A DNA stretch of 42,365 nt from Actinomycetota bacterium (GTDB lineage: Bacteria > Actinomycetota > Thermoleophilia > Gaiellales > Gaiellaceae). Below, in pieces: positions 1 to 42,365 of the stretch. The position numbers and the translations under genes were made by a program. How positions within the stretch are numbered: the stretch's first letter is position 1; every line of letters starts with the position of its first letter. The notes under the pieces were generated by a model. It was not told the origin of the DNA, did not search any database, and saw nothing but the letters and a program-made list of their open reading frames with translations. Location: positions 13,496 to 55,860 of the forward strand of contig VAWZ01000101.1 of NCBI GenBank assembly GCA_005888365.1, given 5' to 3'.

Positions 1-1
1 C

Positions 2-820
2 GTCAACCAGGACGACCCGACGGTCTACCACCTCTTCTACGCGGACGAGAAAGGGACGCCGGGAAGTGACATCACGTTCTTCGAGTACCCGGGCGCGCGC
101 CGCGGACGAGCAGGCGCGGGGATGATCCACACGATCGCTTGGCGCGTTGGCTCCGAGGCAGCTCTCGACTTCTGGGAGGCGCGCCTCTCGCCTTCGGGTC
201 TTTCGCTCGATCGCACGGATGGAAGCTTGCGTTTCGAGGACTTCGAGGGCCTCCGCCACGAGCTCCGGGTGGCCGAGGTCGTCGATGCGCCGCTCGTGGC
301 CGAGCACCCGGAGGTCCCGAGAGAGGTCGCCCTCCAGGGATTCGACGGCGTGCGGGCCTTCTCGGACGACCCTGCGCGAAGTCAGGGGCTGCTCGCGACT
401 ACCCTCGGCTTCACGTCGTTCGGCGATTCCCTCTGGGAGGCGCGCGGCCCGGCCCGTGGGGGTACCTACGCGTACGACTCTCCGCCCGGCCCCGGAGTTG
501 GCGGAGCGGGGACGGTGCACCACGTGGCGTGGGCGTCGTCCATGGAGGAGCACGAGGCCTGGCGCGAGCGCGTCGCCGGCTCGGGGCTCCAACCGACGCC
601 CGTCATCGACCGCTTCTGGTTCCGCTCGATCTACTTTCGCGAGCCGAGCGGCGTCCTCTTCGAGATCGCCACCCTCGGGCCCGGCTTCGCGACGGACGAG
701 GCTCCGGAGCACCTCGGCGAGCACCTCGTCCTCCCGCCCGCTTTCGAGCACCTGCGCGAGCAGGTCGAGACGATCCTGACGCCGATCGTGAACCCGAGAA
801 CGGCCGTCCTCCCGCGCTAG
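2..820 (+). CDS. Ring-cleaving dioxygenase / VOC (glyoxalase) family protein, 5' truncated by window edge
   Basis: Frame is open from base 2 (VNQDDPTVYHLFYADEKGTPGSDITFFEYPGAR...MIHTIAWRV); VOC motifs HHVAW and FREPSGVLFEIATLGPGF. Confidence 0.85.
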   Translation, partial: VNQDDPTVYHLFYADEKGTPGSDITFFEYPGARRGRAGAGMIHTIAWRVGSEAALDFWEARLSPSGLSLDRTDGSLRFEDFEGLRHELRVAEVVDAPLVAEHPEVPREVALQGFDGVRAFSDDPARSQGLLATTLGFTSFGDSLWEARGPARGGTYAYDSPPGPGVGGAGTVHHVAWASSMEEHEAWRERVAGSGLQPTPVIDRFWFRSIYFREPSGVLFEIATLGPGFATDEAPEHLGEHLVLPPAFEHLREQVETILTPIVNPRTAVLPR

Positions 821-871
821 AGGTTTGCTCGAGCATCCTGGCGGACAACCTCCGAAGCAGGAGGTGGTTCC

Positions 872-1438
872 GTGGAGACCTGGGAATGGATAGCGATCGG
901 CGCAGCGATCGGCGCCGGCATCATCCTCTTCATCGCACTCGTGGCGGCGATCGTCACACGTCGCCGTCGACGCTCGCGGCTCCGGGAACGGTTCGGGCCC
1001 GAGTACTACCGGGCGGTGTCCTCGACGGGCAAACGACGCGCCGAGACGCGGCTCGCGGACGTCGAGCGAGAGCACGAGGAATTGCACATTCGCGGACTTC
1101 CCTGGGTAGCGCTCGAGCGCTACCTGGAGGAGTGGCGGCAGGCCGAGACACGCTTCGTGAGCGATCCGAGTGATGCGACGCGCGCAGCCGAGCGAATCGT
1201 CGAGCGCGTGCTCGCAGAGCGCGGGTATCCGACGGACGGCGACACCGAGGAGCAAGCGGCGCACATCGCCGCCGACTATCCGGAGATCGTCGACCGGTAC
1301 CGGCACGCGGAGAGCCTGCTCGCCGAGACGAACGGAGGCCCGAGCACCGAGAACCTGCGCAAGGCGATGGTCGACTTCCGTGCCGTCCTCGAAGAGCTGC
1401 TCGTGCGCGAGCCCGTGGCCGTTCACGAAGAAGTGTGA
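872..1438 (+). CDS. Single-pass membrane protein of unknown function
   Basis: GTG start after GGAGGT; N-terminal TM (WIAIGAAIGAGIILFIALVAAIV) followed by RRRRRSR and a charged soluble domain. Confidence 0.7.
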   Translation: METWEWIAIGAAIGAGIILFIALVAAIVTRRRRRSRLRERFGPEYYRAVSSTGKRRAETRLADVEREHEELHIRGLPWVALERYLEEWRQAETRFVSDPSDATRAAERIVERVLAERGYPTDGDTEEQAAHIAADYPEIVDRYRHAESLLAETNGGPSTENLRKAMVDFRAVLEELLVREPVAVHEEV

Positions 1439-1476
1439 CGTCCTGGATGTCCCCCCGTCCGCGTCCCTGGCCTGAG

Positions 1477-1501
1477 GTTTCGGGGACGGGGACGGGGGCA
1501 A
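1477..1501 (+). promoter_or_regulatory. Sigma-B/F-like promoter candidate (GTTT-N15-GGGCAA)
   Basis: GTTT at 1477-1480, 15-nt spacer, GGGCAA at 1496-1501, 13 nt before the ATG at 1515. Confidence 0.35.
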
Positions 1502-1514
1502 CCACGCAGTCCTC

Positions 1515-1685
1515 ATGACGGCTCAGTACACAGCGTGGCTCTTCGGACTCGCCGTCGGCGGGGCGATGGTGTCGTTCGGTATGGAGCTCGGCATGCTCTC
1601 GCGCCCGCGGCTCCGGACCCGTTGCGGGGCGTGCGGCCGCCTCGTCTGGCGGGGCCGCGTCTGTCCGTGCAGCCGGAACGCCTAG
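1515..1685 (+). CDS. 56-aa membrane-anchored zinc-ribbon-like micro-protein
   Basis: MTAQYTAWLFGLAVGGAMVSFGMELGMLSRPRLRTRCGACGRLVWRGRVCPCSRNA*: one TM plus CxxC...CxC. Too short for the supplied ORF track. Confidence 0.5.
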   Translation: MTAQYTAWLFGLAVGGAMVSFGMELGMLSRPRLRTRCGACGRLVWRGRVCPCSRNA

Positions 1686-1758
1686 CGCCTTCGAACGACC
1701 GGTCCCCAAGAACCTCGGTGTGGGAAAGCAGGGACAAGGCCGGACAGCAGGCATCTTC

Positions 1759-1795
1759 AGGGATCTGCGCGCGATCGGAATCTGCGCTTCCGATC
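1759..1795. repeat. Dispersed hairpin repeat, copy 1
   Basis: AGGGATCTGCGCGCGATCGGAATCTGCG matches 26/28 with 8297-8324; contains the perfect hairpin GATCGGAA-N7-TTCCGATC. Confidence 0.6.
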
Positions 1796-1816
1796 ACTCG
1801 CACTGACGAAACATCC

Positions 1817-1846
1817 GCGGGCGGCGGGCTCTTGCCCGCCGCCCGC
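1817..1846. terminator. Strong GC-rich hairpin, possible terminator
   Basis: GCGGGCGGCGGGC-TCTT-GCCCGCCGCCCGC: perfect 13-bp stem, 4-nt loop, no T-tract. Confidence 0.55.
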
Positions 1847-1972
1847 ATCCGCTCACACCGCTAGCGGGCCGTCAGGTGGTGGAGCGGACGAACGCGCTTC
1901 GTCGTCGACCCTGTGCAAACGTGGTACCCGCCGACGCGACTCTGCAACCGCGGTGAGAGATCTGTAGCGGAG

Positions 1973-1997
1973 GTTTCGGGCCTCGTGCTACGGGAAT
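1973..1997 (+). promoter_or_regulatory. Sigma-B/F-like promoter candidate (GTTT-N15-GGGAAT)
   Basis: GTTT 1973-1976, GGGAAT 1992-1997, 9 nt before ATG 2007. Confidence 0.5.
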
Positions 1998-2006
1998 CCA
2001 GGGCTC

Positions 2007-2210
2007 ATGGCGCGGTTCGAGTCACTAGTCTGGGAGCGGCGGGCCCCGCGGCCCCGCACCTACATCCCAGACCGGGGCCGGCTCCCGATCGATCCTCAGT
2101 CCGAGTTCGGCGGGCATCCACCGGGCAGGCTCGGGCGTCCCCTCGTCGCCGAGATCGACGCGTACCTCGACTTCTTCGCGCTCGCACACGAGCGCGAGAG
2201 CGAACGCTGA
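2007..2210 (+). CDS. Small conserved-looking protein of unknown function (67 aa)
   Basis: ORF directly downstream of a sigma-B/F-like promoter candidate, consistent with leaderless expression. Confidence 0.5.
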   Translation: MARFESLVWERRAPRPRTYIPDRGRLPIDPQSEFGGHPPGRLGRPLVAEIDAYLDFFALAHERESER

Positions 2211-2294
2211 TCTCATCCATGAGACGAAAGCGCCCTGCGCCCGGACCCTAAGAGTCGGGTGCCGCGACGGCCGGGTTGGGCCATCATATGAACG

Positions 2295-5200
2295 GTGTCT
2301 GAGCACGTAGCTCCGGCCGAGGCAGCCGCCGACGCTCGCTACGGCCCGCTCACGAGATCGTCGGTCATGCGCTATGGCATTGCGGTCCTCAGCGCGCTGG
2401 CCGCACTCGTCCTCGCCCGGATGCTCGTGCCGCTCGCCGACGCCCCCGTCTACTCGCTCCTCGTCGGCGCGGTGGCCGTCTCCATCTGGTACGGCGGGTT
2501 CCTGCCCGGACTCGTGACCCTTTGCGTCGGCTGGGCGATCGGTCCGTTCCTGCTCGTCGCCTCGGGATCCGAGGCGGGCTTCCACTCGCGCGACGACGTC
2601 CTGCGCTGGGCGATTCCGCTCGCGGTCGCGCTCGTGATCGTGTGGATCAGCGTCGTCATGCGACGCGCGCAGCAGTTCGCCGCGACCGCGGCCATCGCTG
2701 CGGAGGAGTCGACGAGGGAGATGGAGTCGCTCCAGCAGCTCGCGACGGCGCTCTCCGCGGCCGTGACTCAGACGGACATCGCACACGCCCTCATCGAGCG
2801 TACGCCCGCCCTGCTCGGTGCACGCGGCGGCTCGGTCGGCCTCATCGACGGCGACGAGCTCGTCATCCTCGACGCCGCGAGCCCGATCGTGCAGACGCAT
2901 CGATCGGGCCTTCGGCTGTCCCTCAGGATGCGGGCGCCGATCGTGCGCGCCGCCGCCGACGACGAGGTGATCGTCGTCCGCAGCCGCCCGGAGCTGACGG
3001 AGCGCTTCCCGGACGGCGCCGCCAGGTCGCCGTTCGCACACGCGGCTCTGGCCCTGCCGCTACGGGTCGCCGGAGAGGTCCTCGGCTCGATGAGCTTCCT
3101 GTACGAACGGAACACGCAGATCGAGGACGAGGTGGTCGCGGTCGCGGCGATCGCGGCAGACCTCGGCGGTCAGGCTCTCGAGCGCGCGCTCCTGTACGAG
3201 CGTGAACGGGAGTCGCGCCAGGCCCTCGATCGCGTCCTGCGCGTCGCCCCACGCTTTCACGCAGACACCGCCGAACATGCGGCGACCGCGATCTGTCGTG
3301 AGGCGCGAGTCACCTTCGCCGCGGACCTCGCCGAGATCTGGCGCGCCGATGGAGAAGCGGTCGAGCTCATGTCGCGAGAGCCGCACGCGGAGACACTTGC
3401 GCCTCCGCCGGCGGAGCCACTCGGGCTCGACGCGCTTCCCGGCTTGCGAAACGCGATCGAGCAACTCGAGGTGACGTTCGTGTCGGATACGGAAGCGCTC
3501 CTGCACGGCCCGCTCTTGCGCTACGCCCGGGAGCTGGGTGCTCGCTCCTGGCTCTGGGCGCCGATCGTGATCGGCGGACACGCAGAACGGGCACTCCTCC
3601 TCTCGTGGCACGACGTCGTCTCCGAGCCGGACGGATCGACGCTTCTCCTCGCGCGCCGCTTCGCCGACCACGCCGGGCTTGCGCTCGAGCAGATCGAGCG
3701 TCTCGAGGCGCAGGCGCAGGCGGCGCGCAGGGCCGAGCGCACACGTCGCCTGCAGCGGGTGACGGCCGCGCTTTCGCAGGCCGCGACACCGGCCGACGTC
3801 AGCGACGCCTGCCTCGAGCACGCGATGGCGGCCGTCGGCGCCGACGCCGGGCTGCTCGGATTCGTTCGAGAGACGGGCGATGAGATCGGCCTCGTCGCGT
3901 GGCGCGGCTACGCCGACGAGGCGCTCGAGGGGTACCAGAGAGTTCCTCTCGACTCCGACCTTCCGCTGAGCCTTTCCATCACCACGGGCGAGCCGGTCTG
4001 GGCACTCTCGGGTGAGACACGGGACCGCTCCTCGAGCGCGGCTCGACCCTCACTCGCGACCGACGACCAGGGATCGATCGCAGTGCCTTTGAAGATTGGC
4101 CGGAAGGTCCGAGGCGCGTTTCAGCTGTCCTTCCGAGAGCCCCACATGCTGAGCGACGAGGATCAGGAGTGGCTCGTTGCGCTCGCCTCCCAGTGCGCCC
4201 AGGCGTTCGAGCGGAGCCGGCTCTTCGACGAGGAGCAGCGACTACGGCGTCGATCGGAGCGCCTCCAGAGCTTGACCGCGTCGCTCTCGAGCTCGGTGAC
4301 TCAGGTCGACGTCGCGAACGTCGTGGTCGCGGAGGTCGCCGCTGCCGTGGAGGCGACCGCGGGCGCGCTCGCCGTCGTCGCCGACGACCAGCGCCAGCTC
4401 GTGCGGCTGGCGCAAAGCGGATACGAGCCCGACGACGTCGCCCCCTGGCTCGACGTGCGTGTCGACGCCCAGACGCCGGCAACGCGTGCGCTCAAGCGAC
4501 GTACTGCCAGGCTGTACGAGACGCGCGGCGGGATCGCACGGGAGTTCCCCGACGCGGTGGACGGATTCGTGCGCACCGGGCACCAGTCGTTCCTGTTCGT
4601 CCCTCTCGCCGTCGGCGGCAAGGCGAACGGCGTCATCGTGATGTCGTGGGCGGAGCGTGCGACCCTCGCCGACGAGGATCGCTCGTTCGTCCAGACGCTT
4701 GCGAACCTCGCCGCGGAGGCACTCGAGCGGGCACGGTACTTCGAGTCCGAGCGAACGATCGCGGAGACGCTTCAGCGCAGCGTGCTCCCCGTCTCGCTCC
4801 CCGAGGTGGACGGGATCAAGCTCGCGGCTCGTTACCTCCCGGGGACGGCCGACGTCGACGTCGGCGGCGACTGGTTCGACGTCATCAACGTCCCGAGCGG
4901 CCGTCTGGGTCTCGTCGTCGGCGACGTGGTCGGGAAAGGCGTGGAGTCGGCTGCGACGATGGCCCAGCTGCGAAACGCACTGCGCGCCTTCGCGCTCGAC
5001 CGAATGAAGCCGTCGTCGACGCTGGCGCGTCTCAACCGGCTTGTCGACGGCGTCTCGGAATCCGCCTTCGCCACGGTCGTCTATGTCGTCGTCGACCCCG
5101 CAGCCCGTGTCTGCCGCTTCACGTCAGCCGGGCATCCGCCGCCCCTCGCGATCTACCCGGACGGAAGCGCGGCCTATCTCGAAGGTGGGCGAGGGCTCCC

Positions 5201-5855
5201 ACTGGGAACCGTCGCCGAGCCCAAGTACCCGCAGGGCGTCGTCGAGCTTCCGGTTGGAACGACGTTGATCCTCTACTCGGACGGCCTCATCGAGCGGCGC
5301 GACAAGACGATCGACGAGGGACTGGCGGAGCTGCGAGCCGCAGCCCTCGCCGCGCCGCTCGACCCGGAGCGCCTCGTCGAGCATGTTCTCGAGGAGCTCC
5401 TCGGCTCAGGCGAGCGCAGGGACGACGTCGTGATCCTCGCCGTCCGGCTCCTGGTAGCGGCTCCCGAAACGCTTCGCCTTCGCCTGCCGAGCACGACCGA
5501 TTCCCTCGACGTCGTCCGAGACGCCATGCGGGCGTGGCTGGAGCACGCTCCGGTGACGCCGGCCGAGGCGGGAGAGATCGTCCTCGCCGCGTGGGAGGCC
5601 TGCGCGAACGCGGTCGAGCACGCAGTCGACCCGGCCGACGACTTCTTCAGCTTCACGGCCGAGCTCGACGAGCTCGCGCTGCGCATCTCGATAGACGACA
5701 CGGGAACCTGGAGCCCGGAAACGGTCGGCGAGAACCGTGGGCTCGGGTTGCAGTTGATGCGCTCGCTCATGTCCTCGGTGGAGATCGAGATGGGCGCCGA
5801 GGGAACGAAGGTCACGCTCGAGCGGGACATCGTGGGCCCGGCGACCGTCGCCTAG
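2295..5855 (+). CDS. DUF4118-type membrane region + about four GAF-like domains + SpoIIE/PP2C phosphatase + C-terminal RsbW-like HATPase
   Basis: N-terminal TM segments; repeated GAF-like units starting LQQLATALSAAVTQTDIA / LDRVLRVAPRFHADTAE / LQRVTAALSQAATPADVS / LQSLTASLSSSVTQVDVA; PP2C motifs ADVDVGGDWFDVI, GDVVGKGVESAATMAQLR, SAGHPPPL, YSDGLIERRD; HATPase motifs WEACANAVEHA, DDTGTW, GLGLQLM. Confidence 0.9.
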   Translation: MSEHVAPAEAAADARYGPLTRSSVMRYGIAVLSALAALVLARMLVPLADAPVYSLLVGAVAVSIWYGGFLPGLVTLCVGWAIGPFLLVASGSEAGFHSRDDVLRWAIPLAVALVIVWISVVMRRAQQFAATAAIAAEESTREMESLQQLATALSAAVTQTDIAHALIERTPALLGARGGSVGLIDGDELVILDAASPIVQTHRSGLRLSLRMRAPIVRAAADDEVIVVRSRPELTERFPDGAARSPFAHAALALPLRVAGEVLGSMSFLYERNTQIEDEVVAVAAIAADLGGQALERALLYERERESRQALDRVLRVAPRFHADTAEHAATAICREARVTFAADLAEIWRADGEAVELMSREPHAETLAPPPAEPLGLDALPGLRNAIEQLEVTFVSDTEALLHGPLLRYARELGARSWLWAPIVIGGHAERALLLSWHDVVSEPDGSTLLLARRFADHAGLALEQIERLEAQAQAARRAERTRRLQRVTAALSQAATPADVSDACLEHAMAAVGADAGLLGFVRETGDEIGLVAWRGYADEALEGYQRVPLDSDLPLSLSITTGEPVWALSGETRDRSSSAARPSLATDDQGSIAVPLKIGRKVRGAFQLSFREPHMLSDEDQEWLVALASQCAQAFERSRLFDEEQRLRRRSERLQSLTASLSSSVTQVDVANVVVAEVAAAVEATAGALAVVADDQRQLVRLAQSGYEPDDVAPWLDVRVDAQTPATRALKRRTARLYETRGGIAREFPDAVDGFVRTGHQSFLFVPLAVGGKANGVIVMSWAERATLADEDRSFVQTLANLAAEALERARYFESERTIAETLQRSVLPVSLPEVDGIKLAARYLPGTADVDVGGDWFDVINVPSGRLGLVVGDVVGKGVESAATMAQLRNALRAFALDRMKPSSTLARLNRLVDGVSESAFATVVYVVVDPAARVCRFTSAGHPPPLAIYPDGSAAYLEGGRGLPLGTVAEPKYPQGVVELPVGTTLILYSDGLIERRDKTIDEGLAELRAAALAAPLDPERLVEHVLEELLGSGERRDDVVILAVRLLVAAPETLRLRLPSTTDSLDVVRDAMRAWLEHAPVTPAEAGEIVLAAWEACANAVEHAVDPADDFFSFTAELDELALRISIDDTGTWSPETVGENRGLGLQLMRSLMSSVEIEMGAEGTKVTLERDIVGPATVA

Positions 5856-5903
5856 TGGTAGTCCGGGCGGCCGCAGGAATCCGCGTCTGGCCGATGAGCG
5901 GAC

Positions 5904-5928
5904 GTTTGGCCGCTTCGGCCCCGGGTAT
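5904..5928 (+). promoter_or_regulatory. Sigma-B/F-type promoter candidate (GTTT-N15-GGGTAT)
   Basis: GTTT 5904-5907, 15-nt spacer, GGGTAT 5923-5928; matches the known sigma-B/F-type consensus, upstream of the sigma-factor operon. Confidence 0.6.
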
Positions 5929-5984
5929 CGAGAGATCGAGCGTGACGCGCCAGATCCCACTCTCCACCATCTTGGGCGCTCCCC

Positions 5985-6317
5985 GTGCACGCCCGCGGTA
6001 GCCGAGTGGGCATCGTCACCGATGTCTATGCGGACGGCGCGTCGGCGTACGTGGTCGGGCTCGAGGTCACGGGCGGGAACGAGCGCCGCTGGTTCCTGCC
6101 CTGGGTCGCGACGACCTTCGAGGACGAAACCGCGCACGCCGCGTTGCCGCTCGTCTTCGTTCCCTCGGAGCAGCTTGCGTCCTACGTGGAACGCGGAACG
6201 CGGCTCGCGGAGAGCGGCCCGAACGGCCTCCTCGTCGACACGGATGGAAGGTTTGCTCGCCCGACCCCCGAGCACCCTGTTTCGGGCTCTCTGAGCGCGG
6301 GTACCGGCGAGTCGTGA
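5985..6317 (+). CDS. Small PRC-barrel-like protein
   Basis: SRVGIVTDVYADGASAYVVGLEVTGGNERRWFLPWVATTFED resembles PRC-barrel strands; overlaps the next ORF by 4 nt. Confidence 0.6.
   Translation: MHARGSRVGIVTDVYADGASAYVVGLEVTGGNERRWFLPWVATTFEDETAHAALPLVFVPSEQLASYVERGTRLAESGPNGLLVDTDGRFARPTPEHPVSGSLSAGTGES
6279..6304 (+). promoter_or_regulatory. Sigma-B/F-like internal promoter candidate (GTTT-N16-GGGTAC)
   Basis: GTTT 6279-6282, GGGTAC 6299-6304, 9 nt upstream of the GTG at 6314. Confidence 0.45.
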
Positions 6318-6739
6318 ACCCGGCCTCCGAGCCGATCGACGTCTGCTGGGACACCCCCGGCGAGGCCGTGGGAGAGGCGGCGGTCGAGCTCGAGCTGCCG
6401 GCGTCGGCTCCGTATCACGCCGTGGGCCGCCTCGTCGTCGGCGGCGTCGCGCACCGCGCCGGCATCCAGGTCGAGACGATCGAGGATCTGCAGCTGGCCG
6501 TCGAGGCACTCCTCTGTCGTCGCCCTGTAACACCGTCGCTGACCCTGGAGCTGACCGAGTCCGAGCTCGAGCTGCGGGTGAGGTTGGGACCGTTCGCCCC
6601 CGCTCCCGACGACCGTGACCGGGTGTCGCGGATGCTCTCCAGCCTCGTGGACGAGGCGGTCATGCAGGATGGGACGGACGGCGACTGGATCGTCCTGAAC
6701 ACCATGCATCGCCGGGCCGTCGCCCGCGAAAGCCCATGA
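6314..6739 (+). CDS. Degenerate RsbW/HATPase-like protein
   Basis: VELELPASAPYHAVGRLVVGGVAHRAGIQVETIEDLQLAVEALL parallels the RsbW N-terminal half but lacks the N-box ExxxN, DxGxG and G2 motifs. Confidence 0.55.
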   Translation: MNPASEPIDVCWDTPGEAVGEAAVELELPASAPYHAVGRLVVGGVAHRAGIQVETIEDLQLAVEALLCRRPVTPSLTLELTESELELRVRLGPFAPAPDDRDRVSRMLSSLVDEAVMQDGTDGDWIVLNTMHRRAVARESP

Positions 6740-6799
6740 GCCTTCGCCTACCGTCGTCACGGCGACACCGACGCTCGCGATCAGCTCCTCGTCGACCTG

Positions 6800-7465
6800 A
6801 TGCCGCTCGTCCGAGCGCTCGCCTCGCGCTACGCGGGCCGCGGCGAGCCACTCGAGGACCTCGTGCAGGTCGGAGCGCTCGGCCTGATCAAGGCGGTCGA
6901 CCGCTTCGACGTCGACCGTGGGGTCGAGTTCTCGAGCTACGCGGTCCCGACGATCGTCGGCGAGATTCGCCGGCACTTTCGGGACAAGGCGTGGGCAATG
7001 CACGTCCCGCGCCGGCTGAAGGAGCTCTCCGGGCGCCTCTCGCGGATGCTCGACGAGCTCACGACGGAGCTCGGACGCTCGCCGACGGTGGCCGAGCTCG
7101 CCGAGGCGACCGGCGTGGAGGAGGAAGACGTCATCGACGCGCTCGACTCGGCGCACGCGTACTCGACGCGCTCGCTGCAGGCTCCCTTCGACGACGAGGG
7201 GGAGGACAACCTTTTCGACAAGCTCGGTGTCGAGGAACAGGGGTATGCGGACGTCGAGGACGGGTCCATCGTCAGCGCAGGGCTCGAGGCGCTCGACGGC
7301 CGCGAGCGGCGCATCGTCGAGCTCCGCTTCTTCGACGAGATGACGCAGTCCCAGATCGCAGCCGAGCTCGGTATCTCGCAGATGCACGTGTCCCGGCTCC
7401 TCCGCCGCGCGCTCGGCACGATGCGCGGGAGAATCGACGAGGTCATGGGCGACGCCGATGAATGA
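6800..7465 (+). CDS. RNA polymerase sigma factor, sigma-B/F/G type (apparent start-proximal frame problem)
   Basis: Sigma-70 regions 2-4: EDLVQVGALGLIKAVDRFDVDRGVEFSSYAVPTIVGEIRRHFRDKAWAMHVPRRLKEL; C-terminal HTH SQIAAELGISQMHVSRLLRRAL. Coding similarity extends upstream to 6740. Confidence 0.92.
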   Translation: MPLVRALASRYAGRGEPLEDLVQVGALGLIKAVDRFDVDRGVEFSSYAVPTIVGEIRRHFRDKAWAMHVPRRLKELSGRLSRMLDELTTELGRSPTVAELAEATGVEEEDVIDALDSAHAYSTRSLQAPFDDEGEDNLFDKLGVEEQGYADVEDGSIVSAGLEALDGRERRIVELRFFDEMTQSQIAAELGISQMHVSRLLRRALGTMRGRIDEVMGDADE

Positions 7466-7874
7466 CACGGTCGTTCGCCTCACGTTTCCGGCGAAGGCGG
7501 ATTACCTGCTGCTCGCGAGGCTCGCGCTCGCGGGACTCGCCCGCTCGCTCCCGCTCGATCCAGAGCTCGTGGCCGACCTGAAGCTGGCCGTGACCGAGGC
7601 GTGCGGGAACGCTGTCCGACACGCGTACACCGACTCCACAGGACCGATCATGGTCGAGTTCGTCACCGCGGACGACCGTTTGGAGATGATCGTCGAGGAT
7701 CGGGGCTCGGGGTTCGACGGCGGCACGATCGGCGAGTGGGAGAACGGGAAGCCTCCCGAGGGCGGGATGGGAATGGCGATCATGCGCGCGGTCGTCGACG
7801 AGCTCGACGTCCGCGGAGGAGACGACGGTCACGGGACCGTCGTGCGCATGACGAAGTACCTCCCAGTCACCTAG
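7458..7874 (+). CDS. RsbW-like anti-sigma factor / serine kinase
   Basis: Intact HATPase motifs: KLAVTEACGNAVRHAY (N box), VEDRGSGFD (G1), GGMGMAIMRAVVDEL (G2); overlaps the sigma gene by 8 nt. Confidence 0.88.
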   Translation: MNDTVVRLTFPAKADYLLLARLALAGLARSLPLDPELVADLKLAVTEACGNAVRHAYTDSTGPIMVEFVTADDRLEMIVEDRGSGFDGGTIGEWENGKPPEGGMGMAIMRAVVDELDVRGGDDGHGTVVRMTKYLPVT

Positions 7875-8242
7875 GGATCGACGAGGTCGCGCAGCGCGTC
7901 CCGTCGCGACGGGGCAATCGGGAGCACCCGGTCGAGCGTCGTGATCTCGAAGATCCGTCGCGCGCTCGACTCGGGAAGGACGACGCGCGCACCTCCGCCG
8001 ACATCGAGGATCTCGTTGACCTTCCGCACGACCAGGCCGAGGGCGGTCGAGTCCATGAACGACACGCGGGTGAGGTCGATGACAAGCCGGTCGGCGCTTC
8101 CGTCGCCTGCCTGGGCGAGTGCGTCGGCCAGATCCTCGGCCGTGAAGGCGTCGAGCTCGCCGTGGCCGCTCACCACGACGGCCTGCCCGTCTCGTTCGAC
8201 CCGGACCCCGTTCACACCGAAAAGAAAACCAGTTGCGAGCAA
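7871..8242 (-). CDS. STAS-domain anti-sigma factor antagonist
   Basis: GELDAFTAEDLADAL...LVIDLTRVSFMDSTALGLVVRKV; conserved Asp-Ser phosphosite context. Exact start uncertain. Confidence 0.85.
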   Translation of the reverse strand: MLATGFLFGVNGVRVERDGQAVVVSGHGELDAFTAEDLADALAQAGDGSADRLVIDLTRVSFMDSTALGLVVRKVNEILDVGGGARVVLPESSARRIFEITTLDRVLPIAPSRRDALRDLVDP

Positions 8243-8296
8243 CTCGCGGATGATGTGAAAGCAGGAGGCGCCGCAGCCGCTGTGCGGCTGCGCTTG

Positions 8297-8355
8297 AGGG
8301 ATCTTCGCGCGAGCGGAATCTGCGGGAGCGGAATCTGCGGGAGCGGATTCCGCTC
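8297..8355. repeat. Dispersed hairpin repeat, copy 2, with internal tandem 15-mer
   Basis: 26/28 match to 1759-1786; GAGCGGAATCTGCGG twice (8311-8340), then GAGCGGATTCCGCTC. Confidence 0.6.
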
Positions 8356-8362
8356 TTGCGCA

Positions 8363-8722
8363 CTACAGGCCGGCGAGCACTTCCTCGAGTGAAGGCCGAA
8401 TCGTCGCGACCTGGTCGAAGCTGACGATCGAGAGCGTCTTCGCCACGGGCGAGGTCGCCGGAAGCACCAGGCCGAAGGCCTTGCCCTCGGCCTCGAGCCT
8501 GCGCGCGAAGCGGAAGAGCACATGCAGTGCAGCGCTGTCGAAGAAGAGGATCCCGTTCAGGTCGAGAACAACCTTCGAGACGCCCGCTGCGATCTCTTCC
8601 AGGCGTCGCTCGAGCTCCTCCGCGTTCGTCAGGTCGAGCTCGCCCGCGAGCTCGCCGAGCGCAATCTCGCCGACATCGGTCTCGCGCACCTCGAGCTCGT
8701 AGGACGTCACACGCGCCAGCAT
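8363..8722 (-). CDS. STAS-domain anti-sigma factor antagonist
   Basis: GELDLTNAEELERRLEEIAAGVSKVVLDLNGILFFDSAALHVLFRFARRL. Confidence 0.85.
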   Translation of the reverse strand: MLARVTSYELEVRETDVGEIALGELAGELDLTNAEELERRLEEIAAGVSKVVLDLNGILFFDSAALHVLFRFARRLEAEGKAFGLVLPATSPVAKTLSIVSFDQVATIRPSLEEVLAGL

Positions 8723-8750
8723 ACGGCGGTCCGCGGGCGACGCCGGGGGC

Positions 8751-8776
8751 GTTTACAGCTCCGACGGGGCGGGCAT
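8751..8776 (+). promoter_or_regulatory. Weaker sigma-B/F-like promoter candidate (GTTT-N16-GGGCAT)
   Basis: GTTT 8751-8754, GGGCAT 8771-8776, about 60 nt upstream of ATG 8839. Confidence 0.3.
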
Positions 8777-8838
8777 CACGAGGCAATGCTCCTCGTGACG
8801 GCGACGTCGAAAGCGCCGGATGCCTCGGCGGGGTCAGG

Positions 8839-9215
8839 ATGAGTTCGACCCGGTTTGCCCATCCCGTCGAGCGCGGGATCGCGCGGATCTTCGACGAGCA
8901 CGGCATCGAGCGGCAGTACGAGCCGCACACGTTCGTCCTCGAGCGCTTGAGCGACGGCACCGTGCACGAGGCGTTCACCCCGGACTTCTTCTCCCCGATC
9001 TCGGCCTCTACGTCGAGTGCACGGTGATGCGTCAGGCGGTCGCCACCCGCAAGCGGCGCAAGGCGCAGAAGCTAGGAGTGAACGTCGAGGTCTTGTTCCG
9101 CGCCGACATCGAGCGCCTCGCGAGCCACTGGCGGCTCCGACGGCTGGAGCACGCCGCTCGAGCGCGCCCGCCGAGTCGGCGAGGGGCTCCGAGCGTGCGA
9201 GGCATGCATGCCTGA
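8839..9215 (+). pseudogene. PD-(D/E)XK-fold-like small protein, split by a 1-nt frameshift
   Basis: MSSTRFAHPVERGIARIFDEHGIERQYEPHTFVLERLSDGTVHEAFTPDFF continues in the other frame as PDLGLYVECTVMRQAVATRKRRKAQKLGVNVEVLFRADIERLASHWRL. Confidence 0.6.
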
Positions 9216-9609
9216 GCAACTGCTGAAAGGCGGAAACGGTCGACTGGGCTCGACAGCCCGGTTTCGAATCGAGGACGAGTCGCAGAAGGGCGTGGGCGCG
9301 TTGCTCTCGGCGTACGGGGAGCTCGACCTGCACGTCGCTCCGGAGCTGCAGGACTTGATCGCCTCGGTTGCCGACGAAGGGGTCAAGCTGATCGTCCTCG
9401 ACCTCTCCGAGGTGACGTTCATCGACTCGATGGCCTTCGGCGTCCTGCTCAGAGCGGTCACGCGGCTCCGTCGTATCGGCGGCGACGTCCGCCTCGTGGT
9501 TCCGAGCCCCGAGCTCCGGCGGATCTTCGAGATCACTCTCCTCGATCAGTTCTTCTCACTCGACTCCACGCGCGAGGAGGCGTACGCGCGGGCAGTTCCC
9601 TCGGACTAG
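9208..9609 (+). CDS. STAS-domain anti-sigma factor antagonist
   Basis: GELDLHVAPELQDLIASVADEGVKLIVLDLSEVTFIDSMAFGVLLRAVTRL. Confidence 0.85.
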   Translation: MPEQLLKGGNGRLGSTARFRIEDESQKGVGALLSAYGELDLHVAPELQDLIASVADEGVKLIVLDLSEVTFIDSMAFGVLLRAVTRLRRIGGDVRLVVPSPELRRIFEITLLDQFFSLDSTREEAYARAVPSD

Positions 9610-9944
9610 AGCGCTTCTGCGAGCGTCGAGTGAATCGGCACGACCGTGTCGACGCCTGCGATCTCGAGCGCCTTGCGGATTCCCCCAGCGGGTGCAACCA
9701 CCGCGACCCGGCCGCTCACCGGTTCAGCTTTCCTCGCCGTCTCGAGCAGGGCCCGCATGGCGGAGGAGTCGAGGAACGAGCACTCGGTCAGATCGACGAC
9801 GAGCGGCGCAGAAGGGCTCGTGCTCTCGAGCTTCTCCCGGAGGGCCCAGACGTTCGCCAGATCGAGCTCGCCGGTGACCCTGACGATCGCGCCTCCGGCG
9901 GGCAGCTGCTCGACCACGACCTCGAGGTCGTCGATACTTGCCAC
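9606..9944 (-). CDS. STAS-domain anti-sigma factor antagonist
   Basis: GELDLANVWALREKLESTSPSAPLVVDLTECSFLDSSAMRALLETARKA; TAGACT 7 nt upstream of the GTG start. Confidence 0.85.
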   Translation of the reverse strand: MASIDDLEVVVEQLPAGGAIVRVTGELDLANVWALREKLESTSPSAPLVVDLTECSFLDSSAMRALLETARKAEPVSGRVAVVAPAGGIRKALEIAGVDTVVPIHSTLAEAL

Positions 9945-9961
9945 GCGGTCGAGTCTAGGCG

Positions 9962-10357
9962 ATGGTGGAGGGCATGAGACATAGCGAGGAGCCCGGAACG
10001 GTGGGGTCGATGACCGACGACATCGTCCTCACGATCCCGACGAGCCCTCGGCTGCGAAGCGTGGCGACGCTCGTCCTCGGCGGCGTCGGGAGCCGCTTGC
10101 GGCTCTCCTACGAGAAAGTGGACGACCTGCAGCTCGCGGCGCTGAGCGTGCTCTCCGCCTCGGCCGACGACGTCGTGACGCTCGAGGTCACGGCGGGCGA
10201 CGACTCCCTCGCCCTCGACATCGGCCCCCTCCCGGCCGGCACGGGCTCGGACGCAGGGCTCAGGCGCATCCTCGAGCGGCTCGTCGACAGCGTGGAGCCG
10301 TCGCAGCGGGCCGGGCGCGAGTGGCTGACGCTCCGGCTGGCGCGGTCGGCCACGTAG
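9962..10357 (+). CDS. Degenerate RsbW/HATPase-like protein (second copy)
   Basis: DDIVLTIPTSPRLRSVATLVLGGVGSRLRLSYEKVDDLQLAALSVLSAS parallels 6314-6739 and the RsbW N-terminus; ATP-binding motifs absent. Start may be ATG 10010. Confidence 0.5.
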   Translation: MVEGMRHSEEPGTVGSMTDDIVLTIPTSPRLRSVATLVLGGVGSRLRLSYEKVDDLQLAALSVLSASADDVVTLEVTAGDDSLALDIGPLPAGTGSDAGLRRILERLVDSVEPSQRAGREWLTLRLARSAT

Positions 10358-10381
10358 CGGCCGTCACAACGAGCCGGACGA

Positions 10382-10406
10382 GTTTGCGGATCGGAGTACG
10401 GGGCAC
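10382..10406 (+). promoter_or_regulatory. Weaker sigma-B/F-like promoter candidate (GTTT-N15-GGGCAC)
   Basis: GTTT 10382-10385, GGGCAC 10401-10406, 9 nt before ATG 10416. Confidence 0.35.
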
Positions 10407-10415
10407 CCTCCATCC

Positions 10416-10733
10416 ATGAACGTGTCGAGGCGCGGGAGACGAGAATCGAATTCCAAACGGCGCACACCTGCTCTCGTCTTCGTGAGTCAACGGAGCTCTG
10501 GGCCGTCACGGCGGATGGAGAGCCTCGTCGCCTGGGTGAAGGTCACGCAGAAGAAGCGCCTGCGGGTCATCGACGTGGACGCCGACGAGAATCCGATCGT
10601 CGTCCGCAGTCTGGACGTCTCGCGTATCCCCGCTCTCGTCCTCATCAAGGACCGTCGCGTCCTCGGCCGGCTCGAAGGCAGGGCGACCGGCCAGCAGATC
10701 GACGACCTCATCCGTCCGCATCTGGCCGCGTAG
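10416..10733 (+). CDS. Thioredoxin-fold protein with SxxS in place of CxxC
   Basis: ALVFVSQRSSGPSRRMESLVAWV...VIDVDADENPIVVRSLDVSRIPALVLIKDRRVLGRLEGRATGQQIDDLI: Trx layout with cis-Pro (RIPALVLIKD). Confidence 0.65.
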   Translation: MNVSRRGRRESNSKRRTPALVFVSQRSSGPSRRMESLVAWVKVTQKKRLRVIDVDADENPIVVRSLDVSRIPALVLIKDRRVLGRLEGRATGQQIDDLIRPHLAA

Positions 10734-10744
10734 ACTCGGCCCCC

Positions 10745-11755
10745 ATGTTCGAGGGGGGTCTCGCCGAGCTGCACACCCATCTGGGAGGGTCGGTCGCCTC
10801 CGACATCCTCTGGAACCTCGCCCACGAGCAGGGCATCGCGCTTCCGGTGAAGGACTTCTGGGAGTTCGACGCGCTCGTCACCGTCTCCGATCCGCGCGGC
10901 GTCAAAGGTCTCGACGAGCTCGACCAGATCTACCACTGGACTGAGCTCATCCAGTCTTCCCCGATCGCGGTCGAGCGGTCCGTGCACGGGGCGATAGGAG
11001 GCGCCTACCGCTCACAAGGAATCACAACCCTCGAGCTCCGCTTCAACCCCATGAAGCGAAACCGAGGGGGAGAGCGCGACCTCGACCACATCATCCTCGC
11101 CGCGATCCGCGGCCTCGACACTGCGAGCCTCGAGTACCCGCAGGTCCGCGCCGGGTTGATCCTGATGATGGACCGGACCTTCGAGCGGCGGCTCAACGAG
11201 ATCATCGTCGAGAAGGCGATTCGGTGGGCGAGCCGCGGGATCGTCGGCGTGGACATCGCAGGGCCGCGCCCGGGACCCGGCCCCTACGAGTACGCGCAGC
11301 TCGAGCCGATGATCGAGTCAGCGCGGGAGGCGGGGCTCGGGATCACGATCCACGTCGGGGAGGAGGGAGGCGACGTGGGTCGCTCCGAGATCGGAGAGGT
11401 CGTCGAGCGCCTGCGTCCCGAGCGGATCGGGCACGGCATCCTCGCTGCCGGTGACGAAGGGCTCGAGCGCGCGCTTCGCGAGCTCGGCGTCGTGCTCGAG
11501 ATTTGCCCGACCTCGAACCTCCTGACGAAGGCGCTTCCGGACGAGGAGGCCGTTCGCGAGACGATCCGCCGCTTCGTCGAGAGCGGGGTCGCCTTCACGA
11601 TCGCGACGGACGGGCCCGAGATGATGCGGACGCATCTCCGCGACGAGTTCGAGCTCCTGTTCCGCATCGGCGCCCTGGACGAGAACGAGCTCCGTGAGGC
11701 AAACGCCCGCGGGCACGCCGCGGCCTTCGGTCGGCGCACGGCCGTGTCCGTCTAA
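10745..11755 (+). CDS. add: Adenosine deaminase
   Basis: AELHTHLGGSV, HVGEEGG, ERIGHGI, LEICPTSNLLT, ATDGPEMM motifs of the adenosine deaminase family. Confidence 0.85.
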   Translation: MFEGGLAELHTHLGGSVASDILWNLAHEQGIALPVKDFWEFDALVTVSDPRGVKGLDELDQIYHWTELIQSSPIAVERSVHGAIGGAYRSQGITTLELRFNPMKRNRGGERDLDHIILAAIRGLDTASLEYPQVRAGLILMMDRTFERRLNEIIVEKAIRWASRGIVGVDIAGPRPGPGPYEYAQLEPMIESAREAGLGITIHVGEEGGDVGRSEIGEVVERLRPERIGHGILAAGDEGLERALRELGVVLEICPTSNLLTKALPDEEAVRETIRRFVESGVAFTIATDGPEMMRTHLRDEFELLFRIGALDENELREANARGHAAAFGRRTAVSV

Positions 11756-11762
11756 GAACTCG

Positions 11763-14000
11763 CTACCCGTCGGCGTTGCCCGAACGAGCCGCTACCGCCG
11801 CCGTGAGCTCGGCGAGGAGGGCGCGGACCTCCCCCGGGCCGACCACGTGCACGTGCTCACGCCGCCCCTGATGCGAGCGTCCGCTCGGAAGCAGCCCGCC
11901 GACGTGACCCGCGACCGAGCCGGAGGGGAGCGCATCCAGAAGGTCGTGATCCGTCCGGTCGTCGCCGAGGCCGAGGACGAACCGTGTCTGCTCCTTGCCG
12001 TTCGGGAAGACGGTGCGCACGTAGACCCCCTTGTCCACCCCGCTCGCGCGCACCTCGACCACGCGCTGGCCGAGCAGGATCTCCGCGGGCGCCCCCGCGA
12101 GGTGCTGTCCGAGATCGTTGAGCAGCTCGTGCGCGCGCCAGGCCCCGTACTCGGGCTCGGCCTCCCGGTAGTGGAAGGCGACGCTGCAGGACTTGCGCTC
12201 CACGTGCGCGCCGGGGACGTCCGCCGCGACGCGCCGCAAGAGTCGCTCGATGCGCCGCATCCAGGAAAGGTCGAGGTCCAGGAGCGTCCGCCACTCCTCG
12301 TCCGGGGCACGCGCGAGGTAGCCGTGCTCCGCGCAGAGATGGACCGGCAGCCGCCCGAACCATTGCTCGAGATTTCGGCGGCGGCGGCCGCTCACGATGT
12401 GCACGTCCGTCCGCGGGAGCGCCACGAGGCCCGAGAGCAGATCGATGATCCCGGGCGTGGGGACGGCGAGGTCCGGATGTGCCTCGAGCTCGCGCAGGGT
12501 GCCGTCGTAGTCGAGCAGGATGGTCCTCGCCCGCGCCCTCGCGAACCGCGCCTTGAGCCGCTCTTCGACCTCGCCCTCGACGTCAGGGGGGAGCCGCCGC
12601 CCGCGCTCGCGCCGCGAGTAGCGGCCGAGGCGGGAGAGGAATCCCTCCGCCCAGTGCTTGCAGTCGAGGTCCTGAACACGCTTGGCCATCGTCTCCAGCC
12701 GACGACGCCGCTCGCCTCCGTCTAGCTCGAGCGCCGTTCCGAGCCGCTCGACGACGCCGTCCATGTTCCACGGGTTGACGAGGAGGGCTCCCGGGAGCAC
12801 CTGGGCCGAGCCGGCGAACTCGGAGAGGAGCAGCGACCCGCGCCAGCGTCCGGGAGGCCCCGGCTCGGACTGGCAGAGCACGAACTCGTGCGCGACGAGG
12901 TTCATCCCGTCACGCAGCGGAGTCACCATCATCACATCGGCTCGCCGGTAGAGCGCCACGAGGCCCGGCTTCGAGATGTTGCGATGGAGGTACTCGACCG
13001 GCGTGACGCCCGGCTGGCCGAAGCGCCCGTTGATTCGCGCGATCAAGAGCTCGATCTCGTCGCGCTGCGCCCGGTACTCGGGAGACTCGAGCCGCGAGGG
13101 AACGAGCACCTGCAGCATCGTAGTCGTGCGGGCCCGTCCCGGATCCTGCTCGAGATAGCGCTCGAAGGCGAGGAGCTTCTGCGGGATGCCCTTCGTGTAA
13201 TCGAGCCGCTCGACGCCGAGCACGAGCCTCCGCTCCGTGTACTGCTCCTCGAGCTGGGAGAAGAGGCGCGCGGTCTCGGGATCGCGAAGCACCTCCCGGA
13301 AGCCCGTCACGTCGATCCCGATCGGGTCGACGCCGATGCCTACGCGCCGACCGCTCATGTCGAGCGAGTCGGGCTGCGAGTCGGCTCCGAGGACCCGCAG
13401 GCACGAGGAGCGGAAGTGGCGCGCGTAGTCCCCGGTCTGGAAGCTCACGTAGTCGGAGCCAAGGACGCCCCGGAGCGCCTCCTCCCGGGTCGGGAGCAGG
13501 CGGTACACCTCGGAGGAGGGGAACGGCGTGTGCAGGAAGAAGCCCACGGCGAGATTGGGAGCCCGCCGGCGCAGCATCGCCGGAACGAGCATGAGGTGGA
13601 AGTCGTGCACCCAGACGCGGGTGTCGGGTCCGCAGCGGCCGAGGATCGCGTCCGCGAAGCGCTCGTTGACCTGGACATACCGGAGCCACGCCTCCGGGGT
13701 GATGCGGAGCCTGTCGCCGAAGTAGTGGAAGAGCGGCCACAGCGTGTCGTTGCAGACGCGGCCGTAGAAGTCCTCTTCCTCGTCTGCCGTGAGGAAGACG
13801 GGCACGAGGTTGTCCTCGCGCAGGCGCCGCGTGACCTCGGGCTCGAGGGTCGCCGGCACGACGGTCCCGGGCCAGCCGATCCACACCGCGTCGCCCCGCA
13901 CGGCGCGCAGCGCCGCGGCCAGTCCGCCCGCCGACTGCGACAGCTGGAACTTGTCGCCGGTGACGGTAAAGCGCACGGGCAAGCGGTTGCTCGCGATCAC
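11763..14000 (-). CDS. Bifunctional trehalose-6-phosphate synthase / trehalose-phosphatase
   Basis: OtsA part: IASNRLPV, WVHDFHLMLVPAMLRRRAP, VERLDYTKGIPQKLLAFE, TPLRDGMNLVAHEFV; OtsB part: ILLDYDGTLRELEAHPDLAVP, LGDDRTDHDLL. N-terminus may extend a few codons (LAEGTGHKPLVIASNR). Confidence 0.92.
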   Translation of the reverse strand: MIASNRLPVRFTVTGDKFQLSQSAGGLAAALRAVRGDAVWIGWPGTVVPATLEPEVTRRLREDNLVPVFLTADEEEDFYGRVCNDTLWPLFHYFGDRLRITPEAWLRYVQVNERFADAILGRCGPDTRVWVHDFHLMLVPAMLRRRAPNLAVGFFLHTPFPSSEVYRLLPTREEALRGVLGSDYVSFQTGDYARHFRSSCLRVLGADSQPDSLDMSGRRVGIGVDPIGIDVTGFREVLRDPETARLFSQLEEQYTERRLVLGVERLDYTKGIPQKLLAFERYLEQDPGRARTTTMLQVLVPSRLESPEYRAQRDEIELLIARINGRFGQPGVTPVEYLHRNISKPGLVALYRRADVMMVTPLRDGMNLVAHEFVLCQSEPGPPGRWRGSLLLSEFAGSAQVLPGALLVNPWNMDGVVERLGTALELDGGERRRRLETMAKRVQDLDCKHWAEGFLSRLGRYSRRERGRRLPPDVEGEVEERLKARFARARARTILLDYDGTLRELEAHPDLAVPTPGIIDLLSGLVALPRTDVHIVSGRRRRNLEQWFGRLPVHLCAEHGYLARAPDEEWRTLLDLDLSWMRRIERLLRRVAADVPGAHVERKSCSVAFHYREAEPEYGAWRAHELLNDLGQHLAGAPAEILLGQRVVEVRASGVDKGVYVRTVFPNGKEQTRFVLGLGDDRTDHDLLDALPSGSVAGHVGGLLPSGRSHQGRREHVHVVGPGEVRALLAELTAAVAARSGNADG

Positions 14001-14060
14001 GAGCGGCTTGTGTCCGGTCCCTTCAGCCAGCGGTCCTCCCTTCCGATGATGGACGTGGCG

Positions 14061-14075
14061 GTAGGTACAACCTAC
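14061..14075. promoter_or_regulatory. Operator-like inverted repeat between divergent trehalose genes
   Basis: GTAGGT-ACA-ACCTAC, between the otsAB-like (-) and GH15 (+) genes. Confidence 0.35.
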
Positions 14076-14096
14076 GCGTCGGCGAAAGCATCACCT

Positions 14097-15854
14097 ATGA
14101 CACGCGGTCTCGGCATCATCGGCAACTGCTCGTACAGCGCGCTGCTCCGCAACGGGTCGGTGGAGTGGATGTGCTGGCCACGCCCTGACTCGAGCTTCGT
14201 CTTCGGCCCCTTGCTCGACGCCGAGCGCGGCGGGGTGTTCGCGGTCGAGGGTGTCGACGCGACGGACGTCAGGCAGGAGTACGTCGAGAACACGAACGTT
14301 CTCCGTACGGTGTTCGACGGGCCGAGCGGGACCTTCGAGCTCGTCGACTTTGCGCCTAGGTTCCAGCAGTACGATCGCTTTTTCAAGCCGTCCATGCTCG
14401 TCCGCATCCTGCGCCCGCTCTCGGGAGAGCCGCGCGCTCGCGTGCGCTGCAGCCCGCGCTACGACTACGGCCTCGTCGAGGCGGGCTCCTGGCGCGCCTC
14501 GAACCACATCGAGTACGCGGGCTTTCCCGCACCGGTCCGCCTCACGACCAACCTGCCCCTCACCTACGTCGAAGACGAGCGCCCGTTTCTCCTCGAGCGT
14601 GATCGGCACCTCGTCCTCACCTGGGGCCAGCCGCTCGAAGCCGGACTGGAGGAGACCGCCGAGCACTTCCTCGAGCGTACGGTCGACTACTGGCGCGGCT
14701 GGGTGAAGGGGACACGCGTCCCGCGCGACTACCAGGGCGAGGTGATTCGCTCCGCGCTCGCGCTCAAGCTTCACCAGTACGAGGACACGGGTGCCCTCCT
14801 CGCCGCGACGACGACGAGCCTGCCCGAGCACCCCGGATCCGGCCGCACCTGGGACTACCGCTACTGCTGGCTCCGCGACGCGTACTTCACTCTGAACGCG
14901 TTCGAGCGGCTCGGGCACTCGGAGGAGATGGAGCTCTTCCTCGAGTACCTCCGGAACCTGGCCGAGCGCGAGGGCGCACTCCAGCCCGCGTACCGGATCA
15001 ACGGCGGGGAACTCGCGCCCGAGACCGAGCTCGAGCACCTCGCCGGCTTCAACGGCGACGGGCCGGTTCGCGTCGGCAACCAGGCCTTCGAGCACCGGCA
15101 GAACGACGTCTACGGCGAGATGGTGCTCTCTGTCAGCCGACTCTTCCTCGATACGCGCTTCGTGGGGGAGATCCCTCCGCTGACCGCCGTCTCGATCGTG
15201 TCGAACCTACTCGACAAGATCGAGGCGAGGCTCGAGGAGCCGGACGCCGGACCGTGGGAGTTCCGCGGCCGCACGCGCCTCCACAGCTTCGCCGTGCTCA
15301 TGCACTGGGCCGGAGCCAGGCGCTCGATCGAGATCGCCGAGGCGCTCGGCGACGAGGATCTCGCCGCGCGAGCCCGCGAGCTTGCCGGGCGAGCGCACAC
15401 GCTGCTCGAGAGCCGTTGCTGGAACCACGAGATCGGAGCCCTCACGCAGGTCGTCGACGAGCCGCAGCTCGATGCCGCGAACCTGCTCGCCGTGCACCTC
15501 GGCTACCTCGACGCGGGCGATCCGCGGGCGACGTCGCACGTCGACGCGATCCGCGAGCGGCTCTCCGTAGACGGCGGCCTGTTGCGCCGCTACGACGGGA
15601 ACGACGACTTCGGCTCGATGCACGCGGCCTTCACGGTCTGCAGCTTCTGGCTCGTCGAGGCTCTAGCCATCCTCGGCCGGAAGGACGAGGCCCGCGAGCT
15701 CTTCGAGCACCTGCTCGGGCTCCACAACGGGCTCGGCCTGTATAGCGAGGACATCCTCCCGGACACGCTCGAACAAGCGGGGAACTTCCCGCAGACGTAC
15801 AGCCACGTCGGCCTCATCAACGCCGCCTTCAGGCTGTCGCGCAGCTGGGATTAG
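14097..15854 (+). CDS. Glycoside hydrolase family 15 protein (glucoamylase/trehalase-like)
   Basis: GLGIIGNCSYSALL..GSVEWMCWPRPDSSFVFGPLLD; TWDYRYCWLRDAYFTLNAF; PQTYSHVGLINAAFRLSRSW. Confidence 0.9.
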   Translation: MTRGLGIIGNCSYSALLRNGSVEWMCWPRPDSSFVFGPLLDAERGGVFAVEGVDATDVRQEYVENTNVLRTVFDGPSGTFELVDFAPRFQQYDRFFKPSMLVRILRPLSGEPRARVRCSPRYDYGLVEAGSWRASNHIEYAGFPAPVRLTTNLPLTYVEDERPFLLERDRHLVLTWGQPLEAGLEETAEHFLERTVDYWRGWVKGTRVPRDYQGEVIRSALALKLHQYEDTGALLAATTTSLPEHPGSGRTWDYRYCWLRDAYFTLNAFERLGHSEEMELFLEYLRNLAEREGALQPAYRINGGELAPETELEHLAGFNGDGPVRVGNQAFEHRQNDVYGEMVLSVSRLFLDTRFVGEIPPLTAVSIVSNLLDKIEARLEEPDAGPWEFRGRTRLHSFAVLMHWAGARRSIEIAEALGDEDLAARARELAGRAHTLLESRCWNHEIGALTQVVDEPQLDAANLLAVHLGYLDAGDPRATSHVDAIRERLSVDGGLLRRYDGNDDFGSMHAAFTVCSFWLVEALAILGRKDEARELFEHLLGLHNGLGLYSEDILPDTLEQAGNFPQTYSHVGLINAAFRLSRSWD

Positions 15855-15982
15855 GCAGTCGGTACGGGCGGCCGCATTAGAGCGCGCGCTCGACTCCAGC
15901 GCGGATCCGAATACACCTCGCGGAGGGCCGGGCGGGACCATCTCGTTCTCATACTCATGGCCTCGTCGACGTTCTTCTTCGC

Positions 15983-16975
15983 GTGACCGCGCCGGCGCGA
16001 AAGGTATGGCTGGCGCTCGGCGTCATCTACTTCGTCTGGGGCTCGACGTATCTCGGAATCAAGATCGCCGTCGAGACGCTTCCTCCCCTGCTCACCGCTG
16101 GCACGCGCTTCCTCACGGCCGGCCTGATCCTCGTGCTCATTCTCGCGCTCAGAGGCCGCAGCCTCCGGATCAGCTCTCGGGAGCTGCTCTCGAGCGCGCT
16201 CGTCGGCCTGCTTCTCCTCACCCTCGGCGTCGGCGTCGTCCACGTTGCCGAGACGCGGATCGACTCGAGCATCGCGGCGATGATCGCGGGGACGGTTCCG
16301 CTGCAGGTAATCCTCATGCGGACTGTGACCGGAGATCGCGTCTCGCGTGCCCTTCGCCTCGGAACGGCCGTCGGCCTCGTCGGGCTCGCGCTGGTCGTCC
16401 TGCCGGGGCTCGGGTCCGGCTCGACCGCCGTCGGCCTCCTCGTCATGGTCGCGGCCTCGATCTCCTGGTCGATCGGCTCCTTCCTCTCCCCGCGACTCAC
16501 GATGCCGCGCGATCCGTTCGTCGCGAGCGCGTACGAGATGCTCGCGGGAGGCGTGTTCCTCACGGCAGCTGCCCTCGCACTCGGACAGTGGCGCGACCTC
16601 GGCGGCGGAGCCATCACGGCGGGATCCGCCGCGGCGTGGGTCTACCTCGTCGTCGCAGGCTCGCTCGTCGGCTTCACTGCCTATGCCTGGCTGCTGCGCG
16701 CCGCCCCGATCTCACTCGTCGTCACGCACCAGTACGTGAACCCCCTCGTCGCGATCGCGCTCGGAATGCTCTTCCTCAGCGAGCGGCCGAGTCCCTTCAC
16801 CCTCGCCGGAGCCGCTCTCGTGATCGGTGCGGTCTACATCGCCGTGAGGTCGGAGGCTCCGGGCGCCCCTTCAGGTAATGCTGCCCCGTCTGCGACGAGC
16901 GAAAAGCGAGCAAGCCAAGGACGCAGGAAGCCCCAATACCTGAACGGTATTGGGGCGACCGAGGACGCAGGCTAG
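15983..16975 (+). CDS. EamA/DMT-family transporter; C-terminus runs into a palindromic element
   Basis: Ten-TM DMT pattern (VWLALGVIYFVWGSTYLGIKIAVETLPPLL...); last ~35 codons lie in 16863-17026. Confidence 0.85.
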   Translation: MTAPARKVWLALGVIYFVWGSTYLGIKIAVETLPPLLTAGTRFLTAGLILVLILALRGRSLRISSRELLSSALVGLLLLTLGVGVVHVAETRIDSSIAAMIAGTVPLQVILMRTVTGDRVSRALRLGTAVGLVGLALVVLPGLGSGSTAVGLLVMVAASISWSIGSFLSPRLTMPRDPFVASAYEMLAGGVFLTAAALALGQWRDLGGGAITAGSAAAWVYLVVAGSLVGFTAYAWLLRAAPISLVVTHQYVNPLVAIALGMLFLSERPSPFTLAGAALVIGAVYIAVRSEAPGAPSGNAAPSATSEKRASQGRRKPQYLNGIGATEDAG

Positions 16976-17026
16976 CGACGCTTTGCAGCCGTCGCAGACG
17001 ATCGACGGTATTGCCTGAAGGGGCGC
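16863..17026. repeat. ~164-bp nested palindromic element (MITE-like or structured RNA candidate)
   Basis: Outer arms GCGCCCCTTCAGGTAAT (16863-16879) / ATTGCCTGAAGGGGCGC (17010-17026), 16/17; middle arms CGTCTGCGACG (16887-16897) / CGTCGCAGACG (16990-17000), 11/11; central hairpin GCCCCAATACC-TGAAC-GGTATTGGGGC. Confidence 0.75.
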
Positions 17027-18438
17027 TAGGGCTCGAGCTGCGAGCGCCTTGCGGCGAGAAACTCGAGCAGATCCGACCGTGTCAGGATCCCCGTCGGCCG
17101 ACCTCGGCTAGCGACGACGACCGCCCCGCTCGGGCCCGAGAGCCCCTCGTAGACGTCGTCGAGCGAGGCGTCAGCGTCCACCGCAGGGAGCGGCGGCTGC
17201 ATGGCGACGGCGACGTCTTCGTTGAGCGCGTCCGGGTTGCGGAAGACGCGGTCGAGCAGGGCGCGTTCCTGCAGCGAGCCGACGACGTCCGCGAGCGAGT
17301 CGGCCTCGTCGTTGCGCACGACGGGGATCTGCGAGATCCCGTACTGCTGCATCGCCTCGATCGCGGCTCCGACCTTCTCGTGAGAACCGACCGTCACGAG
17401 ATCCGGAACGTCGTGGCCGACCCGGCGGAAACGCAGGACCTCCTCGACTGCCGGTGCCGGTGTCGTCCGCTCGAGAAATCCGTACTGGATCATCCAGTTG
17501 TCGTCGTAGAACTTCGAGAGGTAGGAGCGCCCGCTGTCCGGGAAGAGCATCAGCACTCGGGCCTCGGGCCCAAGCGTCTTCGCGACCTGGATCCCCGCCC
17601 ACGCAGTCGATCCGGTCGAGCCGCCGACGAGGAGCCCCTCCTCCCTGGCGAGCCGGCGAGCGACGAGGAACGAGTCGCGGTCGGAGACGCGCACCCACTC
17701 GTCGACCATCTGTGGGTCGAGCGTCTCCGGCCAGTGCTCCTTGCCGATCCCCTCGACCAGGTACGGCCCCAGCGGGTGTTCCTCGTCGGCGGTGAAGACA
17801 GAGCCCTCGGGATCGACCCCCACGATCCGCACCGCGGGCTTTCGCTCCTTGAAGTAGCGGCCGATGCCGGTGACCGTCCCTCCGGTCCCGACCGAGACGA
17901 CGATCGCGTCGACCTCACCACCGTCCGTCTGCTCCCAGATCTCCGGCGCAGTCGTCTCGTAGTGAGCCTCCGGGTTCGCGGGATTCGAGTACTGGTCGGG
18001 CTTGAACCCGCCTGGGATCTCTTCGGCGAGCCGGTCGGAGACCGAGTAGTAGCTCTCGGGCGAGCTCGGCTCGACGGCGGTCGGGGTGATCACGACCTGG
18101 GACCCATACGCGCGGAGCATCGAGATCTTCTCCTGGCTCATCTTGTCCGGCATGACGAAGATGCTGCGATAGCCACGAAGCGCGGCGGCGATTGCGAGGC
18201 CGACACCGGTGTTGCCCGACGTGGGCTCGACGATCGTGCCGCCCGGACGCAGCTTTCCCTCCCGCTCCGCGGCCTCGATCATCGCGAGCCCGATCCGGTC
18301 CTTCACAGAACCCCCGGGGTTCAGGTACTCGAGCTTCGCGAGCAGCTCACCCGGGACGCTTCGGCTCAGGCGCTCGAGCCGGACGATCGGAGTCGAGCCG
18401 ACGAGCTCGAGAACGGTCGGGTACTCGCGCCTGCCCAC
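17026..18438 (-). CDS. Cystathionine beta-synthase-like PLP enzyme with C-terminal CBS domain pair
   Basis: NPGGSVKDRIGLAMIE, EPTSGNTGVGLA, VSVGTGGTVTGIGRYFKE, VGGSTGSTAWAG; two CBS-like repeats at the C-terminus. Confidence 0.92.
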   Translation of the reverse strand: MGRREYPTVLELVGSTPIVRLERLSRSVPGELLAKLEYLNPGGSVKDRIGLAMIEAAEREGKLRPGGTIVEPTSGNTGVGLAIAAALRGYRSIFVMPDKMSQEKISMLRAYGSQVVITPTAVEPSSPESYYSVSDRLAEEIPGGFKPDQYSNPANPEAHYETTAPEIWEQTDGGEVDAIVVSVGTGGTVTGIGRYFKERKPAVRIVGVDPEGSVFTADEEHPLGPYLVEGIGKEHWPETLDPQMVDEWVRVSDRDSFLVARRLAREEGLLVGGSTGSTAWAGIQVAKTLGPEARVLMLFPDSGRSYLSKFYDDNWMIQYGFLERTTPAPAVEEVLRFRRVGHDVPDLVTVGSHEKVGAAIEAMQQYGISQIPVVRNDEADSLADVVGSLQERALLDRVFRNPDALNEDVAVAMQPPLPAVDADASLDDVYEGLSGPSGAVVVASRGRPTGILTRSDLLEFLAARRSQLEP

Positions 18439-18508
18439 GACGCGCGAAGACTACTTCGGTCCCGGACCCTGTATTCCCCGCGCGCCGGAAGCGCTTCGCC
18501 AAGTCCTC

Positions 18509-18697
18509 CTAGGACGAGGTGTGCGGTCGCCACGAGGAGCGGCGATGCTCTCCGAGCTCGAGGAGCTCGAACAGGAAGAGAAATGCTCCCGAGGAGATCG
18601 GGCGTCGGCGTCCCAGGCTCACGCTCGACCGAGGCGTCCGTGTCCGGGGCTTGGTCTGGGTCCGCATAATGCGAGGCTTCTCGACGTAGGGTCGCAC
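18509..18697 (-). CDS. Small Arg-rich ORF (62 aa) with strong RBS
   Basis: GTG at 18697 preceded by GAAAGGAGGG; VRPYVEKPRIMRTQTKPRTRTPRSSVSLGRRRPISSGAFLFLFELLELGEHRRSSWRPHTSS*. Confidence 0.35.
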   Translation of the reverse strand: MRPYVEKPRIMRTQTKPRTRTPRSSVSLGRRRPISSGAFLFLFELLELGEHRRSSWRPHTSS

Positions 18698-18765
18698 AGG
18701 CCCTCCTTTCGCCTCTTGGTGCGATGTACCCGGCGGGCTGGTGACCTCAAACCTGCTGCGAGCTT

Positions 18766-20301
18766 CTAGTGCCTGAAGTGCCGACGGTGGGTGAAGACCA
18801 TCGCGCCCCCGGCTCGCGCCACCGTCTCGATCACCTCGCCGTCCCGCCTCGACCCGCCTGGCTGGATCAAGGCCCGGACGCCGGCCTCGAGAGCCACCCC
18901 TGGCCCGTCGGGGAACGGGAAGAAGGCGTCCGAGGCGAGCACGGCTCCTTCGAGGTCGTGCCCGAGCTCGCGCGCCTTGTCGACTGCGATCCGGACGGCG
19001 TCGACACGGCTCATCTGGCCGGCCCCGATCCCGACCGTCTGCAGTCCCTTCGCGAGGACGATCGCGTTCGAGGTGACGTGCTTCACGACGCGCCACGCGA
19101 ACAGGAGGTCGTCCCAGATCGAGTCGTCGAGCTCGCCGCACGTGACCTCCATCTCCTCCCGCACCTGCTCCTCGCGGTCCGGATCCTGGACGAGCAGGCC
19201 GCCGAGCACGTGGCGGAGGTCCCAGCGCTCGGCGCTCGAGCGGCGTCGTTCCAGGTCGTTGAGGATCCGGATCGAGGTCTTCGAGGCGAGCGCCTCCATC
19301 GCCTGCTCGTCGTACCCCGGCGCGTACAGCACCTCGACGAACTGGCTCGCGATCGCCTCTCCCAACGCAGCCGAGACGGCGCGGTTGAGGACGACGACCC
19401 CTCCATACGCGGAGACGGGATCCGCCGCGAGCGCCTTCGAATACGCCTCCTCGATGGTCGCGGCCACCGCGACTCCGCACGGATTCGCGTGCTTGACGAT
19501 GACGCACCCGGGATCCTCGAGCTCGGACAGCAGGACACGGGCCGCGGACAGGTCGTTCAGGTTGTTGAACGAGAGCGGCCGGCCGCGGACGAGCTCTACG
19601 CGCGAAAGAAGGTGCGAGCGCGCGCCACGAAGCACGTAGTAGGCACCGCGCTGATGAGGGTTCTCGCCGTAGGCCAACTCGGTCGACTTGTCGAACGCAA
19701 GGGAGATCGTGTCGGGGAACGGCTCCTCCTTCTGGAACCAGGAGACGATCGCAGAGTCGTAGGCCGCCGTGGTCGCGAAGGCGATGCCTGCGAGGCGACG
19801 GCGCGTCTCGAAGGAGGTCTCGCCTCCGTTCACCCGCAGCTCGGAGAGGACGAGCTCGTAGTCCTTGGGCCGGCAGACCGGGGTCACCGACGCGTGGTTC
19901 TTCGCCGCCCCACGAAGCAGCGACGGCCCGCCGATGTCGATCATCTCGATCACGTCCTCGTCCTCGACCTCGAGACGGCCGACGACCTGCTCGAACGGGT
20001 AGAGGCTGACGCAGACGAGGTCGAAGGGCTCGATCGCGTGCTCGGCGAGCTGCGCGCGGTCGGACTCGAGCGCAGGCCGAGCGAGGATTCCCGCATGGAT
20101 CCGCGGGTGCAGCGTCTTGACGCGACCTTCGAGTAGCTCCGGGAACTCGGTCACGTCCTCGACCCGTGTGACCCGGAGACCCGCGTCCTCGAGGTAGGTC
20201 GCGGTCCCTCCGCTCGCGACGAGCTCGAAGCCCAGCTCGCCGAGGCCGCGAGCAAAGCCGGTCAGCCCGGTCTTCTCGTACGCCGAGATCAGCGCTCGCA
20301 C
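18766..20301 (-). CDS. purH: Bifunctional AICAR transformylase / IMP cyclohydrolase
   Basis: YEKTGLTGFARGLGELGFELVASGGTATYLEDAG, YPFEQVV, KHANPCGVAVAATIEEAYSKALAADPVSAYGG, SDAFFPFPDG. Confidence 0.96.
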   Translation of the reverse strand: MRALISAYEKTGLTGFARGLGELGFELVASGGTATYLEDAGLRVTRVEDVTEFPELLEGRVKTLHPRIHAGILARPALESDRAQLAEHAIEPFDLVCVSLYPFEQVVGRLEVEDEDVIEMIDIGGPSLLRGAAKNHASVTPVCRPKDYELVLSELRVNGGETSFETRRRLAGIAFATTAAYDSAIVSWFQKEEPFPDTISLAFDKSTELAYGENPHQRGAYYVLRGARSHLLSRVELVRGRPLSFNNLNDLSAARVLLSELEDPGCVIVKHANPCGVAVAATIEEAYSKALAADPVSAYGGVVVLNRAVSAALGEAIASQFVEVLYAPGYDEQAMEALASKTSIRILNDLERRRSSAERWDLRHVLGGLLVQDPDREEQVREEMEVTCGELDDSIWDDLLFAWRVVKHVTSNAIVLAKGLQTVGIGAGQMSRVDAVRIAVDKARELGHDLEGAVLASDAFFPFPDGPGVALEAGVRALIQPGGSRRDGEVIETVARAGGAMVFTHRRHFRH

Positions 20302-20864
20302 AGCTCTCGTACGACCCTCGGCAGGAGGCGGTGCTCGGCTGCGTGCACCCGCTCCCGCAGCGAGTCGACCGTGTCCTCGGGCAAGACGGGAACCGGCTCG
20401 CTCGCGAGCACCGGGCCCGTGTCGACGCCCTCGTCGACGACGTGCACGGTCGCTGCAGCCTCCTTCGCACCGGCTGTCAGCAGGTCCTCGAGCGGGTGCG
20501 CCCCGGGGAAGTCCGGCAGCGGCGCCGGGTGTACGTTGACGACCCTCCCCGGGAAGCGGCCGAGGAACGCCGGATCGAGCAGGTGCATGTACCCGGCGCA
20601 GACGACGAGCTCGACGCCCTGGCCGGCGAGCCAGTCGGCCATCGCCTCGTCTCGCTCGCGCCGATGTTCGAACGAGGCGAGCTCGAACACCGCGGTCGGC
20701 ACTCCAGCCGTTCCGGCCCGCTCGAGAGCACGCACCCCCGGCTTGTTGGACGCGACGGCGACCACCGGGAGACGAGCGTCGAGCAGAGCCTGCAGGTTCG
20801 TTCCTTCCCCCGACACGAGCGCGCCGATCCCGCGAAGGTGGTCGCCTCGGCTACCGCGCGGCAT
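20289..20864 (-). CDS. purN: Phosphoribosylglycinamide formyltransferase
   Basis: GALVSGEGTNLQALLDA, VVCAGYMHLLDPAFLGRFPGRVVNVHPAPLPDFPGAH, VDTGPVLA. Start could be GTG 20915, overlapping the purM stop. Confidence 0.93.
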   Translation of the reverse strand: MPRGSRGDHLRGIGALVSGEGTNLQALLDARLPVVAVASNKPGVRALERAGTAGVPTAVFELASFEHRRERDEAMADWLAGQGVELVVCAGYMHLLDPAFLGRFPGRVVNVHPAPLPDFPGAHPLEDLLTAGAKEAAATVHVVDEGVDTGPVLASEPVPVLPEDTVDSLRERVHAAEHRLLPRVVRELCER

Positions 20865-20911
20865 AGCCGGGCTCCGTACGAGGCTGACGTCGCTCGCGGC
20901 ACCGTGGGAGG

Positions 20912-21814
20912 TCACGCACGCGCGATCCTCCCGATGACGAGGTCTTCGCCCGGGTCGTCGAGAACGGCGCAGAAGCCGATTCCGAGGTTGAAGACGTCCC
21001 TTAGCTCGTCCTCTGCAACGTGTCGCGCGAGCCAGTCGAAGACCGGCGGCCGCTCCCATGCGCCCCAGTCGATTGCGACGCGCAGGCCGGAGGGAAGAAC
21101 CCGCGCGAGATTTCCCTCGATCCCGCCTCCGGTCACGTGTGCAAACGCGCGCGCCCGCTCGCGGAGCCGCTTCACCTGCGAGAGGTAGCAGCGCGTCGGT
21201 GCGAGCAGGTCGTCGCCCTCGTAGTCCTCGTCCTCGAGCACGCGCCGTACGAGCGAGAATCCGTTCGCGTGCACGCCCGCGGAGGGGAAGCCGACCACGA
21301 CGTCTCCATTCGTCACGCTCGACCCGTCGAGCAGGCGGTCACGGTCGACGACACCGACGCACGTGCCGGCAAAGTCGAGCTCGTCCGCCTTGTAGATCCC
21401 GGGCAGCTCCGCGGTCTCGCCTCCGACGAGCGCGACCCCCGCTTCGCGGCAGACCTCGGCTGCGCCCTCGACGAGCTCGGCCACCTGCTCGAGCTCGATC
21501 CGGTTGGCAGCGACGTAGTCGAGGAGAACGAGTGGGTCGGCGCCGGTCGTGATGACGTCGTTGATGCAGTGTGCGGCGAGATCGGCGCCACACGCGCGAA
21601 GCCGCCCTCGCGCGCGGGCGAGGATCAGCTTCGTCCCGACCGAGTCCGTGGACGCGGCGAGAAGCCGCCGCTCGTCCAGCGGATGCAGCCCGGCAAACCC
21701 TCCGAACGCGCTCGCGCCGGTCGATTCGACGGCCGCGCGAAGCCGCTCGACCACAGCCGCCCCGGTCGCGAGCGAGACGCCCGCATCCGAGTACGTGGCG
21801 CGGCCGGTCATCAC
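20912..21814 (-). CDS. purM: Phosphoribosylformylglycinamidine cyclo-ligase
   Basis: STDSVGTKL, HCINDVITTGADPLVLLDY, ALVGGETAELPGIY, HVTGGGIEGNLARVLP. Confidence 0.95.
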   Translation of the reverse strand: MMTGRATYSDAGVSLATGAAVVERLRAAVESTGASAFGGFAGLHPLDERRLLAASTDSVGTKLILARARGRLRACGADLAAHCINDVITTGADPLVLLDYVAANRIELEQVAELVEGAAEVCREAGVALVGGETAELPGIYKADELDFAGTCVGVVDRDRLLDGSSVTNGDVVVGFPSAGVHANGFSLVRRVLEDEDYEGDDLLAPTRCYLSQVKRLRERARAFAHVTGGGIEGNLARVLPSGLRVAIDWGAWERPPVFDWLARHVAEDELRDVFNLGIGFCAVLDDPGEDLVIGRIARA

Positions 21815-21820
21815 GGACCG

Positions 21821-21826
21821 AGTCTA
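21821..21826 (-). promoter_or_regulatory. -10 element TAGACT of a leaderless purM promoter (candidate)
   Basis: TAGACT-N6-GTG; the divergent gene has TACAGT (21839-21844)-N6-GTG 21851. Confidence 0.5.
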
Positions 21827-21850
21827 CGGGTCCGGGCTTACAGTGACATC

Positions 21851-22717
21851 GTGCTCGCCCTCTCGCTCCTCACGAGCTGGTCGTTCGAGCCGCTCCAGCT
21901 CGCGCCGATCGCGGTGCTCGCAGTCGCTTACGGCCTGCGGGCGCGGACGCTCGCTCGCCGGGGACAGCCCGTTCCGGGATGGCGCAGCGGGCTCTTCGGT
22001 CTCGGCGTCGGCCTGCTCGTCATTGCAGTCGCGTCTCCGATCGCGGAGATCGGCGAAAAGGAGCTCTTCTCGTTCCACATGGCGCAGCACCTTCTGATCG
22101 GCGACCTCGCACCACTGTGCCTCCTCGCAGGACTAACGGGCCCGCTCCTGCGTCCGGTGCTCGCACTGCCGGCCGTCTACCGGTTGCGCGTGCTGGCCAA
22201 TCCATTCGTCGCCCTCCCGCTGTGGGGAGCGAACCTGACGTTTTGGCACCTGCCGGTCTTCTTCGACGCGGCGGTGAGCTCGAGCGCCGTGCACGCGCTC
22301 GAGCACGTCGCGTTCTTCGCAGGCGGAATCGTCCTCTGGCTCCCGGTCGTGGAGACGCTCCCGGCGCCGGAGTGGTTCGGCAGCGGAGCCAAGCTCGGGT
22401 ACATCGTCGCCGTCCGGCTCTTCGCGACGGTACTCGGCAACGTTTTCATCTGGGGCGGCGCGCCGTTCTACGGCGTTTACGACACGGGGGCCCACTACCT
22501 CGGGCTTTCCCCGCAGGGAGACCAGAGCCTGGCCGGCTCGCTGATGATGCTCGAGGGGTCCGTCGTCACCATCGTCGCCATCGCCTGGCTCTTCCTGCGC
22601 ATGGCGCAGGAGGGCGAGGTGCGCCAGCAGCTGATCGAGCGCGGGCTCGACCCGCGCGTCGTGCGACGGGCGGTTCGTTACCGCCGGTGGCACGAGCTCG
22701 AAGGCAGCGCTCGCTGA
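21851..22717 (+). CDS. CtaG-like cytochrome c oxidase assembly membrane protein
   Basis: Multi-TM; FHMAQHLLIGDLAPLCLLAGLTGPLLRP, HALEHVAFFAGGIVLWLPVVE, caa3_CtaG-type motifs. Confidence 0.85.
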   Translation: MLALSLLTSWSFEPLQLAPIAVLAVAYGLRARTLARRGQPVPGWRSGLFGLGVGLLVIAVASPIAEIGEKELFSFHMAQHLLIGDLAPLCLLAGLTGPLLRPVLALPAVYRLRVLANPFVALPLWGANLTFWHLPVFFDAAVSSSAVHALEHVAFFAGGIVLWLPVVETLPAPEWFGSGAKLGYIVAVRLFATVLGNVFIWGGAPFYGVYDTGAHYLGLSPQGDQSLAGSLMMLEGSVVTIVAIAWLFLRMAQEGEVRQQLIERGLDPRVVRRAVRYRRWHELEGSAR

Positions 22718-22770
22718 GCGCCGGGCAACCTGCGGCGGCATACGGGCGGCGAGCGGTAGCGTGAGGCGCG

Positions 22771-23739
22771 ATGAAGTACGTGAACCTCGGCTCCACGGGT
22801 CTCCGCGTCTCGCGGCTCTGCCTCGGGATGATGAGCTACGGCAGGCACGAGAGCCGGGAGTGGGCCCTCGAGGAGAGGGACGCCGTGCCGATCGTGCGTC
22901 GCGCGGTCGAGGCCGGAATCACCTTCTTCGACACCGCGGACGTCTACAACGGCGGCCAGAGCGAGGTCGTGACCGGGCGGGTCCTGTCGAAGCTCTTCGG
23001 CACGCGCGAGGAATACGTCGTCGCCACCAAGGTGTGCATGCGCACGATGCCCGGCGAGAACGGCCGAGGGCTCTCCCGAAAGCACGTTCTCGCCTCGATC
23101 GACGCCTCGCTCGGGCGGCTCGGGCTCGACTACGTCGACCTCTACCAGATCCATCGCTGGGATCCGCTCACTCCGATCGAAGAGACGATGGAGGCGCTGC
23201 ACGACGTCGTCAAAGCCGGGAAGGCGCGCTACATCGGTGCCAGCAGCATGTACGCGTGGCAGTTCGCTACCGCGCAGCATGTCGCGCAGACGCCCTTCGT
23301 CTCGATGCAGAACCACTACAACCTCGTCTATCGCGAGGAAGAGCGGGAGATGATCCCGCAGTGCAGCGATCAGGGTGTCGCCGTTCTACCTTGGAGCCCG
23401 CTCGCCCGTGGGTTGCTCGCCGGCACCCGGACGCGTGAGGGTGAGCGCCTGACCACGCGGGCGAGGACCGATTCGTTCGGCGACAACCTCTACACACCCG
23501 AGGTCGACTTCGACGTGGTCGACCGCGCTGCGGAAGTGGCGGCAGCGCGGGGAGTCCCCATGGCTCGGGTTGCGCTTGCGTGGTTCTGGCACAAGCCCGG
23601 AGTGACGGCGCCCATCGTCGGAGCGACGAAGGTCGAGCATCTCGAGGATGCCCTCGCCGCCGAGCAGCTACGGCTGACCCACGACGAGATCGCGACGCTC
23701 GAGGAGCCCTACGTACCGCACGCGATCTCCGGCCATTAG
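22771..23739 (+). CDS. Aldo/keto reductase
   Basis: MKYVNLGSTGLRVSRLCLGMMSYG, FFDTADVYNGGQSEVVTGRVL, DYVDLYQIHRWDP, PWSPLARGLLAG. Confidence 0.93.
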   Translation: MKYVNLGSTGLRVSRLCLGMMSYGRHESREWALEERDAVPIVRRAVEAGITFFDTADVYNGGQSEVVTGRVLSKLFGTREEYVVATKVCMRTMPGENGRGLSRKHVLASIDASLGRLGLDYVDLYQIHRWDPLTPIEETMEALHDVVKAGKARYIGASSMYAWQFATAQHVAQTPFVSMQNHYNLVYREEEREMIPQCSDQGVAVLPWSPLARGLLAGTRTREGERLTTRARTDSFGDNLYTPEVDFDVVDRAAEVAAARGVPMARVALAWFWHKPGVTAPIVGATKVEHLEDALAAEQLRLTHDEIATLEEPYVPHAISGH

Positions 23740-23752
23740 CGCGTCCTACGCT

Positions 23753-23822
23753 GGGCCTTCTCCGCTGGGGCTTCTCCGCTGGGGCTCCTAGGCTGGGGCT
23801 CCTAGGCTGGGGCTCCTAGGCT
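23753..23822. repeat. 14-bp tandem repeat, 5 copies (plus a degenerate sixth at 23739-23752)
   Basis: GGGCCTTCTCCGCT, GGGGCTTCTCCGCT, then GGGGCTCCTAGGCT three times. Confidence 0.9.
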
Positions 23823-23852
23823 GGGGCGGTCTCGAAGCGGAGCTTCTCGACC

Positions 23853-25193
23853 TTACGCGGCACCTTCGTTGGATACGCGCGCGTGAAGCAGGCCCGGCAG
23901 ACGGAGTCCTCCGGCAGCTGCGTCGCCCCCCTGCATGCCGTCGACCGACAGGTAGTGCAGCGTCGTCGCGCCGATGAAGGCGCGCACGTCCTCGACCGCG
24001 CGCTGAGACGCGACGAGCTCCTCTTCGTCCGCTATGTCGATGCCGTAGAAGCAGGGCGACACGACAGGAGGCGACGAGATCCGCACGTGCACCTCGGCCG
24101 AACCCGCGTCGAAGAGCATCGCCACGAGCTGGCGCGTCGTGTTGCCGCGCATGATCGAGTCGTCGACGACGACGATCCGCCTTCCTGCGACCTCGTCGAG
24201 CGGGTTGAACTTGAGCCGGATTCCCTGTTCCCGCATCGCCTGATCGGGCTGGATGAACGTCCTCGCGACGTAGCGGTTCTTGATCAACGCCTCGCCGAAG
24301 GGGACGCCGGACGCCTTGGAGTATCCGATCGCAGCCGGTGTGCCGGAGTCCGGGATGCCGATGACGAGGTCGGCCTCGACGGGAGCCTCCTCGGCCAGCC
24401 GTTCGCCCATCCGAACGCGCGCGCCGTGCACCTCGACGCCGCCCAGCCGTGAGTCCGGACGCGCGAGATAGACGTGCTCGAAGATGCAGAGCGCGTTGCG
24501 TCCGGACGGGACGGCCTGCGCTGCGTGCTGCCCGTCGGTGTCGACCCAGATGGCCTCACCCGGACGCACGTCGCGGACGACCCGTGCTCCGATCAGGTCG
24601 AGCGCGCACGTCTCGGAGGCCACCACCCAATCGTCTCCGATCAGGCCGAGCGAGAGGGGGCGGAACCCGAACGGGTCGCGGAAGGCGAGGAGTATCCCCT
24701 CCGCGAGTGCCGTCACCGAGTAGGCGCCTTCGAGCCGCCCCATCGTGTTCGCCATCGCCTCCGGGAGCGGCGCGGGATCGCGCCCGAGGAGAGCCGCGAT
24801 CACCTCCGTGTCGGAGCCGGAGCCGAGTCGCACCCCATCCGCCTCGAGCTCCGCTCGTAGCTCCTCGACGTTGACGAGGTTCCCGTTGTGGCCGAGTGCG
24901 ACGGTGCGGGCGCGCCCGTGGTGGACCAGCGGCTGCGCGTTCGCCCACCGGTTCGCACCGGTGGTCGAGTAGCGGGTATGGCCGATCGCGACCTCTCCCG
25001 GCAGCGCGTGCAGCTGCTGCTCGTTGAAGACCTGCGCGACGAGGCCCATGTCGCGTACGACCGTGAGCCGCCCCTTGTCCGAGACTGCGATGCCCGCCGA
25101 CTCCTGGCCACGGTGCTGGAGGGCGAAGAGCCCGAAGTAGGAGAGACGCGCGACGTCCCGGTCCTCGGACCGGATTCCGAAGACCCCGCACAT
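23853..25193 (-). CDS. purF: Amidophosphoribosyltransferase (apparent C-terminal frameshift; unshifted stop would be 23816-23818)
   Basis: MCGVFGI, LFALQHRGQESAGIA, GHTRYSTTGANRWANAQP, RIVVVDDSIMRGNTTRQLV. Confidence 0.95.
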   Translation of the reverse strand: MCGVFGIRSEDRDVARLSYFGLFALQHRGQESAGIAVSDKGRLTVVRDMGLVAQVFNEQQLHALPGEVAIGHTRYSTTGANRWANAQPLVHHGRARTVALGHNGNLVNVEELRAELEADGVRLGSGSDTEVIAALLGRDPAPLPEAMANTMGRLEGAYSVTALAEGILLAFRDPFGFRPLSLGLIGDDWVVASETCALDLIGARVVRDVRPGEAIWVDTDGQHAAQAVPSGRNALCIFEHVYLARPDSRLGGVEVHGARVRMGERLAEEAPVEADLVIGIPDSGTPAAIGYSKASGVPFGEALIKNRYVARTFIQPDQAMREQGIRLKFNPLDEVAGRRIVVVDDSIMRGNTTRQLVAMLFDAGSAEVHVRISSPPVVSPCFYGIDIADEEELVASQRAVEDVRAFIGATTLHYLSVDGMQGGDAAAGGLRLPGLLHARVSNEGAA

Positions 25194-27299
25194 CTAGTCG
25201 TCACCCTCCCAGGCGGCGCGGAGCTCTGCGATCTCCACTCCGAGGAGGGTAGCGCCGCCCGCCGCGCCCAGCACACGCAGCGGCACGTCGACGTCTGCCG
25301 CGATTCGCTGCACCGTCGCGAGCTCGTCCGGCGCGCACGCGACCACCGCTCGCCCTCCGACCTCGCCGAAGAGCTCGAGCTGCGAGTCCGCGAGCTCGAC
25401 TGCCGCGCCCGAGCCTGAGAAGATCGCAGCCTCCGCGAGGCAAACCGCGAGACCCCCCTCCGAAACGTCGTGCACGAGGCTCGCGAGTGGAGCTGCGCGC
25501 CAGAGAAACGAGACGAGCCGCGTCTCGGCCAGGAGATCGAGAGGCTTCGGCATTCCGCCCTCCTCGCCGAACCAGGCCTGGTACTCCGAGCCGGCGAGCG
25601 TGACGTCCGAGGCCTCCGCGAGGAGCAGCACGTCGCCCTCCCGCCAGCCCTTCGGCACGGCGCGGACGTCCTCGACGAGCCCAACCGCACCGACCACAGG
25701 CGTGGGACGGATCGCGCGCCCGTTCGTCTCGTTGTACAGCGAGACGTTTCCGGACACGATCGGAAGGTCGAGCGCATGGCACGCGGCGGCCATGCCCTCG
25801 ATCGTCTGGGAGAGCTCCCAGGCGATCTCGGGCTTCTCGGGGTTCCCGAAGTTCAGGCAGTCCGTGAACCCGAGCGGCTCGCCGCCCACGCACGCGACGT
25901 TCCGCGCCGCCTCGAGAATCGCCAGCGCCCCGCCGAGGAAGGGGTCGAGGCTCGAGACGCGGCCCTGGCCGTCGAGCGTGACGGCGAGCCCCCGGAGCGA
26001 GGGCCTGAGCCTGAGGACTGCAGCGTCGAGCCCTGGCCGGCGCACGGTTCGCGAGCCGACCAGCTGGTCGTAGCGGCGAAAGACGAAAGCGCGGCTGCGC
26101 ACGTTCGGCGACGCCAGGAGCTGCAGAAGCGCCTCCGGCGTCGGTGGACCGACGATCTCGCGAGCCGGAATCACCGGCCGCGGCTCGAGCGCGAGGTCGT
26201 AGCGCGGGCACTCGTCCGTCAAGAGACGTGCAGGTATCTCCCCCACGCACTCCTGGTGCCAGAAGGCGCGGAGCTCTCCGCTTGCGGTGATCTCGCCGAC
26301 GACCGAGTGGTGGAGCTCCCAGCGATCCAGGATCACCTCGACCGCCTCGAGCATCTGCGGTCGCACGATCGCCACCATCCGCTCCTGGCTTTCGGAGACC
26401 ATCACCTCCCAGGGCTCCATACCCTCTTCGCGAAGCGGGACGCGGTCGAGATGGACGTCGATGCCGTAGTCCGCGGCCATCTCCGAGAGCGCCGAGGCGA
26501 GACCGGCGGCTCCGCAGTCCTGGAGGGACTCGACGAGCCCGGCCTGGACGAGCTCGACCGAGGCCTCGATCAGCTTCTTCCCGGTAAAGGGGTCTCCGAT
26601 CTGGACCGAGGGGCGTTTCTCCGACGCCCCCTCGTCGAGCTCCTGGCTCGCGAGCACGGACGCGCCGCCGATCCCGTCCCGCCCGGTCGTCGCTCCGTAC
26701 AGGAGGACGAGCTGTCCGGCGCCCGTCGCCTGCGCCCGCACGACGCGCTCGACCGGCACGAGACCGAGGCACATCGCGTTCACCAGGCAGTTGTCCCGGT
26801 AGGCCTCGTCGAAGACGGTCTCTCCGCCGACCGTCGGCGCCCCGACCGAGTTGCCGTATGCGGAGATCCCGCCCACCGCGCGCGAGAACTCGTGATCCGG
26901 CTGGGCGAAGCGAAGCCCGTCGAGGAGCGCGATCGGGCGGGCGCCCATGGCCACGATGTCCCGCAGGATCCCGCCTACGCCGGTCGCGGCTCCCTGGAAC
27001 GGCTCCACGGCGGACGGGTGGTTGTGGCTCTCGACCTTGAACGCGACCGCTTGACCATCGCCGAGGTCGAGAACGCCGGCGTTCTCACCCGGGCCTTGCA
27101 GAACGCGCTCTCCTTCGCTCGGCAACCGCCGGAGGAGGAGTGCCGAGTGCTTGTAGCCGCAGTGCTCGGACCAGAGAAGCGAGAAGACGGCGAGCTCGAA
27201 ATCGTTCGGGTCGCGGTCGAGCAGCGCACGGATGCGTTCGAACTCCCGGTCCGTGAGGCCGAGTGCGCGGTGGAGCGGCTGTTCCGCGACGCTGCTCAG
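25194..27299 (-). CDS. purL: Phosphoribosylformylglycinamidine synthase II; N-terminal start unclear
   Basis: VESHNHPSAVEPFQGAATGVGGILRDIVAMGARP, GGASVLASQ, DCGAAGLASALSEMA; coding frame continues upstream of 27125 (LHRALGLTDREFERIRALLDRDPNDFELAVFSLLWSEHCGYKHSALLLRRLPSEG) without ATG/GTG/TTG. Confidence 0.93.
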   Translation of the reverse strand: MSSVAEQPLHRALGLTDREFERIRALLDRDPNDFELAVFSLLWSEHCGYKHSALLLRRLPSEGERVLQGPGENAGVLDLGDGQAVAFKVESHNHPSAVEPFQGAATGVGGILRDIVAMGARPIALLDGLRFAQPDHEFSRAVGGISAYGNSVGAPTVGGETVFDEAYRDNCLVNAMCLGLVPVERVVRAQATGAGQLVLLYGATTGRDGIGGASVLASQELDEGASEKRPSVQIGDPFTGKKLIEASVELVQAGLVESLQDCGAAGLASALSEMAADYGIDVHLDRVPLREEGMEPWEVMVSESQERMVAIVRPQMLEAVEVILDRWELHHSVVGEITASGELRAFWHQECVGEIPARLLTDECPRYDLALEPRPVIPAREIVGPPTPEALLQLLASPNVRSRAFVFRRYDQLVGSRTVRRPGLDAAVLRLRPSLRGLAVTLDGQGRVSSLDPFLGGALAILEAARNVACVGGEPLGFTDCLNFGNPEKPEIAWELSQTIEGMAAACHALDLPIVSGNVSLYNETNGRAIRPTPVVGAVGLVEDVRAVPKGWREGDVLLLAEASDVTLAGSEYQAWFGEEGGMPKPLDLLAETRLVSFLWRAAPLASLVHDVSEGGLAVCLAEAAIFSGSGAAVELADSQLELFGEVGGRAVVACAPDELATVQRIAADVDVPLRVLGAAGGATLLGVEIAELRAAWEGDD

Positions 27300-27381
27300 A
27301 GAACCACTCAGGGGGTGAGCTTATCGAGCGGTCCCGACCTCATAATGGTCAGCCTCGAGAGCGGGGGATAGCCTCGGGCGG

Positions 27382-28281
27382 TTGAAGAGCTACTGGCCGC
27401 TCCTCTTCCTGCTCGCGTCGATCTGGGGCGCGTCGTACCTCTTCATCAAGGTCGGGGTCGAGGACTTTCCGCCGGCCGCGATGACGGACATCCGGCTCCT
27501 CGTCGCGGGCCTCCTGCTCTTCGGCTACCTGGCAGCAACCTCGGGCGCCAGGCGCTCGCTCGCGGAGCTGCGCGCGGCCTGGCTCCCCTGCCTCGTTCTC
27601 GGACTCGTCAACGCCGCGCTCCCGATGAGCCTCGTCGCCTGGGGAGAGACGCACATCGACTCGAGCATCGCAGCGATCGCGCAGTCCTCGGTTCCGATCT
27701 TCATCACGCTTCTCGGTCTCCGCTTCCTTCCCCAGGAGCCCTTCGGGCTCATGCGTGTTGCCGGGCTCGCGATCGGGATCGGGGGAGTCGCGATCGTGAC
27801 GGGCGTGCATCCCGAAGGCGGCTGGTGGGCGGCGGCCGGGACGCTCGCAGTGGTCGCGTCGTCCGCCGCCTACGCAGTCGGCGGTCTCTACGGCCAGCTG
27901 CAGGTCCGCGGAACACGAGGCCCGGTGCTGGCCACGGGCAACCTCCTCTTCGGTGCCGCGTTGCTCCTCCCGCTCACCGTCGCGCGTCCTCCAACCGAGA
28001 TGCCGAGCTTCGCCTCGGTCGCGGCGCTCGGCGGCCTCATCCTCCTCCCAACCGTGATCGGACAGCTCATCCTCTTCCGCATGCTGCGTCTCCACGGAAG
28101 TCGTCGCAGCTCGCTCGTCACATACTTGATGCCAGGGTTCGCGCTCGTCTACGGCTCGACGATTCTCGACGAGCCTGTGACCGCGGCCGCACTCGGAGGC
28201 CTCGTGTTGATTCTGGGCGGCGTCGCGCTCGCTTCGGGGCAGCGGATCCTCGGCCCGCGGGCGCAGGGAGAGCCGGCGTGA
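27382..28281 (+). CDS. EamA/DMT-family transporter
   Basis: LLFLLASIWGASYLFIKVGVEDFPPAAMTDIRLLVAGLLL; TTG start with TAGCCT 7 nt upstream. Confidence 0.88.
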   Translation: MKSYWPLLFLLASIWGASYLFIKVGVEDFPPAAMTDIRLLVAGLLLFGYLAATSGARRSLAELRAAWLPCLVLGLVNAALPMSLVAWGETHIDSSIAAIAQSSVPIFITLLGLRFLPQEPFGLMRVAGLAIGIGGVAIVTGVHPEGGWWAAAGTLAVVASSAAYAVGGLYGQLQVRGTRGPVLATGNLLFGAALLLPLTVARPPTEMPSFASVAALGGLILLPTVIGQLILFRMLRLHGSRRSSLVTYLMPGFALVYGSTILDEPVTAAALGGLVLILGGVALASGQRILGPRAQGEPA

Positions 28282-28799
28282 CCGTCTCCATCCGTCGAGC
28301 CCGGCCGGATGACATCGACTTCCTGACCGCCCTCTTTGCACACGAGGACGTCGAGCCGTACCTCGCCGCGGTCAGAGCGCGGGACCGGGACGCCGTGCTG
28401 ACGGAGGTCGAACGCTCGCAGGCAGAGCCCGAGAAGTTCGGCGTCTTCGTCATCGAGGTCGACGGCGAACGGGCCGGGACGATGCACTTCGAGCGCGTCA
28501 ACCACAGAAGCCGTATTGCGCAGCTCGGCGGCCTTGCCGTCCACCCCGAGTTCCGCGGCGGCAAGGTCGGGGACCAGGCAGCACGGATGTTCCAGCGCCA
28601 CCTCATTCGCGAACTCGGCTTCCACCGCCTCCAGCTCGAGGTGTACGGCTTCAACGAGCGGGCCATCCGCCACGCCGAGCGCTCCGGCTTCGTCCGGGAA
28701 GGCGCGCGTCGGAAGGCCTACTTACGGAACGAGGAATGGGTCGACGGCGTTCTCTTCGGCCTCGTCGCCGAGGACCTCGACGAGGAAGGCACGGCGTAG
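28278..28799 (+). CDS. GNAT-family N-acetyltransferase
   Basis: VSIRRARPDDIDFL...LGGLAVHPEFRGGKVGDQAARMFQRHLIRELGFHRLQLEVYGFNERAIRHAERSGFVREGARRKAYLRNEEWVDGVLFGLV. Confidence 0.9.
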   Translation: MTVSIRRARPDDIDFLTALFAHEDVEPYLAAVRARDRDAVLTEVERSQAEPEKFGVFVIEVDGERAGTMHFERVNHRSRIAQLGGLAVHPEFRGGKVGDQAARMFQRHLIRELGFHRLQLEVYGFNERAIRHAERSGFVREGARRKAYLRNEEWVDGVLFGLVAEDLDEEGTA

Positions 28800-28805
28800 G
28801 CTCGA

Positions 28806-30311
28806 CTAGGCAGTTTCCGTCGCCGGAGCGGGCGCCGATGCGGGCGTACGAAGGAGTGCGGCAGCCGCAAGCGCGCCGACGAGGAGCAGCACCGAGCCTG
28901 TCAGCAGCAGGTCGTCGAGTCCGCTGACGAACGCCGTCCTCGCGGGCTCCACGAGGTCCGGGTGCCCGGCGACGGCGCGAACGCCGGCCGAGCTCACCGC
29001 GCCGCCGAGCGCGTGCGCGTTTCCGCCGGCCGCGGTCGCGAACGAGTGCTCGACACGGTTCTCGAGCAGAGCGCCGAGCGCGGCGACCCCGATCGCCACG
29101 CCGCCGAGACGAAAGGTGTTGTTTATCCCGGACGCCATCCCGGTTCGCGCGGGATCGACGACGCGCAGTGCCGCAGCCGCGAGCGCAGGATTCGCGATCC
29201 CGATGCCGATGCCCGCGACGATGAAGCCCGGGAGCAGCGCGGTCCAGCGTGAGTCGGAATCGAGCCCGTACATCAACGCGAGGCCTCCCGCGACCAGCAT
29301 CAGCCCGGCGCCGATCATCGCGCGCAGCGGCACGCGTGCCGCAAAGCGCCGGGTCGCGAGCGGGACGAAGAAGACGAAGGCTGTCAGCGGCAGGAAGCGC
29401 AGGCCGGCGCCGAGCGGCGAGTACCCGAGGATGTCCTGCAGGTAGATCGAGAGGTACGGGAACATCGAGAACATCCCGGCAGCGATGCAGAACGTCGCGA
29501 CGGAAACGCCGACGAACGCCCGCTGGCGGAAGAGCGTCACGTCGAGCATCGGACGCACCTGACGGCGCTCGAGCAGGACGAACAGGAGCAGTAGGAGCAC
29601 TCCGCCGACGAGCGACGACAGGATGAGTCCGCTCGACCAGCCTCGAGCGTTTCCGCGGAGGATTCCGAAGACGATCAAGAAGAGCGCCGCCGAGAACGTA
29701 ACGAGGCCCTGGACATCCGTTCGCTTCGCTCCCTCGTCTCGGGACTCCGAGATCCGCGTCAGCGCCACCGAAAGTGCGAAGACCCCCACCGGAATGTTGA
29801 CGAAGAAGATCCACCGCCACCCGAGCGCGTCCGTAAGGATGCCCCCGATGAGCGGTCCGCAGGCGACCGCAGCGCCGACGGTGGCGCCCCAGATGGCGAG
29901 CGCGCCGAATCGCTCGGGACCGCGGTACTCGTGGCCGATGAGCGCGAGCGCCGTTGCGAAAAGCGCAGCGCCGCCGATGCCTTGCAGCGCACGGGCAACG
30001 TCGAGGGCGGTCGTGCTCCACGCGAGGCCGCAGAGCAGCGAGGCGAAGGTGAAGAGCACGACGCCCGTCATGAAGACCAGCCGGCGCCCGTACCTGTCGG
30101 CGAGCGCCCCCGCGGTGAGAATCAACGTGGCGAGGGTGAGCGCGTAGGCGTCGACCACCCATTGCAAACCGGTCAGGCTGGCGTCGAAGCGCCGCTGGAT
30201 GCTCGGTAACGCGACGACGACGATCGTGATGTCGAGCAGGAGCATGAACGTCGTCAGACAGACGGCGACAAGCGTCCACTTGCGTGCGCTCACGGCTTCT
30301 TCCATCCCCAC
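28806..30311 (-). CDS. MFS transporter, DHA2/EmrB-QacA type
   Basis: LTTFMLLLDITIVVVALPSIQRRFDASLTGLQWVVDAYALTLATLILTAGALADRYGRRLVF; long hydrophobic ORF. Confidence 0.92.
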   Translation of the reverse strand: MGMEEAVSARKWTLVAVCLTTFMLLLDITIVVVALPSIQRRFDASLTGLQWVVDAYALTLATLILTAGALADRYGRRLVFMTGVVLFTFASLLCGLAWSTTALDVARALQGIGGAALFATALALIGHEYRGPERFGALAIWGATVGAAVACGPLIGGILTDALGWRWIFFVNIPVGVFALSVALTRISESRDEGAKRTDVQGLVTFSAALFLIVFGILRGNARGWSSGLILSSLVGGVLLLLLFVLLERRQVRPMLDVTLFRQRAFVGVSVATFCIAAGMFSMFPYLSIYLQDILGYSPLGAGLRFLPLTAFVFFVPLATRRFAARVPLRAMIGAGLMLVAGGLALMYGLDSDSRWTALLPGFIVAGIGIGIANPALAAAALRVVDPARTGMASGINNTFRLGGVAIGVAALGALLENRVEHSFATAAGGNAHALGGAVSSAGVRAVAGHPDLVEPARTAFVSGLDDLLLTGSVLLLVGALAAAALLRTPASAPAPATETA

Positions 30312-30355
30312 GGAACGCTAAAGGATGCCCGAAAGAGCTCGTGTCAGAGGAGGCG

Positions 30356-30715
30356 CTACGTGCCCCCAGCGGCCGCGAGCTCCGCCGCATGGACGAGCGC
30401 GGCGCCGATCCAGCCCACGTCCGGCCCGCCCGCGAGGCCGCGCTCGGTGCGATAGATCCGGGTCGAGAGCGAGTAGTCCGTGCGCCCGTCCGCCCAGGGA
30501 TCGACGTCTCTTCCGTCTACGCGCACGCTCGGCGAGCCGAGGAAGCGCCGTCTTCGCGCCTGTTCCTCGGTGACGACGTCGATCATCTCGACCCGTGCCG
30601 GAACGCCGGTCGCGAAGATGGCCTCGTCGACCAACGAGATGGCGAGATCGCGCGAGGGGCAGTCCCTCCGCGCCAGGATTTCGACCCGCACCGTGCGTCC
30701 CGGAGCGGTAGTCAT
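30356..30715 (-). CDS. Thioredoxin/alkylmercury-lyase-like small protein
   Basis: VRVEILARRDCPSRDLAISLVDEAIFATGVPARVEMIDVVTEEQARRRRFLGSPSVRVDGRDVDP; RBS GGAGGGGGA. Confidence 0.65.
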   Translation of the reverse strand: MTTAPGRTVRVEILARRDCPSRDLAISLVDEAIFATGVPARVEMIDVVTEEQARRRRFLGSPSVRVDGRDVDPWADGRTDYSLSTRIYRTERGLAGGPDVGWIGAALVHAAELAAAGGT

Positions 30716-30839
30716 GTTCGTCCCCCTCCCCAGGTAGGCGAAAGCACGTCCTTCTGACGCTAGGCCAGCTCGAGCCACCTCTGCAACCCCTCGTTCGAGG
30801 GATCCGAACCGGGCCGCACTTTCGCCCCTCGACGCTCGG

Positions 30840-31370
30840 TCAAGCCGCCTTGCTCTCGCGCTCACTGTGCGCTGACTCCTCGCTGACCTCCTTCGGGCGC
30901 CCACGCGGGAGCAGGAGAGCCGGCACCAGCGCGACGGCGACGAGACCGACCGCGATCCAGAACGTGCTAGCGAAGGCGTCGGCGAGCAGCGGCGTCGCGC
31001 TCGGCTGCCGAGCAAGAGCGGTCATGCCCTGGACCCCGCCTGGAAGTCCGGGACGTTCGCGGCGATCGCACGCTGCAGGTTGATCGCCAGCAGGGCGGTC
31101 CCGATCGCGCCGGCGACGCGCTGGACGACAGTGAGGGCGCTCGTTCCTCTCGGCGTCTCAGGACGAGAGACCGTCTGGAAGGCCGCTGCCATCGAGGGCA
31201 TGATCGTGCTCCCGATCCCGAGACCCACCACGAACGGGGCTACCGCGAAGTAGCGGTACGAGGTGTCGGCCCCCACCCGTGTGAACGCGAGCGTGCCCAG
31301 CATCGCGACGAGCATCCCAACGTTGACGACGATCCGAGCGCCGATCTTGTCGGTCAGGAAGCCAGCTTGG
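30840..31370 (-). pseudogene. Remnant of a second DHA2-type MFS transporter (5' truncated and frameshifted)
   Basis: GFLTDKIGARIVVNVGMLVAMLGTLAFTRVG...GLGIGSTIMPSMAAAFQTVSRPETPRGTSALTVVQRVAGAIGTALLAINLQRAIAANVPDFQ then frame change to TALARQPSATPLLADAFASTFWIAVGLVAVALVPALLLPRG. Confidence 0.8.
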
Positions 31371-31448
31371 GCGTGAACGGATAGCGGGTCAGTCGGACCT
31401 CCTCTCCTATCCTCTTCGGCGGGCGTCCATCCGCTCTAGGATCACGGC

Positions 31449-31832
31449 ATGAGCCGCTTCCTGCACACAATGGTGCGCATCACCGATCCGGAGGCGAGCC
31501 GGCGCTTCTACGAGGCGCTCGGGTTCAGCTTCACCCGCGACCTGGACATCGTCCGCAACGGAGAGCTCGAGGCGACGAACTACTTCTACTCGCTCGGCGG
31601 CGCCGAGAACGTCCTCGAGCTGACATACAACCACGACGGGCGCACGTACGACCTTGGGACCGCATACGGGCACATCGCCATCGGCGTAGACGATCTCGAC
31701 GGAACCCTCGCGCAGCTCGCGGAGCAAGGCATCGAGCCGGAACGGCCGCCGTACAGCGTGCGCGAGGGCGGGTCGCGACTCTGTTTCGTGAGGGATCCCA
31801 ACGACTACCGGATCGAGCTGATCGAGCTCTAG
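31449..31832 (+). CDS. VOC-family protein, lactoylglutathione lyase-like
   Basis: FLHTMVRITDPEASRRFYEALGFSFTRDLDI, LELTYNHDGRTYDLGTAYGHIAIGVDD, CFVRDPNDYRIELIEL. Confidence 0.9.
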   Translation: MSRFLHTMVRITDPEASRRFYEALGFSFTRDLDIVRNGELEATNYFYSLGGAENVLELTYNHDGRTYDLGTAYGHIAIGVDDLDGTLAQLAEQGIEPERPPYSVREGGSRLCFVRDPNDYRIELIEL

Positions 31833-31842
31833 CCAGGTCGCA

Positions 31843-33771
31843 TCACCGCCAGTCGACCGAGACGACCTCGACCGGCTCGTCGAAACCCTTCAGCTCCTCC
31901 GCGCGCGGCTCCGAGAGCCGAAACGCGCTCGCGACCCCGTCCACGGTGCCGAGGCTGACGAGAATCTCCCCGCTTCTCGCCGCTGCACCGACCCGCGCCG
32001 CGAGGTGCACGCCCTCCCCGCCGTAGTCGTCCGAGTCCGTGCGGAACGCACCGCCGGTGTGGACTCCGATCCGCACGTCCGGCGCGACGATCTCCGCAGC
32101 GAGCGTCCGCTGGATCGCGACCGCCGCCTCGAGGGAACCCTTGGCGTTGTCGAACGAGGCGAAGAAGCCGTCGCCGGTCGTCTTGATCACCTCACCGCCG
32201 CTAGCCACAATTTGCTCGCGCACGAGCTCGTCGTGCCGCGCGAGCAGCCTCTTCCATTTCTCGTCGCCGAGGGTCGCGAGCAGCTTTGTCGAGTCGACGA
32301 TGTCGGTGAAGAGGAAGGTGCGACGTGCCTCGAGCCTGCCGAGGAACTCCTTCGCGCGCTCTTCGTCAACACGCGCTCCCAGCCGCTGGAACACGGAAAG
32401 CGCGGCCTCGAGCTCGATCGTCGCCGCGTGCTCGTCGCCTTGCCGGCGAAAGGCGACGCCGAGGAGCGCACGGGCCTGTGCCGCCTCGTACGGCGCGCCG
32501 ATGCGCTGCCACTCGTCACGAGCCTTGCGCAGGTCGCGACCCGCCGCATCAGCGTCTCCCTCCGCCAGAGCGATCCGTCCAAGCGCGAAATGCACGGTGG
32601 CGTCGAAAGCTGGCGCTCGCTCCGTGCCGAGCTTGTACGCGTCCACGATGCTTTCGAGCTCGCGCGTAGCGGAGCGGGCCGACTTCAGGTCTGCGGCCGC
32701 GAGCGCGATCTCTACCTGGGCCGGCAAAGCGCGGAGGCGCGAGAGCGGGAGCTGAAGTTCCTCGAGCGCGCGCGTGATGCCCGCGACAGCCGCATCGATC
32801 TTTCCCTCTGCGAGGCGGAGCAGGGCAAGCCCGGGTTGAGGATCGCGCCCCAGCTCATTCGCTTTCGCGTACGCCTCCTCCGCGAGCGCGAAGTCACCGC
32901 GTCGCCGCCGAATCTCGGCTATCTCGTAGAAGCCGCCTGCCGTGATACGCCGATCGAAGTCGTGAAGCTCCTCGCAGGCGGCAATTGCCTGTTGCTCCGC
33001 CTGTGGCCAGTCGCCGCGGAGGCGGAGAACCTCCGCGCGGTGAATGCGGCAGGCCCCGGGAAATCCGGAGACGTCGAGCCGGTCACACCAGCGGTTCGCG
33101 GCCTCCGTCCACTCGGCAGCACGTCGGTAGTCGCCGAGATCCTGACAGGCACCGATGGTGATGCAGTAGACGAGACCGGTGGAGAACGGCTGCAGATCGC
33201 CCGAGACAGCGGCGGCAGTGGCTTCGTCGAGCAGTGCCAACCCGGCCTCGACGTCGCCACTCATCGCGAGCGCCCGCCCCTTGCCGACCATCGCCAACGC
33301 CTGCGCGTCGCGATCACCGAAGCGCTCGGCGAGCGCGTAGGAACGATCGAAATTGTCGATTGCTCTCGGCACGTCGCCCGCGGTGAACAGAGCCTGGACG
33401 GCGCGGCTCAAAGCGAGACCAGCGTGCACCGCGGACTCGGGTTCTCCTTCGAGGAGGCGCTCGGCTGTTGCGAACCACCCTCGTGCCACCGCGAAGGCGC
33501 CGCGTCCATGCTCGTCCCAGTAGAGCATCAGAGCTAGTCGGGCAGCCCGGATCTTGTCCCCGGCGGCCGTGAAACCGGCGTACGAGCGCTCGCGCAATCC
33601 GATTGCCTGGTCGAGCCGCCCCGTCCACCAGGCGGCATGGGCGAACTTCTCCAGATCGTCGGGCGCGAGCCGCTCCACCACGGCGGCGGCGTACGCGTCG
33701 TAAGCGTCCCGCCAGGCGTGCCGCTCCGCGGCCTCGCGCGCGGTGTCGAGGGAGTCGACTGCATGCGCCAT
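31843..33771 (-). CDS. TPR-repeat protein with C-terminal class III adenylate/guanylate cyclase domain
   Basis: TPR-like helical repeats, then RRTFLFTDIVDSTKLLATLGDEKWKRLLARHDELV...KTTGDGFFASFD...RIGVHTG...GGEGVHLAARVGAAARSGEILVS. Confidence 0.85.
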   Translation of the reverse strand: MAHAVDSLDTAREAAERHAWRDAYDAYAAAVVERLAPDDLEKFAHAAWWTGRLDQAIGLRERSYAGFTAAGDKIRAARLALMLYWDEHGRGAFAVARGWFATAERLLEGEPESAVHAGLALSRAVQALFTAGDVPRAIDNFDRSYALAERFGDRDAQALAMVGKGRALAMSGDVEAGLALLDEATAAAVSGDLQPFSTGLVYCITIGACQDLGDYRRAAEWTEAANRWCDRLDVSGFPGACRIHRAEVLRLRGDWPQAEQQAIAACEELHDFDRRITAGGFYEIAEIRRRRGDFALAEEAYAKANELGRDPQPGLALLRLAEGKIDAAVAGITRALEELQLPLSRLRALPAQVEIALAAADLKSARSATRELESIVDAYKLGTERAPAFDATVHFALGRIALAEGDADAAGRDLRKARDEWQRIGAPYEAAQARALLGVAFRRQGDEHAATIELEAALSVFQRLGARVDEERAKEFLGRLEARRTFLFTDIVDSTKLLATLGDEKWKRLLARHDELVREQIVASGGEVIKTTGDGFFASFDNAKGSLEAAVAIQRTLAAEIVAPDVRIGVHTGGAFRTDSDDYGGEGVHLAARVGAAARSGEILVSLGTVDGVASAFRLSEPRAEELKGFDEPVEVVSVDWR

Positions 33772-33985
33772 CGTCGATTCATTGTCACACCGGCTGGAAC
33801 CTGCCGCCAATGCGCGCCATCTGGCGAGCTCCGCAGCCCACTCGGCGATCATCACCGTCCACCAGTACGTGTGCCCGCTCGGAACGAGGGGATGACCGAC
33901 GCGTTTCGCCAGGCTTAGGCTCGTTGCTCGTTCTTGGCACAGAGCGGTATCCCATCTGTGACCCGCCCGCACGTACGCTCGCCCC

Positions 33986-34276
33986 ATGGCGTCGACCGAA
34001 GCCAAGCCCCGGACGGCGGCGCCGCGTGTGACGACCCCGTGGGGTGCGGCCGAGCTCATCGACGAGGTGAAAGTTCCCCAGCAGGCGGCCGGCAAGCGCT
34101 TCACCGTGATCGCCCAGCTTCTGGAGACTCGCGACGGCGAGCGGCTCGTGCGCTTCGCGTATGCGACGGCCGGATCTGCCCGGCGCGGTCCCGTGACGAT
34201 GCGGGCGCGCGACATCGAGCGGCTGCGGGCGGCGCTCGAGCGCGCGCCCGCTCTCGGCGAGGTTCTCCGTGTCTGA
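33986..34276 (+). CDS. Hypothetical protein (96 aa)
   Basis: ORF MASTEAKPRTAAPRVTTPWGAAELIDEVKVPQQAAGKRFTVIAQLLETRDGERLVRFAYAT...; TACGCT 6 nt upstream of ATG. Confidence 0.6.
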   Translation: MASTEAKPRTAAPRVTTPWGAAELIDEVKVPQQAAGKRFTVIAQLLETRDGERLVRFAYATAGSARRGPVTMRARDIERLRAALERAPALGEVLRV

Positions 34277-34291
34277 AAAGCGGCCGGAGCG

Positions 34292-34990
34292 CTACGCGGC
34301 CGCGAGCACGCGCTCGGAGGCGGCATCGACGAGAGCGGCGAGCAGGAGCCCTCCGTCCGCCGAGCCGAGAAGCGGATCGACCGCGTGCTCGGGATGGGGC
34401 ATCAGGCCCATGACGTTGCCGCGCTCGTTCACGACTCCGGCGACAGCGCCGAGCGAACCGTTCACATTCTGCGCGTAGCGGAGCACGATCTGTCCACGCG
34501 CGGCAAGACCGACGAAGGTACCTTCGTCGGCGAACCAGGCGCCCTCGCCGTGCTTCACCGGCAGGACGAGCTCTTGACCGTCGCGGCAGCGGCTGGTGAA
34601 GACGGTCGCGGGGTTCTCGACCCTGACGGCGACGTCGTCGCAGACGAACTCGAGCTGCCGGTTGGGCCGAAGAACACCTGGTAGCAAGCGCGCCTCGCAC
34701 AGGATCTGGAAGCCGTTGCAGACCCCGAGGACCAAGCCGCCGCCCTCGGCGAACCGCCGGACCGCGTCCATGGCAGGTGCGACGCTCGCCATCGATCCGC
34801 AGCGAAGGTAGTCGCCGTACGAGAACCCGCCCGGAAGCAGGACGGCGCCCGTCTCGTACGGTAGCTCGGTCTCGTCGTGCCAGACGAACACAGGCTCGGC
34901 GCCCATGGCCCCGAGTGCCCAGGCGGCGTCGCGGTCGTCGTTCGAGCCGGGGAAGACGACAATCGCGACTGTGGGGCGGCGAGTGCTCAC
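34292..34990 (-). CDS. purQ: Phosphoribosylformylglycinamidine synthase I
   Basis: VAIVVFPGSNDDRDAAWAL, LPGGFSYGDYLRCG, GLVLGVCNGFQIL, GLMPHPEHAVDPLLG; GTG start overlaps purS stop by 4 nt. Confidence 0.95.
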   Translation of the reverse strand: MSTRRPTVAIVVFPGSNDDRDAAWALGAMGAEPVFVWHDETELPYETGAVLLPGGFSYGDYLRCGSMASVAPAMDAVRRFAEGGGLVLGVCNGFQILCEARLLPGVLRPNRQLEFVCDDVAVRVENPATVFTSRCRDGQELVLPVKHGEGAWFADEGTFVGLAARGQIVLRYAQNVNGSLGAVAGVVNERGNVMGLMPHPEHAVDPLLGSADGGLLLAALVDAASERVLAAA

Positions 34991-35235
34991 GAGCCTTCCA
35001 GGCGGATCTCGTAACTTTCGATCAGCGGGTTCGCCAGAAGCTCGTCGCACATCCGCTTGATCTGAGCGCGGGCATCGTCGCTTCCGTTCGCCTCGACCTC
35101 GACCTCGACGTCGACGAGCCGACCCACACGGACCTGACCAACGGCGAAGCCAAGCTTTCGCAGCGAGCCCTGGACCGCTTCGCCCTGCGGGTCGAGGATG
35201 CCCTGTTTCGGCCGGATGAGGACGGTCGCTCTCAC
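34987..35235 (-). CDS. purS: Phosphoribosylformylglycinamidine synthase subunit PurS
   Basis: VLIRPKQGILDPQGEAVQGSLRKLGFAVGQVRVGRLVDVEVE; positioned before purQ. Confidence 0.95.
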   Translation of the reverse strand: MRATVLIRPKQGILDPQGEAVQGSLRKLGFAVGQVRVGRLVDVEVEVEANGSDDARAQIKRMCDELLANPLIESYEIRLEGS

Positions 35236-36089
35236 AAAACGACGGCGGGGTCGGCGAGGTAGCGCTCGAAGGCCACTCCGGTCAGCCGCTCGAAAGCCTC
35301 GACGTAGCGCTCGCGGGTTCCGCTGACGACCGACTCCGGAAGCTCAGGCCCGGGGGGCGTCTTGTCCCAGCCCGTTTCCTCGCACCAGTCTCGGACGAAC
35401 TGCTTGTCGAAGGACGGCTGCGGTCGCCCGGGCTCGTAGCTCGTCGCCGGCCAGAAGCGGGACGAGTCCGGGGTCAGCGCCTCGTCCGCGAGGACGAGCT
35501 CCCCGTCTCGCGAGACGCCGAACTCGAACTTCGTGTCCGCAAGGACGATTCCCGCGGACTTCGCATGCGCAACGCCGAAGCGGTAGAGCTCGAGGGACGC
35601 TTCCCGGGCAGCGCGGTACCGTCCCTCCCCGCACAGGTCGGCCGCGCGTTCCTCGTCGATGTTCTCGTCGTGCCCCTCGCTGGCTTTCGTGGCGGGGGTG
35701 AAGATCGGCTCGGGCAGCCGCTCGGACTCGCGGAGCCCCGCGGGGAGCGCATGACCGCAGACGACCCCGGTCGCCTGGTAGTCGTGCCAGGCCGAACCAG
35801 CCAGATACCCGCGGACGACGCATTCGATCGGGAGCATCTCGAGCCGCTCGCAGACCATCGTCCTGCCGTCGTCCCTCAGCTCGAGGAGATGGTTCGGGAC
35901 GCTGTCGCGCGAGCGCGCGAACCAGAAGGCCGAGAGCCCGGTCAGAACCCGTCCCTTGTCGGGAATGAGAGTCGGGAGGACGACGTCGAACGTCGAGATC
36001 CGATCGCTCGCGACGAGAAGGATCCGGTTCTCGTCGAGGCCGTAGACCTCTCGTACCTTGCCGCTCACGACGTGCGTCGCGTCAGGCAC
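35232..36089 (-). CDS. purC: SAICAR synthetase
   Basis: SGKVREVYGLDENRILLVASDRISTFDVVLPTLIPDKGRVLTGLSAFWF; ECVVRGYLAGSAWHDY; LADTKFEFGV. Confidence 0.96.
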   Translation of the reverse strand: MPDATHVVSGKVREVYGLDENRILLVASDRISTFDVVLPTLIPDKGRVLTGLSAFWFARSRDSVPNHLLELRDDGRTMVCERLEMLPIECVVRGYLAGSAWHDYQATGVVCGHALPAGLRESERLPEPIFTPATKASEGHDENIDEERAADLCGEGRYRAAREASLELYRFGVAHAKSAGIVLADTKFEFGVSRDGELVLADEALTPDSSRFWPATSYEPGRPQPSFDKQFVRDWCEETGWDKTPPGPELPESVVSGTRERYVEAFERLTGVAFERYLADPAVVL

Positions 36090-37398
36090 GGACCTCCTCC
36101 CGCTCCGAGGCCAGTGCACGAAGCCGGCCGAAGACCACGTCGGCGTGACGAACGAACGAGTCCCCGTCGAACACCTCGTCGAGATCGAGGCGCCCGGAGA
36201 GCCCGCTGTCGTTGCGAACGAGCTCGCGAAAATCGAGGCCCTCGTCCCAGGCTCGCATCGCGTGGCGCTGGACCGAGCGGTAGGCGTCGTCGCGTGAAAG
36301 GCCAGATTCGACCAGCGCGAGCAGGAGGCGCTGGCTGAAGAAGAGGCCGCCAGTGGCTTCCAGGTTCGCACGCATTCGCTCCTGGCGGACCACGAGCCCT
36401 TGCACGAGCGTGGTGAAGCGATCGAGCATGTAGTCGACCGCCAGAAACGCGTCCGGCAGCACGATCCGCTCCGCCGAGGAGTGCGAGATGTCCCGCTCGT
36501 GCCAGAGAGCGACGTTCTCGAGACCGACCAGGGCGTAGCCTCGCACCACTCGTGCGAGCCCGCAGATCCGCTCGGCAACGATCGGATTGCGCTTGTGCGG
36601 CATGGCCGACGAGCCCTTCTGGCCGCGGCCGAAGGGCTCCTCGACCTCACGCACCTCCGTTCGGGCCAGATGCCGGATCTCCAGCGCAAACCGCTCGAGG
36701 GACGACGCAACGAGCGCGAGCGCTGTAAGGAGCTCCGCGTGACGGTCGCGCTGGACGACCTGCGTCGAGCTCGGCGCAGCCTCGAGCCCGAGGCGCTCGC
36801 ACGCGATCCGCTCGACCTCTGGGTCGGTGGTCGCATACGTACCCACGACCCCGGAGAGCTTCCCGGTGCGCATCGAATCGAGCGCGCGCTCGACGCGGCT
36901 CCGGTCACGCGCCAGCTCGAAGGCCCAGCCGGCGAGCTTCAGCCCGAAAGTGGTCGGCTCGGCGTGGACACCGTGCGTCCGCCCGATCGTCGGCGTTCGT
37001 GCGTGCTCCTCCGCACGGGCGACGACTGCGCGGAAGGCCGCGTCCAGCCCCTCGAGCACGAGTCCGCCTGCGTCTCGGACGGCAAGCGCGAGCGCGGTGT
37101 CCACGACGTCCGAGGAGGTCAGACCGTAGTGGAGCCACCGGCCCTCCGGCCCGAGCGCTTCGGCCACGGCGTCGACGAATGCAGCGACGTCGTGTTCTGT
37201 CGTGCGCTCGAGCTCGGCCACGCGCTCCGGGGTCGGCACTCGCGCGTCTCGTGAGATCGACGCGACCGTCTCCGCCGGCACCCTCCCGAGCTCGGCCCAC
37301 CCTTCGAGGGCGGCAAGCTCGACCCGCAGCCACCGTCCGAGCTTTGCTTCCTCCGACCAGACGCGCGCCATTTCCGGTCTGGAGTAGCGCGGGATCAC
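36082..37398 (-). CDS. purB: Adenylosuccinate lyase
   Basis: HYGLTSSDVVDTALAL, GRTHGVHAEPTTFGLKLAGW, KGSSAMPHKRNPI; GTG start with TAGAAT 7 nt upstream. Confidence 0.96.
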   Translation of the reverse strand: MIPRYSRPEMARVWSEEAKLGRWLRVELAALEGWAELGRVPAETVASISRDARVPTPERVAELERTTEHDVAAFVDAVAEALGPEGRWLHYGLTSSDVVDTALALAVRDAGGLVLEGLDAAFRAVVARAEEHARTPTIGRTHGVHAEPTTFGLKLAGWAFELARDRSRVERALDSMRTGKLSGVVGTYATTDPEVERIACERLGLEAAPSSTQVVQRDRHAELLTALALVASSLERFALEIRHLARTEVREVEEPFGRGQKGSSAMPHKRNPIVAERICGLARVVRGYALVGLENVALWHERDISHSSAERIVLPDAFLAVDYMLDRFTTLVQGLVVRQERMRANLEATGGLFFSQRLLLALVESGLSRDDAYRSVQRHAMRAWDEGLDFRELVRNDSGLSGRLDLDEVFDGDSFVRHADVVFGRLRALASEREEVRA

Positions 37399-37405
37399 TG
37401 GCTCG

Positions 37406-37411
37406 ATTCTA
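37406..37411 (-). promoter_or_regulatory. -10 element TAGAAT of a leaderless purB promoter (candidate)
   Basis: TAGAAT-N7-GTG(37398). Confidence 0.45.
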
Positions 37412-37528
37412 GTTGGCGGGGCCGCGGGGGTCGGGTCCGCACAGTCTCGGCGCGAAGCCATACCCCATCCGTTCGCCTTTCCCCAGTAGGCTCGAAGTGG
37501 GAGGAGGCGAGGGGTGGCCCCAGGGAAT

Positions 37529-38764
37529 TCACGGGCGCAGCGCGTACGTCTGCCCTGCGGCAGCCGCCAGCGCGATGTCCTCACGTCGCCGCATTCCCTC
37601 GAACGCGATTCGATCGGCCGCCCGGTACGCGGCCTCGCGGGCACTCCCGATGCTCTCGCCGAGACCAGTCACCCCCACGATTCGGCCACCGTTCGTAACG
37701 AGCCGCTCGCCGTGGAGCGCGGTGCCCGCATGGAAGACGAGCGCGCCGTCCTGCTCGGCCTCGCTGACGCCCGTAATCGTCGAGCCGCGATTCCCTTCGG
37801 CCGGATAGCCGGCCGCCGCGAGCACGACCGTCACAGCGGCCGCTGAGCCGGTGACGAGCGAGACGCCGCCGAGCTCGCCTCCGGCCGCAGCGGCAAGCGC
37901 CTCTCCGAGATCGCCCTCGAGCAAAGCCAAGACCGACTGTGACTCGGGATCCCCGAAGCGGCAGTTGAACTCGAGGACGCGTGGGCCGTCCTCGGTCAGC
38001 ATCAGCCCGGCGTAGAGGAGCCCGACGAACGGCGAATCGCGGCGCCCGAGCTCCGCGAGGACGGGCCGATGGATCGTCGCGACGAGCTCTTCGATTTCCC
38101 GCTCGCTGAGCCCCGGCACGGGCGCGTATGCGCCCATCCCGCCTGTGTTCGGGCCTTCGTCCCCGTCGAACGCGCGCTTGTAGTCCTGCGCAGGGGCAAG
38201 CGCCAGCGCGTCCCCGCCGGAGCAAATCGCGAACAGGGAGAGCTCGGAGCCTTCCAACAGCTCTTCGACCACGAGTCCGCCGCCGATCGCACTCACGGCC
38301 GCGAGCGCGCGATCGAGCTCCGGTTGCGTGCGGCAGACGAAGACTCCTTTTCCGGATGCGAGCCCGTCCGCCTTCAAGACACAGGGCGGTCTCGCAATTG
38401 CGAGCTGAGCAGCGGTGGGCACCCCGGCGGCCCGCATCACGGCCTTCGCGAACGCCTTCGAGCCCTCGATCTTCGCGGCGGCGGCACTCGGCCCGAAGAC
38501 GGCTATGCCTGCGTGCCTCAAGACGTCTGCGATGCCTGCGACGAGCGGGCCCTCCGGCCCGACGACGACCAGATCGACGCCGAGGGAATGCGCAAGTGCG
38601 AGGACACCTTCCGCGTCTTCTGCCCGAATCGGGTGGCAGTCGCCGAGACGCGCGATTCCGGGATTCCCGGGGGCGGCGTGGAGATCGGAGACCGAGGGCG
38701 CCTGGGTGAGCTTCCAGGCCAGCGCGTGCTCCCGCCCCCCGGAGCCGACGAGGAGAACCCTCAC
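37529..38764 (-). CDS. purD: Phosphoribosylamine-glycine ligase
   Basis: MRVLLVGSGGREHALAWKL, LVVVGPEGPLVAGIAD, EFNCRFGDPESQ. Confidence 0.96.
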   Translation of the reverse strand: MRVLLVGSGGREHALAWKLTQAPSVSDLHAAPGNPGIARLGDCHPIRAEDAEGVLALAHSLGVDLVVVGPEGPLVAGIADVLRHAGIAVFGPSAAAAKIEGSKAFAKAVMRAAGVPTAAQLAIARPPCVLKADGLASGKGVFVCRTQPELDRALAAVSAIGGGLVVEELLEGSELSLFAICSGGDALALAPAQDYKRAFDGDEGPNTGGMGAYAPVPGLSEREIEELVATIHRPVLAELGRRDSPFVGLLYAGLMLTEDGPRVLEFNCRFGDPESQSVLALLEGDLGEALAAAAGGELGGVSLVTGSAAAVTVVLAAAGYPAEGNRGSTITGVSEAEQDGALVFHAGTALHGERLVTNGGRIVGVTGLGESIGSAREAAYRAADRIAFEGMRRREDIALAAAAGQTYALRP

Positions 38765-38770
38765 GGCTCG

Positions 38771-38776
38771 AGTCTA
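38771..38776 (-). promoter_or_regulatory. -10 element TAGACT of a leaderless purD promoter (candidate)
   Basis: TAGACT-N6-GTG(38764). Confidence 0.5.
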
Positions 38777-38820
38777 TGCGGCTCTTGACGTAGCACAGTC
38801 TTCGCGTACACGCTCCCGAG

Positions 38821-39600
38821 ATGGAGTCCGCGTCCGGGATGTTCTCCTCTGCCGATGCGTACCAGAGACACGTGGGACGATATGGAGACGCGCTCTCCCG
38901 CGCGCACATCGAGGCTGCCGGCGTTCGCCGCGGCGACTGGGTCCTCGACGTCGGGTGCGGACCAGGAGCCCTGACATGTGCGCTCGCCGACGTGACGGGC
39001 GCAGAGCACGTCGCGGCAGTCGATCCGTCGCCGTCCTTCGTCGAGGCCTGCCGGGCGAGAGTCGTCGGAGCGGACGTTCGGGTCGCGAGCGCCGAGAAGC
39101 TTCCGGAATTCGGGCGAAGGTTCGACGCGGTCATGTCCCAGCTCGTTGTCAACTTCATGCAGGACGCCGAGGCAGGGATCGATGCGATGCGGGCGGCAGC
39201 ACGCGACCGCGCTCTGGTCACCTCCTGCGTCTGGGACTACGCAGACGGCATGACGATGCTGCGGGCGTTCTGGGACGCCGCTCTCGAGATCGATCCCACC
39301 GCACCCGACGAAGGTCGAACCATGCGCTACTGCACTCCGGCGGAGCTGCGTGCACTCTGGGAAACCTGCGGTCTCGAGGATGCAGAGACCAGCGCCATCG
39401 AGGTCCAAGCCACGTATGCGGATTTCGAAGACCTCTGGGCTCCCTTCCCGACCGGACTCGGGCCGTCCGGGGCGTACTGCGCGTCGCTCGATGCCGGAGC
39501 GCGAGAGGCGCTGCACGACGGATTCTTTCGACGCCTCGGCGAGCCGAGCGGAGCGTTCACGCTCCGTGCCCGCGCCTGGCTCGTTCGCGGACGCGCCTAG
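38821..39600 (+). CDS. SAM-dependent class I methyltransferase
   Basis: WVLDVGCGPGALTCALADVTGAEHVAAVDPSPSFVEACR, GADVRVASAEKLPEFGRRFDAVMSQLVVNFM. Confidence 0.9.
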   Translation: MESASGMFSSADAYQRHVGRYGDALSRAHIEAAGVRRGDWVLDVGCGPGALTCALADVTGAEHVAAVDPSPSFVEACRARVVGADVRVASAEKLPEFGRRFDAVMSQLVVNFMQDAEAGIDAMRAAARDRALVTSCVWDYADGMTMLRAFWDAALEIDPTAPDEGRTMRYCTPAELRALWETCGLEDAETSAIEVQATYADFEDLWAPFPTGLGPSGAYCASLDAGAREALHDGFFRRLGEPSGAFTLRARAWLVRGRA

Positions 39601-40862
39601 CGAAATGCGAGCACCCGGTCGCGGGAAGCGCCCGTACCAACGAGCTGCACGCGCACGCCGAGCGCATCCTCGACGAACGACACGTAGTCGCGGGCGGCCG
39701 CGGGGAGGCCATTCGTGCCGATCTCGTCCTCCCACCCGTGGAGTCTCTCGAAGACCGGACGGCAGTGATGGAAGTCGCTCTGGTGCGCCGGAAACTCCTC
39801 GCTCTCGATCCCGTCCGGAAGCCGATAGCGGACGCACACCGGTATCTCGGAGAAGCCCGAGAGCACGTCCAGCTTGGTCAGCGCAAGCGAGGTGATGCCG
39901 TTCAGGCGGACCGCGAAGCGAAGCGCGACGAGATCGAGCCAACCGCAGCGTCGCTCGCGTCCTGTGACAGTGCCGAACTCGTGCCCGGCCTCCCGCACGC
40001 GTGCCTGGGCGTCGCCCTCGATCTCGCTCGGGAACGGCCCCTCGCCGACCCGCGTCACGTAGGCCTTGGCGACGCCGAGGACCTCGTCGATCCGATTCGG
40101 CCCGATTCCGAAGCTGACGGCCGCCCCGGCCGCGATCGGGCTCGACGAGGTGACGAAGGGGTAGGTCCCGTGGTCGAGGTCGAGCAACGTTCCCTGTCCA
40201 CCTTCGAACAGCACACTCTCTTCCTTCCGCAGCGCCCGGTCGACGAGGAGAGACGTGTCGGCGATCAGCGGTCGGATGCGCCCAGCGTGCTCGAGCAGAG
40301 TGGCGACGATCTCGTCGGCGTCGAACGGCTCGAGCTCGTAGACACGCTCGAGCCACACGTTCTTCTCGGCGACCGCCAGGCCGATCTTCTCGCGCAGGAT
40401 CTTCGGATCGACGAGGTCCTGAACGCGGACCCCGATCCGCGTCGCTTTGTCCGCGTAGGCAGGGCCGATGCCGCGTCGGGTGGTTCCGATCTGCAGCCTC
40501 CCGAGCCGCCGCTCGCGGGCGCCGTCGAGCGCGACGTGCCACGGCATGACGAGGTGTGCGTTCCCGGAGACGAAGACGAGGCCGTCCGTGCGGAGCCCGC
40601 GCGCTTCGAGCTCGTCGATCTCCGCAATCAAGACAGCGGGGTCGACGACGCAGCCCGCCCCGATCGCGCAGACCTTGCTGCGGATGATTCCCGTCGGGAT
40701 CTGCCGGATCTTGTACGTCTCCTCGCCCACGACGATCGTGTGCCCGGCGTTGGGGCCGCCCTGGTAGCGGCAGACGAGGTCGGAGTCCCGCGCGAGCAGG
40801 TCGACGATCTTGCCTTTCCCCTCGTCGCCCCACTGCGCGCCGACGATCACGGTCGCGGGCAC
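39597..40862 (-). CDS. purA: Adenylosuccinate synthetase
   Basis: VIVGAQWGDEGKGKIVDLLA, YQGGPNAGHTIVV, GTTRRGIGPAYADK, FEGGQGTLLDLDHGTYPFVTSSSP. Confidence 0.97.
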   Translation of the reverse strand: MPATVIVGAQWGDEGKGKIVDLLARDSDLVCRYQGGPNAGHTIVVGEETYKIRQIPTGIIRSKVCAIGAGCVVDPAVLIAEIDELEARGLRTDGLVFVSGNAHLVMPWHVALDGARERRLGRLQIGTTRRGIGPAYADKATRIGVRVQDLVDPKILREKIGLAVAEKNVWLERVYELEPFDADEIVATLLEHAGRIRPLIADTSLLVDRALRKEESVLFEGGQGTLLDLDHGTYPFVTSSSPIAAGAAVSFGIGPNRIDEVLGVAKAYVTRVGEGPFPSEIEGDAQARVREAGHEFGTVTGRERRCGWLDLVALRFAVRLNGITSLALTKLDVLSGFSEIPVCVRYRLPDGIESEEFPAHQSDFHHCRPVFERLHGWEDEIGTNGLPAAARDYVSFVEDALGVRVQLVGTGASRDRVLAFR

Positions 40863-40922
40863 GTGACCCAGTTTTACACGCAGTTGCGGCGCCGCCAGGT
40901 CGGCGAATTCGCTCGCCGACAG

Positions 40923-42347
40923 CTAGGCGGCGGCGAGGTCGGCGAATTTCGCGTACCGCCGCAGGAACGAGAGCTTGACGAGGCCTGTCGGCCCGTTGCG
41001 GTGCTTGGCGAGAATCACCTCGGCGAGGCCCTGTTGATCGGACTCCTCCCCGAGGTAGTACTCGTCCCTGTATACGAAGAACACGAGGTCGGAGTCCTGC
41101 TCGAGGCTCCCCGACTCTCTCAGGTCGGAGAGGATCGGCCGCTTGTCGTGCCGTTGCTCGACCGCGCGCGAGAGCTGGGACATGGCGAGGATCGGCACCT
41201 CGAGGTCGCGGGCGAGCACCTTGAGCGCGCGCGAGATCTGTGACACCTCCTGCACCCGGTTCTCCACGCTCGCACCCGAGGTCATGAGCTGCAGGTAGTC
41301 GACGATGATGAGCCCGAGCGAGGGCTCCTTCGACTTGAGCCTACGGGCCTTCGAGCGCACCTCCATGATCGTCGTCGAGCCCGCGTCGTCGACGTATATC
41401 GGCGCCTTCATGAGCCGGTCGCACGCCGCGGTGAGTCGCGGCCAGTCGTCCGGGGCGAGCCGGCCCGTGCGCAGCCTCTGCGACTCGACCTTCGCCTCGC
41501 TGCACATCATCCGCTGCGTCACCTCGGACTTCGACATCTCGAGCGTGAAGAGCGCAACCGGCGTCTCGTGCCGGACTGCGAGGTTGGCGGCGACGCACAG
41601 CCCGAGGGCGGACTTCCCCATCGACGGCCGCGCCGCGAGGATGATCAGGTTCCCGGGCTGGAATCCGGAGGTGAGCAGGTCGAGCTCGCGGAATCCGCTC
41701 GGCACGCCGGTGATCTCGGCGCCGGCCTCGTACAGCTGGGTGATTCGCTCGAAGCTCTCCTTGAGCAGGACGTCGATATGCGAGAAGTCGCTCGTCTCCC
41801 GCTGCTGTCCGAGCTCGAACACCATCTGCTCGGCCCGGTCGACGAGGTCTGTGACCTCCCCCTGGCGCTCGTGCCCCAGCCGCGTGATCTCCTGGCCGAC
41901 GCGAACGAGCCCCCGCAGCATCGCCGACTCCTTGACGATCCGCGCGTAGTGCTCGACGTTCGAGGTGCTCGGGACGAGCGCCGCGAGCTCCGCGACCCGG
42001 GCCTGGCCTCCGACATCCTCGAGCTGGCCGCGCTCCTCGAGCTCGTTTGTGAGCGTGATCGCATCGACCGGCTCGCCCTTCGTCCAGAGGCCGATGGCTG
42101 CACGAAAGACCTTCGCATGGCTTTCGCGATAGAAGTCCGACGCGTCGAGGATCTCGCTGACCGTCCCGACGGCGGTCGGCGAGAGAAGCATCGCGCCGAG
42201 GACCGACTCCTCGGCCTCGAGGTTCTGCGGCGGGACGATCGCGGTTAGAGCGGGGCGCGCGCCGGCAACACCGGAGCCGGAGAGACCTGTCAGCTGGGGC
42301 CTGGACACAGGAACAGGAGTCAAGCCGTCGGGCGGGGCGACGTCCAC
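40923..42347 (-). CDS. dnaB: Replicative DNA helicase
   Basis: PPQNLEAEESVLGAMLLSP, LIILAARPSMGKSALGLCVAANLAV, LGLIIVDYLQLM, LSQLSRAVEQRHDKRPILSDLRESGSLEQDSDLVFFVYRDE. Confidence 0.96.
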   Translation of the reverse strand: MDVAPPDGLTPVPVSRPQLTGLSGSGVAGARPALTAIVPPQNLEAEESVLGAMLLSPTAVGTVSEILDASDFYRESHAKVFRAAIGLWTKGEPVDAITLTNELEERGQLEDVGGQARVAELAALVPSTSNVEHYARIVKESAMLRGLVRVGQEITRLGHERQGEVTDLVDRAEQMVFELGQQRETSDFSHIDVLLKESFERITQLYEAGAEITGVPSGFRELDLLTSGFQPGNLIILAARPSMGKSALGLCVAANLAVRHETPVALFTLEMSKSEVTQRMMCSEAKVESQRLRTGRLAPDDWPRLTAACDRLMKAPIYVDDAGSTTIMEVRSKARRLKSKEPSLGLIIVDYLQLMTSGASVENRVQEVSQISRALKVLARDLEVPILAMSQLSRAVEQRHDKRPILSDLRESGSLEQDSDLVFFVYRDEYYLGEESDQQGLAEVILAKHRNGPTGLVKLSFLRRYAKFADLAAA

Positions 42348-42365
42348 TCACGCTCCGCTGCCGCG

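Follow-up and report, generated by a model that had tools for sequence, protein, structure and literature searches.

A compact 9-kb locus in a Gaiellaceae genome is a conserved variant of SigB/SigF partner switching

Results

Gene content of the locus

The locus covers 9 kb of the window (the whole stretch of DNA that was analysed, 42,365 nt), in which neither an Rfam family nor a tRNA was found. Domains were called with Pfam/NCBIfam scans, and SigF-type promoters were searched with the exact pattern GTTT-N13-17-GGGTAY. The features are listed below; dead1 and dead2 designate two RsbW/UsfX-like proteins without N, G1 and G2 boxes.

1972..1997, + strand: weak SigF-type site GGTTT-N15-GGGAAT, matching a relaxed pattern only, ~300 bp 5' of the fusion gene
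2295..5855, + strand: membrane-anchored fusion of four GAF domains, a SpoIIE/PP2C phosphatase and an RsbW-type HATPase (Pfam)
5904..5928, + strand: SigF-type promoter GTTT-N15-GGGTAT, exact match, upstream of the PRC-barrel, dead1 and sigma genes
5985..6317, + strand: PRC-barrel protein (PF05239, 1e-5), overlapping dead1
6279..6304, + strand: SigF-type promoter GTTT-N16-GGGTAC, exact match, directly 5' of dead1
6314..6739, + strand: dead1, directly upstream of the sigma gene
6740..7465 (about), + strand: SigB/SigF/SigG-type sigma factor (TIGR02980 SigBFG, 5e-84, above cut-off)
7458..7874, + strand: RsbW serine kinase (HATPase_c_2, 1e-28), overlapping the sigma gene
7871..8242, - strand: STAS1, phosphosite FMDSTA, over the Pfam cut-off
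8363..8722, - strand: STAS2, phosphosite FFDSAA, over the Pfam cut-off
8840..9182, + strand: open reading frame with a frameshift near 8990, between STAS2 and STAS3
9208..9609, + strand: STAS3, phosphosite FIDSMA, over the Pfam cut-off
9606..9944, - strand: STAS4, phosphosite FLDSSA, over the Pfam cut-off
9962..10357, + strand: dead2
10416..10733, + strand: thioredoxin-like protein (PF00085, 2e-7), a syntenic neighbour

The locus is a conserved variant of SigB/SigF partner switching: a SigB/F/G sigma factor, an RsbW kinase with N, G1 and G2 boxes, phospho-Ser STAS proteins and a SpoIIE/RsbU-type PP2C are all present. The scans bore out the domain calls of the initial annotation, which had named a multi-GAF PP2C-HATPase fusion, a sigma factor, a free RsbW and four STAS proteins. 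The fusion shows four GAF stretches followed by SpoIIE (1e-51) and HATPase_c_2 (9e-20) domains, with hydrophobic segments at its N-terminus, where DUF4118 scores slightly under the cut-off; it would be a sensor phosphatase carrying its own kinase domain. The free RsbW retains its N (EACGNAVRHA), G1 (VEDRGSG) and G2 (GGMGMAI) boxes and is the top HATPase_c_2 match of the genome. The phosphosite contexts MDSTA, FDSAA, IDSMA and LDSSA had been read correctly, and the phosphosite serine is invariant in all 29 STAS sequences aligned from the genus and family. In the STAS tree, sequences cluster by locus position into deep groups, some with moderate support.

Profile searches placed all detected STAS, SpoIIE-type, RsbW-class and SigB/F/G proteins of the genome within the 9-kb locus (2.66 Mb searched, 92% complete, so that a further member may lie in the ~8% possibly absent). 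Indeed, the STAS model matched four places, all inside the locus, and a single SigB/F/G-type sigma factor passed 1e-30. HATPase_c_2 had two strong places, RsbW (100 bits) and the fusion (76 bits), while the third-best place reached 34 bits, in the range expected for histidine kinases; for SpoIIE, the fusion was the only strong match, next to one weak PrpC-like phosphatase. Since no other STAS, SpoIIE-type or RsbW-class protein was detected, the STAS proteins must, within the detected parts, share the partners encoded at the locus.

The open reading frame at 8840-9182 and the PRC-barrel gene at 5985-6317 are additions to the gene list of the initial annotation. The former has no Pfam match; a TPDF..E..K-like pattern, recognised by eye, suggests a putative PD-(D/E)xK nuclease, and its counterpart in the genus-mate G006 forms a single open frame with STAS3. 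The latter is absent from the corresponding place in the genus-mates compared.

Conservation in the genus and beyond

Conservation of the neighbourhood in relatives was a check set beforehand, and the module is kept as a set in 7 of the 11 genus genomes (the source and 6 of its 10 genus-mates), two of the four genomes without it being only 53-63% complete. In G003, G006 and G010 the order is fusion, sigma, RsbW, STAS1(-), STAS2(-), STAS3(+), STAS4(-), dead2 and thioredoxin, and the same gene order is found on contig fragments in G001 and G005. In G004 the module is split over two contigs, one with sigma, RsbW, STAS2, STAS3 and dead2 and the other with the fusion, STAS1 and STAS4; these two contigs hold all of the STAS matches of that genome, exactly four. 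Orthologues of the fusion occur in G001, G003, G004, G006 and G010, and the thioredoxin-like gene lies close to dead2 in the same five genomes. All seven module-bearing genomes carry dead2, which was not found in any of the four that lack the module. Outside the genus, G030 shows an intermediate arrangement, in which dead, sigma and RsbW genes follow one another with two STAS genes alongside.

SigF-type promoters and candidate regulon

The exact pattern occurs three times in the whole window, against a mean of 0.06 in shuffled sequences, and six matches with N14-16 spacing were counted in the whole 2.66-Mb genome. Over the module loci of the genus, 19 exact sites were found, when ~0.065 would be expected from first-order Markov resampling. 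Extended to complete genomes, the search gave 56 sites in 16.3 Mb for the seven module-bearing genomes (reversed-pattern control, 9) and 7 sites in 8.0 Mb for the four genus-mates without the module (control, 5), a difference in rate with p = 6e-5, where the 56 include the module sites themselves and genome sizes are rounded. These sites resemble the mycobacterial SigF consensus, given as GGWWT-N16-17-GGGTAY (PMC7693655) or as GTTT-N14-19-GGGTA (PMC4694148).

The claim that small open reading frames with candidate sigma-B/F promoters accompany the module held in part. Two exact sites are present at 5904-5928 and 6279-6304, but the reading frames at 1515-1685 and 2007-2210 have neither an exact promoter nor a convincing homologue in genus-mates, where only composition-driven matches were obtained. 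Note that G010 carries a strict site (L038, 5600-5625) at a distance equivalent to that of the weak site at 1972-1997, there 5' of a small open reading frame. In genus-mates, the STAS1-STAS2 interval contains genes for DUF6458 and transglycosylase-associated (GlsB/YeaQ-like) membrane proteins, and in G003, G005 and G010 these are preceded by an exact SigF site; in the source genome, DUF6458 is found on contig C30, also with its own exact site 5'.

Interrupted start of the sigma gene

Orthologues of the sigma factor in the genus are 80-87% identical. Its frame is open from the TGA of dead1, yet the first in-frame start is the ATG at 6800, which would cost the protein ~20 residues conserved among relatives. 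The ATG at 6736, where an ATGA-overlap start would be expected, overlaps the dead1 stop (6736-6739) and is out of the sigma frame. Since there is no in-frame start codon before 6800, we consider the N-terminus of the sigma factor to be interrupted in the assembly, and this frameshift, like the one near 8990, may be an assembly error or a strain mutation. A programmed read-through fusion across the dead1 TGA, with which sigma shares its frame, was considered and set aside: among the relatives examined, none joins dead to sigma in one open frame, which makes an indel likelier. Likewise, nothing in the data supports a programmed frameshift at the sigma start or near 8990.

RsbW-like proteins without the ATP-binding boxes

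The alignments and sequences confirmed that two RsbW-like proteins of the locus lack the N, G1 and G2 boxes. Neither dead1 nor dead2 matched a Pfam family, and their resemblance to RsbW models is confined to the first ~45 residues. Their AlphaFold models share the GHKL anti-sigma fold, with RsbW, UsfX and SpoIIAB as PDB matches (E about 1e-8 to 1e-5): for dead1 (pLDDT 85), Foldseek returned RsbW at 6e-8 and UsfX at 6e-7, and for dead2 (pLDDT 90), RsbW at 9e-8, UsfX at 9e-7 and SigF-UsfX at 2e-6.

Of 61 related genomes searched, 36 contain the dead family, whose aligned members lack the Asn of the N box as well as the glycine motifs of G1 and G2. Immediately upstream of sigma is its typical position outside the genus, as observed in ~30 related genomes, and in most related genera the dead gene adjoins sigma directly with no RsbW found nearby; for this reason, the older partner of the sigma factor is probably the dead protein. 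Throughout the genus, dead2 lies downstream of sigma and forms a genus clade inside the dead family. The dead1 gene lies upstream of sigma, no equivalent was found beside sigma in genus-mates, and its very long branch falls in the same group as dead2, its exact place in the tree being uncertain owing to that branch length.

Among loci of Streptomyces, Frankia and Nocardioides retrieved with the sigma factor, most encode upstream of it a protein whose N box is reduced to a 'DLRIAVDEACAMLL'-like remnant, and the dead profile gives these 'DLRIAVDEACAMLL'-type degenerate RsbWs a higher score than the kinase profile does. Direct comparison of the dead-family profile with UsfX gave a weak match (E 0.08), and the link runs via intermediate sequences and the fold: a mixed profile, built from 'DLRIAVDEACAMLL'-type proteins and some Thermoleophilia dead members, reached M. 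tuberculosis UsfX at 7e-17 and B. subtilis RsbW at 6e-18.

Discussion

Comparison with known systems shows which part of this locus is a variant. In M. smegmatis, the functions are split over RsbW paralogues: RsbW1, whose gene accompanies sigF, binds SigF but does not act as a kinase on RsfB; the kinase is RsbW2, which has N, G1 and G2 boxes and does not bind SigF; and RsbW3, which has no kinase activity and is SigF-dependent, increases the activity of SigF, apparently through an interaction with RsbW1 (PMC7693655). The mycobacterial SigF switch (UsfX/RsbW1, RsbW2, RsbW3, RsfA and RsfB; PMC7693655) shares with our locus a SigB/F-type sigma factor, a kinase-negative RsbW encoded with it, a separate RsbW kinase with N/G1/G2 boxes, phospho-Ser STAS antagonists and the promoter GTTT-N-GGGTA, whereas here a single 9-kb locus holds all parts, with four STAS proteins, an intact RsbW after sigma and a sensor phosphatase with its own HATPase and GAF/membrane input. 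Rv1364c of M. tuberculosis (structure 3ke6), in which sensor, PP2C, RsbW and STAS domains are joined (PMC7693655), likewise combines a sensor, PP2C and an RsbW-type HATPase in a single chain, but the fusion described here has four GAF domains and membrane segments and no fused STAS. The Bacillus RsbU-RsbV-RsbW-SigB system has in common the phosphatase, the STAS antagonist, the RsbW kinase, the SigB-type sigma factor and a promoter of its own type 5' of the sigma operon, to which our locus adds two non-kinase RsbW-like proteins, four STAS proteins and the fused phosphatase-kinase. Since fused phosphatase-kinases and kinase-negative RsbWs are already known, the variant part is that one compact locus unites the components and has four STAS proteins among them. 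A search of the available literature library for partner switching in Thermoleophilia gave no paper.

The initial annotation had proposed a multi-input partner-switching stress module in which the dead HATPases act as scaffolds or decoys. The several STAS antagonists, the two catalytic-type HATPases and the conservation of the set agree with such a module, but the role given to the dead proteins is not supported by the data. Outside the genus, the dead family, or related N-box-less proteins in Streptomyces and Frankia, is typically encoded upstream of sigma; the family is linked to RsbW/UsfX by fold and, through intermediate sequences, by profile, and the kinase-negative RsbWs of M. smegmatis either inhibit the sigma factor or antagonise its inhibitor (PMC7693655). 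We therefore emphasize that dead1 and dead2 are probably better explained as UsfX/RsbW3-type partners, with putative binding of other partners, than as scaffolds or decoys.

Altogether, with a probability of about 0.6, we read the locus as a SigB/SigF partner-switching system that is self-contained and autoregulated, is split in the way known from mycobacteria, and has four antagonists. In unstressed cells, RsbW, and perhaps also the fusion HATPase, would phosphorylate the STAS proteins at their conserved serine, while a kinase-negative RsbW (dead2 and, here, also dead1, in the role of UsfX/RsbW1) and/or RsbW itself would hold the sigma factor. Activation of the PP2C domain by the GAF sensor would lead to dephosphorylation of the STAS proteins; once these have bound the anti-sigma factor(s), the sigma factor would be released and would transcribe its own operon and genes such as those for DUF6458 and GlsB/YeaQ-like membrane proteins. 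With two kinases and four STAS paralogues, several inputs would reach a single sigma factor. Alternatively, SigF may induce one of the two dead proteins as an antagonist similar to RsbW3, which would disable the other dead protein by forming a heterodimer with it.

The RsbW-like protein that would hold sigma is chosen on precedent and gene order, and the gene order of the genus points both ways. The intact RsbW gene overlaps or abuts sigma across the genus and in G030, which leaves room for a Bacillus arrangement, where RsbW alone would be both kinase and anti-sigma factor and dead2 (and dead1) would have a modulating role, either in heterodimers with RsbW or through binding to STAS proteins. 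This explanation, near to the decoy idea, gains from the kinase-negative RsbW3 of M. smegmatis, which acts by binding another RsbW (PMC7693655), but the dead gene adjoining sigma, with no RsbW nearby, in most related genera makes it rather doubtful. It is unlikely that two partner-switching circuits share one phosphatase, with some STAS proteins serving targets other than sigma: the STAS genes do lie on alternating strands and form deep tree groups, and G004 pairs STAS1/STAS4 with the fusion and STAS2/STAS3 with sigma, but no further RsbW-class protein or SigB/F-type sigma factor was detected as a second output. Decay of the module in the source species, with dead1 as a degenerating copy and a frameshifted sigma gene, would account for the interrupted sigma start, the frameshifted neighbouring frame and the long dead1 branch, but is very improbable given the intact remaining frames, the two exact SigF promoters retained and the good confidence of the predicted dead1 fold.

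Returning to the split system, our results suggest that N-box-less RsbWs beside SigF-type sigma factors are a common feature of Actinobacteria rather than one specific to mycobacteria. We tentatively propose that RsbW-like proteins lost their ATP site across an actinobacterial family, that one was relocated in this genus and that a second was kept in the source species. Within this closed locus, one sigma factor would then be under the combinatorial control of four distinct STAS antagonists, two kinases and either one or two RsbWs without kinase function, different paralogues providing the kinase docking and the sigma docking. Because all detectable parts, among them four conserved types of STAS protein, lie in one locus, and genus-mates lacking the module serve as natural controls, the long-standing question of why kinase and anti-sigma functions are split over several RsbW paralogues in actinobacteria is testable here with a small reconstituted set.

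Genomic surroundings of the partner-switching module

At the junction of dead1 (the RsbW/UsfX-like protein without N, G1 and G2 boxes) and the sigma factor gene (window 6736-6800), a single TGA separates two genes lying in the same frame; the first start codon of the sigma frame is at 6800, with none earlier in this interval, and the ATGA-overlap start is out of the sigma frame. In the genus-mate G006, a fifth STAS protein, degenerate and with DATS as its site (L048:5201-5575), is placed between the fusion and sigma, a position held in the window's genome by the PRC-barrel gene and dead1.

Further features of the window are:
1755-1786 and 8293-8324, interspersed repeat GGATCTTCGCGCGAKCGGAATCTGCG, two copies
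8840-9182, frameshifted ORF, nuclease-like by eye (D..E..K pattern)
10745-15854, adenosine deaminase, trehalose-6-phosphate synthase/phosphatase-like and GH15-like genes, named by eye
18766-40862, dense purine biosynthesis cluster, annotated by eye from recognisable protein sequences

The G006 counterpart of the nuclease-like ORF (L048:2065-2394) is unbroken and shares one open frame with the antagonist STAS3, a SigF-type site lying between them. Genome-wide, the repeat occurs in 24 copies at ≤3 mismatches (reversed control, 0), spaced by exactly 94 bases among three copies on contig C23 and likewise among three on C153.

The purine cluster comprises, by eye, purH, purN, purM, purF, purL, purQ, purC, purB, purD and purA, followed by a dnaB-like gene. 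In G003, and to a partial extent in G001, the genes at 10745-15854 keep their synteny with the module. Trehalose may provide a stress link here.
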